NCBI GenBank assembly: GCA_001724025.1
Contig: MEDJ01000019.1
Coordinates: forward strand, 220,359-284,358
Direction of reading: 5' to 3'
DNA from: Acidobacteria bacterium SCN 69-37
GTDB taxonomy: Bacteria; Acidobacteriota; Vicinamibacteria; Vicinamibacterales; SCN-69-37
DNA: 64,000 nucleotides
Shown here: piece by piece, positions 1 through 64,000 of the stretch
How the letters are laid out: every line of letters begins with the position of its first letter
How positions within the stretch are numbered: the first letter of the stretch is position 1
Notes under the pieces: model-generated
Told to the model about the DNA's origin: nothing
The model's database searches: none
Seen by the model: only the letters and a program-made list of their open reading frames with translations
Translations under genes and position numbers: made by a program

Positions 1-215
1 CCATGGCCGAGGCCGTCTGATCCCGACGTCGCCAGGGCACGCCGCGCATGCAGGATGGCCGGGTGAGCAGCGACGGTCTGGCCGGAGCGGTCATCATGCC
101 GCGACTCGTCCGCCGACGCACTCGCGTCGGCGGGATCTATCGAGTCTACCTGCGGCCCCGCCCGTCACCTGCCCGCACGGCCGTCCGCACCGGGGGATGG
201 CCCTCGACGGCCGCG
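1..215. other. left-edge non-coding stretch with a hairpin
   Basis: I see no convincing gene here. A perfect 9-bp stem with a 4-nt loop lies at 111-132 (CGCCGACGC, then ACTC, then GCGTCGGCG). It is downstream of the minus-strand permease gene, so it could help end that transcript, but no T-run follows it on either strand. Confidence 0.4.
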
Positions 216-1412
216 TCAGGCCTGGGCTGCCTGCTTTCCGGGACGGAACGCCAGGGCGAACAGGAGGAAGATGACGGCCGACATGATCGCCGGGACCACC
301 CAGATCGATCGCCAGTCGTGCGATCCGTCGGCGCGGACGTAGAGATCGACCACCCATCCCGAGGCAAAGGCGCCGATGAAGTAGCCGACGCCGTTCGTCA
401 CGAAGTTCAGCAGCCCCTGGGCGGCCGCGCGGGTCCGGGGACCGGCCTGGTTGTCCGTGTAGATCTGGCCGCTCACGAAGAAGAAGTCGTAGCAGATGCC
501 GTGGAGGAGAATCCCGAGGTAGATCAGCCACATGCCGCTCATCGCGTCGCCCCAGCCGAACGCCAGGTACCGCAGCGCCCAGGCCGCCATGCCGGCGAGC
601 ATGATCACCTTGATCCCGAGGCGACGCAGCAGCACCGGCAGCAGCAGCATGAAGAAGAACTCGCTCATCTGCCCGAACGTCTGGATGAACGCGGGTTCCG
701 GCGCCCCGATCTCGTTCAGGAACGGGTTAGTGAACGCGTAATAGAACTGGAGCGGGATGCAGAGGAGGAACGATCCGATCACGAAAATCAGGAACGATCG
801 ATCGCGCAGCAGGTGCAGGGCATCGAGACCGAGTGCATCGCGCACCGAGAACGGCGATCCGGCCGCCTTCGGGGGTGTGTGTGGCAGGGTGAACGAGAAC
901 ACCCCGAGCACCAGTGAACCGGCAGCGGCCAGCAGCATCGGCGTGGCCTGGGCATCGGCCATCAGCACGCGGCCCACGACGATGCCGGCGACGATCCAGC
1001 CGATGGTGCCGAGCACACGAACGGCCGGAAAGTCGCGCGTGGGATCCGCGATGTGGTGGAACGCCACGGCATTGCTCAGCGACAGTGTCGGCATGAAGCA
1101 GACGGCGTAGGCCAGCAGCACGGCGTAGAACCAGGTGAAATCCGTCTGTCGGGCCAGCAGCCACAGCAGCACCGCTCCGGTCAGGTGCAGGACCGCGAGA
1201 ATCTTCTCCGACGCGAAGAACCTGTCGGCGACGATGCCGAGGAAGAAAGGAGACACGAGCGCGGCCACGGCCGTTGCCCCGTAGGCGAGACCGACCTGGC
1301 CGCCGGAAAACCCGAGCGTCTGGCCGAGATATGTCCCCATCGTGACGAACCATGCGCCCCAGATGAAGTACTGGAGGAACATCATCGTCGACAGCTTCAC
1401 GCGAATGCCCAT
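216..1412 (-). CDS. MFS permease, nucleoside:H+ symporter (NupG-like) type
   Basis: This is a 398-residue hydrophobic protein with about 12 predicted membrane helices, resembling the NupG/XapB nucleoside:proton symporter branch of the major facilitator superfamily. The N-terminus ([19 protein letters not shown]) is typical of that branch. I chose the ATG at 1412 over an ATG 24 bases upstream because a GGGGAG Shine-Dalgarno element precedes it at good spacing. It should sit in the inner membrane and import a small solute by proton coupling. The substrate is not visible in the sequence; the divergent nagB-like gene hints at an amino sugar or related compound, which is inference. Confidence 0.8.
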
Positions 1413-1455
1413 GCGCCGCTCTCCCCTGTCCGTCATGTGCCGGACGAAGTCTGGG

Positions 1456-1462
1456 TATCATA
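1456..1462. promoter_or_regulatory. overlapping divergent -10 elements (permease / nagB-like)
   Basis: TATCAT (1456-1461) reads toward the nagB-like gene and TATGAT (reverse strand, 1462-1457) reads toward the permease. The two hexamers overlap almost completely, as in a near-symmetric bidirectional promoter. No convincing -35 box was found on either side. Confidence 0.45.
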
Positions 1463-1516
1463 CGCGCTGACCTGCCGGCCGATCATCGATGGCCGACAGA
1501 CATTCACGGAGTCCCG

Positions 1517-2263
1517 ATGCGCATTCGTGTCAGTTCGACGGCCGATGAGTCGAGCCGTCTGGCGGCCGCACACGCCGTCGCCGTCCTCACCCGCACGCTC
1601 GACGAGCATGGTCGCGCGCGTTTGGTAGCGGCCACGGGCAGCACACAGATCCAGTTCCTGGAACTGCTGACGGCCGCGCCCGGGCTCGACTGGACACGCG
1701 TCGAATTGTTCCACCTGGACGAGTACATCGGCCTCGCGGCCGATCACCCGGGCAGCTTCCGGCGGTTCCTGCGCGATCGCCTCGTGCAGCCCACGGGCAT
1801 CGTCGACAGCTTCCTGATTGACGGGGAGGCGGAGCCGGCTGCGACGATCGCGGCCCTGACGGACGCGCTGCGGCGCAGGCCCGTCGATCTGCTGCTCTCG
1901 GGTATCGGCGAGAACGCGCACCTGGCGTTCAACGAACCACCGGCGGATCTGACGACGGATGCGGCATTCACGGTGGTCACGCTCGACGAGACGAGCCGGC
2001 GCCAGCAGGTCGGCGAGGCGTGGTTCGCGGCGGTGGAAGACGTGCCGACACATGCCATCACGATGACGGTGCCGGAGATCCTGAAGGCGCGCGAGATCGT
2101 GTGCCTGGCCCACGGCGCGCGCAAGGCGCGCGCCGTGGGCGCGTGCTTTGGCGGCGCGCCGTCGGCCGACGCACCGGCGTCGGCCCTCGCCGCGCACCCA
2201 CGCGCCACCGTCTTCCTCGATCGCGACGCCGCCAGTCTGCTGCCGGAGGGCGCGCCGCGCTGA
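1517..2263 (+). CDS. nagB: glucosamine-6-phosphate deaminase-like protein
   Basis: This 248-residue protein belongs to the NagB/6-phosphogluconolactonase superfamily. NagB converts glucosamine-6-phosphate to fructose-6-phosphate and ammonia in the cytoplasm. Visible signatures are a phosphate-binding GST segment at residues 41-43, the LDEY motif at 67-70 and the GIGENAHLAFNEP block at 129-141, keeping His135 and Glu140. The base corresponding to Asp141 of E. coli NagB appears to be Asn133 and the following Gly is Ala134, so activity toward the classical substrate is likely but not certain. A GGAG element lies just before the ATG. The gene is divergent from an MFS permease and convergent with ftsZ. 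Confidence 0.8.
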   Translation: MRIRVSSTADESSRLAAAHAVAVLTRTLDEHGRARLVAATGSTQIQFLELLTAAPGLDWTRVELFHLDEYIGLAADHPGSFRRFLRDRLVQPTGIVDSFLIDGEAEPAATIAALTDALRRRPVDLLLSGIGENAHLAFNEPPADLTTDAAFTVVTLDETSRRQQVGEAWFAAVEDVPTHAITMTVPEILKAREIVCLAHGARKARAVGACFGGAPSADAPASALAAHPRATVFLDRDAASLLPEGAPR

Positions 2264-2282
2264 CGCGCCGCGCGCCCTCCGG
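2243..2282. terminator. GC-rich hairpin between convergent nagB-like gene and ftsZ
   Basis: Thirteen-base perfect arms (2243-2255 and 2270-2282, CCGGAGGGCGCGC and its complement) flank a 14-nt loop. The arms cover the nagB-like stop codon and nearly reach the ftsZ stop codon. There is no long T-tract, so it may act as a bidirectional stem or a 3'-end stabiliser rather than a classical intrinsic terminator. Confidence 0.5.
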
Positions 2283-2284
2283 CG

Positions 2285-3544
2285 TCAGCTCTCGCGGCTG
2301 CGCATGAACGGCGGAATCAGCAGCGCGTCGTCGTCGCTGTCCTCGCCGTCGGCCGCTGGTGGCGTCGCCAGCGGCCGGCGCGCCACGCTCGACAGGTCGA
2401 TCGAGCGGCGCCGGCTCAGCCCGGCGCTGCCGCCGTTGACGACGAGCCGCTCCGGTTGCTCGGTCTGCACGCGTGCGGCCACGTACGCCTGCAGATCGTG
2501 CGGGGTCACCTTGTCGGCCTGTGCGGCCGGTGCCGTGGCCGCGCTGGCCCGGTCGAACCCGGTCGCGATGACCGTGATCTTGACCTTGCCTTCCATCGCC
2601 GGATCGACGACAGCCCCGAAGATGATGTTCGCGTCCTCGTGCGCCGCGTTGTAGACGATGTCTGACGCGTCGCTCACCTCGGCCAGCGTCAGGTCGGGCC
2701 CGCCGGTCACGTTGATGATGACGCCGCGTGCACCCTCGACGTTGGCGTCCTCGAGGAGCGGGCTCGACACGGCCGCGGTCGCCGCCACGCGCGCGCGCCC
2801 TTCGCCCGTGGCCACGCCCGTGCCCATGATCGCCAGCCCCATCCGCGACATGATCGTCTTGACGTCGGCGAAGTCCAGGTTGATCAGGCCGGGGACCAGG
2901 ATCAGATCCGAGATGCCCTGAATCGCCTGGCGCAGCACGTCATCGGCGGCCTCGAACGCGGCGGCCATGCTCGTGGCCCGATCGACCGTCGTGAGCAGAC
3001 GCTCGTTCGGGATGGTGATCATCGAGTCGACGGCCTCGGCCAGTTCCTGCATGCCGCGGTCTGCCTGGTTGGCCCGCTTGCGCCCCTCGAACCGGAACGG
3101 CTTGGTGACCACCGCAACCGTGAGCGCGCCCATCTGGTTGGCGAGGCTCGCGATGACCGGGGCCGCCCCCGTCCCGGTGCCACCGCCCAGGCCCGTGGTG
3201 ACGAAGACCAGGTCGGCGCCGGTCAGCGCCTCGAGAATCTTGTCGGTGTCCTCGAGCGCCGCCTCGCGCCCCACGTTCGGGTCGGCGCCGGCGCCGAGCC
3301 CTTTCGTCAGGTGCGAGCCGATCTGCAGCTTGACCGGCGCGGGGCTGTGCAGCAGCGCCTGCGCGTCGGTATTGGCAACGATGAACTCGACGTCGCCGAG
3401 CCCGGCATGCACCATGCGGTTGACGGCGTTGCAGCCGCCGCCGCCGACGCCGATGACCTTGATGCGGGCTCCGGCCTTCAGATCCTCGTCGAGCAGGATG
3501 CGCAGACGATCGGGCGACGTGACGGGAGTGTGGCGAACATCCAT
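2285..3544 (-). CDS. ftsZ: cell division GTPase FtsZ
   Basis: This 419-residue tubulin-like GTPase polymerises at midcell to form the Z ring. The nucleotide-binding loop [10 protein letters not shown] (residues 32-41) and the tubulin signature GGGTGTG (120-126) are intact, as is the [11 protein letters not shown] segment around the T7 loop. The tail ends with IPPFMRS, matching the conserved C-terminal peptide that binds FtsA. The ATG at 3544 is preceded by a strong AGGAAAGGA element about 9 nt upstream; an in-frame extension further upstream is non-homologous. It is the last gene of the dcw cluster, 37 bp after ftsA. lpxC does not follow it, unlike in many Proteobacteria. Confidence 0.97.
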
Positions 3545-3581
3545 AGCGGGCGGCGTCCTTTCCTGACGAGCACGGGCGTGC

Positions 3582-4814
3582 TCAGAAAAAATCCTTGAAC
3601 AGGGTGCGCAGCCGTCCGGTGAGCCGGCCGAGCGCGCCACTGGCGACCCGGTCCTCCTCGAACGGCGTGTTGCGGTGCGTGTAGCCGACCAGGCCCACCG
3701 CGCACGCAAACGCGGGGTTGTTGACGTGGTCAGCCAGCCCGCCGACGCGCTCGGGCGCGCCGCGGCGGACAGGCAAATCGAAAATCTCCTCGGCGATTTC
3801 CACCATGCCCTCGAGCATGGCGCCGCCCCCGGTCAGCACGATGCCGGAGTTGAGCGACTTCTCGTACCCGGCCCGCCGGATCTCGTCCCACAACAGGTGG
3901 CAGACCTCCTCGGCCCGCGGCTGCAGGATCTCGGAGAGCACGCGTCGCTGCATCACGCGCGACCGGCGGCCGGCGATGCTGGCCACTTCCATCGTGTCGT
4001 CGGGCGGAACGAGCATGGTCAGCGCGCACCCCGAACGGCGCTTCAGCTTCTCGGCGTCGGGGATCGGCATGCGGAGGCCGACGGCGATGTCGTTGGTGAA
4101 GTGATCGCCGCCCACCGCGAGGACGCCCGTGTGCCACAGGCTGCCGCGTTCGAACACGGCAAAGTCCGTGGTGCCGCCACCGATGTCCACGAGGCAGACC
4201 CCGAGTTCCTTCTCGTCGACCGTGAGCACACCATCAGCCGATGCCAGCTGGACGAGCACCGTATCGGCCACCTCGACGGCGGCCCGGTTCACGCACGCCA
4301 CCATGTTCTGCATCGAGGTGGAACTGACGGTCACGACATGGACGTTGACCTCGAGCCGGCCGCCGGTCATGCCGACAGGCGCGGGAATGCCGTCCTGATC
4401 GTCGACCACGAAGTCCTGCGGCAGCACATGGAGGATCTCGCGGCCGGCCGGCAGCGCCACGGCGCGTGCCGCGTCGATCGCGCGCTTCACGTCCTCGCGC
4501 GTGATCTCGCGGTTGCGGCCGGCCACGGCCACGACGCCCCGGCTGTTGAACGCCTTGACGTGCGCCCCCGACAGCGCCAGGTGCACGTTGTCGATCTCGA
4601 TCCCGGCGGTGAGTTCGGCCTCGTCGAGCGCGCGCTTGATCGAGTCGGCGGCGGAATCGACGTTGTTCACGATCCCACGGCGGATGCCGCGCGACTCGGC
4701 CGACCCGATCCCGATGATGTCCAGGTTCCCGTCGGCCATCACCTCGCCGACGATCACCGACACCGTCGACGTGCCGACGTCGAGCCCGACCAGATACCGC
4801 TCCCTATGCGCCAT
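3582..4814 (-). CDS. ftsA: cell division protein FtsA
   Basis: FtsA is an actin-like ATPase that tethers FtsZ filaments to the inner membrane and recruits later divisome proteins. The 410-residue product has the phosphate-1 motif DVGTST near residue 12, the phosphate-2 motif DIGGGTTD (210-217) and the adenosine motif LTGGGAML. It ends in a short amphipathic helix (LRTLFKDFF), the expected membrane-targeting sequence. I chose the ATG at 4814 over a GTG nine bases upstream because GGAG sits about 8 nt before it. It lies 21 bp after ftsQ. Confidence 0.96.
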
Positions 4815-4835
4815 GTGCCTCACTCCGATCCATCG

Positions 4836-5717
4836 TCATCTCGCCGCCATCGACCCGGTGGCCCGGGGATTGCGACCGCGGACGTAGATCCGTTCGTCGA
4901 ACTTCAGGTCCGCGTACTCGATCGTCCCGAAGCGATCGAGCAGCGCGGGCCGCACGTCCAGGTACCGCTGCAGCCGCGCGACGAAGGTGCCGTCACCCAG
5001 GTGCAGCCACGCCGGGTCGTCGTCGATCATGACGACGACGTCCTGCGGATTCGTCACGTCGATCTGCGACAGCCGCTGCTGCAGGTCGGTGCGCGTGGCC
5101 AGGTCGTCGATCAGCGCCACCATCCCGTGCAGGCGATCGGGATCGACGACGGCCGGTCCGTCATCGGCCGGCGGGGTCAGCAGCCCGTCGACGATCGGCA
5201 GATCGAACGCGTGGTGCTCCGCTCGGTACTCGTCGACAATGTTGCCCGTTCGGTCGACCAGGTACAACTGTTGATTGAGCCGGGCGACGACGATCGGCGT
5301 CCGTTCGATCACGTCGACGACGATCGTGCCGGGCAGCACGCGCGACAGCGTCACCTGCTCGACCCAGGACGAATCCATCACCGCGCGGCGGTAGCGCTCG
5401 AAATCGACGAGGAACACGTTCTCGCGGCGGATCCCATCGAGCAGCGTCTCGACCTCCCCCGCCGACAGGTGCGTCTGGCCTCGGACGACGATGTCTCGCA
5501 CGAGGAAGATGTCGGAGGCCACGAGTTGGCGTCCACCCCACCCGGCGATGAGGGCGACCACGATCGCCACCGACAGCCAGCGCGCAATGGTCCAGGCCAG
5601 GCGGCCTCGTCGCCGGCGGACCGGCGGCGCGTCGGCGCGCCGGAAGCGTCGATCGGACGGCACGGCGACGCCGGGCGCGGGACGCGCGCGGCGCGTGGCC
5701 TGCGGATCGCGGCTCAT
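4836..5717 (-). CDS. ftsQ: cell division protein FtsQ
   Basis: This 293-residue bitopic divisome protein has an Arg-rich cytoplasmic N-terminus (1-40), one membrane helix (about 43-60), a periplasmic POTRA domain starting at FLVRDIVVRG (about 70-140) and the beta domain. It should complex with FtsL (and FtsB if present) and link early and late division proteins. The ATG overlaps the murC stop codon by four bases (ATGA), so the two are probably translationally coupled. In many bacteria murB and ddl precede ftsQ; neither is here. Confidence 0.93.
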   Translation of the reverse strand: MSRDPQATRRARPAPGVAVPSDRRFRRADAPPVRRRRGRLAWTIARWLSVAIVVALIAGWGGRQLVASDIFLVRDIVVRGQTHLSAGEVETLLDGIRRENVFLVDFERYRRAVMDSSWVEQVTLSRVLPGTIVVDVIERTPIVVARLNQQLYLVDRTGNIVDEYRAEHHAFDLPIVDGLLTPPADDGPAVVDPDRLHGMVALIDDLATRTDLQQRLSQIDVTNPQDVVVMIDDDPAWLHLGDGTFVARLQRYLDVRPALLDRFGTIEYADLKFDERIYVRGRNPRATGSMAAR

Positions 5718-7117
5718 CGTCCACCTCCCGTCGTGAGGGCCTGGAGGATCCGATCGCCGACAGCCGCAATCGATCCGGCGCCCAGGGTGATCACGAGATC
5801 GCCCGGCTGCGCCTGCCTCGCCACGGCATCCGGCACATCGTCGATCGACGGCACGACCTCGAGCGCGCCGACGTGCGGCCGGATGGCCGCCGCCAGCACG
5901 TCGAGCGTGATGCCGTCGACGGACGGCTCGCCCGCGGCGTAGATGTCGGTGAGTACCACGCGATCGGCAGCCGCCAGCGCCGGGCCGAATCGATCGAGAC
6001 AGTCGCGCGTCCGGCTGAAGCGGTGCGGCTGGAACACCGCGATCAGCCGCGACGGCGCGCCGTCACGCGCGGCCCGCAGGACGGCCGCGATCTCGGTGGG
6101 GTGATGGCCGTAGTCGTCGACCACCGTGACGCCCGCGGCTTCGCCGCGCCGCTGATATCGCCGCTCGGCACCGCGGAAGCCGGCCAGCGCGGCAAACATC
6201 CGATCGGCCGGCACGCCGATCTCGAGGCCCACGGCCACGGCCGCCAGCGCGTTCTGGAGGTTGTGCCGCCCCGGTACCTGGAGCGCGAGATCCGCTTCGC
6301 CGCTGCCGGCGGGGATCCCGTGAACCTGATACTGCACCCGGCACCGGGACGACAGGCCGTCACCTGCCGGATCGAGGCCGCGCACGGCCGCGTCGGGGTG
6401 AAAACCGTAGGTGATCACGCGCCGCCTGAGACGTGGCAGCAGATCGCGCACCGCGGGATCGTCGAGACACGCGATGACCGCCCCGTAGAACGGCACCCGG
6501 TCGGCGAAGTCCCCGAACGCCTCCACGAGCCGATCGAACGAGCCGTAGGCGTCCATGTGCTCGTGATCGATGTTCGTCACGACGGCGATCGTCGGCGAGA
6601 GCTTCAGGAACGACCGATCGCTCTCGTCGGCCTCGGCCACCATGTACCGGCCGCGCCCGAGCCGCGCGTTGCTGCCGAACGCGCTCAGGCGCCCGCCGAT
6701 GACCGCTGTCGGATCGAGCCCGGCCTGCTCGAGCAGCAGCGCCACCATCGAGGTGGTGGTGGTCTTGCCGTGCGCGCCCGCAATCGCGATTCCCACGCGC
6801 AGGCGCATCAGTTCGGCGAGCATCTCGGCACGCGGAATCACGGGGATGTGCCGCTCGCGCGCCGCGACGACCTCCGGGTTGTCGGCCGCGACGGCCGAGG
6901 ACACGACGACGACGTCGGCCTGGTCGACGTGCCGGGCATCGTGGCCGACCTCGACGCGCACGCCGAGCGTCTCGAGCCGCGTCGTGAGATCCGACCGACG
7001 CGCGTCGGATCCGCTCACGCGGTACCCGACGTTCACCAGCAGTTCGGCGATGCCGCTCATGCCGATGCCGCCGATGCCGACGAAGTGCACGTGCTGCGTG
7101 CGCCCGAGCCACATCAT
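5714..7117 (-). CDS. murC: UDP-N-acetylmuramate--L-alanine ligase
   Basis: MurC adds L-alanine to UDP-MurNAc, the first amino acid of the peptidoglycan stem, in the cytoplasm with ATP. The 467-residue protein has the N-terminal GIGGIGMSG UDP-binding loop (14-22), the ATP P-loop GAHGKTTTT (114-122), the NIDHEHMDAY segment and the C-terminal DDYGHHPTE motif. Two adjacent ATG codons occur (7117, 7114). The first forms an ATGA overlap with the murG stop codon and is preferred. Confidence 0.96.
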   Translation of the reverse strand: MMWLGRTQHVHFVGIGGIGMSGIAELLVNVGYRVSGSDARRSDLTTRLETLGVRVEVGHDARHVDQADVVVVSSAVAADNPEVVAARERHIPVIPRAEMLAELMRLRVGIAIAGAHGKTTTTSMVALLLEQAGLDPTAVIGGRLSAFGSNARLGRGRYMVAEADESDRSFLKLSPTIAVVTNIDHEHMDAYGSFDRLVEAFGDFADRVPFYGAVIACLDDPAVRDLLPRLRRRVITYGFHPDAAVRGLDPAGDGLSSRCRVQYQVHGIPAGSGEADLALQVPGRHNLQNALAAVAVGLEIGVPADRMFAALAGFRGAERRYQRRGEAAGVTVVDDYGHHPTEIAAVLRAARDGAPSRLIAVFQPHRFSRTRDCLDRFGPALAAADRVVLTDIYAAGEPSVDGITLDVLAAAIRPHVGALEVVPSIDDVPDAVARQAQPGDLVITLGAGSIAAVGDRILQALTTGGGR

Positions 7118-8226
7118 GCGGCGAGCTCCCGGATGTGGTGGACGATGCGCGTCGCCGCGTCGGGCCGCGCGAACGCGGCCATCGCCCGGGCCATGGACGC
7201 GAGCGCCCCGGCATCGGCCAGCAGGGCGACGATCGTGGCCGCGAGGCGTCCGGCATCGAGGTGGCGTTCCTCGATCATCACGGCGGCCCCGGCATCGACG
7301 AGCACCTGCGCGTTGTGCCGCTGGTGATCGTCGGTCGCCGCCGGGAACGGAATCAGGACCGCGGGCCGCGCGGCGGCCGCGAGTTCGGCCAGCGTCGTGG
7401 CGCCAGCCCGGCACACGACGAGATCCGCGGCATGGACCTCGGCCGACACCGGATCGAAGAACGCCTCGACGACCGCCGGCACGCCGGCCGATGCGTAGGC
7501 GGCGCGCGCAGCGTCGAGATCGCGCGCGCCCGTCTGGTGCACGAACGTGGTGGCCGGCTGATCGCGCGTGACGAGCGCGGCCGCGTCCGGCAGCACGGTG
7601 TTGATCGCGCGCGCGCCCTGCGATCCGCCGAGCACGAGGACGCGCGACGGCGTCCCGGTCCTCGGCCGCGCGTCGGCGCCGGGAAAGAACTCGGCACGCA
7701 CCGGGTTACCCGAGACGAAACCGCGGCCGCGGAAATGCGCCAGCGTGCTGTCGTAACTCACCGCGGCCGATCGCACCACGCGCGCCAGCAGGCGGTTCGT
7801 GAGTCCGGGCGCCGCGTTCTGCTCGAGCACCATCGTCGGCACGCCGCGCAGCGCGGCCAGCAGGACGAGGGGACCGGAGCTGTACCCGCCGACACCCACG
7901 ACGACGGACGGCCGACGGCGGGAGAGCACGCGCCAGGCATCGAACATCGACGGGACCAGGAGCGCCGCTCCACGCAGGCGTGCGGCGATCGACTTGCCCT
8001 TCAAGCCCGCGCTGCGGATCAGATCGAGATCGAAGCCCTCGTGCGGGACGACACGCGCTTCGAGGCCACGTGCCGTCCCCGCAAACGACACACGCGCATC
8101 GGGCACCTGCCGGAGCAGTTCGCGCGCCACGGCAATCCCCGGGTACAGGTGTCCCCCCGTGCCGCCACCGGCGATGACGAGCGACAACGCCGGCGTCCTC
8201 GAGGGGGTGCGCGCGTCCTGCCCCAC
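7114..8226 (-). CDS. murG: UDP-GlcNAc:lipid I N-acetylglucosaminyltransferase
   Basis: MurG is a peripheral GT-B (GT28) enzyme on the inner face of the inner membrane that converts lipid I to lipid II. The 370-residue product carries the glycine-rich loop GGGTGGHLYPG (20-30), a second GGSQGA loop mid-protein and the C-terminal donor-site segment with AGATTLAELAA. Translation begins at a GTG directly after the ftsW stop. An AGGAGG element inside the last codons of ftsW sits 7 nt upstream, which supports this start. Confidence 0.95.
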   Translation of the reverse strand: MGQDARTPSRTPALSLVIAGGGTGGHLYPGIAVARELLRQVPDARVSFAGTARGLEARVVPHEGFDLDLIRSAGLKGKSIAARLRGAALLVPSMFDAWRVLSRRRPSVVVGVGGYSSGPLVLLAALRGVPTMVLEQNAAPGLTNRLLARVVRSAAVSYDSTLAHFRGRGFVSGNPVRAEFFPGADARPRTGTPSRVLVLGGSQGARAINTVLPDAAALVTRDQPATTFVHQTGARDLDAARAAYASAGVPAVVEAFFDPVSAEVHAADLVVCRAGATTLAELAAAARPAVLIPFPAATDDHQRHNAQVLVDAGAAVMIEERHLDAGRLAATIVALLADAGALASMARAMAAFARPDAATRIVHHIRELAA

Positions 8227-9366
8227 TCAGGCCTCCTGACTCTCGAGCATCCAGCCTGCCTTGGGCTGACCGGCCGGGCCGGCCACGGCCGAGACGTGCT
8301 GCGAGATGTTCAGCAGCACGCCCATGCCAATCATGTTGATGAGCAGCGACGATCCGCCGTTGCTGACGAACGGCAACGGAATGCCCTTCGTCGGCAGCAG
8401 CGCCGTGACCACGCTGATGTTCACCAGCGCCTGGAGCACGATGATCATCGTCAGGCCCAGGCCGAGCAGCGATCCGAACCGATCGGGCGCGGTCAGGCCG
8501 ATACGCAGCCCGCGCCAGGCGATGGTCGCGAAACAGACGAGCATGAACGTCGTCCCGAACAACCCGAACTCCTCGCCGATGACCGCGAAGATGAAGTCCG
8601 TGTGCGCCTCGGGCAGGTAGTAGGCCTTCTGGATGCCGTCCATCAGGCCGAGCCCGAACACGCCGCCCGAGCCGAGGGCGATCAGCGACTGCGTGGCCTG
8701 ATAGCCGGCCCCGTACGGATCGGCCTCGGGATCGAGGAACGACAGCACGCGGCGCAGGCGGTACTCGCTCGTCAGCGCCAGCGCAACGGCGGCGGGCACG
8801 ACGAGCAGGGCCGTGACGATCAGGTAGCGGTACTGGAGGCCGGCCAGGAACACCATCGCCACGGTCACCGCGAGGATGACGGCCGACGTTCCGTAGTCGG
8901 GCTGCCGCAGGATCAGCGCCGTGATGCACAGGGTGAGGCCCGCCACCGGCAGCAGCACCTCGCGCGGATGGTGGATGCGGTGCATGCGCTTGTCGAGCAG
9001 CGCGGCCGTGAAGAGCACGACGGCGAGCTTGGCCAGCTCCGACGGCTGCAGGCTCGCGAAGCCGAGCGAGATCCAGCGCTGCGTGCCATTGATCGACGGG
9101 AAGAAGAAGACGGCCACCAGCAGCACGAACGTCACGCCGAGCAGCCCCCAGATCACCACCGGCTGCTTGTAGGCGTGGTAGTCGATCCGCATGACCACGG
9201 ACATGGCGCCGAAGCCGATCACGGCCCACATCGACTGCCGCAGGAGGAAGTGGTAGTGGTTCGACGCGGTGGCGGCCGAGGCGCTGTAGACCATCACGAC
9301 GCTCACGCACACGAGCATCACCGTGAGCAGGAACAACCACCTGTCCGATTTCAGTGTGCGCGCCAT
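8227..9366 (-). CDS. ftsW: peptidoglycan glycosyltransferase FtsW (SEDS family)
   Basis: FtsW is a ten-helix SEDS-family enzyme that polymerises lipid II glycan strands at the septum together with FtsI. The 379-residue sequence shows SEDS hallmarks: NGTQRWI, LQPSELAKL, the QPDYGTS loop, EAHTDFIFAVIGEE with the catalytic-region Asp, and the C-terminal PFVSNGGSSL block. The ATG at 9366 has a GAGAGA purine stretch upstream. A 499-bp non-coding stretch packed with repeats separates it from murD, so it may need its own promoter, although I could not identify one. Confidence 0.95.
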   Translation of the reverse strand: MARTLKSDRWLFLLTVMLVCVSVVMVYSASAATASNHYHFLLRQSMWAVIGFGAMSVVMRIDYHAYKQPVVIWGLLGVTFVLLVAVFFFPSINGTQRWISLGFASLQPSELAKLAVVLFTAALLDKRMHRIHHPREVLLPVAGLTLCITALILRQPDYGTSAVILAVTVAMVFLAGLQYRYLIVTALLVVPAAVALALTSEYRLRRVLSFLDPEADPYGAGYQATQSLIALGSGGVFGLGLMDGIQKAYYLPEAHTDFIFAVIGEEFGLFGTTFMLVCFATIAWRGLRIGLTAPDRFGSLLGLGLTMIIVLQALVNISVVTALLPTKGIPLPFVSNGGSSLLINMIGMGVLLNISQHVSAVAGPAGQPKAGWMLESQEA

Positions 9367-9599
9367 GCGATCTCTCTCACCTTCCCGGGCGCCGACCGCA
9401 CGGGTCTGCGCCGAACTGCCCGCGATTGCACCATCGCGGGGTCACGAATGGCCTCGACGCGCGATCGTCGCGGCCCTCCTGCCCTGGCCTCGCCCCGCCG
9501 ATCCGGAGCGACGGTCTTCAGCAGGCTCCTAAAGGTCCGCGCGGGCCGGACCGAAACTGAAGGGCGGTGTACGACCACCGCCCCGCTCACTCGCGCGGG

Positions 9600-9727
9600 G
9601 ATTGAGCGGTCAACAGTCATCAGTCGGACTGGATGAGGACACCGACCTCACAGACCAGAAGGGTCTGTGTTCCCAGCGGCCGACTCCCCATCGCCTGCCC
9701 GAACTGATGACTGTTCACCGTTCAATC
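9600..9727. repeat. imperfect long inverted repeat between murD and ftsW
   Basis: The arms 9600-9624 and 9703-9727 match at 23 of 25 positions when one is reverse-complemented (core AACAGTCATCAGT). Each arm reads as 7-nt-phased units such as TGAACGG and TGAACAG. The enclosed sequence contains a second perfect 6-bp stem with a 5-nt loop (9651-9667). Confidence 0.75.
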
Positions 9728-9848
9728 TCGATCGTCGGGGCCCCCGGCACCCCGACTCGCTCCGCGCGCTCCGGTGGGACCCCACGCCCACCTCCGCTTG
9801 CTCCGCACTCGATCGTCGGGGACCCCGGCACCCCGACTCGCTCCGCGC
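9727..9848. repeat. pair of 41-bp direct repeats
   Basis: The copies 9727-9767 and 9808-9848 differ at one position (C or A after GTCGGGG) and lie 81 bp apart. Each contains a small internal stem, TCGGGG pairing with CCCCGA. Confidence 0.8.
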
Positions 9849-9865
9849 CACACACGTGTCTTCCG

Positions 9866-11242
9866 TCACACCGCCGTTGATGCGCTGTCCGCCAGCGCGT
9901 GCACGGCGGCCTTGAACGCACGGCCGCGCGCGCCGTAGTCGATGAACATGTCGAAACTCGAACATCCCGGCGCCAGCACCACGACGCCCTCGGGCGGTGC
10001 CAGGCGACGCGCCCGCAGCACCGCGTCCTCCATCGACGACGCGCGCTCGGTCGGCACGACACCGCCAATCGCCTCCTCGATGAGCGCCGCTGATTCGCCG
10101 ATGAGCACGACGCCGGCCGCGCGCGCACGCAGCACCTGGCGCAGATCCGCGAACGCCCCGCCCTTGTCGCGACCGCCCATGATCGGCACGACGCCACCGG
10201 CAAAGCTCTCGATGGCGCGCCGCACGGCGATAACGTTGGTCGCCTTCGAATCGTTGACGAACATCACGCCGTCAATCGTGGCCACGCGCTCGAGCGCGTG
10301 CTCCAGCCCGTCGAACGCCCGCACGGCCGACGCAATCGCCTCGGGATCGACGCCGGCAATCCGCGCCACGGCCGTGGCCGCCAGCACATCGGCCAGCAGG
10401 TGACGTCCGGGCAGGTGGACGACCGACACGGGCATCACCCGGTGACTCACCCCGCCGCGCCGCTCGACGACCATGTCGCCCTCCACCGTGATGCCGTCGA
10501 CGATCGTGGTGTCGAAGCCGAAATCGAAGCGGCGCGCCTTCGTCGCGCGCGCGAGTTCGACCACCGCCGCATCGTCCGCGTTGACCACGGCCCAGTCGTC
10601 CGCGGTCTGGCGCTGGAACACACGCGCCTTGGCCGCCCGATAGGCCTCGAACGATCCGTGCCTGTCGAGGTGATCCGGCTCGAGATTCACGAACACCGCG
10701 ATCCACGGGTGGAACGTGTCGATCGTCTCGAGCTGGAAACTGCTCACCTCGACGACGTGCACGGTGCCGGGCGTCGAGGCGTCGACGAACGAACTCAGTG
10801 CGACGCCGAGATTGCCGCCGGCTGTTGCGTCTACGCCGCCGGCCCGCAGCATCAGGGTCGCCACCGTCGTGGTGGTCGACTTGCCCTTTGTGCCGGTCAC
10901 AGCCACCACGCGCCCCTCGAGATGCCGGAACGCCAGCTCGATTTCGCCGATGACCACCGCGCCACGCGCGCGCGCCGCGGCCACCGACGGCTCGTCCACG
11001 GCAATGCCGGGACTGACGACGATCAGATCGGCATCGCCGATCGCACCGCCCACGCCGGGTCCGGCGTGCACAGTCACACCACGCGCGCGCAGATCGTCGG
11101 CCCCGTCGATGACCGACCGGCTGTCGACGAGCGAGACGATCGCCCCGCGCGACAGGAGCAGATCCACCGCCGCGCGACCGCTGCGTCCCGCGCCCATCAC
11201 GACCACGCGTCGCCCCGAGACGTCGAAGGGTCTCGTCGTCAT
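9866..11242 (-). CDS. murD: UDP-N-acetylmuramoylalanine--D-glutamate ligase
   Basis: MurD adds D-glutamate to UDP-MurNAc-L-Ala in the cytoplasm. The 458-residue product has an N-terminal MGAGRSG loop (16-22), the ATP P-loop GTKGKSTTT (117-125), the [12 protein letters not shown] segment and the C-terminal NDSKATN and GGRDKG motifs. The ATG at 11242 overlaps the mraY stop as ATGA. Its stop codon faces the 499-bp repeat-rich gap before ftsW. Confidence 0.95.
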
Positions 11243-12330
11243 CGCAGCTTCAACGTCGTGAGACTGAGCAGGGCGAACAGAATCGCCACGATCAGGAAAC
11301 GCATGATGATCTTCGGCTCCTGCCACCCGATGAGCTCGAAATGGTGGTGGATCGGGGACATGCGAAAGACGCGCCGGCCTGTCAGCTTGAACGAGGCCAC
11401 CTGCACGATCACCGACAGCGCCTCGATGACGAACACGCCGCCGACGATCGGTAACAGGAGTTCCTGTTTGATGAGGATCGCGACAGTCCCGAGGGCGCCA
11501 CCGAGCGCGAGCGATCCGACGTCGCCCATGAAGATCTCCGCCGGGTGCGCGTTCCACCAGAGGAAGCCGAGGCTCGCGCCGACCAGCGCACCGCAGAACA
11601 CCGTCAGCTCACCGACCGGCTCGATGTGCGCGATCAGCAGGTACTGCGCGAAGACGAAGTGGCTCGTGACATAGGTCAGCGCAGTGAACGCCGCGGCCGA
11701 CACGGCGAACGTACTGATCGCGAGGCCGTCGAGGCCATCGGTCAGGTTCACCGCGTTGGTCGAGCCCACCAGCACGAGGACCGCCACCACCAGGTAGGCC
11801 CACCCGAGATCGGGCGTCAGCCACTTGAAGAACGGGAAGAGCAGGCGCGTGTCGTACCGCGGAGGCTCGGCGTTGGCCAGCATCATCAGCGCCACGCCGA
11901 CGCCGACGGCCACGACCAGTTGCGCCATCAGCTTGTACCGCCCGAAAAGACCGTAATGACTGTGGCGCGTGATCTTGAGATAGTCGTCGACGAACCCGAT
12001 CGCACCGAAGAGCGCCGTGGCGCCCACGGCGATCCAGACGTACGCGTTCGTCAGGTTCGCCCACAGCAGCGTGGGCACGAACACCGACACGAGAATCAGC
12101 AGCCCGCCCATCGTCGGCGTGCCTGCTTTCTGCTTGTGCGACGACGGGCCGTCCTGGCGCACGACCTGTCCGATCTGGAACTGGCGGAGCCGACGAATCA
12201 CCCACGGGCCGAGCAGCAGGCTGAGCGCGAGCGCCGTCATGCTCGCCGCCGCGGTCCGGAACGTGATGAAGCGCACGACCCCGAGTCCGGCGACGCGGTC
12301 GGCCAGTGGCAGCAGCAGGAAATACAGCAT
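11239..12330 (-). CDS. mraY: phospho-N-acetylmuramoyl-pentapeptide transferase
   Basis: MraY transfers phospho-MurNAc-pentapeptide from UDP to undecaprenyl phosphate, forming lipid I in the inner membrane. The 363-residue protein has about ten membrane helices and the family signatures: the Asp pair in [30 protein letters not shown] and the histidine-rich SPIHHHFE. The start codon shares one base with the murF stop (TGATG). Confidence 0.97.
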
Positions 12331-13727
12331 CAGGCCACCGCCAGCAGGCGATCAGCCACGCGGTCGGTCCGCGTGCCGCGCGATCCTTTCACCAGGACGA
12401 CGTCTCCGCTGACGACGAGGCGACCGATCGCCTCGGCCGCGTCGTCGCTGTCGGTGAAACGATGGATGGCCCCAGCCGGCAGTCCGCCCGCCATCGCGCC
12501 GCGGACCAGCGCGTCGACCGGCGCGCCACCCACGGCAATCAGCAGCGACACACCAGCCGCGGCCGCCGCCCTGCCGCACGCCTCGTGCAGCGCGTCGGAC
12601 AGGGATCCAAGTTCGAGCATCTCGCCGATGACGGCCACGCGCCGCCCCGTGGCCGGCGTGGCCGCGAGCGTCGCGAGCGCCGCATCGACCGCCGCGGGAC
12701 TGGCGTTGTAGGAGTCGTCGATCACCCGGACACCCGTGGCCAGTGCGTGCGACGATCCGCGCCGCGCCACGGGCCGCAGCGCCGCCACACCGGGAACGAC
12801 ACGCGCCAGCGACACGCCGCAGGCGCCGACTGCGGCGATGGCCGCGAGCACGTTCGACAGGTTCGCGCGACCAGGCAACGGCACGTGGACATCCGCCGTC
12901 TCGTCACCGGACGCGATGTGCGCGTCGACGCCATCGAATCCCCTGTCGACGACGGTCGTCGCGCGGACGTCCGCGGCCGGCGCCTCGCCGAACGTCAGGG
13001 CCCGCACGCCGTGCGCGCGCACACGCGTCATCACCAGCGGATCGTCGGCATTCGCCACGACGACCGTCGACGGGCCGGCATGCTCGAGGATCTCCGCCTT
13101 GGCGTCGGCCACGGCCTCGCGGCTGCCGAAATGCCCCACGTGCGCGTCGCCGACGTTCGTCCACACGCGGACGTCGGGATCGGCGATCGCGACGAGTGTC
13201 CGGATCTCGCCCGCGTGGTTCATGCCAAGTTCGACGACCGACACGTCGAATCCAGCCGCCAGTTCGATCAGCGAGAGCGGCAGGCCGATGTGATTGTTGA
13301 GATTGCCCCGTGTGCGGTGCACCCGCAGGCCGGCGGATCCCAACAGATCCGCCGTCACTTCCTTCGTCGTCGTCTTGCCGGCACTGCCGGTGATGGCCAC
13401 CACGCGCGCGCCCGACGCGCGGCGCACGGCACCGGCCAGCGCCTGCAGGGCCACGAGCGTGTCGTCGACGACGATCACGAGTGTCGCGTCCATCGCGTCG
13501 GGGGCCGTGTCGACCAGCAGGCCCGCTGCGCCGGCGCGGACTGCGTCGGCCAGGAACGCGTGGGCATCGAATCGATCGCCGCGCAGCGCCACGAACAACG
13601 TGCCAGGCCCGAGGGTGCGCGTGTCGATGGACACGCCGGCGAACACGTGCGTCCGATCGCCGCGTACGAGGCGCCCCCCGGTTGCCTCGGCAACCATCCC
13701 GGCGGTCAGCACCACAGCCCTGGCCAT
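12330..13727 (-). CDS. murF: UDP-MurNAc-tripeptide--D-Ala-D-Ala ligase
   Basis: MurF completes the cytoplasmic pentapeptide by adding D-Ala-D-Ala. The 465-residue sequence has the N-terminal MurE/F domain with SIDTRTL (33-39), the ATP P-loop [10 protein letters not shown] (114-123), the [10 protein letters not shown] segment, [10 protein letters not shown] and a C-terminal domain with DDSYNASP. The ATG at 13727 lies four bases after the murE stop. Upstream in-frame codons overlap murE and look non-homologous. Confidence 0.95.
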
Positions 13728-13731
13728 CGTG

Positions 13732-15264
13732 CTACACCCGCGAGGCGGATCGACGATGGGCCAGCGCCCCACGCGCGACCTCGACGTCATCGAACGGCAG
13801 CGTCCGCTCGCCAATCACCTGGTACTTCTCGTGCCCCTTGCCGGCCACCAGGACGAGATCGCCCGGCTGCGCCGTACGAATCGCCTTGTCGATCGCCTCG
13901 CGCCTGTCGCGAATCCGGAGGTACGGCGTGCCCGTCCGCCTGGGACCACCGGGCTCGGGCGTGGGATCGAGTCCGCGAACGATCTCGTCGAGAATCCGCT
14001 CGGGATCCTCGGACCGCGGATTGTCCGACGTCAGCACGACCACGTCGCTCAGGCGACCAGCCACGGCCCCCATGAGCGGGCGCTTGGATCGATCGCGATC
14101 GCCGCCGCAACCGAAGACGGTCACGATGCGACCGGCCGCCAGCGGCCGCGCCGTTTCGAGCAGGTGCTTCAGTGCATCGTCGGTGTGTGCGTAGTCGACG
14201 ACCACGCGCACGTCGTCGGCACTCGTCGAGACCAGTTCGAAGCGGCCGGGCACGCGATCGAGCGCCGCCACGCCGCGTTCGATCGCGTCGAGCGGCAGAT
14301 CGAGCGCCACGGCCACGGCCACGGCGCCGAGAATGTTCGACACGTTCGGGCGCCCGATGAGCGGCGATCGGATCGCCAGCGGGCCGCGCGGCGTATCGAC
14401 CTCGAAGGCCACGCCCTCGAGCGAGTACTCGATGTGGCGGGGCCGGACGTCGGCGGGACGATCGATCCCGAACGTGATCACGGGGTTCAGCGCGGCCGCG
14501 AGTTCCACGCCGCGGGGATCGTCGATGTTGATCGCCGACGGCGCGCCGGGCGGCAGCATCGCGAACAGGCGCCGTTTGGCCGCGAAGTACCGCGGCATGT
14601 CGCCGTGGAAGTCGAGGTGATCGCGCGTCAGGTTGGTGAACACCGCGGCGGCGAAGTGCAGGCCGTCGACCCGGTGCAGGGCCAGAGCGTGCGACGACAC
14701 CTCCATTGCGCAGGCCGTGCAGCCGCGATCGATCATCGTCGCGAGCATGCGCTGGATGCCCGGCGCCTCGGGCGTCGTGTGCGACGACTCCTGTTCATCG
14801 GCGGCCGACGGTCCGACGCGGAAGCTGACCGTTCCGATCCGGCCGGACGGCATCCCCGCGGCATCGAAGATCGACGCCAGCAGGTAGGTCGACGTCGTCT
14901 TGCCATTGGTCCCGGTCACCCCGACGAGCGTGAGCCGACGGCTCGGGTGACCGGAGACGACCGCGGCCAGGTCGGCGAGCGCCACGCGCGCATCGGTCGT
15001 CGGCAGCCACGGCACCTCGACGTCCGGCGGCGCAGCGGTCTCGGCGACGATGGCCAGCGCGCCGCGGCGGATTGCCTCGGCGGCAAACGCGGCGCCGTCC
15101 ACGCGGTGGCCGGGGATCGCGACGAACACCGTGCCCCGCGTGACCGCACGCGAGTCGTGCGCGACAGCGGTCACCGTCGTCGCACCGCGTCCCGACGCAG
15201 CGACGATCGCCCCGGCCTCGGGGCCAAGGGTCTGCACGGCGGTCACCAGGTCGGCCAGCGTCAC
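13732..15264 (-). CDS. murE: UDP-MurNAc-L-Ala-D-Glu--meso-DAP ligase
   Basis: MurE adds the third stem residue. The 510-residue product has DSRAV in the N-terminal domain, the P-loop GTNGKTTST (118-126), EVSSHAL and the DNPR motif (414-417). In this family DNPR marks specificity for meso-diaminopimelate over lysine, so the cell wall is predicted to be DAP type. Translation starts at a GTG overlapping the ftsI stop by four bases (GTGA). Confidence 0.95.
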   Translation of the reverse strand: MTLADLVTAVQTLGPEAGAIVAASGRGATTVTAVAHDSRAVTRGTVFVAIPGHRVDGAAFAAEAIRRGALAIVAETAAPPDVEVPWLPTTDARVALADLAAVVSGHPSRRLTLVGVTGTNGKTTSTYLLASIFDAAGMPSGRIGTVSFRVGPSAADEQESSHTTPEAPGIQRMLATMIDRGCTACAMEVSSHALALHRVDGLHFAAAVFTNLTRDHLDFHGDMPRYFAAKRRLFAMLPPGAPSAINIDDPRGVELAAALNPVITFGIDRPADVRPRHIEYSLEGVAFEVDTPRGPLAIRSPLIGRPNVSNILGAVAVAVALDLPLDAIERGVAALDRVPGRFELVSTSADDVRVVVDYAHTDDALKHLLETARPLAAGRIVTVFGCGGDRDRSKRPLMGAVAGRLSDVVVLTSDNPRSEDPERILDEIVRGLDPTPEPGGPRRTGTPYLRIRDRREAIDKAIRTAQPGDLVLVAGKGHEKYQVIGERTLPFDDVEVARGALAHRRSASRV

Positions 15265-17387
15265 GGGATGGCGGTCTCCCTGAGTTCGGCGTCCCGCCGC
15301 AGCGTCAGAACACTCGTCGAGCCGGGATCGATCGGCGTCCCGGCCTCGGGCTGTTGCGTGGCGACGAACCCGGTCCCGGACAGCCGGGCCGACAGCCCCG
15401 CAGTGCCGAGGATGCGCAGGGCTTCACGCGCGCTCAGGCCGCTCAGGTCGGGCATCACGGGCAGTCCGCCGGTGCGGACGATCGAGGCCTGGCCCTCCAG
15501 GACGCTCACGCGCTGCACGCGCTCGACGTCCGGGCCGCCGGCCCTCACCGTCATCGGCGTCTGGCCGTCCCCGCTCGGCGCCACGCCCAGGTGCAGCATC
15601 GTCCCCTCGGCAATCTCCTTGAAGATCGGCCCGGCGGACGGGCCGCCGTAGATGCTGGTCCGGGGACTGTCGACCACGACGAGGACGGTGACGGCCGGGT
15701 TGTCGGCCGGGATGAACCCGGCGAACGAGGCGTTGTAGTCCGAGCGCGAGTACCCGCCGCCCTCGGCCAGGCGCGTCGACGTGCCAGTCTTTCCCGCGAC
15801 GGGATAGCCCTCGATGACCGCCATCCTGGCCGTGCCGCGGCTGACGACGTGCTTCATGATGCCGGTGAGCGTGCGGGCCGTCCGCTCCTCGATCACCCGG
15901 CGGACGACGTTCGGCTTGACCGCGTGCCGCACGCCGTTGCGCTCGACGGCGCGGAGCACGCGCGGCTCGATCAGCCGGCCGCCGTTGGCCACCGCGCTGA
16001 CGGCCGCCGCCATCTGCAGCGGCGTCACCGCGATGCGGTAGCCCATCGACAGCGACGCGAGTTCGCTGTCGTTCAGCCCGCTCGCGCGCCAGATCCCCTG
16101 GCTCTGCCCCGGGAAGTCACTCGACGAGACGGCCCCGAACCCGAACCGGTGCACGTAGCGCGTCATCACGCCGGCGCCCGTGCGCAGCCCCACTTTGATC
16201 GCCGCGACGTTGCTCGACTTCACGATCGAGTCCTCGAACGTCAGGACGCCGTAGTTGTGGCCGCTCGCCTCGGTGATGGCCTTGCGGCCCGGGAACTTGA
16301 TGATCCCGGGGTTCGTGTCGATCAGCTCGTACGGCGTGATCACGCCTTCCTCGAGCGCGGCCGACGCGGTGACGAGCTTGAACGTCGACCCCGGTTCGTA
16401 CACGTCCTGCGTCGCGCGATTGCGGCGCTGGTCCGGGTGCGACTGGCCGATCGCGTTGGGATTGAACGTCGGGTACGACGCCATCGCCAGCAGCTCGCCG
16501 GTGTACGGATCCATCACGATCGCCACGGCCGCACGCGCCCGCGTGCGTTCCACGCCGTTCTTCACCGCCTCTTCGGCCAGGTGCTGGATGTGGGCGTCGA
16601 TCGTCAGCTCGAGGTTCGCGCCGGGGACCGGCTCGCGGTCGATGCGGGTCTCGACACTGCGGCGCTGGTTGTCGACCTGCGCCCGGCCGATGCCGGCCGC
16701 GCCGCGGATCTCGCGCTCGAACGCGTACTCGATGCCCGCCTGCCCGCTGTTGTCCTGTCCCACCCAGCCGAGGATGTGCGCGGCCAGCGAACCGTACGGG
16801 TAGTAGCGGCCCGTGTCGCGCTCGAAGCCGATACCCGGCAGGTGCCGCGCGGCCACACGGTCGACCTGCGCCGGCGAAACCTGCCGCGACCGGCGGATGT
16901 AGACGTGCCGGCGCGGCTCGCGCAGCTTGGTCGCGAGTTCGCGACGTTCCTTCGCCGAGCAATCGCCCAGGGCCCGGCAGACGTCCTCGGCCGTGGCCAC
17001 GGGATCCTCGACCAGGGCCGGATCGGCGAAGATCGCGCGCGCCCGGACGGAATACGCCAGCAGGCGGCCGTTGCGATCGACGATGTCGCCGCGAAGCGCC
17101 TCGATGGTGAGTCGCGACTGCTGCTGGCTGCGCGCGGCCGCGGCGTATTTGTCGTACCGCACGACCTGCAGGTGGACGAGCCGCGCCTGCGCGATGGCCA
17201 CCCACGCGGCCACGCAGGCGAGCGCAACGAACGTCCGCCGGCGAACGACCTGCCGCCAGGCGTGCGACGACGACTCGTCGCGATCGGCGGCGGCCGACGA
17301 ACGAGACGGATCCCGCCGCCAGAGACGGCGCATGCCGCCGAGACGGCCCGTCGCAGATGACGGCTTCGGCTTCCGTTCGTCAGACAC
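15261..17387 (-). CDS. ftsI: septal transpeptidase FtsI (class B PBP) with C-terminal PASTA domain
   Basis: This 708-residue penicillin-binding protein cross-links septal peptidoglycan with FtsW. It has a charged cytoplasmic tail, one membrane helix (about 52-68), a PBP dimer domain and a transpeptidase domain with STFK (334-337, nucleophile Ser334), SSN (391-393) and KTGT (533-536). Residues about 641-697 resemble a PASTA domain (MPDLSGLSAREALRIL). PASTA is usual in Gram-positive SpoVD/PBP2x enzymes and less common in diderm FtsI. I chose the GTG at 17387 because a perfect AGGAGG sits 6 nt before it (17394-17399); a TTG overlapping ftsL lies upstream of that element. Confidence 0.94.
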   Translation of the reverse strand: MSDERKPKPSSATGRLGGMRRLWRRDPSRSSAAADRDESSSHAWRQVVRRRTFVALACVAAWVAIAQARLVHLQVVRYDKYAAAARSQQQSRLTIEALRGDIVDRNGRLLAYSVRARAIFADPALVEDPVATAEDVCRALGDCSAKERRELATKLREPRRHVYIRRSRQVSPAQVDRVAARHLPGIGFERDTGRYYPYGSLAAHILGWVGQDNSGQAGIEYAFEREIRGAAGIGRAQVDNQRRSVETRIDREPVPGANLELTIDAHIQHLAEEAVKNGVERTRARAAVAIVMDPYTGELLAMASYPTFNPNAIGQSHPDQRRNRATQDVYEPGSTFKLVTASAALEEGVITPYELIDTNPGIIKFPGRKAITEASGHNYGVLTFEDSIVKSSNVAAIKVGLRTGAGVMTRYVHRFGFGAVSSSDFPGQSQGIWRASGLNDSELASLSMGYRIAVTPLQMAAAVSAVANGGRLIEPRVLRAVERNGVRHAVKPNVVRRVIEERTARTLTGIMKHVVSRGTARMAVIEGYPVAGKTGTSTRLAEGGGYSRSDYNASFAGFIPADNPAVTVLVVVDSPRTSIYGGPSAGPIFKEIAEGTMLHLGVAPSGDGQTPMTVRAGGPDVERVQRVSVLEGQASIVRTGGLPVMPDLSGLSAREALRILGTAGLSARLSGTGFVATQQPEAGTPIDPGSTSVLTLRRDAELRETAIP

Positions 17388-17393
17388 GCGCGT

Positions 17394-17399
17394 CCTCCT
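17394..17399 (-). promoter_or_regulatory. Shine-Dalgarno AGGAGG that fixes the ftsI start
   Basis: A perfect AGGAGG directly follows the ftsL stop codon and stands six bases before the GTG at 17387. This argues against initiation at the TTG at 17402. Confidence 0.7.
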
Positions 17400-17785
17400 C
17401 AACGAGCACTGGCCACGACCGCCCCGACGTCCGTGGGCTGGTGCAGGCGTTCAATCACGAGCGTTTCGCGCAGGGTCGGCGGCCGGAGGCCGAGCCGGGC
17501 GGCCTGCGCGGCCAGCGGTTCGGGCGCCCGCAGGCGCTCGAGGTTCAGGCGGAGCTGACGGTTGACGGCCAGTTCCCGCGCGTGGTCCGCGCGCAGCTGC
17601 TCGACGCGGCGCGTGGCCTCGAGCCGGCCGAAGTGCTGCCACGCCGAGAACAGCAGCATCGCCACGACGAAGCCGGCCATCGCGACCATGCGGCGCAGTT
17701 CGGCGCGCTGGCGGGCGTCGGCCTGCCGGATCACGCTGTTGTTCCGGATGTCCTTCTTGACGGCGTATTCGAGTTCGATGCTCAT
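17399..17785 (-). CDS. ftsL: cell division protein FtsL
   Basis: This 128-residue bitopic protein fits FtsL in size, architecture and position between rsmH and ftsI. It has a short cytoplasmic N-terminus, one membrane helix (about 36-52) and a periplasmic coiled-coil segment rich in Glu, Arg, Leu and Ala (about 53-90). FtsL acts with FtsQ (and FtsB where present) in activating FtsWI. The ATG at 17785 overlaps the rsmH stop as ATGA. Sequence conservation is weak in this family, so the call rests largely on context and topology. Confidence 0.85.
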   Translation of the reverse strand: MSIELEYAVKKDIRNNSVIRQADARQRAELRRMVAMAGFVVAMLLFSAWQHFGRLEATRRVEQLRADHARELAVNRQLRLNLERLRAPEPLAAQAARLGLRPPTLRETLVIERLHQPTDVGAVVASAR

Positions 17786-18705
17786 GCCACCCTCTCCAAC
17801 ACGCGCAGTCGCGCACTCCGGGCCCGCGGATTCCGTCCGCACTCCTCGTCGCCGGGCACCACGGGGCGACGCGTGACAATCTGCCAGCGGTCCCTGTCGG
17901 CGGCCAGGCGACGGAACGTGTGCTTCACCACCCGGTCCTCGAGCGAGTGAAACGCAATCACCGCCAGCCGCCCGCCCGGCGCCAGCACGGTCGCGGCGGA
18001 TTCGAGAAACGCCTCGAGCCCGTCGAGTTCGGCGTTCACCCAGATCCGGAGCGCCTGAAACGTCCGCGTGGCGGGATCTATCCGCTGCCACGTCCCCCCG
18101 CCGGCCGCGCGACGCACCACCGAGGCCAGCGCCGCGGTGTCGACCAGATCCCCGCGATCCCGTGCGGCCACGATCGCGCGCGCCACCCGGCGCGAGTGCC
18201 GCTCTTCCCCGAACCGCCAGATCACGTCGGCGAGCGTTGTCTCGTCGACGGTGGCGAGCCTGTCGGCCAGGGTCTCGTCGCCGTCCCGATCCATCCGCAT
18301 GTCGAGCGGTCCGGCCTGGCGGAAGCTGAATCCCCGCGCCGCGTCGTCGATCTGCATCGACGACACGCCAAGGTCCGCCACCACCCCGTCGACCGTCGTC
18401 ACCCCGCGCGCGGCGAGCACGGCCGGCAGGTGGCGATAGTCGTCGTGCACGAACGCGACGGCCGTGGCCGCCTCGCCGAGCGCCTCACGCGCGACGTCGA
18501 GCGCCGACGCGTCCCTGTCGATCCCGATCACCAGACCCGCGCCGGCCGCCACCAGCCGTCGCGTGTGCCCGCCGGCCCCCAGCGTGCAGTCGACGTAGAC
18601 GCCGCCCGGCCGCGGGGCCAGCAGTTCCAGCACCTCGCTGGCGAGGACCGGGGCGTGCCGGGCATCGTCAGAGGCCGTACTGCGCGAGGGCCCGGGCGTG
18701 GTCAT
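17782..18705 (-). CDS. rsmH: 16S rRNA (cytosine-1402-N4)-methyltransferase RsmH
   Basis: RsmH (MraW) methylates N4 of C1402 in the ribosomal P site using SAM. The 307-residue product begins with the typical ARHAPVLASEVLELL segment and has the SAM loop DCTLGAGGHT (39-48), the DLGVSSMQID motif, FSFRQAGPLDMRMD and C-terminal FHSLEDR. The ATG at 18705 lies inside mraZ, giving a 38-base overlap. No GTG or TTG codon occurs between it and the conserved N-terminus, so this unusually long overlap seems real. Confidence 0.93.
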   Translation of the reverse strand: MTTPGPSRSTASDDARHAPVLASEVLELLAPRPGGVYVDCTLGAGGHTRRLVAAGAGLVIGIDRDASALDVAREALGEAATAVAFVHDDYRHLPAVLAARGVTTVDGVVADLGVSSMQIDDAARGFSFRQAGPLDMRMDRDGDETLADRLATVDETTLADVIWRFGEERHSRRVARAIVAARDRGDLVDTAALASVVRRAAGGGTWQRIDPATRTFQALRIWVNAELDGLEAFLESAATVLAPGGRLAVIAFHSLEDRVVKHTFRRLAADRDRWQIVTRRPVVPGDEECGRNPRARSARLRVLERVA

Positions 18706-19108
18706 CCGTGAACGGCTTCTGGTCGAGCTTGGCCTTGAGTCGATCGAAGTTCCAGAGCTCGAGATAATCGACCCGCCCCACGACACTCACATCCCCCACC
18801 ATCTGCGCCGACTCACGCAGGCGCGGCTGGATGACCACGCGTCCCTGGCCGTCGAATTCCGTGTCGAGCCCGTAGAAGTTCACGCGCAGCACGTACTCGG
18901 CCAGATGGGGATCCGACCCGGGCACCTGGGCCAGCTTCGCTTCGCGGGCTCTCCAGACCGGCAGCGGATAGACGAGCACCGACTGGCCATCCACACTCGT
19001 GATGAACAGCTCGTTGCCGTGCTTCTCTTCCACCAGCGTCTTGAAGGACGTGGGGAGCTTCAGCCGGCCCTTCTCGTCGATCCGTGCTGTGTAGCTGCCG
19101 CGAAGCAC
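18668..19108 (-). CDS. mraZ: transcriptional regulator MraZ
   Basis: MraZ is a ring-forming regulator with two SpoVT/AbrB-like domains that binds repeats upstream of its own gene and tunes the dcw operon. The 146-residue product shows the paired signatures IDEKGRLKLP (residues 10-19) and FDGQGRVVIQP in the second half. Translation starts at a GTG with GGAG 8 nt upstream. It is the first gene of the 14-gene dcw cluster and is divergent from a glycosyltransferase gene. Confidence 0.95.
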   Translation of the reverse strand: MLRGSYTARIDEKGRLKLPTSFKTLVEEKHGNELFITSVDGQSVLVYPLPVWRAREAKLAQVPGSDPHLAEYVLRVNFYGLDTEFDGQGRVVIQPRLRESAQMVGDVSVVGRVDYLELWNFDRLKAKLDQKPFTDDHARALAQYGL

Positions 19109-19166
19109 GCCGCTGACTCCACTGGAAACCTACAGAAACCGCTATGGTCCCTTTTTGTCCACCGCG

Positions 19167-19195
19167 ATGGTAGAGGTACGCCTCGAAGCTGTCAA
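19167..19195 (-). promoter_or_regulatory. sigma70-type promoter of the dcw cluster
   Basis: Reading the minus strand, a perfect TTGACA -35 box (19195-19190) is followed by a 17-nt spacer and TACCAT (19172-19167) as -10 box. The expected transcript start near 19160 leaves a leader of about 50 nt before the mraZ GTG. Just downstream are TGGAC and GGGAC spaced by five A bases (near 19150-19164), reminiscent of MraZ-binding TGGGN repeats; that operator reading is tentative. Confidence 0.65.
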
Positions 19196-19372
19196 ACGCA
19201 AATTCCTGTGGGGATTGGACTTACGTCGTATCTTCGCCTGACGGGCGAACGGGAGACTCGCCGTACAGGACCGGCGTGCTAGCATTTCTCGTTCGATGCC
19301 AACCGCCGTCTCGCACCTGTCCGGGCCCTGCCGCGCGTTGCCGTCCGCACCGGGCGGCCCCTGCCTGCCGCG

Positions 19373-20413
19373 ATGAGCCGTCTCGTCGTCTGCGAAGCCC
19401 AGGTGCCGTTCATCCGGGGCGGCGCCGAATCGCTGGTGCGGGAACTGGTGGCACAGCTCCGGCACCACGGCTACGACACGGATCGCGTGAGCGTACCATT
19501 CAAGTGGTACCCGCCGGAAGCGCTGTTTTCGCACGCGGCGGCCTGGCGGCTGCTCGACCTCGGCGAGAGCGCGGGCCGGCGGATCGATCGCGTCATCGCG
19601 ACGAAGTTCCCGACCTACTGCGTGCGGCACCCCGACAAGGTCACGTGGCTGGTCCACCAGTACCGCGCGGCGTACGAACTGGCCGACACCGCGTTCAGCG
19701 AGTTCGCGCACGCGCCGCTCGACGTGGCGGTGCGCGATCGCCTCATCGATCTCGATACGACGATGCTCGGCGAGTCGACGGCCATCTACACGATCGCGAA
19801 GACCGTCACGGCCCGGCTGGCGCGCTACAACGGCCTGGCGGCCGAGACGCTGTATCATCCCCCGCGACTGGCCGCGCGGCTGCAGAGCGGGCCGTTCGGC
19901 CGGTACGTGCTGTCTGTCGGGCGGCTCGAGTCGGTCAAGCGCGTCGATCTCGCGATCCGCGCGCTGGCGGCCGCGCCGGCCGACGTGCATTTGTACGTGG
20001 CGGGCACCGGCACGCAGCGCGAGACGTTCGAACAGCTCGCCGCGTCACTCGGGCTCGACGATCGCGTCCGGTTCCTCGGCGAGATCGACGACGAGACGCT
20101 GATCGGGCTGTATGCCGGCGCACTGGCGGTGATCTACCCGCCGTACGACGAGGACTTCGGCTATGTCACGCTCGAAGCGTTCCTCTCGAAGAAGCCGGTG
20201 ATCACCACGCACGACGCGGGCGAGCCCGCGTTCTTCGTCGTCGACGGCGTCAACGGCCGGGTGACCGATCCCGACCCGGCGGCCATCGGCGCGGCCATCG
20301 CCGATCTGCACGGCCGACGCGACGAGGCGGCGCGACTCGGCGAGGCCGGCTACGAGCAGGCCCGGCAGATCACCTGGACGGCGACGATCGAGCGGCTCGT
20401 GCAGGGCCTGTGA
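19373..20413 (+). CDS. GT4-family glycosyltransferase
   Basis: This 346-residue GT-B enzyme should transfer a sugar from a nucleotide donor at the cytoplasmic face of the membrane. It has a GGAESLVRELV acceptor-side segment near residue 16, a LSVGRLESVKRVDLAI block at the start of the C-terminal domain and a donor-site region with PYDEDFGYVTLEAFLSKKP, which holds the EX7E-type Glu pattern in relaxed form. Sugar specificity cannot be read. It opens a plus-strand run of nine genes with very short gaps or overlaps, divergent from mraZ. Confidence 0.85.
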   Translation: MSRLVVCEAQVPFIRGGAESLVRELVAQLRHHGYDTDRVSVPFKWYPPEALFSHAAAWRLLDLGESAGRRIDRVIATKFPTYCVRHPDKVTWLVHQYRAAYELADTAFSEFAHAPLDVAVRDRLIDLDTTMLGESTAIYTIAKTVTARLARYNGLAAETLYHPPRLAARLQSGPFGRYVLSVGRLESVKRVDLAIRALAAAPADVHLYVAGTGTQRETFEQLAASLGLDDRVRFLGEIDDETLIGLYAGALAVIYPPYDEDFGYVTLEAFLSKKPVITTHDAGEPAFFVVDGVNGRVTDPDPAAIGAAIADLHGRRDEAARLGEAGYEQARQITWTATIERLVQGL

Positions 20414-20420
20414 ACGACGC

Positions 20421-21395
20421 ATGAAGCTGATCATCCAGATCCCGTGCCTCAACGAGGCAAAGACGCTGCCGGGCACGCTGGCGGATCTGCCGACGTCGAT
20501 TCCCGGCATCGACGCGATCGAACTCCTCGTCATCGACGACGGGTCGACCGACGAGACGTCGGCGGTGGCGCGCGCGCACGGCGTGCACCACCTCGTGCGC
20601 TTCACGCGGCGGAAGGGCCTGGCTGCGGCGTTCACCGCCGGGATCGACGCGAGCCTGCGCGCCGGCGCCGACATCATCGTGAACACGGATGCCGACAACC
20701 AGTACGCGGGCGACGGGATCGCGCGCCTGGTGGCGCCGCTGCTGGCCGGCCGGGCGGACATCGTCATCGGCGATCGCAACATCCGCACGCTCACGCACAT
20801 GTCGTGGCCGAAGAAGATGCTGCAGCGGCTCGGCAGCTGGATCGTCCGCCAGGTCTCGAACACGACGGTGCCCGACACGACGAGCGGCTTCCGCGCCTAC
20901 ACGCGGGAGGCGGCGCTGAAGATGACGATCGTCTCCGAGTTCTCGTACACGCTCGAGTCGATCATCCAGGCGGGCAAACGCCGCATGGCGGTGACACACG
21001 TCGAGATCGCGACGAACGCGCGCACGCGGCCGTCGCGCCTGTTCGACAGCATCTGGTCGTACCTGAAGCAGTCGGGCGCGACCATCGTCCGCATCTACGC
21101 GATGTACGAGCCGCTGAAGGTCTTCACCTACATCGGCGGGTTCGTTTTCCTATGCGGTCTCGCGATCTCCGCGCGGTTCCTCTACTACTACCTGTTCACG
21201 TCCTACGCGCAGGGGATGATCCAGTCGCTGATCCTCTCGGCGGTCCTGATGATCGTGGGCTTCCAGGTGGTACTGATCGGCCTGGTGGCCGACGTGATCT
21301 CGGGCAACCGCAAGCTGCTCGAGGATCTGCTGTACCGCGTGCGGCGGATGGAACTGGACCGCCACGCCGGGCCCGGCGGCGACGAGGCGCGGTAA
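20421..21395 (+). CDS. GT2-family glycosyltransferase with C-terminal membrane anchor
   Basis: The 324-residue protein has a GT-A catalytic domain with VIDDGSTDET (about 36-45) and NTDADNQY, the metal-binding Asp cluster, followed by two membrane helices (about 230-290). This layout matches polyprenyl-phosphate sugar transferases of the DPM1/ArnC type, which charge a lipid carrier at the inner leaflet. It follows the GT4 gene by 7 bp and its stop overlaps the next start (TAATG). Confidence 0.85.
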   Translation: MKLIIQIPCLNEAKTLPGTLADLPTSIPGIDAIELLVIDDGSTDETSAVARAHGVHHLVRFTRRKGLAAAFTAGIDASLRAGADIIVNTDADNQYAGDGIARLVAPLLAGRADIVIGDRNIRTLTHMSWPKKMLQRLGSWIVRQVSNTTVPDTTSGFRAYTREAALKMTIVSEFSYTLESIIQAGKRRMAVTHVEIATNARTRPSRLFDSIWSYLKQSGATIVRIYAMYEPLKVFTYIGGFVFLCGLAISARFLYYYLFTSYAQGMIQSLILSAVLMIVGFQVVLIGLVADVISGNRKLLEDLLYRVRRMELDRHAGPGGDEAR

Positions 21396-22255
21396 TGGCG
21401 GCACCCGACACCGTCTCCGTCGTCATCCCGGCGATGAACGAGGCCGGCGCGATTGCGTCGGTCGTCAGCGGCCTGCGCGCCGCGGCCACGTGGCACGAGA
21501 TCCTGGTCATCGACGACGGATCGACCGACGACACGGGCGCGCGCGCGGCCGACGCCGGCGCGCGCGTGATCCGGCACCCGTACAACAAGGGCAATGGTGC
21601 GGCGGTCAAGACCGGCATCCGCGCAGCCACCGGTCAGTATCTGCTCATCATCGACGCCGACGGCCAGCACCAGCCGGCCGATGCCGTGCGGCTCGTCTCG
21701 AAGCTCGGCGAGTACGACCTCGTCGTCGGCGCGCGCACGACAGCCACGCAGGCCACGCTGACGCGGCGGCTCGGGAACGGCGTGCTCAACGGCCTGGCCT
21801 CGTACCTGACGCAGCACCGCATCCCGGATCTCACGTCGGGATTCCGCGCGGCACGGCTGGACGGCCTGCGCGAATTCATCACGCTGCTGCCCAACGGCTT
21901 CTCCACGCCGACGACCACGACGCTCTGCTTCCTGCGCGCCGGCTACAACGTCACGTTCGAACCGGTCGAGGCCCGCGCGCGCGTGGGCGTGTCGAAGATC
22001 CGCCTGACGCGCGACGGGCCGAAGTTCGTGCTCATCATGCTGCGCGTGATGACCATCTTCAGTCCGCTACGCGTGTTCCTGCCGGTCGCCGCCGTGTCGT
22101 TCCTGCTCGGCGCAGGATACGCGGCGTGGACCGTGATCACGCGCAGCGACGTCACCGATTCATCAGTGCTGCTGATCGTGCTGGCCGTGCTGATCGTGCT
22201 CGTGGGCCTGGTGTCCGAACAGGTTTCGGCGCTCCGATCCGATGGGCGACGATAA
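21395..22255 (+). CDS. GT2-family polyprenyl-phosphate sugar transferase
   Basis: This 286-residue protein again combines a GT-A domain (VIDDGSTDDTG near residue 34, IDADGQHQPAD near 87) with two C-terminal membrane helices (about 222-280). It resembles undecaprenyl- or dolichol-phosphate mannose/glucose synthases. The likely product, a lipid-linked monosaccharide, could feed the GT-C-like membrane proteins nearby (inference). Its start overlaps the upstream stop by one base and its end overlaps the next gene by 14 bases. Confidence 0.83.
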   Translation: MAAPDTVSVVIPAMNEAGAIASVVSGLRAAATWHEILVIDDGSTDDTGARAADAGARVIRHPYNKGNGAAVKTGIRAATGQYLLIIDADGQHQPADAVRLVSKLGEYDLVVGARTTATQATLTRRLGNGVLNGLASYLTQHRIPDLTSGFRAARLDGLREFITLLPNGFSTPTTTTLCFLRAGYNVTFEPVEARARVGVSKIRLTRDGPKFVLIMLRVMTIFSPLRVFLPVAAVSFLLGAGYAAWTVITRSDVTDSSVLLIVLAVLIVLVGLVSEQVSALRSDGRR

Positions 22256-23489
22256 CGGCGCGCGTCCCGGTCCGTCGATGCCGTCCCGCTGGCTGCTGGC
22301 CGCGGCCGTCATCGGACTCGCGGCACGCCTCGCCTTCGGCCTGATCTACTGGACCGATCAACCGCTGACGCGCGACGAGCAGGAATACCTGTCGCTGGCC
22401 CGCAGCCTCGCGGCCGGACACGGCTTCGTCTACGACCCGATCCTGATGGCCACGGGCGCCGAGCCGTTCGGACGGGCGCCCGGCTATCCCGCGTTTCTCG
22501 CGCTGACAGGCGGTGGCCACGCGGCCGCGACGTCCGTGCCTGCCGCCGTGGTCGTGGCGCAGGCCGTCGTCGGCGCGCTGGGTGTGGCGATCGTGGGATT
22601 GATCGCCAGGCAGCTCGCCGGCTCGCGCGCGGCCATCGCCGCGGCCGGACTGGCCGCCGTGTATCCGCCGCTCGTCTGGATTGCCGGCTACGCGCTGAGC
22701 GAAGCCCTCTTCTGGCCGATCGGCCTGCTGGCTGCGTGGCTCTTCACCAGGGCCTGGGAACAGCCCGACGCGCGCACGGCAGCGCTCGCCTGCGGCGCCG
22801 CGATCGGCGTGGGCGTGCTCGTGCGGCCGGCGCTGATCGTCTGCCTGCCGCTGGCCGTCCTGCTGCTCCTCGGCCGGCGACGCGTGCTCACGTGCGTCCT
22901 CGTCGCGGCCGGCGCCTGCGTCATCGTCGCGCCGTGGACGATCCGCAACTATCACCATCACGGTCGCCTGGTATTCGTCGCGTCGGAAGGCGGCGTCACC
23001 TTCTGGACGGGCAATCACCCGCTGGCCGTGGGCGATGGCGACATGGCGGCCAATCCCGCGATCAAGCGCGACAACCTGCGCCTCCGCGCCGAGCACCCGG
23101 GTGTCGGCGAAGAGGACATGGAACCGATTTATTACCGCGAGGCGTTGCGCTGGATCGCGGCCCACCCGATCGCGTGGCTGCAACTGGAGGCGCGCAAGGT
23201 CTACTATCTCGTCGTTCCCACGGGCCCCTCGTACTCGCTGCACTCGACGCGCTACCAGCTCGCCTCGGTACTCTCGTACCTGCCGGCGCTGCTGCTGGCC
23301 CTCGTGGGCGCACGACGGCTGGGCCGCACGCTCGGCCGCGTGCCCGGCCTCTGGGTACTGGCGGCATCGGCAATCATCGTCGCGCTCGTGTTCTTCCCGC
23401 AGGAGCGTTTCCGCATCCCCATCCTCGATCCCACCCTTGTTATCCTGACCGGGGCCGGCCTTGCCGCGCGGCGCACCAGTCGTTCATGA
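22242..23489 (+). CDS. GT39/GT-C-like multi-pass membrane glycosyltransferase
   Basis: The 415-residue protein has about ten membrane helices and an early loop with DEQEYLSLARSLAAG and PGYPAFLAL, typical of PMT/ArnT-like GT-C enzymes that use polyprenyl-phosphate sugars on the outer face of the membrane. The acidic pair in the first loop (RDEQEY) is the expected catalytic site. The acceptor is unknown. It sits between two lipid-carrier sugar transferases and ends in an ATGA overlap with the next gene. Confidence 0.75.
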   Translation: MGDDNGARPGPSMPSRWLLAAAVIGLAARLAFGLIYWTDQPLTRDEQEYLSLARSLAAGHGFVYDPILMATGAEPFGRAPGYPAFLALTGGGHAAATSVPAAVVVAQAVVGALGVAIVGLIARQLAGSRAAIAAAGLAAVYPPLVWIAGYALSEALFWPIGLLAAWLFTRAWEQPDARTAALACGAAIGVGVLVRPALIVCLPLAVLLLLGRRRVLTCVLVAAGACVIVAPWTIRNYHHHGRLVFVASEGGVTFWTGNHPLAVGDGDMAANPAIKRDNLRLRAEHPGVGEEDMEPIYYREALRWIAAHPIAWLQLEARKVYYLVVPTGPSYSLHSTRYQLASVLSYLPALLLALVGARRLGRTLGRVPGLWVLAASAIIVALVFFPQERFRIPILDPTLVILTGAGLAARRTSRS

Positions 23490-24208
23490 CCCTACTCATC
23501 GTCCTGCCGACCTACAACGAACGGCTCAACATCGAACGCGTGACCGAGGCGATCATGGGCCACGACTTCACCCGGCTGCTGGTGGTCGACGACGCATCGC
23601 CCGACGGCACCGGGGCGATCGCCGAGACGCTCGCCGCGCGCTGGCCGGGCCGCATCGAGGTCTTCCATCGCCGCGGCCCGCGCGGACTCGGGCTGGCCTA
23701 CGTCGAGGGCCTGAAGCGCGCGCTCGAGGCGCCCGTCGACGCGATCGGGCAGATGGACGCCGACCTCTCGCACGATCCGAAGTACCTGCCCGACCTGGTC
23801 GCGGCCCTCGCGTCGCACGATCTGACGATTGGATCGCGATACCTCAACGGCATCAGCGTCATCAACTGGCCGCTGCACCGTCTCATCCTGAGCGCGTTTG
23901 CGAACCGCTACATCCGGTTCGTGACCGGGATGTCGCCGCGCGACTGCACGAGCGGCTTCCGCGTCTGGCGGAAGGAGGCGCTGGCACGCCTGCCGCTCGA
24001 CGCGGCGCGCGCCAACGGCTACGCGTTCCTGACCGAGATGCTGTACGAAGCCCAGCGACACGGCTGCCGCGTCGGCGAGGTCCCGATCGTGTTCGTGGAA
24101 CGGCAGGAAGGGTATTCGAAGGTGTCGCAGAAGGTCCTGATCGAATCGCTCCTGACGCCCTGGCGCCTCATCCTGCGGGGCGGCCGGCTCACCCGGTCGA
24201 CGCGATGA
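23486..24208 (+). CDS. DPM1-like polyprenol-phosphate mannosyltransferase
   Basis: This 240-residue soluble-type GT2 enzyme closely follows the dolichol-phosphate mannose synthase pattern: VLPTYNER at the N-terminus, VVDDASPDGTG, QMDADLSHDP and DCTSGFRVWR. It probably makes a polyprenyl-phosphate hexose, such as mannose, for use across the membrane. It lacks the C-terminal helices of its two relatives upstream. Both ends overlap neighbours by four bases (ATGA), so the group is probably one translation-coupled operon. Confidence 0.87.
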   Translation: MTLLIVLPTYNERLNIERVTEAIMGHDFTRLLVVDDASPDGTGAIAETLAARWPGRIEVFHRRGPRGLGLAYVEGLKRALEAPVDAIGQMDADLSHDPKYLPDLVAALASHDLTIGSRYLNGISVINWPLHRLILSAFANRYIRFVTGMSPRDCTSGFRVWRKEALARLPLDAARANGYAFLTEMLYEAQRHGCRVGEVPIVFVERQEGYSKVSQKVLIESLLTPWRLILRGGRLTRSTR

Positions 24209-25437
24209 GCCGCCACGTGGTGGTGATGATCGCCACCTCCTACCCGCGATTCCCCGGTGACGGGGTCGGCAGCTTCATGGAGCCGATTGCCACGTCGGTC
24301 GCCGCGCGTGGCCACGAGGTCCACCTGGTGGCGCCGTGGCACCCGGCCATCCGCCGGGCCCCCGTCGAACAGGGCGTTCATTTCCATTTCTTCAAGTACG
24401 CAATCGTGCCGGCGATGAACGTGTTCGGGTACGCACAGGGGCTGCGCGCCGACACGGACCTCAAGCTGGCCGCGTGGTGCGCGACGCCGGCGGCGCTGGC
24501 GGCGGGCTGGTTCAAGGCGCTGCGCGTGGCGCAGAAGAAGCGCGCGACGGTCGTCCACGCCCACTGGGTGATCCCCGGCGGCGTCATCGGTGCGTTGGCC
24601 GCCGGCGGCCGGCGCCTGGTCGTGAGCCTGCACGGATCCGACGTGTTCGTCGCCGAACGACACCGGGTGCTGGGACAGGCCGCGCGCCGCGTCTTCGCAC
24701 GCGCCGCACACGTGACGGCGTGCAGTGACGATCTGCACACGCGCGCGATCGCGCTCGGCGCGCCTCCCGCGCGCACCGAGACAGTGCCGTACGGTGTCGA
24801 CAGCGCGCGATTCGCGCCCTCGGACGACGCCCGCGCCCGCGTCCGTCGCGATCTCGGCCTGGGCGATCGACCGTTCGTCTTCACGGCCGGCCGGCTCGTG
24901 CGCAAGAAGGGCTTCGGCGTGCTCATCGACGCGGCGGCCCGCCTGCGGACGCGCTGGCCGGATCTGGCCGTGGCCATTGCGGGCCACGGCGACCTGCGCG
25001 ACGAGCTGGCCGCGCAGGCCGCGGCAGCGGGCGGCGTGGTCACCCTGCTCGGCAACCGATCGCAGGACGAGATCGCGGCGCTGTGCGCCGCGGCCGACGT
25101 CATCGCCGTCCCGTCGGTCCACGACGAGGCCGGCAACGTCGACGGGCTGCCGAACTTCGCGCTCGAGGCCCTCGCGTCCGGCACGCCCGTCGTGGCCTCG
25201 CGCGTGGGCGGCCTGCCCCAGGCCATCGTCGATGGCCGGTCGGGCCGGCTCGTGCCGGAGCAGGATGCTGCCGCGCTGGCCGGCGCCATCGAGGCCCTGC
25301 TCGGCGATCGGGCCGGCGCGGCGGCCATCGGGACCGCGGCACGCGCCGCCGTGGTGCGCGACTTCGGCTGGGCGCGCGTGGCCGAGCGGTTCGACGCCGC
25401 GTACGGATCGCCGGCTCCCGATTCGCGCTTGTCGTGA
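24205..25437 (+). CDS. GT4-family glycosyltransferase
   Basis: The 410-residue GT-B enzyme has the N-terminal SYPRFPGDGVGSFMEP segment common in surface-polysaccharide GT4 proteins, VHAHWVIPGG, the PYGVDSARF linker, AGRLVRKKGF and a C-terminal donor site with EAGNVDGLPNFALEALASG (an EX7E-like Glu pair). It should act in the cytoplasm on a lipid-linked glycan. Its ATG overlaps the previous stop. Confidence 0.87.
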   Translation: MSRHVVVMIATSYPRFPGDGVGSFMEPIATSVAARGHEVHLVAPWHPAIRRAPVEQGVHFHFFKYAIVPAMNVFGYAQGLRADTDLKLAAWCATPAALAAGWFKALRVAQKKRATVVHAHWVIPGGVIGALAAGGRRLVVSLHGSDVFVAERHRVLGQAARRVFARAAHVTACSDDLHTRAIALGAPPARTETVPYGVDSARFAPSDDARARVRRDLGLGDRPFVFTAGRLVRKKGFGVLIDAAARLRTRWPDLAVAIAGHGDLRDELAAQAAAAGGVVTLLGNRSQDEIAALCAAADVIAVPSVHDEAGNVDGLPNFALEALASGTPVVASRVGGLPQAIVDGRSGRLVPEQDAAALAGAIEALLGDRAGAAAIGTAARAAVVRDFGWARVAERFDAAYGSPAPDSRLS

Positions 25438-25471
25438 GGCCGGCTCGAATGTTACGGTTGCGCTTCGCACC

Positions 25472-26236
25472 ATGAGCCCGGGTGTTCCGGGGCCGCCCGT
25501 CGGCCTCACCATTTTCTTCCCCGCCTACAACGACAGCGGGACGATCGCCAGTCTGGTCATTGCCGCCCGCCGGGCGGCACAGCAACTGACGCCGGACTTC
25601 GAGATCCTGATCATCAACGACGGCAGCGCCGACGACACTGCGGCCATCGCCGACGAACTGGCGCGCACCTACCCGGAAGTCCGCGCCATCCATCACCGGG
25701 CCAACCGCGGATACGGCGGGGCGCTGCGCAGCGGCTTCGCGGCCGCGTCGAAGGATCTCGTGTTCTACACGGACGGCGATGGGCAGTACGATCCGGCCGA
25801 ACTCGCGGTCCTGTGGCCGGCGCTCACCGACGACGTCGATCTGGTGAACGGCTACAAAATCAGTCGCTCCGATCCCTGGCACCGGATCGTGATCGGCCGG
25901 ATCTACCATCACACGGTCAAGACGCTGTTCGGTCTGCGCGTGCGCGACGTCGACTGCGATTTCCGCCTGATGCGCCGGTCGATTTTCGAGCGCGTCCAGC
26001 TCCGGCGCGACAGTGGCGTCATCTGCCTGGAAATGATGAAGAAGATTCAGGACGCGGGCTTCCGGATCACCGAGGTCCCCGTCCACCATTTCCACAGGGC
26101 CTTCGGTCGTTCGCAGTTCTTCAACATCGGCCGGTTGACCCAGACCGCCCTCGACGTGGCCGCGCTCTGGGCGGAACTGGTGCTGTTCGGCCGGGCCGCC
26201 CGCACGCGCCGTGCCGTCGGGCGCAGCCATCCATGA
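25472..26236 (+). CDS. GT2-family glycosyltransferase, DPM-like
   Basis: The 254-residue protein contains FFPAYNDSGTIASL, IINDGSADDT, the DXD-type YTDGDGQYDP and VRDVDCDFRLMRRSIF, all typical of dolichol-phosphate-mannose-like GT2 enzymes. It has no obvious C-terminal membrane helices. It begins 34 bp after the GT4 gene with no clear Shine-Dalgarno sequence and ends in an ATGA overlap with the aminotransferase gene. Donor and acceptor are unknown. Confidence 0.83.
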   Translation: MSPGVPGPPVGLTIFFPAYNDSGTIASLVIAARRAAQQLTPDFEILIINDGSADDTAAIADELARTYPEVRAIHHRANRGYGGALRSGFAAASKDLVFYTDGDGQYDPAELAVLWPALTDDVDLVNGYKISRSDPWHRIVIGRIYHHTVKTLFGLRVRDVDCDFRLMRRSIFERVQLRRDSGVICLEMMKKIQDAGFRITEVPVHHFHRAFGRSQFFNIGRLTQTALDVAALWAELVLFGRAARTRRAVGRSHP

Positions 26237-27384
26237 TCGGGCGGACCGCCAGCGGTCCGTCCGTGTCCGCCATCGCCATGTCCACGACCATTCCCTTCAT
26301 GTCGCTCGTTCCCGGCGACGATGCCGCTGACATCCGCGCGGCGATCGATCGGGTCATTGCCAGCGGCTGGTTCGTCCTCGGCCCCGAGCTCGCCGCCTTC
26401 GAGCGGGAGTTCGCCGACGCGTCGGGCGCCGCATTCGCCATCGGCGTCGGCACGGGCACGGACGCGATTGCCCTGACGCTCCGCGCGCTCGGGATCGGCC
26501 CCGGCGACGAGGTGATCACCACGCCGCTCTCGGCCGCGTACACGGCACTGGCCGTCATGATGGCGGGCGCGACACCGGTCTTCGCCGACATCGATCCCGA
26601 TCGCCTGACGATCGATCCCGCCGCCGTCGAGGCGGCCGTCACGCCGCGCACGGCGGCCATCCTGCCGGTGCACCTCTACGGTCAGCCGGCCGACATGCCG
26701 CGGCTTGCGGCGATCGCCACGCGCCACGGGCTGACGATTGTCGAGGACAGTTGCCAGGCGCACCTGGCGACCTGCGAGGGACGCCCCGTCGGCAGCGTCG
26801 GCGCCGCGGCAGCCTTCAGCTTCTATCCGACGAAGAATCTCGGCGCGCTCGGCGATGCTGGGGCGGTGACGACCAGCGACGCGGCCCTGGCCGATCGGCT
26901 CGTGCGACTCCGCAACGGCGGCCAGACCGACCGGTACCATCACCAGGACGCCGGGTGGAACAGCCGGCTCGACGAACTGCAGGCCGCGATCCTGCGTGTG
27001 CGGCTGGCGCGCCTGCCGGCGCGCACGGCCCGGCGTCGCGCGCTGGCCGCCAGGTACCGGGCGGGACTCGCCAGCACGTCGGTGACAGTCCCGCCACTCT
27101 GCGAGGCGGGGCACGTCCACCACCTCTTCCCCGTCCTCGTGCGCGATCGCGCGGGCTTCATGGCTCATCTCGATCGCGAGGGGATCCGCACGATCGTGCA
27201 CTACCCGATCCCCATCCCCCGCCAGCCGGCCCTCGAAGGGCTCGCGGTCCCCGACGCGTGCCCCGTGGCCGATCGCGTCTGTCAGGAGATCTGTTCGCTG
27301 CCGCTGCACCCCGACCTCACCGACGCCGACGTCGACACCGTCGTCGCGGCCGTGGCGCGGTGGCCAGGGCCCGTCTCCCCATGA
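26233..27384 (+). CDS. DegT/DnrJ/EryC1/StrS-family sugar aminotransferase
   Basis: This PLP enzyme of up to 383 residues should transaminate a nucleotide-linked keto sugar to an amino sugar for the glycan. It shows VGTGTDAIAL (PLP phosphate site, about 72-81), EDSCQAHLA (170s), and FSFYPTKNLGALGDAG with the Schiff-base lysine at about residue 201. A second ATG at 26278 would remove 15 non-conserved residues, but the upstream ATG forms an ATGA overlap with the preceding gene. The His-rich C-terminal HHLFPVL segment is typical of the family. Confidence 0.9.
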   Translation: MIGRTASGPSVSAIAMSTTIPFMSLVPGDDAADIRAAIDRVIASGWFVLGPELAAFEREFADASGAAFAIGVGTGTDAIALTLRALGIGPGDEVITTPLSAAYTALAVMMAGATPVFADIDPDRLTIDPAAVEAAVTPRTAAILPVHLYGQPADMPRLAAIATRHGLTIVEDSCQAHLATCEGRPVGSVGAAAAFSFYPTKNLGALGDAGAVTTSDAALADRLVRLRNGGQTDRYHHQDAGWNSRLDELQAAILRVRLARLPARTARRRALAARYRAGLASTSVTVPPLCEAGHVHHLFPVLVRDRAGFMAHLDREGIRTIVHYPIPIPRQPALEGLAVPDACPVADRVCQEICSLPLHPDLTDADVDTVVAAVARWPGPVSP

Positions 27385-29912
27385 TCGTGCTGCAGATCCT
27401 GCTCGTCGCGTGGCTGCCCGGTGCCCTGCTGCTGCGCCTCCCCGGACGGTCGCGCGCCGCGCGCGCAGCCCTCGCCGCCGACGAGCGCATCTTCTGGACG
27501 GTCCTGCTGAGCGTGGTCTGGTCGACCACCGTCGTCGTGCTGCTCGCGCTCCTCGGGCGCTACTCGTTCGATCGACTCCTGATCCTCAATGCCCTCATCG
27601 CCGTCGTGGCCGCCGTGGCCGGCCGGCAACACCTGCGGCTGCCGCGGCCGCTCGGACGTCTGTCGTGGGACGCCCTCGTGCCGGCAGGCCTCGTCGTCCT
27701 GGGTCTGTGGCTCTACCTGCCGCCGGCCGAGTACGTGATCGGCGGACGCGATCCCGGCACGTACGTCAACGAAGGGATCCAGATCGCGCAGCGCGGCCAG
27801 CTCGTGCTGACCGATCCGATCGTGGCATCGGTGCCGCCGCCGTTCCGCGATCTCTTCTTCCCCGCACACGGCACGGACACGTACTACGGCCTGCGGTTCG
27901 TCGGCTTCTTCGTACAGGATCCCGGAGCCGGCCTCGTCGTCGGCCAGTTCCCGCACTTCTATCCGGCGTCGATCACGATCGGGTACGGGCTCAACGGGCT
28001 GAGTGGCGCCCGACAGGCGGTCGGGGTCTGGACGATCCTCGCGCTGCTCGCGGTCTACTTTGCCGGCGCCTGGCTCTTCGGCCGCACGGTCGCCGGCATC
28101 GCAACCGCCCTCCTCGCCGTCAACGTCATCACCATCTGGTTTGCACGCTACCCCAACACCGAGGTGGTGATGCAGGCGATGCTCTTCGCGGCGCTGCTCG
28201 CGATCGGACGCGCGCTCGACGCGCGGCAGTGGTTCTTCCCCGCCGTGGCCGGCGCGCTCCTCGGGATCATGCTGTTCCTGCGATACGACGCGGTGCTGCC
28301 GATTGCCGCCTGTCTGGCGGCCGCGGCGATCGTGCCTGTCACCGGGCGCCGCGTGGGCCGCAGCTTCGTGACGATGCTGCTCGTCACGGGTGCGGCGGGT
28401 GTCTGGTATCTGCTCGAGCCCATGCGCGCGTATTCGGCGTACCCGCTGATGTTCACGCGCGCCAACGGCGGGTGGATCGTGGCCGTCGGCATGCTGGTGG
28501 CCTGGTGGGGCGTGCCGCGCCTGCTCGCGCGCCAGGCCGTCGCGCGCATCGTTACGGTGGCCGTGCCGTGGACGCTCACGATCGCGATGGCCGGACTGGC
28601 CGTGTACGCGTTCTTCTTCAGACAGACGACGGGCAGCACGGCGTATCACGACGCCGCCGCGCTCCGGACCTACGCGTGGTACGTCACGCCATGGATCATC
28701 GGCCTGGCGGTGGCCGGATACGCGCTGACGGCGCGGCGCGACTTCTGGCGGCACCCCGCGTTCTTCCTGACGTTCACGACGTTCGCGCTCTTCTTCTTCT
28801 ACAAGACGCGCATCGTGCCCGAGCATTTCTGGGCGGCCCGGCGGTTCCTGCCGATGATCCTGCCCGGAACCCTGCTCTTTGCCGTGGCGCTGGCGGCCGA
28901 CGTCATCGGCCCGCGTGGACTCGCGCGCCTGATCGGCCGCCGGAACGGGTCGGCCATCGGCAGCCGCACGACTGTGCTGGTCGGCGCCGTGGGCGTCATC
29001 GTGCTCGCCGGCGCCGCCACGCCACTCGCGGCCAGCTACTGGAGCGCGTCACGCGCGGTCCTGCACCACGTCGAGTACGCGGGGCTCATCCCCCAGCTCG
29101 AGGGCCTGGCCGCGCGCGTGGGCGACAGGGACCTGCTGCTCGTCGAGGCGCGCAACGCCGGGACCGATCTGCACGTGCTGGCCATGCCGCTCGCCTACAT
29201 CTACGGCCGGAACGTGCTCGTGCTCGACTCGGCCGTACCGGACAAGCGCGCATTCGAGCAGTTCGTGGCCTGGGCCCACACGCGGTACGCACGCGTCCTG
29301 TTCCTCGGCGGTGGCGGCACCGATCTGCTGACCCGCGCGACGCACGCCGAGTCGCTCGGCGGCACGCGCTTCCAGGTGCCCGAGTACGACTCGCCGATCA
29401 ACGCGTATCCGAACGCCGTCCACGCCAAGGAATTCGAGTACGGGCTCTATGCGCTGACAACGGGGCCGGCGCAGGCCTCGGCGCCCATCGATCTGCAGAT
29501 CGGCGGTGCCGACGATCTGTACGTGGTGCGCTTCCACGCGCGCGAACGCGACGGCACGGACGGCCGCGCGTACCGCTGGACCGGCCCACAGTCGTTCATC
29601 CTGCTCATGGGGCTGCAGCCTGAAGCGCGTCACTTGATCGTCTGGATGAGCGACGGCGGCCGGCCGGCCTCGGCGCCCCCGGCCACGGTCCACGTAGCGC
29701 TCGACGACGAGGAGATCGGCGCGGTCACGGTGGGCCCGACACTCGCCCCGTACGCGTTCGATCTGCCGCCGGATCTGGCGACGCGTCTCAGCGCCCGGCA
29801 GGATCCCGTCCGCCTACGCCTGCGCGTGCCGACGTGGAATCCGCATGACGCGCTCGGCCTGCCCGACACGCGCGATCTCGGCGTAATGGTGGGACGCGTG
29901 CAGGTGCCGTAG
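27381..29912 (+). CDS. large GT-C-like membrane protein with C-terminal soluble region
   Basis: The 843-residue protein has about 12-13 membrane helices in its first 550 residues, then a soluble region of about 290 residues. The loop GRDPGTYVNEGIQIA and the later FPHFYPASI resemble first-loop motifs of GT39/GT83 sugar transferases. The C-terminal half contains a beta-rich segment (ending RLRVPTWNPHDALG) I cannot assign. It may transfer a lipid-linked sugar at the outer face of the inner membrane. It ends the plus-strand run and faces the MBOAT gene 14 bp away. Confidence 0.65.
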   Translation: MIVLQILLVAWLPGALLLRLPGRSRAARAALAADERIFWTVLLSVVWSTTVVVLLALLGRYSFDRLLILNALIAVVAAVAGRQHLRLPRPLGRLSWDALVPAGLVVLGLWLYLPPAEYVIGGRDPGTYVNEGIQIAQRGQLVLTDPIVASVPPPFRDLFFPAHGTDTYYGLRFVGFFVQDPGAGLVVGQFPHFYPASITIGYGLNGLSGARQAVGVWTILALLAVYFAGAWLFGRTVAGIATALLAVNVITIWFARYPNTEVVMQAMLFAALLAIGRALDARQWFFPAVAGALLGIMLFLRYDAVLPIAACLAAAAIVPVTGRRVGRSFVTMLLVTGAAGVWYLLEPMRAYSAYPLMFTRANGGWIVAVGMLVAWWGVPRLLARQAVARIVTVAVPWTLTIAMAGLAVYAFFFRQTTGSTAYHDAAALRTYAWYVTPWIIGLAVAGYALTARRDFWRHPAFFLTFTTFALFFFYKTRIVPEHFWAARRFLPMILPGTLLFAVALAADVIGPRGLARLIGRRNGSAIGSRTTVLVGAVGVIVLAGAATPLAASYWSASRAVLHHVEYAGLIPQLEGLAARVGDRDLLLVEARNAGTDLHVLAMPLAYIYGRNVLVLDSAVPDKRAFEQFVAWAHTRYARVLFLGGGGTDLLTRATHAESLGGTRFQVPEYDSPINAYPNAVHAKEFEYGLYALTTGPAQASAPIDLQIGGADDLYVVRFHARERDGTDGRAYRWTGPQSFILLMGLQPEARHLIVWMSDGGRPASAPPATVHVALDDEEIGAVTVGPTLAPYAFDLPPDLATRLSARQDPVRLRLRVPTWNPHDALGLPDTRDLGVMVGRVQVP

Positions 29913-29924
29913 ACGCCGCGGCGT
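29913..29924. repeat. 12-bp perfect palindrome between convergent genes
   Basis: ACGCCGCGGCGT fills nearly the whole gap between the end of the GT-C-like gene and the end of the MBOAT gene. It could form a short stem at both transcript ends but has no loop or T-run. Confidence 0.4.
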
Positions 29925-29926
29925 GC

Positions 29927-31351
29927 TCAAAACTGGAAGTAGATGAACTCCGTGCCCTCGAAGTTGCCGAAGAGCAGCACGAGGTAGAACACGAGGCCAT
30001 AGAGCGCGTAGCGGACGGGCCGCGCGAGGCCCAGCGGTGCAGACTCCGATCCGCGGCGCGCCTGGTAGACGTGCACGATCAGGAACGGCACGAGGATCAA
30101 CAGCAGCGGCTCGACCATCAGCGGCACCGTCATCGCTGATGGCCGGAAGTCCGAGAACAGGCGGACGGTGAAGTCGGCAATCTGCGACGCGGACTGCGCC
30201 CTGAAGATCAACCACCCGTAGCACACGAGGTGGAACGTCACGAGGCCGAGCGCCACGCGCGGCCACGACCAGCCGGACGGCACCGTCAGGCCTCGCCGGC
30301 CCGCCCACGTTGCCACGCCGCGTGCGGCCACGAGCAGAACGCCCTGATAGAACCCCCAGATGACGAACGTCCAGGCGGCGCCGTGCCACAGGCCGCCGAG
30401 CACCATCGTGATGAGCAGGTTGCGCGACGTCTGCGCGCGCGTGCCGCGGCTGCCGCCGAGCGGAATGTAGAGGTAGTCGCGCAGCCACGTCGACAGGCTG
30501 ATGTGCCAGTGACGCCAGAACTGCTGCGGCGCGGTCACGAAGTACGGGAACAGGAAGTTGATGTTCAGGTCGATGCCGAGCAGCTTCGACACGCCGCGCG
30601 CGATGTTCGAGTATCCCGCGAAGTCCCCGTAAATCTGGAACGCGAACGCGTACGTGGCCAGCAGGACGTCCAGGCCCGTGGGCGACGCCGATCCGCTGAA
30701 CGTGGCGTTGACCAGGTTCGCCAGGTTGTCGGCCACGAACATCTTCTGGAACGTGCCCCAGGCTACGAGCCACAGCCCTTCGCGCGACTGAGCCCAGCTG
30801 AGGACGCGCGGCTCGCGCAGCTGCGGCAGCAGGAGCGACGCGCGCAGGATCGGCCCGGCCACCAGGTGCGGGAAATAGGCGACGAACAGGGCGAAGTCGA
30901 CGAACGAGGTCTCTGGCTCGATCTCGCGTCGATACACGTCGATGACATAGGCCATCGTCATGAACGTGTAGAACGAGATGCCGATGGGCAGCAGGACGTT
31001 GGCCGTGAACGGATCGAACGTCCAGCCCACCAGCGCGAAGACACGCGCCAGGCTGAGGGCGAAGAAGTCGTAGTACTTGAAGAAGCCGAGCAGGCCCAGG
31101 CTGCACGACAGGCTCACGACCAGCGCAGCGGTGCGCCGGCGGCCGTCGGGCACGCGTCCGAGATAGCGGGCGATGAAGAAGTCGATGATCGTCGACGCGG
31201 CGAGCAGCCCGAGGAACCGCCAGTCCCACGCGCCGTAGAACACGTAGCTCGCCGCCAGGAGCATCACGTTCTGCGTGCGATGCGGCAGCAGCCGGTACAG
31301 CGCGTAGACGACGAGGAAGAACCCGACGAACTGAAGGGACGTGAAGAGCAT
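29927..31351 (-). CDS. MBOAT-family O-acyltransferase (AlgI-like)
   Basis: The 474-residue multi-pass protein belongs to the membrane-bound O-acyltransferase family that moves acyl groups, often acetyl, across the membrane onto surface polysaccharides. Hallmarks are YIDVYRRE, PHLVAGPILR, the QFWRHWHISLSTWLRDY block and the catalytic His in GGLWHGAAW. The ATG at 31351 shares one base with the stop of the SGNH gene upstream (TGATG), so the two form an acylation pair like alginate AlgI/AlgJ. Confidence 0.92.
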   Translation of the reverse strand: MLFTSLQFVGFFLVVYALYRLLPHRTQNVMLLAASYVFYGAWDWRFLGLLAASTIIDFFIARYLGRVPDGRRRTAALVVSLSCSLGLLGFFKYYDFFALSLARVFALVGWTFDPFTANVLLPIGISFYTFMTMAYVIDVYRREIEPETSFVDFALFVAYFPHLVAGPILRASLLLPQLREPRVLSWAQSREGLWLVAWGTFQKMFVADNLANLVNATFSGSASPTGLDVLLATYAFAFQIYGDFAGYSNIARGVSKLLGIDLNINFLFPYFVTAPQQFWRHWHISLSTWLRDYLYIPLGGSRGTRAQTSRNLLITMVLGGLWHGAAWTFVIWGFYQGVLLVAARGVATWAGRRGLTVPSGWSWPRVALGLVTFHLVCYGWLIFRAQSASQIADFTVRLFSDFRPSAMTVPLMVEPLLLILVPFLIVHVYQARRGSESAPLGLARPVRYALYGLVFYLVLLFGNFEGTEFIYFQF

Positions 31352-32475
31352 CAGTCCGGGCGGGCCGCGATCAGGTGGGCCCCATCGAGGAAGTCGAACA
31401 GGGCGTCGGCCACCACACGGTGCCCGCGGGGCGTGAGGTGGACGTTGCGTTCGAAGAACAGGCCGCCGCGGTCCGGCTGCGCCCACAGGATGGGCAGCAG
31501 ATCGAGCATGGGCCGGCCGAGCGGCGCCAGGGCGTCGTGGAATCGCTCGGTGGCCAGCTGCCGCCGCAACGTTCCGCCCATGCCGGCGACGATGGCGTCG
31601 AGCCGGCCGAAGTCGACGTCGTCGGTCTGAAAGCGCGCGGGCATGAGCACGAAGGCCGTGGTCGCCCCCTCGCTGTCGGCGCGCGCCGCGATCCGGCCGA
31701 ACGCCTCGCGTGCCACCCCGAATCCGTCGAGGATGGCTGCCGGGGGATGGTCGAGGTAACTGGCGAGCGGCAGTTCAGGTACGGCCGCGCTGAACTTCGC
31801 GCGCAGCTGATCGACCCGCACGCGCACGAGCTGCAGCACCTGGCTGCGCCGCACCAGCACACGCAGCCGGGTGTGAGCCGTATCGGCGACCGACTGCACC
31901 GGCACGGCGCCCGTCTCGAGCTTGTCGACCATCGCGCCGGCCTCGACCGCGTCGTTGCCCACGAAGACGACGGGCAGGACGATGTCGGGCTCGAACGCGG
32001 CAGCCACGTGCTCGAAGAACAGCCAGTCCTCGACCGGGCCGTATCCCTGCACGCCGGCGTTGATCACCCGCCACGTGTGCGCGGGATCGGCCGCGTTCAG
32101 GCGCGCTTCCAGCCGCTCGCCGAACGTCTCGGCAAACGGCACCTGCACGGCCAGCACCAGCGAATCGCCCAGCAGGACGATGCGGCGCTCACCCGGCGCC
32201 TTCGGGCCAATCGGCTCGTCGTCCCTGACGCCCTGCGCGTTGATCGCGAGGTGCGTGCTGAACTCGACGGTCGTGTAGGTCGTCTCGGTACCGGGACGGA
32301 GCCGGTGACCGATGCGCGGATCCTGCATGAACAGCGCCTGGAAGGACGACGCGGCCTCGGACCCGCCGTAGGTCCGCAGGGCGGCTTCGAGGATGGCGAG
32401 TTCCACGGTGAAGATGAGGCCGAGCAGCAGGGCGGCACGCGCGAACGGCAGCCAGGAGCGGGGGCGGCGCGACAT
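31351..32475 (-). CDS. membrane-anchored SGNH hydrolase/acyltransferase
   Basis: The 374-residue protein has one N-terminal membrane helix (about 11-32) and a periplasmic SGNH domain: GDSL (103-106, Ser105 nucleophile), NAGVQGYGP (Gly block), FVGNDAVE (Asn block) and a C-terminal catalytic block with Asp and His before LTPRGH. Such proteins accept the acyl group delivered by an MBOAT partner and place it on a glycan. The start has no Shine-Dalgarno sequence; a TAGAAT hexamer ends 8 nt upstream. Confidence 0.82.
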   Translation of the reverse strand: MSRRPRSWLPFARAALLLGLIFTVELAILEAALRTYGGSEAASSFQALFMQDPRIGHRLRPGTETTYTTVEFSTHLAINAQGVRDDEPIGPKAPGERRIVLLGDSLVLAVQVPFAETFGERLEARLNAADPAHTWRVINAGVQGYGPVEDWLFFEHVAAAFEPDIVLPVVFVGNDAVEAGAMVDKLETGAVPVQSVADTAHTRLRVLVRRSQVLQLVRVRVDQLRAKFSAAVPELPLASYLDHPPAAILDGFGVAREAFGRIAARADSEGATTAFVLMPARFQTDDVDFGRLDAIVAGMGGTLRRQLATERFHDALAPLGRPMLDLLPILWAQPDRGGLFFERNVHLTPRGHRVVADALFDFLDGAHLIAARPD

Positions 32476-32483
32476 CGGCGGAC

Positions 32484-32489
32484 ATTCTA
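32484..32489 (-). promoter_or_regulatory. -10-like TAGAAT before the SGNH gene, possibly leaderless
   Basis: TAGAAT on the minus strand is separated from the ATG at 32475 by 8 nt and there is no Shine-Dalgarno sequence. Transcription would start at or next to the start codon. The opposite-strand TACAAT at 32573-32578 gives a divergent arrangement. Confidence 0.5.
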
Positions 32490-32572
32490 TCCGGCCGCCG
32501 CGGGCGGGAGGGCGTGCGAGACCGTTGCGCTGCGGCGCCGGTGCGCCACGACAGCCACACGACGTTCGGTTC

Positions 32573-32578
32573 TACAAT
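32573..32578 (+). promoter_or_regulatory. -10-like TACAAT before the GT9 gene, possibly leaderless
   Basis: TACAAT is followed after 8 nt by the GTG start of the GT9 gene at 32587, with no purine-rich Shine-Dalgarno sequence between. No good -35 hexamer is visible. Confidence 0.5.
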
Positions 32579-32586
32579 CGAGACGC

Positions 32587-33780
32587 GTGCGTGCCCTCCA
32601 GATCGACAACCCGCGCGAGCGGGCCCTGGTCCGGCTGGCCGACGCGCTGCTGACGCCGCTGTCGTGGCGGCCGCGCCGGCGCCGGCCCGTTCGGCGGCTC
32701 CTCCTGCTCCGGCTCGAGCGCATCGGCGATCTGCTCATGACGCTCGAGGCCATTGCCGACGTCCGCCGCGCGTGGCCCGAGGCGACGATCGACCTCGCCG
32801 TGGGCAGCTGGAACACGCCGCTCGCAGCGCTGGTGCCCGGCATCGGGACCGTCCACACCGTCGACGTGCCCTGGCTGTCGCGCGGCGAACAGCCGACGTC
32901 GTGGGGCGCGATCGTGCGTGCGGCGCGCGGCTGGCGGGCGCGGCAGTACGACATGGCCATCAATTTCGAGCCCGACATCCGCAGCAACCTGCTCGCCTGG
33001 CAGAGCGGCGCGCCGATGCGCGTCGGCTACGCGAGCGGTGGCGGCGGGGCGCTCCTGACGCACGTCGGCACCTACGATCCCGGGCAGCACGTGTCCGACA
33101 ACGCTCGTCGACTCGTGGCGCTCGTGGCGCCATCCCCCTTGTCGGAAGCCGACGCCGCCCCCGCCGGCGACACGCGACGCCTGGTCCCGGCGCCGGCGGA
33201 CGCGGCGCGGATCACGCAGATGATCGCGGGCCGTGCGCGGCCGCTCATCGGCGTCCACCCGAGCGGCGGCCGCGCGTCGAAGCAGTGGCATCTCGACAGG
33301 TTTGCCGCCGCGGCGCGTGCCGTGGCCGCCGCAACGGGCGGCACCGTCGTCCTCACGGGCGCCTCGTCCGACACGGAAATCGTCGACACCGTGCGCGGCC
33401 TGATCGGCGACGTGCCCGTCGTATCGACGGCGGGTCTGCTCAACCTGCCTGAGACCGCCGCGCTGGTCAGCCGGCTCGACGTGCTGATCACCGGCGACAC
33501 GGGGCCGATGCACCTGGCCGCGGCGATGGGCGCACCGGTCGTGGCGCTGTTCGGCCCATCCGATCCCGTGCGGTACGGCCCGCGCGCACGCGCCGAGCGG
33601 ATCCTGCGCGTCCAGCTGCCGTGCAGCCCGTGCGGCCAGGTGCGCCTGCCGCCCGAGCGGTGCCGCGGCCACGTGCCCGACTGCATGGATGGCATCACCG
33701 TCGACGTCGTCGTGCGCGCGGCACTCGATCTGCTCGGGTCGCGCGCCGCGCGTCAGGACGAAGCGGACGCGGCGTGCTGA
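32587..33780 (+). CDS. GT9-family glycosyltransferase (heptosyltransferase-like)
   Basis: The 397-residue GT-B protein matches ADP-heptose:LPS heptosyltransferases. It has an N-terminal LLLLRLERIGDLLMTL segment, IGVHPSGGRASKQW at the start of the C-terminal domain, the donor-site ITGDTGPMHLAAAMGAPVVA and a Cys-containing tail (LPCSPC). It acts in the cytoplasm on a lipid-linked glycan, and the family suggests a lipopolysaccharide-type core. The GTG start has no Shine-Dalgarno sequence but follows a TACAAT hexamer by 8 nt. It overlaps the next gene by 7 bases. Confidence 0.87.
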   Translation: MRALQIDNPRERALVRLADALLTPLSWRPRRRRPVRRLLLLRLERIGDLLMTLEAIADVRRAWPEATIDLAVGSWNTPLAALVPGIGTVHTVDVPWLSRGEQPTSWGAIVRAARGWRARQYDMAINFEPDIRSNLLAWQSGAPMRVGYASGGGGALLTHVGTYDPGQHVSDNARRLVALVAPSPLSEADAAPAGDTRRLVPAPADAARITQMIAGRARPLIGVHPSGGRASKQWHLDRFAAAARAVAAATGGTVVLTGASSDTEIVDTVRGLIGDVPVVSTAGLLNLPETAALVSRLDVLITGDTGPMHLAAAMGAPVVALFGPSDPVRYGPRARAERILRVQLPCSPCGQVRLPPERCRGHVPDCMDGITVDVVVRAALDLLGSRAARQDEADAAC

Positions 33781-35582
33781 CCTCCATTACCGCGATCGGC
33801 GCGCAGGGCGCCCGTGTCGACCTGGACCCGGCGCGCCTGCTCTCACCCGAGGCGCAGGAGCACGTCCGTGTCGAGGCCAACGCGTGGATCAAGCGCCTGC
33901 GCCTCGTGCCGTTCGACGACGTGCCGATGCGCGATCGGTTCACGTTCCGCGGCGACTCGCTCTGGTGGTTCACCGAGATTTATCTGCACAAGATGCGTCG
34001 AATCGACGACGCGCTGGCGACGCTGGCGACGCTCGAGGCCGCCGTGGACGTGGCCGCGCCGGCGCAGCTGCGCGTGACGTGTGCGGGCCGCGCCAGTACC
34101 GAGGCTGCGCGCGCCTTTGCCCGGGCGCGGGGCCTTGCCGTCGACGTCGCGGACACGACGGCCGCTCCCGCGCGTGTGGACGCGGGGTGGCTCGTGGGCG
34201 CGTCGGCCTGGCTGTCCCGCCTCCGCCCATCGATGCGGCCCGCGGGCGCGCGGGCACGCCTCGCCGCGTTCGTGCACACGGCGTTCTGGCGCGAGACGGC
34301 CACCGGGGGCCGCGAGTCGTATATCGGCGACGTGCTCGCGGCGGTCCGGGCGCGCGTCGAACCCGACGACCTCCGCCTCGTGGGCCTGGGTCCCCGACGC
34401 ACGTTCCGGACGCGACGCTGGTGGGATCCGGTGGTGCCGGGCGCGATGCCGCAGGCCACGCCGATCGAGCGGTACGCCCCGCGGGCCGCGCTGCGCGAAT
34501 CGACGGCGCTCTGGCGCGATCGCGATCGGCTGGCCCGCGCGATCACGAGCGGGGAGGCCATCCGCGAGGCCGCCCGCGTCGGCGGCTGCGATCTGTGGCC
34601 GATCCTCTCGGCGGAACTGGCCGATGCGGCGCGCATCCAGTGGACCTGGTCGGCGCGTGCGATGGACGAGGCCCGCGCGGCCCTCCAGGCGATCGCCCCC
34701 GACGTCGCAATCACGTACGCCGAGGCCGGCGGCTGGGGGCGCGCGCTCGTGCTCGAGGCGCGGCGGCTCGGCATCCCGACCGTGGGCATCCAGCATGGCT
34801 TCATCTATAGGCACTGGCTGAACTACCGCCACGAAGCCGACGAGCTCGAACCGCACGGGACCGACGCCGGGTTCCCGCTGCCGACGCGGACGCTGCTCTT
34901 CGATCGCCACGCGCAGGCGACGCTCGAAACCACGGGCCACGTGCCCTCGGCGGCGCTGGCGGTGACGGGCAGTCCGCGGCTCGACGAATTCGTGGCGCGA
35001 ATCGAGAGCGTCCGCGCGTCGCGGGACGCGATCCGCCGGGAACTGGGCCTCGCCGGCGGCGATCGCCTCCTGGTGCTCGCGGCGAAAGCCTCAGAGATCG
35101 GCCCGCACCTCGGCGCCCTGATGGCGGCCGTGCCGGAGCGGCCCGGCATCCGGCTCGTGATCAAGCCGCACCCGGCCGAATCGCGCGAGGCCTATCTCCC
35201 GTACGTGCCGCCGGGTGCGCCCGTCGACGTCCAGGCCCCGCACGCGGATCTCGGCCGGCTTCTCGCCGTGGCCGACGGGCTCGTGACCATGAACTCGACA
35301 GTGGCCATCGATGGGCTCGTGCTGGGCGTGCCGGCCCTGGTGATTGGCCTGCCCAGCAACCTCAGTCCGTTCGTCGAGGCTGGCGTCATGCTGGGGGCGA
35401 CCGGCGACGACATCCCGGCGGCCCTCGGGACACTCCTGTATGATCGACAGGCTCGGCAGGCGCTCCTCGAGCGAGCCCGGGCGTTTGCCGCGGCCCACGG
35501 GATGCAGGCCGACGGCGGCGCCGCGCGGCGGGCCGCCGACCAGATTCTCGCGCTGACTGCCGGTCCCGGCGACCCGGCCTGA
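33774..35582 (+). CDS. capsule-type GT-B transferase (CDP-glycerol transferase-like C-terminus)
   Basis: The 602-residue protein has an N-terminal region I cannot assign and a C-terminal GT-B-like half with GIQHGFIYRHWLNY, LVIKPHPAESREAY and a donor-type block (TMNSTVAIDGLVLGVPALVIG). These motifs occur in capsule polysaccharide transferases and in TagF-type CDP-glycerol glycerophosphotransferases. The likely start is a GTG at 33774, overlapping the GT9 gene; no ATG stands near. It probably adds a phospho-polyol or sugar to the surface glycan, which is inference. Confidence 0.65.
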   Translation: MLTSITAIGAQGARVDLDPARLLSPEAQEHVRVEANAWIKRLRLVPFDDVPMRDRFTFRGDSLWWFTEIYLHKMRRIDDALATLATLEAAVDVAAPAQLRVTCAGRASTEAARAFARARGLAVDVADTTAAPARVDAGWLVGASAWLSRLRPSMRPAGARARLAAFVHTAFWRETATGGRESYIGDVLAAVRARVEPDDLRLVGLGPRRTFRTRRWWDPVVPGAMPQATPIERYAPRAALRESTALWRDRDRLARAITSGEAIREAARVGGCDLWPILSAELADAARIQWTWSARAMDEARAALQAIAPDVAITYAEAGGWGRALVLEARRLGIPTVGIQHGFIYRHWLNYRHEADELEPHGTDAGFPLPTRTLLFDRHAQATLETTGHVPSAALAVTGSPRLDEFVARIESVRASRDAIRRELGLAGGDRLLVLAAKASEIGPHLGALMAAVPERPGIRLVIKPHPAESREAYLPYVPPGAPVDVQAPHADLGRLLAVADGLVTMNSTVAIDGLVLGVPALVIGLPSNLSPFVEAGVMLGATGDDIPAALGTLLYDRQARQALLERARAFAAAHGMQADGGAARRAADQILALTAGPGDPA

Positions 35583-35608
35583 CGCGCGCGGCCCGGCAGG
35601 GCCGGAGG

Positions 35609-36586
35609 ATGTCGTTGATGAGAGTGCTGCTCACCGGGGGCGCCGGCTTCGTCGGGTCCCACCTCGCGGAACTGCTGCTCGACCGCGGCCACCAGGTGTC
35701 GGTCATCGACGATCTGTCGACGGGCGCGATGGACAACATCGCGCACCTCAAGGGACGTCCGGGCTTCGACTACGTCATCGATTCGGTGATGAACGAGCCG
35801 CTGATGGCCGAGCTGATCGACCGCGCCGACGTCGTCTATCACCTGGCGGCGGCCGTGGGCGTGAAGCTGATCGTCGAGGCGCCGGTCCGCACGATCGAGA
35901 CGAACGTGCACGGGACCGAGGTCGTCCTCAAGCACGCCAGCAAGAAGGACAAGCTCGTCGTCATCTTCTCGACCTCCGAGGTCTACGGCAAGAGCACGGA
36001 CGTCCCGTTCCGCGAGGATGCGGATCTGGTGACGGGGCCCACGTTCAAGCACCGGTGGGCGTATGCGTGCAGCAAGGCGATCGACGAGTTCCTCGCGCTG
36101 GCCTACCACCGCGAGCGGCACCTGCCGGTCATCGTCGTGCGGCTGTTCAACACGGTGGGGCCGCGGCAGACGGGCCGGTACGGCATGGTGATTCCGACGT
36201 TCGTCGGCCAGGCACTCGCCGGCCGTCCGATCACGGTCTACGGCGATGGCCAGCAGACGCGGTCGTTCACCTACGTCGGCGACGTGGTCGGCGCCCTGGC
36301 GCGGCTGATCGAGGCGCCCGGTGCCGTGGGCGAGGTGTTCAACGTCGGGAACACGGAAGAAATCTCGATCATGGCTCTGGCCGAGCGGATCAAGGCCATG
36401 ACCGGCAGTGCGTCCGAGATCGTCCGCATCCCCTACGATCAGGCGTACGACCCCGGATTCGAGGACATGCCGCGTCGCGTGCCGGCGCTCGAAAAGATCC
36501 GCGCGTTGATCGGGTACGAGCCCACGGTGACGCTGGACGGCATCCTCGAACGGGTGATTGCCCACCAGCGCGCCGACGATCGGTGA
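35609..36586 (+). CDS. NAD-dependent nucleotide-sugar epimerase/dehydratase
   Basis: The 325-residue extended short-chain dehydrogenase has the GGAGFVGSH Rossmann loop (10-18), FSTSEVYG, the catalytic Tyr152 and Lys156 in YACSK, and the substrate-binding segment VYGDGQQTRSFTYVGDVV. It resembles UDP-glucose 4-epimerase, UDP-glucuronate decarboxylase and related dehydratases, which make activated sugars for glycans. I cannot tell which reaction applies. It sits 26 bp after the capsule-type transferase gene and 10 bp before a radical SAM gene. Confidence 0.87.
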   Translation: MSLMRVLLTGGAGFVGSHLAELLLDRGHQVSVIDDLSTGAMDNIAHLKGRPGFDYVIDSVMNEPLMAELIDRADVVYHLAAAVGVKLIVEAPVRTIETNVHGTEVVLKHASKKDKLVVIFSTSEVYGKSTDVPFREDADLVTGPTFKHRWAYACSKAIDEFLALAYHRERHLPVIVVRLFNTVGPRQTGRYGMVIPTFVGQALAGRPITVYGDGQQTRSFTYVGDVVGALARLIEAPGAVGEVFNVGNTEEISIMALAERIKAMTGSASEIVRIPYDQAYDPGFEDMPRRVPALEKIRALIGYEPTVTLDGILERVIAHQRADDR

Positions 36587-36590
36587 TAAT
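36585..36590 (+). promoter_or_regulatory. -10-like GATAAT, leaderless start of a radical SAM gene
   Basis: GATAAT overlaps the end of the epimerase gene and lies exactly 6 nt before the GTG at 36597. No Shine-Dalgarno sequence is present, which fits transcription starting at the start codon. Confidence 0.5.
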
Positions 36591-36596
36591 CGATCC

Positions 36597-37544
36597 GTGA
36601 GCATGACGAGGCAGGCTCGCCGGGCGGCCGAACGGCTGCTGGCCGGCAACGCCAGGACCGTCCGGAAACTGATGCTGGCGACCGGGCGCGACCGCGCTCC
36701 CCGTCTGCCCGATATCGTCCAGATCGAGAGCACGAACCTCTGCAACGCCAAGTGCGTGTTCTGTCCGCGCGACGAGATGCACCGGCGCCAGGGCGTGATG
36801 AGCCTCGACCTGTTCCGCAAGGTCGTCGACGAGTGCGCCGACCTCGGGATCACGCACGTCCGCCTGCACAACTACGGCGAGGCGCTGCTCGACAAGCAGA
36901 TCGTCGAGAAGGTGCGCTACGCGAAGACGCGCGGCATCCAGGAAGTCGGCATGATCAGCAACGGCTCGCTGCTGACCGAGGACCTGGCGCGGGGCCTGAT
37001 CGAGGCCGGACTCGACGCAATCAACATCAGCGTGGACGCCTCGGGCAAAGAAGTCTTCGAGCGCACGCGTCTCCACCTCGACTACGACACGGTCATCGGG
37101 AACGTCCGCACGTTCGTGCGCCTGCGCGGCGAGGCGGGCAAGCGACGTCCGCGGCTGATTCTCTCGTTCGTGCGCCAGGACAACTCGGCCGACGAACAGC
37201 GGTTCATCGACGAGTGGCGCCAGGTCGCCGACAAGATCCACATCACGGACCTGCACAACTGGGCGGGCACGCTGCACGGCCGGTCGGACGTGCGCTATCC
37301 GTGCTACAGGCTGTGGCAGACGTTCACGGTCCTCTGGGACGGCCGGGTCTCGCTCTGCTGCGCGGACTTCGACGGCCGCAACGTGCTCGGCGACATGCGC
37401 ACGTCGACGCTCGCCGAAATCTGGAACGGCCCGATCTACCGCGCCATGCGCCGGCAGCACCTCGAGAGCGGCGGCCCGGAAATCTGCCGGTCGTGCGATC
37501 TGCCGAAGAAGGACTCGCCGCTCTGGGTCCGGCGGCTGGTCTGA
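36597..37544 (+). CDS. radical SAM/SPASM-domain enzyme
   Basis: The 315-residue protein has the CX3CX2C cluster motif (Cys49, Cys53, Cys56) for a SAM-bound [4Fe-4S] cluster, a GEALLD-containing SAM-binding region, and a C-terminal SPASM-like part with CYRLWQTFTVLWDGRVSLCC and CRSCDLP, which may hold an auxiliary cluster. SPASM enzymes modify peptides, sugars or other metabolites. Its place beside an epimerase suggests glycan-sugar chemistry, which is inference. I start it at the GTG at 36597; an ATG lies two codons further in. Confidence 0.85.
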   Translation: MSMTRQARRAAERLLAGNARTVRKLMLATGRDRAPRLPDIVQIESTNLCNAKCVFCPRDEMHRRQGVMSLDLFRKVVDECADLGITHVRLHNYGEALLDKQIVEKVRYAKTRGIQEVGMISNGSLLTEDLARGLIEAGLDAINISVDASGKEVFERTRLHLDYDTVIGNVRTFVRLRGEAGKRRPRLILSFVRQDNSADEQRFIDEWRQVADKIHITDLHNWAGTLHGRSDVRYPCYRLWQTFTVLWDGRVSLCCADFDGRNVLGDMRTSTLAEIWNGPIYRAMRRQHLESGGPEICRSCDLPKKDSPLWVRRLV

Positions 37545-37641
37545 TCGGTCCGTCCGGCGCGCCGAGGGCCGTCCGTGGCCCGGCCACAACCGTCGTAATG
37601 TCGTGACTGGCGGGCCGCACGGTCCAGGGGAGAGGCACACC

Positions 37642-38346
37642 ATGCGCACGTTCGTCATCGGAGCGTTCCTCGCCCTGCTGGCTCCTGTCACGCAGGCCGC
37701 GGCCGGACAGTACGTCCCGGGCCGCGAACTCAGCCTCGCGTTCCACGAGGACGGCACCGTCGACCTGCTGGCGCGTAACGTGACGACGCGCGAGATCCTG
37801 GCCGAGTGGGCGCGCCAGTGCCAGTGTCACGTGGTCAACGCCGAGCAGCTGACGGGCGGCGCCATGATGCAGCCGGTGCAGTTCGCACGCGCGCAGCAGG
37901 CCGACGTGCTGCAGTCGCTGCTGCGATCGGCGGCCGGCTATGTGTTGACGCGGCAGCGCGCCGGCGCCCCCGGCGTGTCGCAGTACGAGACGATCTACAT
38001 CCTCGCGACCAGCCACCCGGTGACCGGCGCCTACGTCCCGCCGCCTGCGCCCCCGCCAATGGGCATCCCGACGCCCGGCAATCCCGACGACGAACTGGCG
38101 CCGGTCACGCCGGCGGCATCGCCCCAGGCGCCAGCACCGCAGGCACCGGCCGACTCGTCGAACCCGTTCGGGTCGCGCAGCACGTCGCCGTTCGTGACCA
38201 TCACGCCCGTCACATCGTCCCCGAACGTGCCCGGCGCGCCGGTCACGGCACCCCAGGCCCCCGACGTTCCGCCGGCCGGCCAGATCCCCCCCGCGCCCCC
38301 GCCGCCACGCCCCGGCACCGTCGTCCCGATCGTGCCGGTGCAATGA
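37642..38346 (+). CDS. secreted proline-rich protein with STN-like domain
   Basis: The 234-residue protein begins with a clear signal peptide (MRTFVIGAFLALLAPVTQA, cleavage near residue 20). Residues about 25-105 resemble the STN (secretin/TonB short N-terminal) fold: LSLAFHEDGTVDLLARNVT, then a short helix and a ligand-loop segment. The remainder is Pro/Ala-rich and probably extended or wall-spanning. An AGGGGAGAGG element precedes the ATG and TAATGT (37596-37601) could be a -10. It has no secretin or TonB-receptor domain, so its partner is unknown. Confidence 0.65.
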   Translation: MRTFVIGAFLALLAPVTQAAAGQYVPGRELSLAFHEDGTVDLLARNVTTREILAEWARQCQCHVVNAEQLTGGAMMQPVQFARAQQADVLQSLLRSAAGYVLTRQRAGAPGVSQYETIYILATSHPVTGAYVPPPAPPPMGIPTPGNPDDELAPVTPAASPQAPAPQAPADSSNPFGSRSTSPFVTITPVTSSPNVPGAPVTAPQAPDVPPAGQIPPAPPPPRPGTVVPIVPVQ

Positions 38347-38352
38347 CCCAGG

Positions 38353-38420
38353 GCAAGCCAAAAGTTTGCACTTCGGCCTTTCTCGCACTTCTGGCTTCTG
38401 GCTTCAAACTTCTGGCTTGC
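38353..38420. repeat. AT-richer inverted repeat built of GAAGNNN heptamers
   Basis: The arms 38353-38368 and 38405-38420 pair at 15 of 16 positions. On the minus strand the right part reads as 7-nt units GAAGTTT, GAAGCCA, GAAGCCA, GAAGTGC. The element lies between the STN-like gene and a methyltransferase gene. Its composition is clearly less GC-rich than its surroundings. Confidence 0.75.
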
Positions 38421-38423
38421 TGT

Positions 38424-38429
38424 TAAGAT
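38424..38429 (+). promoter_or_regulatory. extended -10 (TGT-TAAGAT), leaderless methyltransferase start
   Basis: TAAGAT with an upstream TGn element ends exactly 6 nt before the ATG at 38436, and no Shine-Dalgarno sequence is present. It directly abuts the GAAGNNN inverted repeat. Confidence 0.5.
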
Positions 38430-38435
38430 CCGCCG

Positions 38436-39146
38436 ATGCACCCGCCGGCGTCGGTGTCACGCACCGGAGAGTACGCGGCCCGTGGCGACTATCATCGCGA
38501 ACTCTCGGCCGACTGGGAGTTCTATCCGACCTACCTGGCCAAGCGCGAGCGGGTGCGCACGTTCCTGAACGGCGTCCCGGCGTCCACCCGCGTGCTCGAC
38601 GCCGGCTGCGGCGAGGGCGTCATCGTCGAGGAATTCGCCGGGCGACTGCAGATCGAGGGGATCGATCCGAACTACAGCTCGGCGCGCGTCCGCACGGGAT
38701 CGCTCACCGCCCTCCCATACGACGCGGCCACGTTCGACAGGGCCCTGTGCCTCGACGTGCTCGAACACCTGTCGTTCGAGGACCAGCCGCGCGCGCTGGC
38801 CGAGCTCCATCGCGTGATCGTCCCGGGCGGCGAACTGCTGGTCACCGTGCCGAACCTGGCCCACCTGCAGTCGCGCGTGCACTTCCTGCTGACGGGGCGC
38901 CTGATCCGCACGGCCAACCCGCTGAAGCACCCCGGCGATCGGCCGCTGGCCGACTACGTGGACCTGGCGCGCCGCGCCGGCTTCACCGTGATCGAGCGAT
39001 CCGGCATCTTCCCGACCGTGCCGGTGCTGACGCGCCTGATCCGGAAGCACCCGGCGAAGCTGCAGCCGCTGCACCGCGCACTCACGCGCCTGCTGCCCGT
39101 GCCGGGCTGGTGCTTCCTCGCGGTGCTGCGCCTGCGGAAATCCTGA
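38436..39146 (+). CDS. SAM-dependent methyltransferase
   Basis: The 236-residue class I methyltransferase has motif I VLDAGCGEGV (about 46-55), the acidic motif II region (GIDPNYSSARV) and ALCLDVLEHL as motif IV. Such proteins in glycan loci methylate sugars or lipid intermediates, but the substrate is not visible. The C-terminal third is Arg- and Leu-rich and may touch the membrane. It lies four bases before the flippase gene. Confidence 0.82.
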   Translation: MHPPASVSRTGEYAARGDYHRELSADWEFYPTYLAKRERVRTFLNGVPASTRVLDAGCGEGVIVEEFAGRLQIEGIDPNYSSARVRTGSLTALPYDAATFDRALCLDVLEHLSFEDQPRALAELHRVIVPGGELLVTVPNLAHLQSRVHFLLTGRLIRTANPLKHPGDRPLADYVDLARRAGFTVIERSGIFPTVPVLTRLIRKHPAKLQPLHRALTRLLPVPGWCFLAVLRLRKS

Positions 39147-39149
39147 TCC

Positions 39150-40643
39150 TTGCGCGAACGGCTGAAGCACCTGACCACGGGCGTCGCGATCTACGGCGCG
39201 GGCGATGCGGCGATCCAGATCGTCAACGTCCTGCTCCTGGCCGTGTACGTCAAGGGCGGCTTCCTCACCAGCGTCGACTACGGCGCGCTCGCCGTGCTCG
39301 TCGCCATCGAAGCGTTCGCCAAGGTCGTCTCGCGGCTCGGCCTCGACGGCGCGTTCATGCGCTACTTCCACGAACGCGGCGACGACATCGCGCGCCTGTC
39401 CAGCACCATCGCCTGGTGCCTCGTCGTCGTCAACGCGATCGTGTTCGGCAGCGCGTGGCTGTTCGCCGACGCGATCGGCCGGCGGATCTTCGATCAGCAG
39501 GTCTACGTCACCGCGCTGCGACTGATGCTGCTCAACATGGGCCTGATGGCGCTGACGTTCATCCCGTTCCACGTCATGCGGCTGAAGCGCCAGGCCGCCA
39601 CCTACAGCGCGTTCATGTTCGCGCGCAGCATCGGCACGCTCGTCCTGCGCATCGTGCTGGTCATCGGCCTGGGGCACGGCGTGGCCGGCATGTACGCGGC
39701 CGACGTCATCATGACGGTCGTGCTCGTGCCGTTGATGTGGCCGTGGTTCCGCCCGTACCTGCGGTTCACGTTCTCGCGCGCGGATCTGCGCACGGTGCTG
39801 CGCTTCGGGCTGCCGCGCGTGCCGCACGGCCTGGCGCAACAGGCGCTCGATGGCGGCAACAAGCTGCTGCTCGGCGCGTACGTGCCGCAGGCGCAGCTCG
39901 GCGTATACCAGAACGCCGTCACGCTCGGCACGGGCGTGAAGTTCTTCACGAGCGCGTTCGAGACCGCGTGGGCGCCCTTCTACTACGCGACCGCGTCCCA
40001 GCCCGACGCCCGCGAGACGTTCAGCCGCATGACGACCTATGCCCTGGCCATGCTGGTGCTGATCGTCGCCGGCACGACGGCCGTGGCGCACGACGCGATC
40101 CTCGTGATGCTGACGCCCGAGTACCTGGCCGCGGCCCCCGTGCTGCCGCTCGTGGCCATCGGGATGGCGTGCCAGGGTGTGTATCTGCTGACGTCGATCG
40201 GCCTGAACCTGACGAGCCGCACGGAGTTCTACCCGATCGCCACGATCACCGCGGCCGTCGTCGGACTCGGCGGCGGTGCGCTGTTGATGCCGCGCTTCGG
40301 CGTCACGGGCGCGGCAGTGGCGCTACTGCTGGCCTACGCCACGCAGGCCAGCGTCGCGTACGTGTTCGCGCAGCGGCTCTATCCGATCCGCTACGAACGC
40401 GCGCGCATCGTCCGCGTGATCGCCGCCGGCGTCATGGCCGCCCTGGCGGCGCGCATGGTGCCCGACATGCCGCCCCTCGCCGGCCTCGTCGTCCGCGGCC
40501 TGACGACGGTGGGGGTCTTCGTGGGGCTGCTCGGGCTGTCGGGATTTCTGCGCGCCAGCGAACGGGCGTTCGTGCGCGAGCAGTGGCAGCGACGCCGCCC
40601 GCGGGCGTCGGTGCCGCCAACGGAGGCGTCGCGTGGCCGGTAA
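39150..40643 (+). CDS. Wzx-type polysaccharide flippase (MOP superfamily)
   Basis: The 497-residue protein has about 14 membrane helices and the look of PST/Wzx exporters of the MOP superfamily, which flip undecaprenyl-linked oligosaccharides to the periplasmic side. Recognisable segments are GVAIYGAGDAAIQIVN at the N-terminus and LAQQALDGGNKLLLGAYV in the middle. The start appears to be TTG at 39150, four bases after the methyltransferase stop; no ATG or GTG stands near. It implies a Wzx-dependent assembly route. It overlaps the next gene by 11 bases. Confidence 0.87.
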   Translation: MRERLKHLTTGVAIYGAGDAAIQIVNVLLLAVYVKGGFLTSVDYGALAVLVAIEAFAKVVSRLGLDGAFMRYFHERGDDIARLSSTIAWCLVVVNAIVFGSAWLFADAIGRRIFDQQVYVTALRLMLLNMGLMALTFIPFHVMRLKRQAATYSAFMFARSIGTLVLRIVLVIGLGHGVAGMYAADVIMTVVLVPLMWPWFRPYLRFTFSRADLRTVLRFGLPRVPHGLAQQALDGGNKLLLGAYVPQAQLGVYQNAVTLGTGVKFFTSAFETAWAPFYYATASQPDARETFSRMTTYALAMLVLIVAGTTAVAHDAILVMLTPEYLAAAPVLPLVAIGMACQGVYLLTSIGLNLTSRTEFYPIATITAAVVGLGGGALLMPRFGVTGAAVALLLAYATQASVAYVFAQRLYPIRYERARIVRVIAAGVMAALAARMVPDMPPLAGLVVRGLTTVGVFVGLLGLSGFLRASERAFVREQWQRRRPRASVPPTEASRGR

Positions 40644-42408
40644 TTCGCGCAGACGCCAGGCGTACCTCCTGCTGGCTGTCCTGCTGACACTCGGCGCGGC
40701 ACTCAGGCTGACAGGTCTCGGCTTCGGCCTGCCGGCCATCTACAACCCGGACGAACTCGCGATCATGAACCGCGCGATCGCCCTGGGGCAGAACGGGCTC
40801 AACCCGCAGAACTTCCTGTATCCGTCGCTCTACTTCTACGCCCTGTTCGCGTGCGAGGGCGTGCTGTTCGTCCTGGGCTGGCTCACCGGGCGCTTCGACT
40901 CGCTCGCGGCGTTCGAGCAGCTGTATTTCGTCGATCCGTCGGTCTTCTACCTGACGGGCCGCCTGCTCAGCGTTGCCTGCGGCGTGGCGACGATCTGGGC
41001 CACGTGGCGGCTGGGCACGCGGCTGTTCGGGCCGGTGGCGGGCCTGGCCGCCGCCGCGCTGCTCGCCGTGGCGCCGCTCGCCGTGCGCGACGCGCACTAC
41101 GTCAAGCACGACGTGCCGGTGGCGCTGCTCATCGTGCTGACGCACCTGGCGCTCGCGCGCCGGCCGGCCGGACACTTCAACTCTCCGCCTCCGGCTTCGA
41201 CCTTCTGGCTCAGGAGCCTGCGTTCTTCAGCAGGCTCCTGGTGGTGGCTGGCGAGCCTGTTCGCCGGGCTCTCGCTCTCGACGCACTACTACGCGGTCTT
41301 CGTGCTGGTGCCCGTGGTGATCGTCGTGTCCGCGCCGCTGGCACCGGGCGAGCCGTGGCGTCACAGACTGCGCCGCACCCTCGCCACGCTGACCGTGGCG
41401 GCCGCGGCCTTCATCGCCACCTCGCCATTTCTGCTCGTGGAGTTCGGCACCACGTACCGGGACGTGGTCGCGAACCGGGCGATCGTCGTCGATCGCGCAA
41501 CCACGAGCGGTGGCGCGTTCGCATCGATCGCGTTCTACCTGCGGTGGCTGGCGTCCGACGCGGCAGGCAGCGTGGCGGCCGCGCTGGCCGTAGCCGGCTT
41601 CGTGGCCCTCGCGCGGGCCGGCTGGATGCGGGTGACGATCGCGCTGGCCTTCCCCGTCGTGTTCCTGCTGTTCATGGCCAACACCGTGCCGGCCAGCCGC
41701 TATCTCAATCCCGTGCTGCCCTTCGTCTCGCTCCTCGGTGGCGCGGCTGTGTCCTGGGTGGCGTCGGCCTCGCGCACGGGCCGGGTGGTCGCCGCTGTCG
41801 CGCTGGCCATCGCCGTGACGGAGGGCGCCATCGTCAGCGCGCACGGGAACGCGTTCTTCCGCCAGCCGGACACGCGCACCCTGGCCCGCGACTGGTTCGA
41901 GCAGCACGTGCCGTCCGGCGCGTCGGTGCTGGTCCAGCCGTACAGCGTGCCGCTGCGCCCCTCGCGCGAGGCGCTGGACGAGGCGCTCACCGCGCACCTG
42001 GGCGATCCGGCCAGGGCCTCGGTCAGGTTCCAGCGCCAGCGCGCGCTCCAGCCGTATCCCGAGCCGGCCTATCGGACGATCTATCTCGGCTCGGGCGGCA
42101 TGGACGTGGACAAGATCTACCTCCAGCCCGACGCCGTCGACGACGAGCACGGGCTGGCGCCGATCAGGCGGCTGGGGATCACGCGGGTCATCATGAAACG
42201 GTACAATGTCGAGAATCCCGCGATGGCGGCCCTGATCCGGGCGCTGGAGCGGGACGGCACCCTGGAGGCCTCGTTCTCACCGTACAGGCCGGACATCGAC
42301 GCGGCGCGGCGTCGTGACACGCCCCCGTTCGAACACAACACGGGCGTGCGCATCGATCGCGCGCTCGAACGCCCTGGCCCGATCATCGAGATCTGGAACA
42401 TCGACTGA
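40633..42408 (+). CDS. GT-C-like multi-pass membrane glycosyltransferase carrying a repeat insertion
   Basis: The 591-residue protein has about 10-12 membrane helices and an early NPDELAIMNRAIALGQ loop holding the acidic residues expected in PMT-type GT-C enzymes, plus a soluble C-terminal region. It starts at a GTG inside the flippase gene. Residues about 182-203 (PPASTFWLRSLRSSAGSW) are encoded by a repeat-like segment with a perfect 11-bp hairpin at 41211-41240. The reading frame is kept, so the insertion seems tolerated in a loop. The stop shares one base with the next start (TGATG). Confidence 0.72.
   Translation: MAGNSRRRQAYLLLAVLLTLGAALRLTGLGFGLPAIYNPDELAIMNRAIALGQNGLNPQNFLYPSLYFYALFACEGVLFVLGWLTGRFDSLAAFEQLYFVDPSVFYLTGRLLSVACGVATIWATWRLGTRLFGPVAGLAAAALLAVAPLAVRDAHYVKHDVPVALLIVLTHLALARRPAGHFNSPPPASTFWLRSLRSSAGSWWWLASLFAGLSLSTHYYAVFVLVPVVIVVSAPLAPGEPWRHRLRRTLATLTVAAAAFIATSPFLLVEFGTTYRDVVANRAIVVDRATTSGGAFASIAFYLRWLASDAAGSVAAALAVAGFVALARAGWMRVTIALAFPVVFLLFMANTVPASRYLNPVLPFVSLLGGAAVSWVASASRTGRVVAAVALAIAVTEGAIVSAHGNAFFRQPDTRTLARDWFEQHVPSGASVLVQPYSVPLRPSREALDEALTAHLGDPARASVRFQRQRALQPYPEPAYRTIYLGSGGMDVDKIYLQPDAVDDEHGLAPIRRLGITRVIMKRYNVENPAMAALIRALERDGTLEASFSPYRPDIDAARRRDTPPFEHNTGVRIDRALERPGPIIEIWNID
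41211..41240. repeat. intragenic 11-bp hairpin repeat
   Basis: CAGGAGCCTGC (41211-41221) and GCAGGCTCCTG (41230-41240) pair perfectly around an 8-nt loop. Sixteen bases of the right arm and loop (TCTTCAGCAGGCTCCT) recur at 9515-9530 in the murD-ftsW gap. This points to a dispersed element that entered the gene in frame. Confidence 0.75.
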
Positions 42409-43631
42409 TGCCTTTTTCTCCACGCCTCCGGGAAGCCGTGGCGCGCCGCGCGCGCGGCGTTCCCCTGCTCACCAGCCTGCTGGCGCGCGTCCGCCGGCAG
42501 CGGTACGAGCGGCGGATCGAGCAGTTCCTCACCGCAAAGGACGGCAAGGCGGGCCGGCTCCCGTCGGGCGTCGTCTACGAGGCGACGATGCGGTGCAACC
42601 TGCACTGCGAGTTCTGCTACGTCGGTACGCTGCTGAACATCGAGGGCGAGTGGCGCCAGGAACTGCCGATCGACGTCCTGCGCCGCGCCTTCCCCGATCA
42701 GGACGGCCTCCAGGTCAGCCTGACCGGCGGCGAGATCTTCATGCGGAAGGACATCCTCGACGTGATGGACGTCTTCCGTGAGAAGGGCTACGTCTGCGGC
42801 TACCTCACGACCAACGGGACGATCATCACCGAGGAGCGCGCGAGCGCGCTGGCCGAGTTGGCGAGCCAGGGCTTCCTGAAGCACATCAGCGTGTCGATCG
42901 ACGGGCCGGGCGAGATGCATGATCGCGCCCGCGGTGTGAAAGGCACGTTCGAGCGCACGTCGGCCGGGCTCCGGCGCCTGCAGCAGGCCGCCAACGCGCG
43001 GCACGCGCCGCTGCGCGTCAGCGTGAACACCACGGTGGCGCACGAGACGCTCGATGCGCTGACCCAGATGGTGGACGTCGCGGCCGAACTCGGCGTCGAC
43101 GCGATCGGCCTCAATCACCTGATGTTCAGCACGCCAGAAGAAGTCGAGGAGACCGTGCGCCTGATCGGCACGGGCGACGCGTCGATCATCTCGACGTACG
43201 TCACGACCGATCCCGGACTCGAGCCGGAACGAGTGCGGCGCCAGGTCAACGCCCTGATGGCCCGCTGCCGCGAACGCGGGATCCGGTTCGACATGCGCCC
43301 CAAGGTCAAGCCCGCCATCGTCGAGCCGTACTACACGCCGGGGACGAAGCTCGAGGGGCGCTGCCTCTATCCGTTCCTCTACGCGCGCGTGTCGTTCAGC
43401 GGCAAGGCGTACTTCTGCCCGTTCATCCGGGTGGAGGTGGGCGATCTGACGCAGCAGTCGCTCGAGGAGGTGTGGACGGGACAGCCGTACGTCGATCTCC
43501 GGCGCCGGCTGGTCGAGAATGGTATCTTTCCCGTCTGCCGGCGGTGCTGCAAGGTCGAACTGAGCCCGTCGCCGGCCGACCCGGCCGCGCCCGCCGAGGA
43601 GCCGCTGGCTGCGGCGATCGAAACGGCCTGA
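42408..43631 (+). CDS. radical SAM/SPASM-domain enzyme
   Basis: The 407-residue protein has CX3CX2C at Cys63, Cys67 and Cys70, a SLTGGEIFMRKD SAM-binding block, and a C-terminal SPASM-like region with several cysteines (GRCLYPFLYARVSF, then AYFCPF and CRRCCKVEL). This resembles peptide- or sugar-modifying SPASM enzymes; no precursor peptide gene was seen beside it. It overlaps the GT-C-like gene by one base and is 13 bp before a second radical SAM gene, so the two probably act together. Confidence 0.85.
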   Translation: MPFSPRLREAVARRARGVPLLTSLLARVRRQRYERRIEQFLTAKDGKAGRLPSGVVYEATMRCNLHCEFCYVGTLLNIEGEWRQELPIDVLRRAFPDQDGLQVSLTGGEIFMRKDILDVMDVFREKGYVCGYLTTNGTIITEERASALAELASQGFLKHISVSIDGPGEMHDRARGVKGTFERTSAGLRRLQQAANARHAPLRVSVNTTVAHETLDALTQMVDVAAELGVDAIGLNHLMFSTPEEVEETVRLIGTGDASIISTYVTTDPGLEPERVRRQVNALMARCRERGIRFDMRPKVKPAIVEPYYTPGTKLEGRCLYPFLYARVSFSGKAYFCPFIRVEVGDLTQQSLEEVWTGQPYVDLRRRLVENGIFPVCRRCCKVELSPSPADPAAPAEEPLAAAIETA

Positions 43632-43644
43632 CCTTCGTCTGACA

Positions 43645-45174
43645 ATGCGCCTGATGCTCGGAGCCCGAATCCTCCTCGTCAATCCCCCGCTCGTGGGTGG
43701 CCTTGCGTTCACGCGCCAGGGCCGCTGCCAGGAGCGCGAGGAGGTGCTTGGCACGACCAAGCCGCCCTACACGCTGGCGCTGGCGGCCGCGCTGCTGCGC
43801 GATCGCGGTCATGACGTCCGGGCAACCGACATGACGGCCACGCTGCAGAGCGTCGGCGATCTCGTCCAGCGGCTCGACGCTGAGAGATTCCAGCCAACGC
43901 TGATCGTGTTTCCCAGCACGACGCCGACCCTGGCCGCCGATGTGGCGGCCATGGCCCAGCTCAAGGCCCGGTACGGGGCGCCGCTCATCTGCTTCGGGCC
44001 GCACGCCTCGACCGCGCCCGCCGAATCGATGGCCCGCGCCGCGGCTGTCGACGGCATGCTCGTGGGCGAGCCCGAGGATGCGCTGCTGCAACTGGCGGCG
44101 CTCGAGTCGATCGACCAGTTCGACCAGGTGCCGAGCCTGACCTATCGTCGCGGCCACGAGGTCGTCCCGCACCGCGCGCGCGGATCGTTTGCCGGGTTCC
44201 TCGACGCGCCCTACCCGGCGTGGGACCTCTTCGACCTGTCGGTCTACAAGCTGCCGCTCGTCAACCAGTCGTACGTGCTCGTCGAGACCTCGCGCGGCTG
44301 CCCCTACTCGTGCGACTTCTGTGTCGCGCCCATCCACCAGGGCCACAAGTTCCGCGAGCGCAGCGCGAAGTCGCTCGTCGACGAGATCGAGCGCGGCTAT
44401 CGCGAATTCGGCCTGACGTTCTTCTATCTCTGGGGCGATACGGTCACGCTGAACGTGAAGAGCTTCAGCGCGTTCTGCGAAGAGCTCATCGCGCGCAACC
44501 TGCCGATCCAGTGGTTCGGCAATGCCCGCGCCGACAACCTGACCGATCCCGAATTCGTGAAGCGGCTGCGTCGCGCCGGCTGCTGGATGCTGGCGCTCGG
44601 CATCGAGACGGAGTCCGAGGAAACCCGCAAGGACATGGCCAAGCGCCTCGAGGGCCAGAAGATCCGCGCGGCCGTGGCCAACATGCGGACGGCCGGCATC
44701 CGCTCGTTCGGCTTCTTCATTCTCGGCTACCCGGGCGACACGGTCGAGTCGCTCGAGCGGACGATCGACTACGCGATCGATCTCGATCCCGATTTCGCGA
44801 ACTTCTACCCGGCCGTGCCCTATCCCGGCACCGAGCTCTACGCCAAGGCAAAGCGTGACGGGCTGCTCGCCAGCGAGGACTGGAACCGGATGGAGTACTC
44901 CTACTACCTGCTCTCGGGCAACGGGCTCGATGCGCGGGTGGTGATGTCGGCCATCAACAGGGCCAAGCGCCGCTTCTATCTGCGGCCCGGCTACCTGACG
45001 CGTCACGCCGGCGATGTCGTGAAGCTGGCGACGACGAAGTGGAGCGTGGCGTGGGACGTGGCCTCGCGCGTGCTGTTCGGCGCCCCTGTCACTGACGGTG
45101 CGCCTGCCGACACGGTCCACGCGGCCGCCACCAACGCCTCGTCACAGCCGCGTCACCCCGAACGAGTAGCCTGA
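43645..45174 (+). CDS. B12-binding-domain radical SAM protein
   Basis: The 509-residue protein has an N-terminal cobalamin-binding-like domain (about 8-150) and a radical SAM core with CX3CX2C at Cys219, Cys223 and Cys226. The N-terminal domain lacks a DXHXXG lower-ligand motif, as in many members that bind cobalamin without His ligation. Related enzymes methylate unactivated carbons or remodel lipids, hopanoids and antibiotics. The operon position suggests modification of a glycan or its lipid carrier, which is inference. No Shine-Dalgarno sequence is obvious; ATG at 43645 or 43654 are both possible. Confidence 0.83.
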   Translation: MRLMLGARILLVNPPLVGGLAFTRQGRCQEREEVLGTTKPPYTLALAAALLRDRGHDVRATDMTATLQSVGDLVQRLDAERFQPTLIVFPSTTPTLAADVAAMAQLKARYGAPLICFGPHASTAPAESMARAAAVDGMLVGEPEDALLQLAALESIDQFDQVPSLTYRRGHEVVPHRARGSFAGFLDAPYPAWDLFDLSVYKLPLVNQSYVLVETSRGCPYSCDFCVAPIHQGHKFRERSAKSLVDEIERGYREFGLTFFYLWGDTVTLNVKSFSAFCEELIARNLPIQWFGNARADNLTDPEFVKRLRRAGCWMLALGIETESEETRKDMAKRLEGQKIRAAVANMRTAGIRSFGFFILGYPGDTVESLERTIDYAIDLDPDFANFYPAVPYPGTELYAKAKRDGLLASEDWNRMEYSYYLLSGNGLDARVVMSAINRAKRRFYLRPGYLTRHAGDVVKLATTKWSVAWDVASRVLFGAPVTDGAPADTVHAAATNASSQPRHPERVA

Positions 45175-45190
45175 GGGCGGCGCGGCTCTT

Positions 45191-45250
45191 CGGAGCCCCG
45201 AGGCTTCAGCCTCGGGGGACGCCCCCTGGGGCTAAAGCCCCAGGGCTCCG
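45191..45250. repeat. two-hairpin palindromic repeat, copy A
   Basis: Outer arms CGGAGCCC and GGGCTCCG enclose two stems, one with a GGCTTCAGCC core and one with a GGGGCTAAAGCCCC core. The 60-bp element fills the gap after the B12 radical SAM gene and may act as a transcript end. Six related units occur elsewhere in the window. Confidence 0.85.
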
Positions 45251-45328
45251 ACTGCAGACGGCCGAAGGCCGCGGGCGGCGGGCGTCACAGCATCCCGGCC
45301 GTGCACCCGCCCTGACAGAGAGGACCCC

Positions 45329-46201
45329 ATGCACGTGTACATGCGAACGGTTGCCGTGGCTGCAGTCCTGGCCTGGCTCGTCCTTCCGGCCCCGATCGCC
45401 CGCGCCTGGGGCCTCGACGTGCACCGGCGCCTCACCGAACGGGCGCTCGACGGCCTGCCCGTCGAGATCCGCGCCTTCTTCAACGAACAGCGCGCGTTCA
45501 TGATCGAGCGGTCCGTCGACCCGGATCTCTGGCGCATCGCGGACCTGCGCGGCCGGCTCGGTGAGGAGCCGCCAAACCACTTTCTCGATATCGACGACCT
45601 CGGCGAACCGCCACCGTTCACCAACGTCCCGCGCGAGTGGGATGCGTTCGTGGCGCGGTACGGCGAGAAGGAGGCCAACATCGCGGGCCGCCTGCCGTGG
45701 CGCACCGAGGAGATCTACGACAAGCTCGTCGTGGCGGTCCGCGAGGCCGCAGAGGGACGACAGTACGGCGCGTCGAACGCGCGCTATCTGGCCGCCCTGC
45801 TGGCGCACTATGTCGAGGACGGCCACGTGCCGTTCCACGCCGTGCGCAATTACGACGGTCAGCTCACCGGGCAGCGCGGTCTGCACGCGCGCTTCGAGAC
45901 AGCCCTGATTCTCGACCACTGGGGATCGTTCGCGCTGCGGCCCGTGGTCATCTCGCCGATCGAGGACATCCGGGCATTCATGTTCGACGTCCTCGTCGAA
46001 AGCGCGCGCCTGACACCTGCCGTGCTCGACGCTGACCGTGAGGCCGCGGGGCCGGACAAGGTGTACGGCGCGGCCTACAGCGAGCGCTTCCGCGCCGGCG
46101 CCGGCGCCATCGCCGAGCAGCGTGTGAACGACGCGATCGACGCGGTGGCCAGCGCCATCACCGCCGCGTGGCGCGAAGCGGGCAGTCCGAAACTGCGATA
46201 G
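45329..46201 (+). CDS. secreted zinc-dependent phospholipase C / P1-nuclease-like enzyme
   Basis: The 290-residue protein has a signal peptide cleaved after ARA at residue 26, so the mature protein starts with Trp27. In the zinc phospholipase C/S1-P1 nuclease superfamily the N-terminal Trp itself binds zinc. Other expected ligands appear in order: His32, HFLDID (His84), HYVEDGHVPFH (160-170) and GLHARFE (His186, Glu190). It should act in the periplasm or outside the cell, hydrolysing phosphodiester bonds in lipids or nucleic acids. A GAGAGGA element precedes the ATG. A tandem-hairpin repeat lies upstream. Confidence 0.82.
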   Translation: MHVYMRTVAVAAVLAWLVLPAPIARAWGLDVHRRLTERALDGLPVEIRAFFNEQRAFMIERSVDPDLWRIADLRGRLGEEPPNHFLDIDDLGEPPPFTNVPREWDAFVARYGEKEANIAGRLPWRTEEIYDKLVVAVREAAEGRQYGASNARYLAALLAHYVEDGHVPFHAVRNYDGQLTGQRGLHARFETALILDHWGSFALRPVVISPIEDIRAFMFDVLVESARLTPAVLDADREAAGPDKVYGAAYSERFRAGAGAIAEQRVNDAIDAVASAITAAWREAGSPKLR

Positions 46202-46453
46202 AGACTCAGGTACGACTGGTACGACAGGCGACTGGTTGGCCGGGGGACCTTCCAGACCGGCCTTCAATTTTCCAGGGACTCGCGCGGGCGACGTCACCGC
46301 TGTGGCCGTCACCCCACCACGTCGGGGTCACCGCTTCGACGCCGGCAGCGGCGCTTCGTTCATCTCGAATATCAAGGGGGCACTCGCGCCTTCGCGCTTG
46401 CCGACGCCCCCGGCGCGGCGTGAAGATCATCGGGTCGAGAGTGGAGGAGCCCC

Positions 46454-46810
46454 GTGTGCAAGACGATCACGCAGAAGGTGAGATTCCGGGCGGCGCCGTC
46501 CGCCGTCTACGATCTGCTCGTGTCGGCCACCGACGAGATCGGCCGCCGCTTCCGCATGGGTGAAGGATCGGGCATTGTCGTGGACCTGGCGCCGGCGACG
46601 CGCGTGGTTCGAGCGTGGCGCGAGGCGGACTATCCCGAGGGCGTGTTCTCGATGGCCGCATTCACCCTGCGACCGACCGAGACCGGGGCGGAACTGACGC
46701 TCACGCACCGCGGCGTGCCGAAGGCACTCATCCCGCGCACCGAAGAACGGTGGCGGCGCGACTACTGGGAGCCGATGAAACGGACGCTCACCGCCGCAGC
46801 TTCCGGCTGA
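46454..46810 (+). CDS. SRPBCC (AHSA1-like) domain protein
   Basis: The 118-residue protein matches the START/Bet v1-like SRPBCC fold: an N-terminal strand-helix (ITQKVRFRAAPSAVYDLLV), a central beta sheet and a long C-terminal helix (WRRDYWEPMKRTL). AHSA1-like members bind small hydrophobic ligands, but no ligand can be predicted. Translation starts at a GTG with a GGAGGAG element upstream. Its 3' end overlaps that of the Doc toxin gene on the other strand by 23 bp. Confidence 0.78.
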   Translation: MCKTITQKVRFRAAPSAVYDLLVSATDEIGRRFRMGEGSGIVVDLAPATRVVRAWREADYPEGVFSMAAFTLRPTETGAELTLTHRGVPKALIPRTEERWRRDYWEPMKRTLTAAASG

Positions 46811-47198
46811 ACTCGCGCACCCACGCGGCGAACTGGTCCTCCGAAATACCGTCTGCGGCCAGTGCAACGATCTCCGCGACAACCTCAGCGTCACTCGCGG
46901 TGAGATCGTAGCCGTTCACACCGAGGAATGTCGCCGTCGCCAGGAAGCCGACTCGCTTGTTGCCATCCCTGTACGGATGGTTCCTGACGAGACCGAAACC
47001 ATACGCTGCGGCCAGCGTCGGAACATCAACGTCGCTGGCGTAATGCCATTTCTGTTGCGGCCTCGCCAACGAGGACTCCAGAACGTTCTCGTCGCGAACG
47101 CCTGGCAGACCGCCATGTTCTCGAAGCTGGTCGTTGTGGATGGCATCGACGACGACACGACTGAGCCACTTCGGCTCGCGTCGGCGTACGGCCACCAT
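46788..47198 (-). CDS. Doc-type (Fic fold) toxin
   Basis: The 136-residue protein has the Fic/Doc active-site motif HPYRDGNKR (74-82), with the catalytic His and NKR phosphate-binding residues intact; the usual Phe is Tyr. Doc toxins phosphorylate elongation factor Tu and stop translation. It starts immediately after the stop codon of an AbrB-like gene (TAG then ATG), which should encode the antitoxin. Its end overlaps the SRPBCC gene on the other strand by 23 bp. Confidence 0.88.
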   Translation of the reverse strand: MVAVRRREPKWLSRVVVDAIHNDQLREHGGLPGVRDENVLESSLARPQQKWHYASDVDVPTLAAAYGFGLVRNHPYRDGNKRVGFLATATFLGVNGYDLTASDAEVVAEIVALAADGISEDQFAAWVREFSRKLRR

Positions 47199-47426
47199 CT
47201 ATTTCGCGAGCTCGCGCAACGCCGCGCGGTATTTCTTGGCGGCCTTGGCGGCCACCGTCAACGCTCGCTCGGCGTCCGGGTCGTACGGCGTCAGGAGAAT
47301 CCCTCGCTCGGTTTCGACGGCGAAGACGCGATCGCCAGCCTCGAGACGCAGCCGATCGACCATGTCCTTGGGAAGCGTGGCACTCACGGAGCCCCCAGCC
47401 TGCCGAAGCGTCAGTTCCCGATTCAT
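47199..47426 (-). CDS. AbrB/MazE-family antitoxin
   Basis: The 75-residue protein is an AbrB-like swapped-hairpin DNA-binding domain (RQAGGSVSATLPKDMVDRL, then GDRVFAVETERGILLTP), with an Ala/Lys-rich C-terminal tail (about 53-75) likely to neutralise the toxin. It is directly followed by the Doc gene. The ATG at 47426 has no Shine-Dalgarno sequence but follows an extended -10 by 7 nt. The promoter overlaps a perfect palindrome, so the protein probably represses its own operon. Confidence 0.83.
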   Translation of the reverse strand: MNRELTLRQAGGSVSATLPKDMVDRLRLEAGDRVFAVETERGILLTPYDPDAERALTVAAKAAKKYRAALRELAK

Positions 47427-47433
47427 GACGCTG

Positions 47434-47455
47434 AGAGTAGCACAATAGTGCTACT
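47434..47455 (-). promoter_or_regulatory. toxin-antitoxin promoter overlapping an operator palindrome
   Basis: AGTAGCAC (47436-47443) and GTGCTACT (47448-47455) form a perfect inverted repeat with a 4-nt spacer. On the minus strand an extended -10, TGC-TACTCT, lies with its hexamer at 47439-47434 inside the palindrome's end, 7 nt before the antitoxin ATG. Binding here would block RNA polymerase. Confidence 0.65.
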
Positions 47456-47530
47456 CGCCGGGCGCGGCCGTTCCGCGGCCTTCGCCTCCAGCCTCCTGCC
47501 CTCCTTCCCGCCTGCAGCCTCCCCGCCTCC

Positions 47531-48316
47531 CTACGCCCCGTGTTCCGCGATCCGCTCCACTGCGCGCGTGGTCAGTTGCTGGTAGGTCGTGGGCCGGCGG
47601 CGATCGCGGTTGGACAGACGATGCAGGTAGAGGTCCTTCAACTGGACGAGGTACCCGGACGCTTCGCGCAGGCTCATCTTGCTCTCGCCCAGTTCGCGGT
47701 CGTCGAAGCGGTACGGAATCTCGACGAGCCGGCCCGGACGGCCGCGCACGATGAGCTCGATGCAGATCTTGAAGCCGCCCGCCTTGATCAGCACGCCCTG
47801 CGCGATGTCGCGCCTGATCAGGAAGAAGCCCGACGCGGCATCGCGGATCGGAGACAGGCCCCTGGCGAGCAGGCACCCGATGCGCGAGAGGAGCCGCCGC
47901 TTGAACGGCCAGTTCGGGGTGCTGCCGCCCGGGATGTAGCGGCTGGCGACGAGCACGTCGGCGTCGGTCGCGTGGAACACCTTGATCATCTTCGGCACGA
48001 GCGCGGGCGGATGGCTGAAGTCGGCGTCCATGACGCCCACCGTGTCGGCGATCGCCACGTTGAAGCCGGCCACCACGGCCGTGCCGAGTCCGAGCTTGCC
48101 GGACCTGTGCACCACCTGCATCGTCCGCGTCGTCGCGAGTTCGTCGGCCAGCACGCCCGTCCCGTCCGGCGAGTTGTCGTCGACGATGATCAGCTCGAGC
48201 GCGAGACCGGCGGATGCCGCCGCGGCAAACAGGGCGTCGGTCAGCTCGGTCAACCGATCGCGCTCGTTGTAGGTGGGCACGATCAGGCTCAGGTCGGGCC
48301 GCCGGGAGCGAGTCAC
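47531..48316 (-). CDS. DPM1-like GT2 polyprenol-phosphate sugar transferase
   Basis: The 261-residue protein follows the dolichol-phosphate mannosyltransferase pattern: LIVPTYNERDRL, IVDDNSPDGTG, VMDADFSHPP and DAASGFFLIRRDI. It lacks C-terminal membrane helices. I start it at the GTG at 48316, since a TATAGT hexamer sits exactly 6 nt upstream; a TTG further upstream lies before that hexamer. It is divergent from a GT-C-like membrane protein gene, a plausible user of its product. Confidence 0.87.
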   Translation of the reverse strand: MTRSRRPDLSLIVPTYNERDRLTELTDALFAAAASAGLALELIIVDDNSPDGTGVLADELATTRTMQVVHRSGKLGLGTAVVAGFNVAIADTVGVMDADFSHPPALVPKMIKVFHATDADVLVASRYIPGGSTPNWPFKRRLLSRIGCLLARGLSPIRDAASGFFLIRRDIAQGVLIKAGGFKICIELIVRGRPGRLVEIPYRFDDRELGESKMSLREASGYLVQLKDLYLHRLSNRDRRRPTTYQQLTTRAVERIAEHGA

Positions 48317-48322
48317 CGCAGC

Positions 48323-48328
48323 ACTATA
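48323..48328 (-). promoter_or_regulatory. -10-like TATAGT, leaderless GT2 start
   Basis: TATAGT on the minus strand is followed by 6 nt and then the GTG at 48316, with no Shine-Dalgarno sequence. A -35 box is not apparent. Confidence 0.5.
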
Positions 48329-48376
48329 AATCAACCCTCCGCGGCGCCAGGCCGCCGGCAGACCGGTACGACTCTG

Positions 48377-48382
48377 CTACAG
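48377..48382 (+). promoter_or_regulatory. possible -10 (TACAGT) of the GT-C-like gene
   Basis: TACAGT precedes the GTG at 48453 by 70 nt, leaving a leader of about 60 nt. It is divergent from the TATAGT of the neighbouring GT2 gene. No clear -35 hexamer was found. Confidence 0.35.
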
Positions 48383-48452
48383 TGAGCCGACCTCCGGGAC
48401 ATCGACGGGCGCGCGGTCCGTCACGTCGGCACGGAGCAGCCCGCGGCCTGCC

Positions 48453-50255
48453 GTGAACGCCCGATCCTCTGCTGTCGCCGTCCTCCTCATCCTGGCCGTT
48501 GCGGCCCTCGTCCGCGGCGCGTGGCTGACCGCCGATCCGCCGGTCCGGCGCGCGGTCGGCATCGTGTGGCACGACGAGGGCGCGTGGGTCCACAACGCGC
48601 GCAACCAGGCGCTCTGGGGCACCTGGCGGACGGACGCGTGGAACCCGGTCTTCGTCGCCCCGGTGTTCACCGCACTCGAATACGCGTCGTTCGAAGCGTT
48701 CGGCGTGGGCACGTGGCAGGCGCGCGTGGTGCCGGCGGTCTCGGGATTCGTCGCGGTGATCGCCCTGATGATCGGGCTGCACGTGCTCGCCGGCCAGCGC
48801 GCCGCGCTCGTCGGCGGCCTGCTGCTGGCCACCAACTACGGCTTCGTGATGTGGAACCGCGCCGCGCTCATGGAATCGACGATGGCCGCGGGTCTGGCCA
48901 TCGCATGGATGGCGTGGACGCTCGCCGAACGCCGGGCGGCCTGGGCGCTCGTCGCCGGCCTCGCCGCTGTTGCCGCGTTCTTCACCAAGGCTGCCGCGGC
49001 CTTCTTCGTCGCGGCGCTTGCGATCGACATCGCGATCGTCCTGTGGACCTGGTGGCGGCGCGACGCACGTGGCGTCCCCCTCCCCGAGGCTGAAGCCCCG
49101 GGGCTCCGGCCACCGCAAATGGAGCCCCGGGGCTTCAGCCCCGGGGAGACCCGCGACCTGCCGCGTGCGGCCCTTTGGGCCATGGCCGGCCTGATCGTCG
49201 GCGCGGCGATCGTCGCCGCCGGCTTCGTCCTGCCGCACTGGACGGACTACCAGTTCTACAACTGGCAGATGAGCGTCACGCGCAAGCCGTCCTACGCGCC
49301 GGGCGCCTTCCTCGATCGCGCCACCTGGCTGCCGCTCGTGCAGGGCCTGTTCAGCCGCATGCCCGTCGAATTGATCGGCGGCCTGGCCGGCCTGATCGTC
49401 CTCGTGGCCGGCTGGCGCACGGCGCGCCCGGGCGAACGGCTGCTCGTGACGTGGGTGCTCATCGGCCTGGCCGAACTCGTCGTCCACGACTCGGGGAACG
49501 AGCGACGCTACGTGATGTTCATCCCCGCGATCATCGCGCTGGCCTCGCTGCTGTTCACGCGATCGGGCGGCCTGATCGCGGCGGCGCGCCATCGATCGCG
49601 GCTGACCTCGCTGGCCGTGCTCGCCCTGCTCGTCCCTGTCGCCTACGTGGCGATCGGGAGCCTGCTGCGGCCGCTGCTACTCGATCAGATCGAGGGCGGC
49701 GTGTTCCGCACCGCCGTCCGGCTCTCGGCCGCCGGGGCCCTGCTGCTGACGACCCTGGCCGCCTGGCGCGGCTCGCGCCTGCTCGATCGCGCCAGCCGTC
49801 GTCCCATTCCGGTGGGAATCGTCTCGGTGGCGGTGGCGGGAGCGGTGGCCTGGAACGTCGTGCAGTGGACCGACTGGGCACGGACGCGCAGCACGCTGAA
49901 CCACGACGCATCGGTGGCCCTCGGCCGGCTGCTGCCCGCCGGCACACTCGTCCAGGGCAAGCTCGCCAACGGCCTGGCGCTCGAGAACCGCATCCGGCCG
50001 ATCTTCGTGGGCAACGCGTTCGGCAACTGGGCCGACAGGCTCCACCGCGACGATGCGCGCTATATACTGACCTACGATTTGCCCCGTCTCGGCTACGAGA
50101 GTTCCGATGGATCGGGGCTGATCGAGGGCATCCTCGACCGATATCCCGGGTGGCGCGTGGTGGCCACCTTTCCTGTTGACGAGACGCGCCTGGAAGACCG
50201 CGCGGCGCTCGTCGACAAGTTCCCCGACAGCAGTCCGGCGCATGCGCGAGATTAG
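48453..50255 (+). CDS. GT-C/PMT-like membrane glycosyltransferase carrying an in-frame palindromic repeat
   Basis: The 600-residue protein has about 10-12 membrane helices and the first-loop pattern IVWHDEGAWVHNARNQ of GT39/GT83-type transferases, with an acidic pair expected to be catalytic. It probably uses a lipid-linked sugar from the divergent DPM1-like enzyme. Residues about 210-232 (EAEAPGLRPPQMEPRGFSPG) are encoded by two GC-rich hairpins that also occur as intergenic repeats. The insertion keeps the frame and lies in a loop between helices. Start is GTG; the 3' end overlaps the methyltransferase gene by 14 bases. Confidence 0.75.
   Translation: MNARSSAVAVLLILAVAALVRGAWLTADPPVRRAVGIVWHDEGAWVHNARNQALWGTWRTDAWNPVFVAPVFTALEYASFEAFGVGTWQARVVPAVSGFVAVIALMIGLHVLAGQRAALVGGLLLATNYGFVMWNRAALMESTMAAGLAIAWMAWTLAERRAAWALVAGLAAVAAFFTKAAAAFFVAALAIDIAIVLWTWWRRDARGVPLPEAEAPGLRPPQMEPRGFSPGETRDLPRAALWAMAGLIVGAAIVAAGFVLPHWTDYQFYNWQMSVTRKPSYAPGAFLDRATWLPLVQGLFSRMPVELIGGLAGLIVLVAGWRTARPGERLLVTWVLIGLAELVVHDSGNERRYVMFIPAIIALASLLFTRSGGLIAAARHRSRLTSLAVLALLVPVAYVAIGSLLRPLLLDQIEGGVFRTAVRLSAAGALLLTTLAAWRGSRLLDRASRRPIPVGIVSVAVAGAVAWNVVQWTDWARTRSTLNHDASVALGRLLPAGTLVQGKLANGLALENRIRPIFVGNAFGNWADRLHRDDARYILTYDLPRLGYESSDGSGLIEGILDRYPGWRVVATFPVDETRLEDRAALVDKFPDSSPAHARD
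49082..49146. repeat. palindromic repeat inside a gene, copy B
   Basis: A stem with a GGCTGAAGCC core, a CTCC/GGAG pair around an 11-nt spacer containing CCACCGCAAAT, and a second stem with a GGGGCTTCAGCCCC core follow one another. The order is the outward-facing form of the intergenic elements, as at 60515-60616. It is translated within the membrane protein. Confidence 0.85.
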
Positions 50256-51078
50256 ACCCGACCTCATCAAGGCGCACGCCGACACCCGCTTCCGTTCCGA
50301 GTACGACTACGCGCTGTTCGAGTACTACCGCAGCGCGAAGGTGCTCGCGTTCCTCGAACGGGCGGGCGTGGACGTGTCGGGCCGGATCCTCGACGCCGGC
50401 TGCGGCGGCGGCGGCATGCCGCTCTCGCTCGCCGAACACGCCTCGCTCGTCGTGGGGATCGATCCGATCGATCGCTTCGGTCAGGCGGGCGTCACGCTCG
50501 GCCGCGAACGCGGACTGTCGAACCTGCAGTTCGCGCAGGCCGACGGCATGGCGCTGCCCTTCACCAGCGGCTGTTTCGATCTGGTGCTGTCGCACGCGGT
50601 GATCGAGCACGTGGCCGACGCGCCGCTCTACCTGCGCGAGTGCCGCCGCGTCATGGCCGCCGGCGGGCGGATGTACCTGTCGACCGCGCCGTACCTGTCG
50701 TTTGCCGGTGCGCACCTGCCGCGGCTGAAGGTTCCCGTCCCGCTGCACCTGATTGCCGGCCGCGCGGTGGCGTTCCGGACGTTCCAGATCCTGGCGCGAC
50801 ACGCGCCGTGGACGCTGAAGGAGCCGGCGCACGAGAATTCGTTCATCCGCGACGCGCGGCGCGGCATCGACAAGTTCGACGACCTGCTCGAGAAGGTGCG
50901 GGTGACGCGGCTGCGCGCGCAGATCGCCGCCGCCCATCTCCGCGTGGTGCGGGAGGAACTGCACGTGACGTCGACCGTCCGGAAGCTGCCGGGGCCGCTC
51001 GCCCGCTGGATCCGCGATAATCCGCTCACGCAGGACGTCCTGATCAGTAATATCGAGTACGTACTCGCGGCGGCCTGA
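50242..51078 (+). CDS. SAM-dependent methyltransferase
   Basis: The 278-residue class I methyltransferase has motif I ILDAGCGGGG (about 49-58), VVGIDPIDRFG and LVLSHAVIEHVADAP as motif IV. The C-terminal half (about 160-270) is unlike small-molecule methyltransferases and may bind a glycan or lipid acceptor. The ATG at 50242 lies inside the preceding gene (14-base overlap), suggesting coupling. Confidence 0.82.
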   Translation: MREIRPDLIKAHADTRFRSEYDYALFEYYRSAKVLAFLERAGVDVSGRILDAGCGGGGMPLSLAEHASLVVGIDPIDRFGQAGVTLGRERGLSNLQFAQADGMALPFTSGCFDLVLSHAVIEHVADAPLYLRECRRVMAAGGRMYLSTAPYLSFAGAHLPRLKVPVPLHLIAGRAVAFRTFQILARHAPWTLKEPAHENSFIRDARRGIDKFDDLLEKVRVTRLRAQIAAAHLRVVREELHVTSTVRKLPGPLARWIRDNPLTQDVLISNIEYVLAAA

Positions 51079-51118
51079 GCCGTCGCTCCACGACATGCGA
51101 GGAGACCCCAGCGGCGCC

Positions 51119-52162
51119 ATGGCCGAGATCGATCGTTACCGTTCCGACGACCGTCGTCAGGTCGAGGCGCTGTACCGGCGCGTGTTCGGGCCCGATGCGG
51201 CCGACGCGAACCGCCTGCGGTGGGACTGGCAATATCGCCGGAACCCCAACATGGCCGCCGAAGGGCCCTTGATCTGGCTGGCCCGCGAGGGAGCCACCAT
51301 CATCGGGCAATACGCGACGATGCCGGTCCGCGTGTCGATCGACGGGCAGGACATCGACGGGTCGTGGGGCATGGACGTGATGGTGGCGCCCGAGCGCCAG
51401 CGCCAGGGCCTCGGCGACATGCTCTTCCGGACGTGGGATCGCCACACCGGGGCGTCGCTCGGCCTGGGCCTGTCCGAGTCGTCGCACCGCCTGTTCCAGA
51501 AGCTGCGCTGGCCGGAAGTGGGACCGGTCCCCTGTCTCGTCAAGCCGCTCAGCCGCCGGGCCCTGCGCCGGCCGAGCTGGCCGGTACCGATCAACCGCTT
51601 CGTCAGCTACGTCACGCTGCCGTGGATCCGCCTGGTCTCGCGTCCGCGCCCGCTCCAGGGCGAGGTGCGGATGATCCGGCACTTCGACGACGGGTTCACG
51701 CGCCTCTGGGAGCGCGTGGGTGGCGCCTTCCGCTTCGCCGTGCGCCGCGACGCGGCGTACCTCAACTGGAAGTACATCCAGGCCCCGCACGTGCGCTACA
51801 GCGTGGCCGCGCTCATCCGCGACAACGATCCGGCCGGCTACGCCGTGTACCGGCACGTGCAGGAGCCGAGGGGCCGCGTGACGCTGCTCGTCGACTTCCT
51901 CACGGCGCCCGACGACACGGCCGGCTTCCTGACGCTGCTGCGCTGGGTCGACCGCGAGGCGCGCGCCTCCGATTCGGACAAGATCCGCACGTTCGCCACG
52001 CACGAGACGTTCCGGAAACTGCTGCGCAAGTCCGGCTACTACAGCGTCAAGTCGTCGATGGATTTCGTGGCCAAGATCAACGCGGTGTCCGTCTCGCCGG
52101 AGTACTACAAGTCGACGGACGGCTGGCACGTCACGCTCGGCGATTCCGATCAGGATCGATGA
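51119..52162 (+). CDS. GNAT-family N-acyltransferase
   Basis: The protein (347 residues from this ATG, 355 from an ATG at 51095) has the GNAT acetyl-CoA-binding motif A, GMDVMVAPERQRQGLGDML, in its first third. A long C-terminal part with no clear match follows. It probably acylates an amino sugar or amino acid in the glycan pathway. AGGAG lies 13 nt before the 51119 ATG, a somewhat long spacing; the upstream ATG has no such element. It overlaps the deacetylase gene as ATGA. Confidence 0.75.
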   Translation: MAEIDRYRSDDRRQVEALYRRVFGPDAADANRLRWDWQYRRNPNMAAEGPLIWLAREGATIIGQYATMPVRVSIDGQDIDGSWGMDVMVAPERQRQGLGDMLFRTWDRHTGASLGLGLSESSHRLFQKLRWPEVGPVPCLVKPLSRRALRRPSWPVPINRFVSYVTLPWIRLVSRPRPLQGEVRMIRHFDDGFTRLWERVGGAFRFAVRRDAAYLNWKYIQAPHVRYSVAALIRDNDPAGYAVYRHVQEPRGRVTLLVDFLTAPDDTAGFLTLLRWVDREARASDSDKIRTFATHETFRKLLRKSGYYSVKSSMDFVAKINAVSVSPEYYKSTDGWHVTLGDSDQDR

Positions 52163-53145
52163 CCTCCGCGCGCGGCCCGGCGCTGCTCGTCGCCATCGAT
52201 ACCGAGGGCGACAACCAGTGGAGCGCCGAGGCGCGCCGGCACCAGACGTTCGAGAACACGCGCGCGCTCGACCGGCTGCACGACGTCTTCGCCGGGCACG
52301 GCGTGCGTCCCACCTACGTCGTGACGTATCCCGTGGCGCGCGACGCGGCATCGGCCGCCATGCTGCGCACGCTGCTCGCGCGTGGCGACTGCGAGATCGG
52401 CGCGCACCATCACGCCTGGGAGACCCCGCCGTTCACGGCTGACGACGTCGATCGCCACCCGTACGCGCTCGCGCTGCCCGACGCGCAGTTCGACGCACAG
52501 CTCGCGGCCCTGACCGACGCGATTGCCGACGCCGTCGGCACGCGTCCCGTGTCGTACCGCTCGGGCCGGTTCGGCTTCTCCGCGCGGCACGTGTCGTCAC
52601 TCGAGCAGCACGGGTACCGCATCGACTCGAGCGTCACGCCGCTCTTCTACGAGGCGCACAAGGGCGGACCGGACTTCGTCGACGCGCCGCTCACGCCGTA
52701 CTACCTGGCCTACGATTCCGCCACGCAGCCGGGCACGAGCTCGGTGCTCGAACTGCCCGTGTCCGCGGCGCTCAATCGACGGGTACCGCGCTGGCTCGAA
52801 CTGGCCTACGGCCGCGCGCCCTGGCCGTATCAGACCAGGCGCGCGCTGCGCCTGGCTCGTCTCGCGACGGTCCACTGGCTGCGCCCGTCCTACACGTCCG
52901 CCGCCGACATGATCGCGCTGGCCGATCGGCTCACACGTCGCGGAATCCCGATCCTCAACCTGCTCTTCCACTCGAGTGAGGCCATCGTCGGCGGCAGCCC
53001 GTACAACAGGACCGCGGCCGAACTCGACGCGTTCTTCGATCGCCTGAGCCGGCTGCTGCGTCACGCCACGACCACGCTCGGCGCCGAGCCGATGACGTTT
53101 GCCGAGTACGCGGTGCGCGCCACCGGTGCAGGCGCGGCGGAGTGA
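52159..53145 (+). CDS. polysaccharide deacetylase-family hydrolase
   Basis: The 328-residue protein has the NodB-fold motif 1 in the form IDTEGD (13-18, catalytic Asp plus metal-site residues) and motif 2 GAHHHAW (81-87), with SYRSGRFGFS as the motif 3 equivalent. This is the cytoplasmic-type branch without a signal peptide. It likely removes an acyl group from an amino sugar in a glycan precursor. Coupling to the GNAT gene (ATGA) suggests the two set the N-acyl pattern together. Confidence 0.82.
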   Translation: MTSARGPALLVAIDTEGDNQWSAEARRHQTFENTRALDRLHDVFAGHGVRPTYVVTYPVARDAASAAMLRTLLARGDCEIGAHHHAWETPPFTADDVDRHPYALALPDAQFDAQLAALTDAIADAVGTRPVSYRSGRFGFSARHVSSLEQHGYRIDSSVTPLFYEAHKGGPDFVDAPLTPYYLAYDSATQPGTSSVLELPVSAALNRRVPRWLELAYGRAPWPYQTRRALRLARLATVHWLRPSYTSAADMIALADRLTRRGIPILNLLFHSSEAIVGGSPYNRTAAELDAFFDRLSRLLRHATTTLGAEPMTFAEYAVRATGAGAAE

Positions 53146-53159
53146 TCGCGTCACACGCC

Positions 53160-54326
53160 ATGCGCATCTGTCACGTGTCGCCGCACCTGCCGCCCGATCA
53201 GGCGGCCAACGCCCTGCTGCCTGCCCATCTCGGTCGCTGGGCGCACGAGGCCGGGCACACGGTGACGTTCGTGACGCAGGGCAAGGCGCGAACCGGCGCG
53301 CCGGGCGCCCCCTCCGCGGCGGGAGCCGGCCTGCCCGGTCTCGTGCGCGAGACACGGCCGCGCACGTCGTCTTCGTTCCAGCGCTGGCTGCGCATCGACA
53401 CGATCCGCCGGTCGCAATCGATTGCCGCCGCGCTCGACGAGGTGGGGCACGATGCCGATCTGGTGCACCTCCACAGCAACGGCCTGATCGTCGAGGTCGC
53501 CTCCGCGTGGGCTCACCGGCGTGGCAAGTCGGTCGTGTTGACGCTCTACGGCACCGAAATCTGGCATTACCGGCGACGCTGGCCGGTCGATCCGTTCACG
53601 CGCGCCTACACCCGGGCGCACGCCGTGACGTTCTACAGCCAGAAGCTGCTCGACCGCGCCCGCGAACTCGGCCTCGACCGTCCGGGCCTGTCGACGATCT
53701 ACCCGCCCGTCGCTGCCGCCTTCGGCGCCGCCGACGACGACACGCGGGCGAGGCTGCGGGCCGAGCTCGGCATCGCCGAGCCGCGGGTGATCCTCAACGT
53801 CAAGCGCCTGCACCCGCTGGCGGGCCAGCGGCACCTGATCGATGCGTTCGTCGCCATCGCGCGGAGCCGCGGCGACGTGCGGCTGGTGATCTGTGGCACC
53901 GGCGAACTGCGGGCCGAGCTCGAGGCCAGGGCGGCGGCTGCGGGCGTGGCCGCACGGGTGACGTTCACGGGCCTCGTGCCGAACCACGTCGTGGCGCAGT
54001 ATGCGGCGGTGGCGGACGTCTTCGCCCTGCCGTCTGAACTCGAGGCGTTGCCCACGGTTGCCGTCGAGGCGCTGGCCGCCGGCACGCCCGTCGTCTCCAC
54101 CGACCACCCGGGCGGGGTCGAACTGCACGCGCTCTTCGGCGATGACGTGCAGGTGGTGCCGCGCGGAGATGTGACGGGACTTGCGCGTCTGTTGGCGACG
54201 GCTGTCGCCGAGCCGCGCCGGACGCATCCACAGACAGCGGCCCTGGTGACGGCCCGCTTCGGTCCCGCGGCCGTGCGGGACGCGTATCTCGTGATCTACG
54301 AGGCTGTCCTGGCGCGACGCCGGTAG
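53160..54326 (+). CDS. GT4-family glycosyltransferase
   Basis: The 388-residue GT-B enzyme has an N-terminal VSPHLPPDQAANALLP segment, VVLTLYGTEIW, VKRLHPLAGQ and a donor-site region with PSELEALPTVAVEALAAG carrying the EX7E Glu pattern. It acts on lipid-linked glycan in the cytoplasm; sugar and linkage are unknown. A GTG at 53142 overlapping the deacetylase stop is an alternative start, but the protein's conserved N-terminus begins at the ATG at 53160. It is the last gene of the glycan locus. Confidence 0.83.
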   Translation: MRICHVSPHLPPDQAANALLPAHLGRWAHEAGHTVTFVTQGKARTGAPGAPSAAGAGLPGLVRETRPRTSSSFQRWLRIDTIRRSQSIAAALDEVGHDADLVHLHSNGLIVEVASAWAHRRGKSVVLTLYGTEIWHYRRRWPVDPFTRAYTRAHAVTFYSQKLLDRARELGLDRPGLSTIYPPVAAAFGAADDDTRARLRAELGIAEPRVILNVKRLHPLAGQRHLIDAFVAIARSRGDVRLVICGTGELRAELEARAAAAGVAARVTFTGLVPNHVVAQYAAVADVFALPSELEALPTVAVEALAAGTPVVSTDHPGGVELHALFGDDVQVVPRGDVTGLARLLATAVAEPRRTHPQTAALVTARFGPAAVRDAYLVIYEAVLARRR

Positions 54327-54368
54327 CCAACCACCGGTTGCCGGCCGCCCTCCTCACAGAACGCTCCT

Positions 54369-54638
54369 CGGAGCCCCGGGGCTTCAGCCCCGGGGGATCT
54401 CCCTGGGTCTGAAGACCCAGGGCTCCGAAGATCGGCGACCGGCCACCGGCTGCCCTCCTCCCGGAACGCCCTTCGGAGCCCCGGGGCTTCAGCCCCGGGG
54501 GGACCTCCCTGGGTCTGAAGACCCAGGGCTCCGAAGATCGGCGATCGGCCACCGGCCACCCTCCTCTCGGAGCGCCCGTCGGATCCCCGGGGCTTCAGCC
54601 CCGGGGGATCTCCCTGGGTCTGAAGACCCAGGGTTCCA
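54369..54638. repeat. triplicated two-hairpin repeat (copies C1-C3)
   Basis: C1 (54369-54427), C2 (54474-54533) and C3 (54580-54638) each have outer arms CGGAGCCC and GGGCTCCG (diverged in C3), a stem with a GGGGCTTCAGCCCC core and a stem with a CTGGGTCTGAAGACCCAG core. Spacers are also related, so the array grew by tandem duplication. Confidence 0.9.
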
Positions 54639-54660
54639 TCCCGCCGCCCGCCGCCCGCAG

Positions 54661-54666
54661 TATCCT
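54661..54666 (+). promoter_or_regulatory. -10-like TATCCT, leaderless yqeY start
   Basis: TATCCT ends 6 nt before the ATG at 54673 and no Shine-Dalgarno sequence is present. Confidence 0.45.
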
Positions 54667-54672
54667 GTCCTC

Positions 54673-55125
54673 ATGCCCACACTGCTCGAACAGGTCACGC
54701 ACGACATCGCCGATGCCATGAAGCGGAAGGACCAGGCGGCGCTGGGACCGCTCCGTATGCTGAAGGCAGCGCTCATGAACCGCGAGGTCGAGAAAAAGAA
54801 GGCGCTCGACGAGGCGGAGTCGATCCAGGTGGTCAACTCGCTCGTCAAGCAGCGGCGTGACGCGGCCGAGCAGTTCCGGGCCGGCGGTCGCCCTGAACTG
54901 GCCGACAGGGAGCAGGCCGAAATCGTCTTCCTCCAGCGCTACCTGCCGCCTGCCGCCGACGAGGCCACCATCGCGTCCGCGATCGACGCTGCCATCGCCG
55001 AAACCGGGGCCGCCGGGCCGAAGGACATGGGCAAGGTGATGAAGGCCGTCACGGCCAGACTGGCAGGCCTCTCGGTCGACGGCCGGGCGGTCAGCGACGC
55101 GGTGAAGAAAAAACTCGCGGGCTGA
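54673..55125 (+). CDS. yqeY: GatB/YqeY-domain protein
   Basis: This 150-residue cytoplasmic protein is the free-standing YqeY form of the tail domain found in the GatB subunit of tRNA amidotransferases. It has the helical N-terminus LEQVTHDIADAMKRKDQAAL, LVKQRRDAAEQF and LPPAADEATI, then PKDMGKVMKAVTARLAG. The family is probably tRNA-associated but its exact role is unclear. It is followed by a strong intrinsic terminator. Confidence 0.9.
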   Translation: MPTLLEQVTHDIADAMKRKDQAALGPLRMLKAALMNREVEKKKALDEAESIQVVNSLVKQRRDAAEQFRAGGRPELADREQAEIVFLQRYLPPAADEATIASAIDAAIAETGAAGPKDMGKVMKAVTARLAGLSVDGRAVSDAVKKKLAG

Positions 55126-55345
55126 CGAGGCCGGCCAAACCATTTCGGGCGACCGGCGTCTAACGCTAGTGAAGGCACGAAAGCCTCTCATCCATCCTCC
55201 GGGCAGGGGCCTCAATCGCAGGGGTTGAGGCCCCTACTTTTTTCCAGTACGCTCGCACGGCCCGCCCGGGCAGGACGCCCGCGCCGGTGTCCGGCTGTTT
55301 CCACGCACCCATGCGCGCCCCCGGCTTTCCCCCAGCACACGCCCG
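55126..55345. other. intergenic stretch before murJ, possible small RNA
   Basis: No gene is visible. A small AGGC/GCCT hairpin (55173-55186) is followed by a strong terminator (55205-55243). The segment after yqeY could be just a 3' UTR, but the two-stem layout also fits a small RNA. I see no riboswitch consensus. From 55244 to the murJ ATG nothing stands out. Confidence 0.35.
55205..55243 (+). terminator. intrinsic terminator after yqeY
   Basis: AGGGGCCTCAA (55205-55215) pairs perfectly with TTGAGGCCCCT (55225-55235) around a 9-nt loop, and a run of six T follows at 55238-55243. This is the clearest Rho-independent terminator in the window. Confidence 0.9.
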
Positions 55346-56914
55346 ATGAGCGGCGGCCGACTCGCGCGGTCAGCCGGCCTGGTCGGCGTGGCGACGCTGA
55401 CCAGTCGCCTGCTCGGCCTCATCCGGGACGTCGTCCAGAGCGCCTATTTCGGCACGGGGACCGCGGCTGATGCGTTTGGCGTGGCCACGCGCCTGCCGAC
55501 GCTCCTGCGCGACCTCTTTGCCGAGGGCGCGATGAGTGCCGCGTTCGTCCCGACGTTCACGCGCCACCTCGAACGCCAGGGGCGCGACTCGGCCTTCCGC
55601 CTCGCCGCGCAGGTCATCAACGGCCTGCTGGTGATCACGGGCGTGCTGGTCGTACTCGGCATCCTCCTGGCCGGGCCGCTGGTCGCCTACTACGCCCCGG
55701 GATTCGAGGACGCCAAGCGCGATCTCACGGTCCTGCTGACGCAGATCAACATGCCGTTCCTCACGCTCATCGCGCTGGCCGCGGCGTTGATGGGCATGTT
55801 GAACGGCCTGCGCCGGTTCTTCGTGCCGGCCATGTCGCCGGCCCTGCTCAACGTCTGCTTCATCGCCTGCACGGCCATCCTCACGCCGCTCTTCACGACG
55901 ATGGGGATCGAGCCGGCCCTGGCGCTGTCGATCGGCATGCTGACGGGCGGTGTCGCGCAGATCCTGGTGCAGGTACCGACGCTCTGGCGGCTCGGCTACC
56001 GGCACCAGTGGGTGCTCGACGCGAAGGATCCGGGCGTGCGCGAGGTGCTGCTGCTCATGGGCCCGGGCACGATTGGCGTGGCGGCCGCGCAGGTGAACCT
56101 GTTCGTCAACACGGTCCTGGCCACCGGGCACGACGGGGCGGTGTCGGCGCTCCAGTACGCGTTCCGGATGATCTACATGCCGATCGGCATCATCGGCGTC
56201 TCGATTGCGACGGCGGCGGTGCCGCAGATCGCGCGCCGCGCGGCCGACCTCGACTACGACGGCATGCGCACGACGCTCTCGTGGGGCATCCGGCTGATGC
56301 TCATGCTGAGTGTGCCCGCCACTGTCGGACTGATGGTGCTGTCGACCCCGATCATCGAGCTCATCTTCGAACGGGGCCAGTTCACGCTCGACTCGACGCG
56401 CCTGGTTGCCGAAGCCCTCCTGTTCTACGCGCCCGGCATCGTCGGCTACTCGGTGGTGAAGATCGCGTCGCCGTGCTTCTACGCGCTGCAGGATGCGCGG
56501 ACGCCGATCCGCATCAGCCTGATCACGATTACCGCGAACCTGGTGCTCAACCTCGTGCTCGATGCGTGGATGGGCTTCACGGGCCTGGCGCTCGGCACCG
56601 CGATTGCCGCGAACCTGAATGCCGGCCTGCTGCTCGTGGCGCTGTCGCGCCGAATCGGCGGTGTCGACGGGCGGCGGCTGGGTCTGTCGCTGGCGAAGAT
56701 CGGCCTCGCATCGCTGCTGATGGGCCTGGCCGCGTGGAGCGGCGAACGCTGGCTGCGCGATCTCCTGCCGGGCGACGGCCTCGTCGTGCGCGGCGTGCGG
56801 GTGTTCACGGCGATTGGCGGCAGCGTCGGGGTGCTCGCCGCGGCGGCGTGGATCCTGCGCCTCGAGGAATTCAACCAGGCCCTCGGCCGGATCCGCGCGA
56901 AGATCGGTCGTTAG
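55346..56914 (+). CDS. murJ: lipid II flippase MurJ
   Basis: The 522-residue MOP-superfamily protein moves lipid II across the inner membrane for peptidoglycan synthesis. It has about 14 membrane helices and MurJ signatures: LTSRLLGLIRDVV and the GTGTAADAFGVATRLP region at the N-terminus, ALQYAFRMIYMPIGI in the middle and FYALQDARTPI later. It completes the lipid II pathway encoded by the dcw cluster. No Shine-Dalgarno sequence precedes the ATG at 55346. Its stop codon TAG runs into the terminal repeat of a 156-bp element. Confidence 0.93.
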   Translation: MSGGRLARSAGLVGVATLTSRLLGLIRDVVQSAYFGTGTAADAFGVATRLPTLLRDLFAEGAMSAAFVPTFTRHLERQGRDSAFRLAAQVINGLLVITGVLVVLGILLAGPLVAYYAPGFEDAKRDLTVLLTQINMPFLTLIALAAALMGMLNGLRRFFVPAMSPALLNVCFIACTAILTPLFTTMGIEPALALSIGMLTGGVAQILVQVPTLWRLGYRHQWVLDAKDPGVREVLLLMGPGTIGVAAAQVNLFVNTVLATGHDGAVSALQYAFRMIYMPIGIIGVSIATAAVPQIARRAADLDYDGMRTTLSWGIRLMLMLSVPATVGLMVLSTPIIELIFERGQFTLDSTRLVAEALLFYAPGIVGYSVVKIASPCFYALQDARTPIRISLITITANLVLNLVLDAWMGFTGLALGTAIAANLNAGLLLVALSRRIGGVDGRRLGLSLAKIGLASLLMGLAAWSGERWLRDLLPGDGLVVRGVRVFTAIGGSVGVLAAAAWILRLEEFNQALGRIRAKIGR

Positions 56915-57069
56915 GGCCCGTCAGGAAATCCCTCACGCCTTTGGGGCGTCGAGACGCCCGGCTGGCCAGGCGCGACGACCGAGAATACCCGGCGTATTTG
57001 AGGGAGGAGCAACGCCGCCAGGCGGGATGGATCGGCGGCCCAACGCGTCAGGGATTTCCTGGCGGGCCC
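56914..57069. repeat. 156-bp element with 25-bp terminal inverted repeats (MITE-like)
   Basis: The ends 56914-56938 and 57045-57069 match at 23 of 25 positions as inverted repeats (GGGCCCG, then CAGGAAATCCCT and ACGC). Inside is a perfect GGGCGTC/GACGCCC stem (56944-56959). There is no coding capacity, so it looks like a non-autonomous mobile element or a large structured repeat. Its left end contributes the last base of the murJ stop codon. Confidence 0.75.
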
Positions 57070-57088
57070 TTGGTCCCGGCGTCCTTGC

Positions 57089-57094
57089 TAGGAT
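57089..57094 (+). promoter_or_regulatory. extended -10 (TGC-TAGGAT), leaderless rhomboid start
   Basis: TAGGAT, preceded by TGC, ends exactly 6 nt before the GTG at 57101, with no Shine-Dalgarno sequence. Confidence 0.5.
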
Positions 57095-57100
57095 GGGCGC

Positions 57101-57850
57101 GTGCGCCCGTTCCCCTCCACGTCCGGTGTCTCGTTCGGTCCCGGGCCCATCACCCCGGCCGTCAAGCTGATCATCATCGCGAACCTCGTGCTGTTCGTGC
57201 TGACGCTCGTCGCGCCGGGCACCGTGATCGGCCTGCTCGGCCTGAACCCGTCGCTGCTGGTCGAGCACGCGCAGGTCTGGCGGCTGGTGACGTACCTGTT
57301 CGTGCACTCGGCCGCGTCGCTGGGCCACATCCTGTTCAACATGCTCGCGGTCTGGATGTTCGGTGTCGAGCTCGAACGCCGCTGGGGCACGCCCTTCTTC
57401 CTGAAGTACTACTTCGTCTGCGGTGTGGGCGCCGGTGTCTGCACGGTGCTCGCGTCACTGCTGCCCTTCCAGATCACGGCGCCGCTCTACACCACGACGA
57501 CGATCGGCGCATCGGGGGCGGTCTACGGCCTGCTGATGGCCTGGGCGCTGATCTTCCCGCACCGCGAAATTCTGTTCATGTTCATCTTCCCGCTGAAGGC
57601 GCGGGTGTTCGTGCTGATCGTCGGCGCCATCGCGTTCCTGTCGGCGCTGACGGCCAGCGGCGGACCTGTGGCGAGCCTCGCGCACCTGGGCGGTCTGCTC
57701 GCGGGCTGGCTCTACCTCCAGGGCCCGCGCGGCTTCGTGCTCGAACTGCGCCGCCAGGTCGCCCGTCGCCGCATGGAACGGCTGCGCCGCCGCTTCAACG
57801 TCCACAAGGGCGGCAAGGACTATTGGGGAGGAGATGGGCGGGTGCACTGA
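57101..57850 (+). CDS. rhomboid-family intramembrane serine protease
   Basis: The 249-residue protein has six predicted helices and the rhomboid catalytic layout: HILFN (76-80, His and Asn of the oxyanion region), GASG with nucleophile Ser138 and AHLGGLLAG with His195 as the dyad partner. It would cleave membrane proteins within the bilayer; the substrate is unknown. The C-terminus (about 210-249) is a basic cytoplasmic tail. It starts at a GTG that follows an extended -10 by 6 nt. Confidence 0.9.
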   Translation: MRPFPSTSGVSFGPGPITPAVKLIIIANLVLFVLTLVAPGTVIGLLGLNPSLLVEHAQVWRLVTYLFVHSAASLGHILFNMLAVWMFGVELERRWGTPFFLKYYFVCGVGAGVCTVLASLLPFQITAPLYTTTTIGASGAVYGLLMAWALIFPHREILFMFIFPLKARVFVLIVGAIAFLSALTASGGPVASLAHLGGLLAGWLYLQGPRGFVLELRRQVARRRMERLRRRFNVHKGGKDYWGGDGRVH

Positions 57851-57854
57851 CGTG

Positions 57855-57971
57855 GAAGTCAGAAGTGAGAAGTTCGAAGTAAGAAGTGCGGAAAACTCTG
57901 AATTTCGAAGTTCGAACTTCGAAGTTCAAACTTGCCCGCCTTCTTACTTCGAACTTCTCACTTCTGACTTC
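57855..57971. repeat. 117-bp element with perfect 32-bp inverted arms and an inner 20-bp palindrome
   Basis: The arms 57855-57886 and 57940-57971 are perfect 32-bp inverted repeats. The left arm reads as 7-nt units GAAGTCA, GAAGTGA, GAAGTTC, GAAGTAA, GAAG(TGC). In the loop, 57904-57923 is itself a perfect 20-bp palindrome (TTCGAAGTTC and its complement). The element is AT-richer than its surroundings and lies between convergent rhomboid and cupin genes. The cupin reading frame ends inside the right arm. Confidence 0.9.
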
Positions 57972-58285
57972 ATCACGGTCGTCATGTTCAGCACGAACGC
58001 ATCGTCGAGCACTTCGGCCTGGTGCGGGGTGCCGGCCGGGACGACGAGGAGGTCACCTTCGCGGAGCGTGGCGTCATCGGTGGGCGTGACGACGCGGATG
58101 ACACCTTGGAGGACGTAGAGCAGAATTTCGCCATCGTGTGCATGGACGGGCACCTTCGTGCCCTTCTTGAAATACGCCTGGGTGAGCTGCAGGTCCTCGC
58201 CTCCCAGCGTTTTCCTGGCGACCATGTCGGTCACCTTGTCGAGCGGGACGTCGTCCCAGCGATGGCGGACAATCCGTGGGGTCAT
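57944..58285 (-). CDS. small cupin-domain protein
   Basis: The 113-residue protein is a single cupin barrel with motif 1 VPVHAHDGEILLYVLQG (His, His, Glu metal ligands) and motif 2 EGDLLVVPAGTPHQAEV (His). Such proteins bind a metal or small ligand; no reaction can be named. The last eight or so residues (KSEVRSSK) are encoded by the palindromic repeat, so the stop codon comes from that element. The start is the ATG at 58285. It is divergent from the E1 gene over a shared TATAAT region. Confidence 0.85.
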   Translation of the reverse strand: MTPRIVRHRWDDVPLDKVTDMVARKTLGGEDLQLTQAYFKKGTKVPVHAHDGEILLYVLQGVIRVVTPTDDATLREGDLLVVPAGTPHQAEVLDDAFVLNMTTVMKSEVRSSK

Positions 58286-58300
58286 TGTGAAGTGTCGAGG

Positions 58301-58308
58301 AGTATAAT
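58301..58308. promoter_or_regulatory. overlapping divergent -10 elements (cupin / E1 gene)
   Basis: TATAAT at 58303-58308 reads toward the E1 gene; TATACT at 58306-58301 on the minus strand reads toward the cupin gene. The hexamers share four base pairs. The cupin transcript would have a leader of only about 8 nt. Confidence 0.6.
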
Positions 58309-58355
58309 CTGGCGGTTGCAGGGGCGTCAGAGAGGACCGGAGGGGTTGTTGCCGG

Positions 58356-60509
58356 ATGAAGACCAGTACGCTGTCACGACGAGCCGCCACCCCGGGATCT
58401 CCGGCCGCCGATCTGGCCACCATCGCTCCTGACGTCCTGACGCGCGACGATCTGGTCCGGATCTATCGTCTGATGCTGCTGTCGCGGCGCATCGACGACA
58501 AAGAGATCCAGCTCAAGAACCAGAGTCAGCTGTTCTTCCAGATCAGCGGCGCGGGCCACGAGGCGATCCTCGTGGCCGCGGGCCTGGTGCTGCGCGCGGG
58601 CCACGACTGGTTCTATCCCTACTATCGCGATCGCGCCCTGTGCCTGACGCTGGGCATGACGCCGCGCGAGATGTTCCTCGCCGGTGTCGGTTCGTCGGAC
58701 GATCCGACGAGCGGCGGCCGGCAGATGCCGTCGCACTGGGGCGATCCGGCACGACACATCGTGTCGCAGTCGAGCGCCACGGGGACGCAGTGCCTGCACG
58801 CGGTCGGCTGTGCCGAAGCCGGCCTGCTCTACGAGCGGCTGACGGACATCCCGGATCGACACGCGCGGTTCCGCGCCGACGAGGTCGTCTACGTGTCGGT
58901 CGGCGACGGTGCGACGAGCGAGGGCGAGTTCTGGGAATCGCTCAACGTCTCGTGCCTGCGCCGCCTGCCGGTGCTCTTCGTCGTCGAGGACAACGGCTTC
59001 GCGATCTCGACGCCCGTCGAGGTCCAGACCTCCGGCGGCAGCATCTCGCGGCTGGTCGAGTCGTTCCCGGATCTGAAGATCATCCGCTGCGATGGCACCG
59101 ATGTGATTGCCAGCCATCGAGCCATGTCGGACGCCGCGGCCTGGTGCCGCGCGCGCCGCGGTCCGGCGCTGGTCCACGCCTCGGTCACCCGGCCGTACTC
59201 GCACTCCCACTCGGACGACGAACGGGCCTACAAGTCGGCGCGGGAGCGCGAGGAGGAAGCCGCACGCGATCCGCTGACGAAGCTGGCACGTCTCCTGCTC
59301 GATCGCGGCATCCTGTCGAACGAGCTCGCCGAAATCGCGCACAGCGTGGACCACGAGATCGCCGAGGCCGCCGAGTCTGCGATGAAGGCACCGAAGCCTT
59401 CGCCCTCGACCGTCGGGCAGTACGTCTACTCGCCCACGGTGGATCCGACGTCCCCCGCGTTCGAGACGCCGCTCGATCCGTCGGGGCCGCCGGACACGAT
59501 GGTGGCGGCCATCAACCGCACGCTGAAGGACGAGATGGCGGCCAACCCGCACATCGTGGTCTTCGGCGAGGACGTGGCCGACGCGACGCGCGAGACGCAC
59601 CTCGACGAGGTGCCCGGCAAGGGCGGCGTGTTCAAGGTGACGCTCGGCCTCCAGCGGCAGTTCGGATCGGATCGCGTCTTCAACTCGACGCTCGCCGAAG
59701 CCGCCATCGTCGGCCGCGCGTGCGGCATGGGGACCCGCGGCCTGAAGCCGGTGGTCGAGATCCAGTTCTTCGATTACATCTGGCCGGCGATGATGCAGCT
59801 CCGCGACGAGATTTCCATGCTGCGGTACCGGTCGAACAACGCGTTCGCGTGCCCGATGGTCGTGCGCGTGGCGATTGGCGGGTACCTGCGCGGCGGCTCG
59901 ATCTATCACAGCCAGTCGGGCGAGAGCATCTTCGCGCACTGCCCCGGGCTGCGCGTCGTCTATCCCTCGACGGCGCAGGACGCGGCCGGCCTGCTCCGCA
60001 CGGCCATCCGCAGCGACGACCCGGTCCTGTTCCTCGAGCACAAGCACCTGTACCGGCAGACCTACAACAAGGGCCCGTATCCCGGTGCGGACTACATGGT
60101 GCCGTTCGGGTCGTCGGCCGTACGGCGCGAGGGCACCGACGTCGTGGTGATCACGTGGGGCGCGCTCGTGCAGCGCTCGCTCGTGGCTGCCCAGCAGGCC
60201 GAGAAGGCCGGCGTGAGCGTGATGGTCGTGGACCTGCGCACGATTGCGCCGTTCGACTGGGCCGGCATCGCGGCCGCGGTCAGACGCACGAACCGCGTGG
60301 TGATCGCGCACGAAGATCAGCTGACGTGCGGCTTCGGCGCGGAGATTGCCGCGCGCGTCGCGAGCGATCTCTTCGAGCACCTCGACGCACCGGTCCGGCG
60401 CGTGGCCGCGCTCGATACGCCCGTCGCCTACTATCCCGATCTCGAGGACGCGATCCTGCCCGGCTCGGCCGACGTCCTGAACGCCATCCTGGACACCGCG
60501 CGGTACTAG
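58356..60509 (+). CDS. fused E1 alpha/beta 2-oxoacid dehydrogenase (branched-chain type)
   Basis: The 717-residue protein joins the alpha and beta subunits of a thiamine-diphosphate-dependent 2-oxoacid dehydrogenase E1, most like branched-chain 2-oxoacid dehydrogenase. The alpha part has the ThDP motif from [10 protein letters not shown] (183-192) to Asn213 in VVEDNG, with a [12 protein letters not shown] phosphorylation-loop-like segment. The beta part starts near residue 385 (MVAAINRTL) with VVFGEDVAD and ends with the transketolase C-domain. A linker of about 30 residues joins them. No E2 or E3 gene is in the window. Confidence 0.88.
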
Positions 60510-60514
60510 AGATG

Positions 60515-60616
60515 CCCCGAGGCTGAAGCCTCGGGGCTCCGACTGACCCGCGCCAGGCGCAGCGCCGGGACGCGCTGATCTGCGCCAGTCGGAGCCCTGG
60601 GGCTTCAGCCCCGGGG
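60515..60616. repeat. palindromic repeat between convergent genes, copy D
   Basis: Stem 1 (CCCCGAGGC/GCCTCGGGG, 60515-60536), then CTCCGACTG (60537-60545) pairing with CAGTCGGAG (60586-60594) around a 40-nt spacer, then a stem with a GGGGCTTCAGCCCC core ending at 60616. It lies between the E1 gene and the convergent outer-membrane protein gene and may stop both transcripts. Confidence 0.85.
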
Positions 60617-60676
60617 AAGAAGTCCCCCGACGGCCAACACCTTGGAAACTCCGATCGGCGCACGCCGCGCCGACGA

Positions 60677-62035
60677 TCAGAACGACACGTCGATCCCGAC
60701 GGTCAGCATGAGCGAATCCTGCAGCCCGTTGCGGTTGAGCGGGAACAGCACGTTCCCCGTCAGGAGCGTGTCGCCCCACGTATTGAGCTTCACGCCCAGC
60801 GATCCGTAGCTCACCGTCACGTTCGTCGGGAACGCCGTGCGGAACTCCTGGAATCCCGGGCCCACTTCGCTGGTGCTCTCGACGAGCCTGGCCGTGTTGC
60901 GCAGTGTGCGGATCAAGACGTCACCGGCCACGGTGACCTTCGGAACCACGGACACGTCGACGCCGCCCGCCAGGTTGAACTCGGCCGGGGGTTCGAGAAG
61001 GAACGCCGTCTCACCGAACCCGTCGGGATCGACGAGATCGTTGGCCGACGAGAACGTGTAGCCGACGTTCACGTGCGGCGCCACGCGCCCGTATGCCGCC
61101 GACCCAATCAGGAACACCTCGGTCTGGGTCGCGGGAATGCCGAGAAAGTCGTGCTCGTTGCCCGTGGGCAGCCGCAGATCGACGGCGGCCGCCAGCCCGC
61201 CGCCCGGTACGTCGAAGAAGCGGTACTTGCCGCGCAGCGTCAGGTCCCCGAGGCCCGTGGCCCCGGCGCGACCACGAAAGACCGTGTCGTACAGCGGCGT
61301 GCCGTCGAACAGCGCCAGCCGCTGGTGCAGGCCCGCGTCGAGCTTGACGCTGACGATCGGCACGGCCACGCCCACGTCGAGCCTGTCGGTGGCCCCATAG
61401 TTCGCGAACAGGCCCACCGTCGTCGTCGACAGCTTCAGGTTGAGCGTGTTCTCCGTCCTGACGAACGACGTGCCGAGCCCGACGATGTCGGGGACGACCT
61501 CCGAGTAGAACTGGATCTCCCCATCGTCGAGCCCCTTGCCCTGGAACGTGTCGAACGTGGCCCGCTGGAAGTTGACGCCCGCGCTGAACCGTCCCTCGCC
61601 GAGGGTCAGGGCCCTGTCGGCAAACAGCGGCCCGAAGCTGTCACTGGCGCGATTGAACACGCCCAGGCTCGGATCGAACGTCCACGAGAAGCCGCCGGCC
61701 GACGAGCCCAGCGGGAAGGTCGAGAGCTCGTTGCCAATCGAGCTGGTGAGGACGAACGCCGTGGCCACATCCTGCGCGAGGTCGAGCGCGAGCCGGTCGG
61801 GATTGAGCGTGACCGGCGGGAACCCTTCGGCGACCAGGGCCTGGTTGATCGACGGCAGGAACAGCTGGATGCTGCCGAGCGTCCCGAGGATCGCGGACGT
61901 ATAGACGTTGCCGATGATCTCCGACGGCGGCCCCGTCACCTCGACTTCCTGCTGGGCCCACGATGACGACGGCCAGCCGAGCCCTGCGAACAACGCGAGT
62001 GCCGCCGAGGCGACACGAATCCTCGAAATTGCCAT
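60677..62035 (-). CDS. outer-membrane beta-barrel protein
   Basis: The 452-residue protein has a signal peptide (MAISRIRVASAALALFAGL, cleaved near WAQQ at about 27) and many alternating beta-strand segments after about residue 130. It ends in Phe after VGIDVSF, the classical C-terminal signal for BAM-dependent insertion. Repeated strands such as LDVGVAVPIVSVKLDAG and PHVNVGYTFSS resemble the transporter/porin family annotated near aromatic-degradation genes. The cargo is unknown. A GGAGG element 5 nt before the ATG fixes the start. Confidence 0.8.
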   Translation of the reverse strand: MAISRIRVASAALALFAGLGWPSSSWAQQEVEVTGPPSEIIGNVYTSAILGTLGSIQLFLPSINQALVAEGFPPVTLNPDRLALDLAQDVATAFVLTSSIGNELSTFPLGSSAGGFSWTFDPSLGVFNRASDSFGPLFADRALTLGEGRFSAGVNFQRATFDTFQGKGLDDGEIQFYSEVVPDIVGLGTSFVRTENTLNLKLSTTTVGLFANYGATDRLDVGVAVPIVSVKLDAGLHQRLALFDGTPLYDTVFRGRAGATGLGDLTLRGKYRFFDVPGGGLAAAVDLRLPTGNEHDFLGIPATQTEVFLIGSAAYGRVAPHVNVGYTFSSANDLVDPDGFGETAFLLEPPAEFNLAGGVDVSVVPKVTVAGDVLIRTLRNTARLVESTSEVGPGFQEFRTAFPTNVTVSYGSLGVKLNTWGDTLLTGNVLFPLNRNGLQDSLMLTVGIDVSF

Positions 62036-62105
62036 TACACCTCCGAAGGGAGCCAGAAACCACGGACGACGGGCGCCTCGCGCCGGCCGGCCGGGAATGG
62101 GCATC

Positions 62106-62111
62106 ATTCTA
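62106..62111 (-). promoter_or_regulatory. possible -10 (TAGAAT) of the outer-membrane protein gene
   Basis: TAGAAT on the minus strand lies 70 nt before the ATG at 62035, giving a leader of about 60 nt with a good Shine-Dalgarno sequence. No clear -35 hexamer is visible. Confidence 0.4.
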
Positions 62112-62152
62112 CCGGGGCTACCGGTGGGGCGGTATCCGTGACACGCCCCTGA

Positions 62153-64000
<1,848 letters not shown>

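Follow-up and report, generated by a model that had tools for sequence, protein, structure and literature searches.

A dispersed family of palindromic GAAGTNN heptamer repeats in Acidobacteria bacterium SCN 69-37

A heptamer-phased palindrome between convergent genes

In the window analyzed here (the whole 64,000-nucleotide stretch of contig MEDJ01000019.1), a palindromic element is located between the convergent genes of a rhomboid-family intramembrane protease and a cupin-domain protein (Table 1). The original prediction had described a 32-bp GAAGTNN inverted repeat with flawless arms and a 20-bp palindrome nested in its loop; the coordinates proved to be exact, and the nested palindrome was found as well. 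The left arm reads GAAGT-CA GAAGT-GA GAAGT-TC GAAGT-AA GAAG, 53 nt separate the two arms, and the first mismatch occurs at pair 33. The right arm also encodes the final codons of the cupin gene (KSEVRSSK*) together with its stop codon. No other perfect inverted repeat in the 64-kb window has arms of at least 20 nt. The G+C content over 120 bp at the element is 0.46, compared with 0.64-0.75 across most of the flanks, and the predicted RNA fold has an energy of -81.4 kcal/mol versus -29.5 ± 3.5 for dinucleotide shuffles (z = -14.9). Besides this element, a 25-nt inverted repeat (92% complementary, 78 nt between the arms) was observed at window positions 9600-9727, and a 32-nt inverted repeat (88%, arms 94 nt apart) at 56913-57070, directly 5' of the rhomboid gene.

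Table 1. Features of the palindromic element and its neighboring genes (positions in the window)
Feature	Position	Strand	Remarks
Rhomboid-family intramembrane protease gene	57101..57850	+	ORF; Pfam PF01694, E 1.3e-26; stop codon 4 bp 5' of the element
Whole heptamer-phased palindromic element	57855..57971	.	117 bp; 125 bits with a family model partly built from the same copy
Left arm, GAAGTNN heptamers	57855..57886	+	32 nt, 100% complementary to the right arm
Loop with core GCGGAAAA ... TTGCCCGC	57888..57939	.	Imperfect wider inverted repeat, 82%
Nested 20-bp palindrome TTCGAAGTTCGAACTTCGAA	57904..57923	.	Inside the loop
Right arm, GAAGTNN heptamers on the minus strand	57940..57971	-	32 nt
Cupin-domain protein gene, convergent	57944..58423	-	Pfam PF07883; start codon uncertain, alternative 58285

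Copies, composition and genomic positions of the family

A BLAST search with the window element against its own genome gave 86 strand-matches at roughly 40 places, and 84 matches were obtained with a covariance model derived from 27 copies. From these searches and the retrieved stretches of the genome, at least 41 dispersed and slightly different GAAGTNN hairpin elements were identified, with outer spans of about 72-142 bp; the working set comprises 41 copies, one of which was added from the cluster scan. The window palindrome thus belongs to a non-coding hairpin repeat family that is dispersed in the genome. The original prediction had proposed a genome search for GAAGNNN heptamer runs and would have been undermined either by finding no other heptamer-phased palindromes or by an assembly artefact. 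The former is contradicted by the number of copies, and the latter is very unlikely, because some 41 copies of distinct sequence are spread over different contigs and gene contexts, and related palindromes occur in other genomes.

In the repeat unit, GAAGT is nearly fixed and the last two positions are variable, the final one being mostly A. A central block of the CGG(G)AAA type is present in 27 of the 41 copies, while only 1.1 would be expected (strict pattern, shuffle control). Of 80 arms, 24 end in an outermost CAAGT, a unit that is not among the twelve commonest inner units. The common core and the CAAGT end favor spread as a discrete element, for which slippage by itself is insufficient. 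Among the 29 usable elements, 23 have an outer span of 5 or 6 modulo 7 (p about 2e-5), so the 7-nt lattice is kept through the whole element, including the core. Like STRR, the family consists of heptanucleotide repeats that are arranged in tandem and scattered through the genome, and the lattice bears out the earlier suggestion of STRR-like heptamer repeats arranged as a palindrome. Examination of 344 kb of the genome for degenerate tandem arrays revealed 47 arrays of period 7, two of period 8 and none of periods 5, 6, 9 or 10; the commonest period-7 units were rotations of GAAGTNN or of its complement. The copies are unevenly distributed, 18 of the 41 being located on one 567-kb contig, which represents 13% of the genome (5.2 expected, p = 9e-7).

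We analyzed the gene contexts of the 41 copies with a simple codon-based gene caller, taking as background 344 kb of the same genome in which some element sites are included. The gene pairs that flank the copies are co-directional in 24 cases, convergent in 16 and divergent in one, compared with 248, 37 and 35 background gene pairs, respectively (p = 1e-5); convergent pairs alone are enriched at element sites (16/41 vs 37/320, p = 3.5e-5). Between co-directional genes, the elements are found at a median of 9 bp from the upstream stop codon and 22 bp from the downstream start codon. Five copies are present within the S10/spc/alpha ribosomal-protein cluster, where they adjoin the rpoA, S11, S13, L36, L30, S5, S8, S14, L16 and S3 genes.

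Comparison with the congener (G001) revealed no element at any of the six orthologous sites compared, i.e. five ribosomal sites and the window site. At the latter, the rhomboid and cupin genes are present and convergent in the congener as well, separated by a short G+C-rich spacer. The five ribosomal sites also lack the element in the other aligned family members, many of which have spacers of 0-70 bp and some of which have other genes or arrays there; in several relatives, only 0-15 bp are present at the ribosomal-protein spacers that hold elements in SCN 69-37. The recent origin proposed in the original prediction is thus supported relative to the congener. Active copying, which it had also proposed, was not borne out: the best pairs of copies are about 82-89% identical, near-identical copies are absent from the set, and no target-site duplication was detected (mean flanking direct repeat 2.53 vs 2.35 ± 0.15 after shuffling, p = 0.14).

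Arm matching and occurrence in other genomes

The two arms of a copy match each other better than they match the arms of other copies (summed score 1148 vs 1008 ± 24; the maximum of 20,000 permutations was 1097). In only five of the 41 copies does no foreign arm fit better than the copy's own arm, and in many copies the two arms match poorly; any arm repair would thus be incomplete. In the 27-copy alignment, two-sided changes were observed at 14 of 32 pairs, and the covariation score (0.135) exceeded that of 500 out of 500 shuffles (0.077 ± 0.008), which leave relatedness in, as well as that of all slid registers. Such covariation could reflect either selected RNA pairing or, at the DNA level, the use of one arm as template for the other. 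If RNA pairing were under selection, G-U pairs should exceed A-C mismatches on the transcribed strand. No such excess was detected in the co-directional copies (42 G-U vs 46 A-C, p = 0.75), so the strong selection suggested by the original prediction lacks support at the RNA level. A run of at least four T residues 3' of the hairpin was found in just one of 56 transcribed readings, and a search of the window copy for a terminator-like site gave none. In the absence of both a G-U excess and U-tracts, the symmetry probably reflects upkeep at the DNA level, by 7-nt slippage and hairpin template switching, and the elements are not classical terminators; an intrinsic terminator was ruled out on the same U-tract evidence. 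A known structured RNA family was also rejected, since Rfam 15 gave only miRNA hairpin matches below threshold and none above the gathering score. A stable 3' hairpin is expected in transcripts, yet a conserved RNA task is not indicated.

Among the 162 genomes of the order, 24 contained the strict GAAGTNN palindrome pattern, while a reversed control pattern had almost no matches. The order, probably Vicinamibacterales, includes Acidobacteria subdivision 6, since G072 and Acidobacteria bacterium isolate gp6 AA46 (L101) gave identical matches. Within the family, the SCN 69-37 genome alone matched the strict pattern; looser GAAGYNN palindromes are present in G005, which belongs to another genus. 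Outside the order, most matches in the scan of genome contigs were plain tandem arrays rather than palindromes, and GAAGTNN palindromes were also found in Nostoc spongiaeforme (L078) and Desulfococcaceae bacterium HSG8 (L152). In addition, Bacteroidota bacterium USDV_maxbin.037 (L123) has a long nested palindrome that contains GAAGTGA heptamers and a repeated GATGCGTAGAGTACRCCGCTTCGCC block.

At the junction of a cupin-like gene and ssb, GAAGYNN palindromes occur in SCN 69-37, G005 and G092. In G072, G043, G006, G020 and others, the ssb junction is occupied by other 7- or 8-nt units, arranged as palindromes or arrays, such as ATGGCTN (G072, L312 about 1610-1990), GATCNGG (G043, L343 from 1860) and GCAATCT (G006, L349 from 1842), and some genomes have almost no spacer there. 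Ribosomal-protein spacers likewise hold other units, namely ACCCAGNN in G002 and G006 and AACGAATT in G007. Therefore, some sites recur while the unit changes. The G007 arrays (L231, about 12615-12760) are built of the 8-nt AACGAATT unit and form two opposed stretches around a ribosomal-protein gene region, so that the design is repeated with an octamer. Among 60 sampled element loci in other genomes, three share a junction with SCN 69-37, i.e. ssb (G005 and G092) and L20-pheS (G110), in a sample not designed for testing site function. These recurring junctions may point to a site-related function. General sharing of sites was not detected when the flanking genes of the SCN 69-37 elements were sought near the elements of eight other genomes (8/82 vs 17/284, p = 0.22).

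Interpretation and comparison with known repeats

We consider the family to be a REP/STRR-like repeat, probably neutral, that persists through 7-nt slippage and template switching between the arms, and give this reading a probability of about one half. The copies would descend from a common progenitor and would have been dispersed by some copying route. At each site, 7-nt slippage would then alter the length of the arms, and foldback template switching (quasipalindrome correction) would copy the free bases of one arm onto the other. Slippage and arm copying would lead to arms that are matched inside each copy while the copies diverge among themselves. The elements would be tolerated where they are least harmful, i.e. 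3' of stop codons rather than in the promoter regions between divergent genes. Slippage and template switching are deduced here from one genome per species.

Several other explanations have to be weighed against neutral maintenance. The elements might act at transcript 3' ends, terminating or insulating convergent transcripts or shielding the upstream mRNA from 3' exonucleases, as has been proposed for REP, with RNA structure selected and sequence free. The enrichment between convergent genes, the closeness to stop codons, the very stable RNA hairpin of the window copy and the different palindromes that many relatives have at the convergent ssb junction all agree with such a role. However, selection on RNA structure should have left a G-U excess on the transcribed strand, T-runs are nearly absent and the window copy has no terminator-like site. 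Moreover, the congener does without the element at the sites compared, and five copies are situated between essential ribosomal-protein genes of the same direction, where several relatives have spacers of 0-15 bp into which a hairpin would not fit. We regard a role of this kind as rather unlikely. A MITE-like non-autonomous element, mobilized by a transposase in trans and with the arms as terminal inverted repeats, would explain the discrete element with its recurrent CAAGT end and core at about 41 places, as well as the orthologous sites that lack it in the congener. This explanation appears somewhat less probable still, as target-site duplications and near-identical copies are missing, the arms vary from copy to copy, unlike the fixed ends that transposases bind, and the sole Y1/RAYT transposase found (surveyed as Y1_Tnp) is flanked by another REP.

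It is also conceivable that the elements are arrays of putative binding sites for a chromosome-organizing or RNA-binding protein that reads GAAGT with 2-nt spacers. The five fixed and two free positions of each unit, which are seen throughout the family and across the order, and the concentration of copies on one 567-kb contig would fit such arrays, and binding of the IHF/HU type has been proposed for paired heptamer sites in Geobacter (PMC2700814). But a binding array gives the spacer bases no reason to covary between arms, unrelated 7- or 8-nt units occupy the same sites in other species, and there is no candidate protein; we regard this explanation as quite improbable.

The GAAGTNN family lacks the RAYT partner of REPs, the target-site duplications of MITEs and the U-tracts of terminators, which places it with the known but unexplained degenerate heptamer repeats. 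Many bacterial genomes contain an excess of heptamer repeats, for which no explanation has been accepted (PMC4692102). The palindromic arrangement itself is already known from the inverted pairs of Xanthomonas (PMC4692102) and the paired tandem sites of G. metallireducens (PMC2700814). In Xanthomonas, 186 and 183 sets of GGGNATC heptamer repeats have been reported, with about 70-75 inverted pairs per genome; they are intergenic, lie closer to the upstream ORF (28 nt vs 160 nt), under-use divergent spacers, and their function was left open (Rehm et al. 2015, PMC4692102). The two families share a degenerate 7-nt unit with five conserved positions, tandem organization and many-copy inverted pairs in intergenic regions near stop codons and seldom between divergent genes. 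The Xanthomonas unit differs in sequence, being G-rich and G-quadruplex forming. Furthermore, less than half of the Xanthomonas sets form inverted pairs, whereas nearly all GAAGTNN copies are palindromic and most have the common core; and Xcc and Xac have most sites in common, while the congener of SCN 69-37 lacks the element at the six sites tested. In Geobacter metallireducens, the class 3 putative global regulator sites comprise eight pairs, fifteen of the sites consisting of five tandem heptamers with the consensus MTYCTGA; the authors proposed IHF/HU binding and left the function open (Aklujkar et al. 2009, PMC2700814). TGACTTC, one form of the GAAGTNN unit, fits this consensus when rotated, a likeness at the level of the consensus only, and the eight Geobacter pairs compare with at least 41 elements in SCN 69-37.

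Cyanobacterial STRR and the TAACTGA repeats of Beggiatoaceae (PMC4679880) are also intergenic heptamer tandems with a patchy distribution across phyla, mixed units and 7-nt length changes. The Beggiatoa repeats are mostly direct and near start codons (one indirect repeat was noted), whereas the GAAGTNN elements are palindromes that follow stop codons. In the P6b region of the Nostoc trnL intron, degenerate heptamers (NNTGAGT and TDNGATT) form both strands of a stem, and the repeat class switches at the same site by lineage (PMC4476775), as in the elements described here; but those heptamers belong to a group I intron with a known structural role, and the GAAGTNN repeats are a dispersed intergenic family.

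A further possibility is that heptad-built foldback elements form a general class in many phyla that does not depend on a transposase, with the GAAGTNN palindromes as one example; we put this extension forward only tentatively and consider it doubtful. Under such a view, certain gene-end spacers would repeatedly gain palindromes of 7- or 8-nt units, the unit being replaced from species to species, and replication slippage together with hairpin template switching would build and repair them. The GAAGTNN family offers a measurable case, with arms that are matched within a copy and different between copies and with insertion after stop codons; it adds paired free positions, a G-U test, empty sites and a change of unit at fixed sites.

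REP/BIME sequences associated with RAYT (PMC2817692) resemble the GAAGTNN family in being numerous extragenic palindromes with compensated changes between arms. However, REPs are short, have GTAG-type heads and flank their own RAYT gene, while the RAYT gene of SCN 69-37 is flanked by another repeat. RAYT was accordingly rejected as a partner: the only Y1_Tnp match (C1:290286-290594) is flanked by CCCTGGGGCTTCAGCCCCAGGG repeats, and no GAAGTNN pairs were found in the surrounding 13 kb. The REP flanking this gene constitutes a second palindromic family (CCCCGAGGCTGAAGCCTCGGGG / CCCTGGGGCTTCAGCCCCAGGG), which is also present in the window at 49080-49148 and 60515-60616 and in L191 at 6000-6880.
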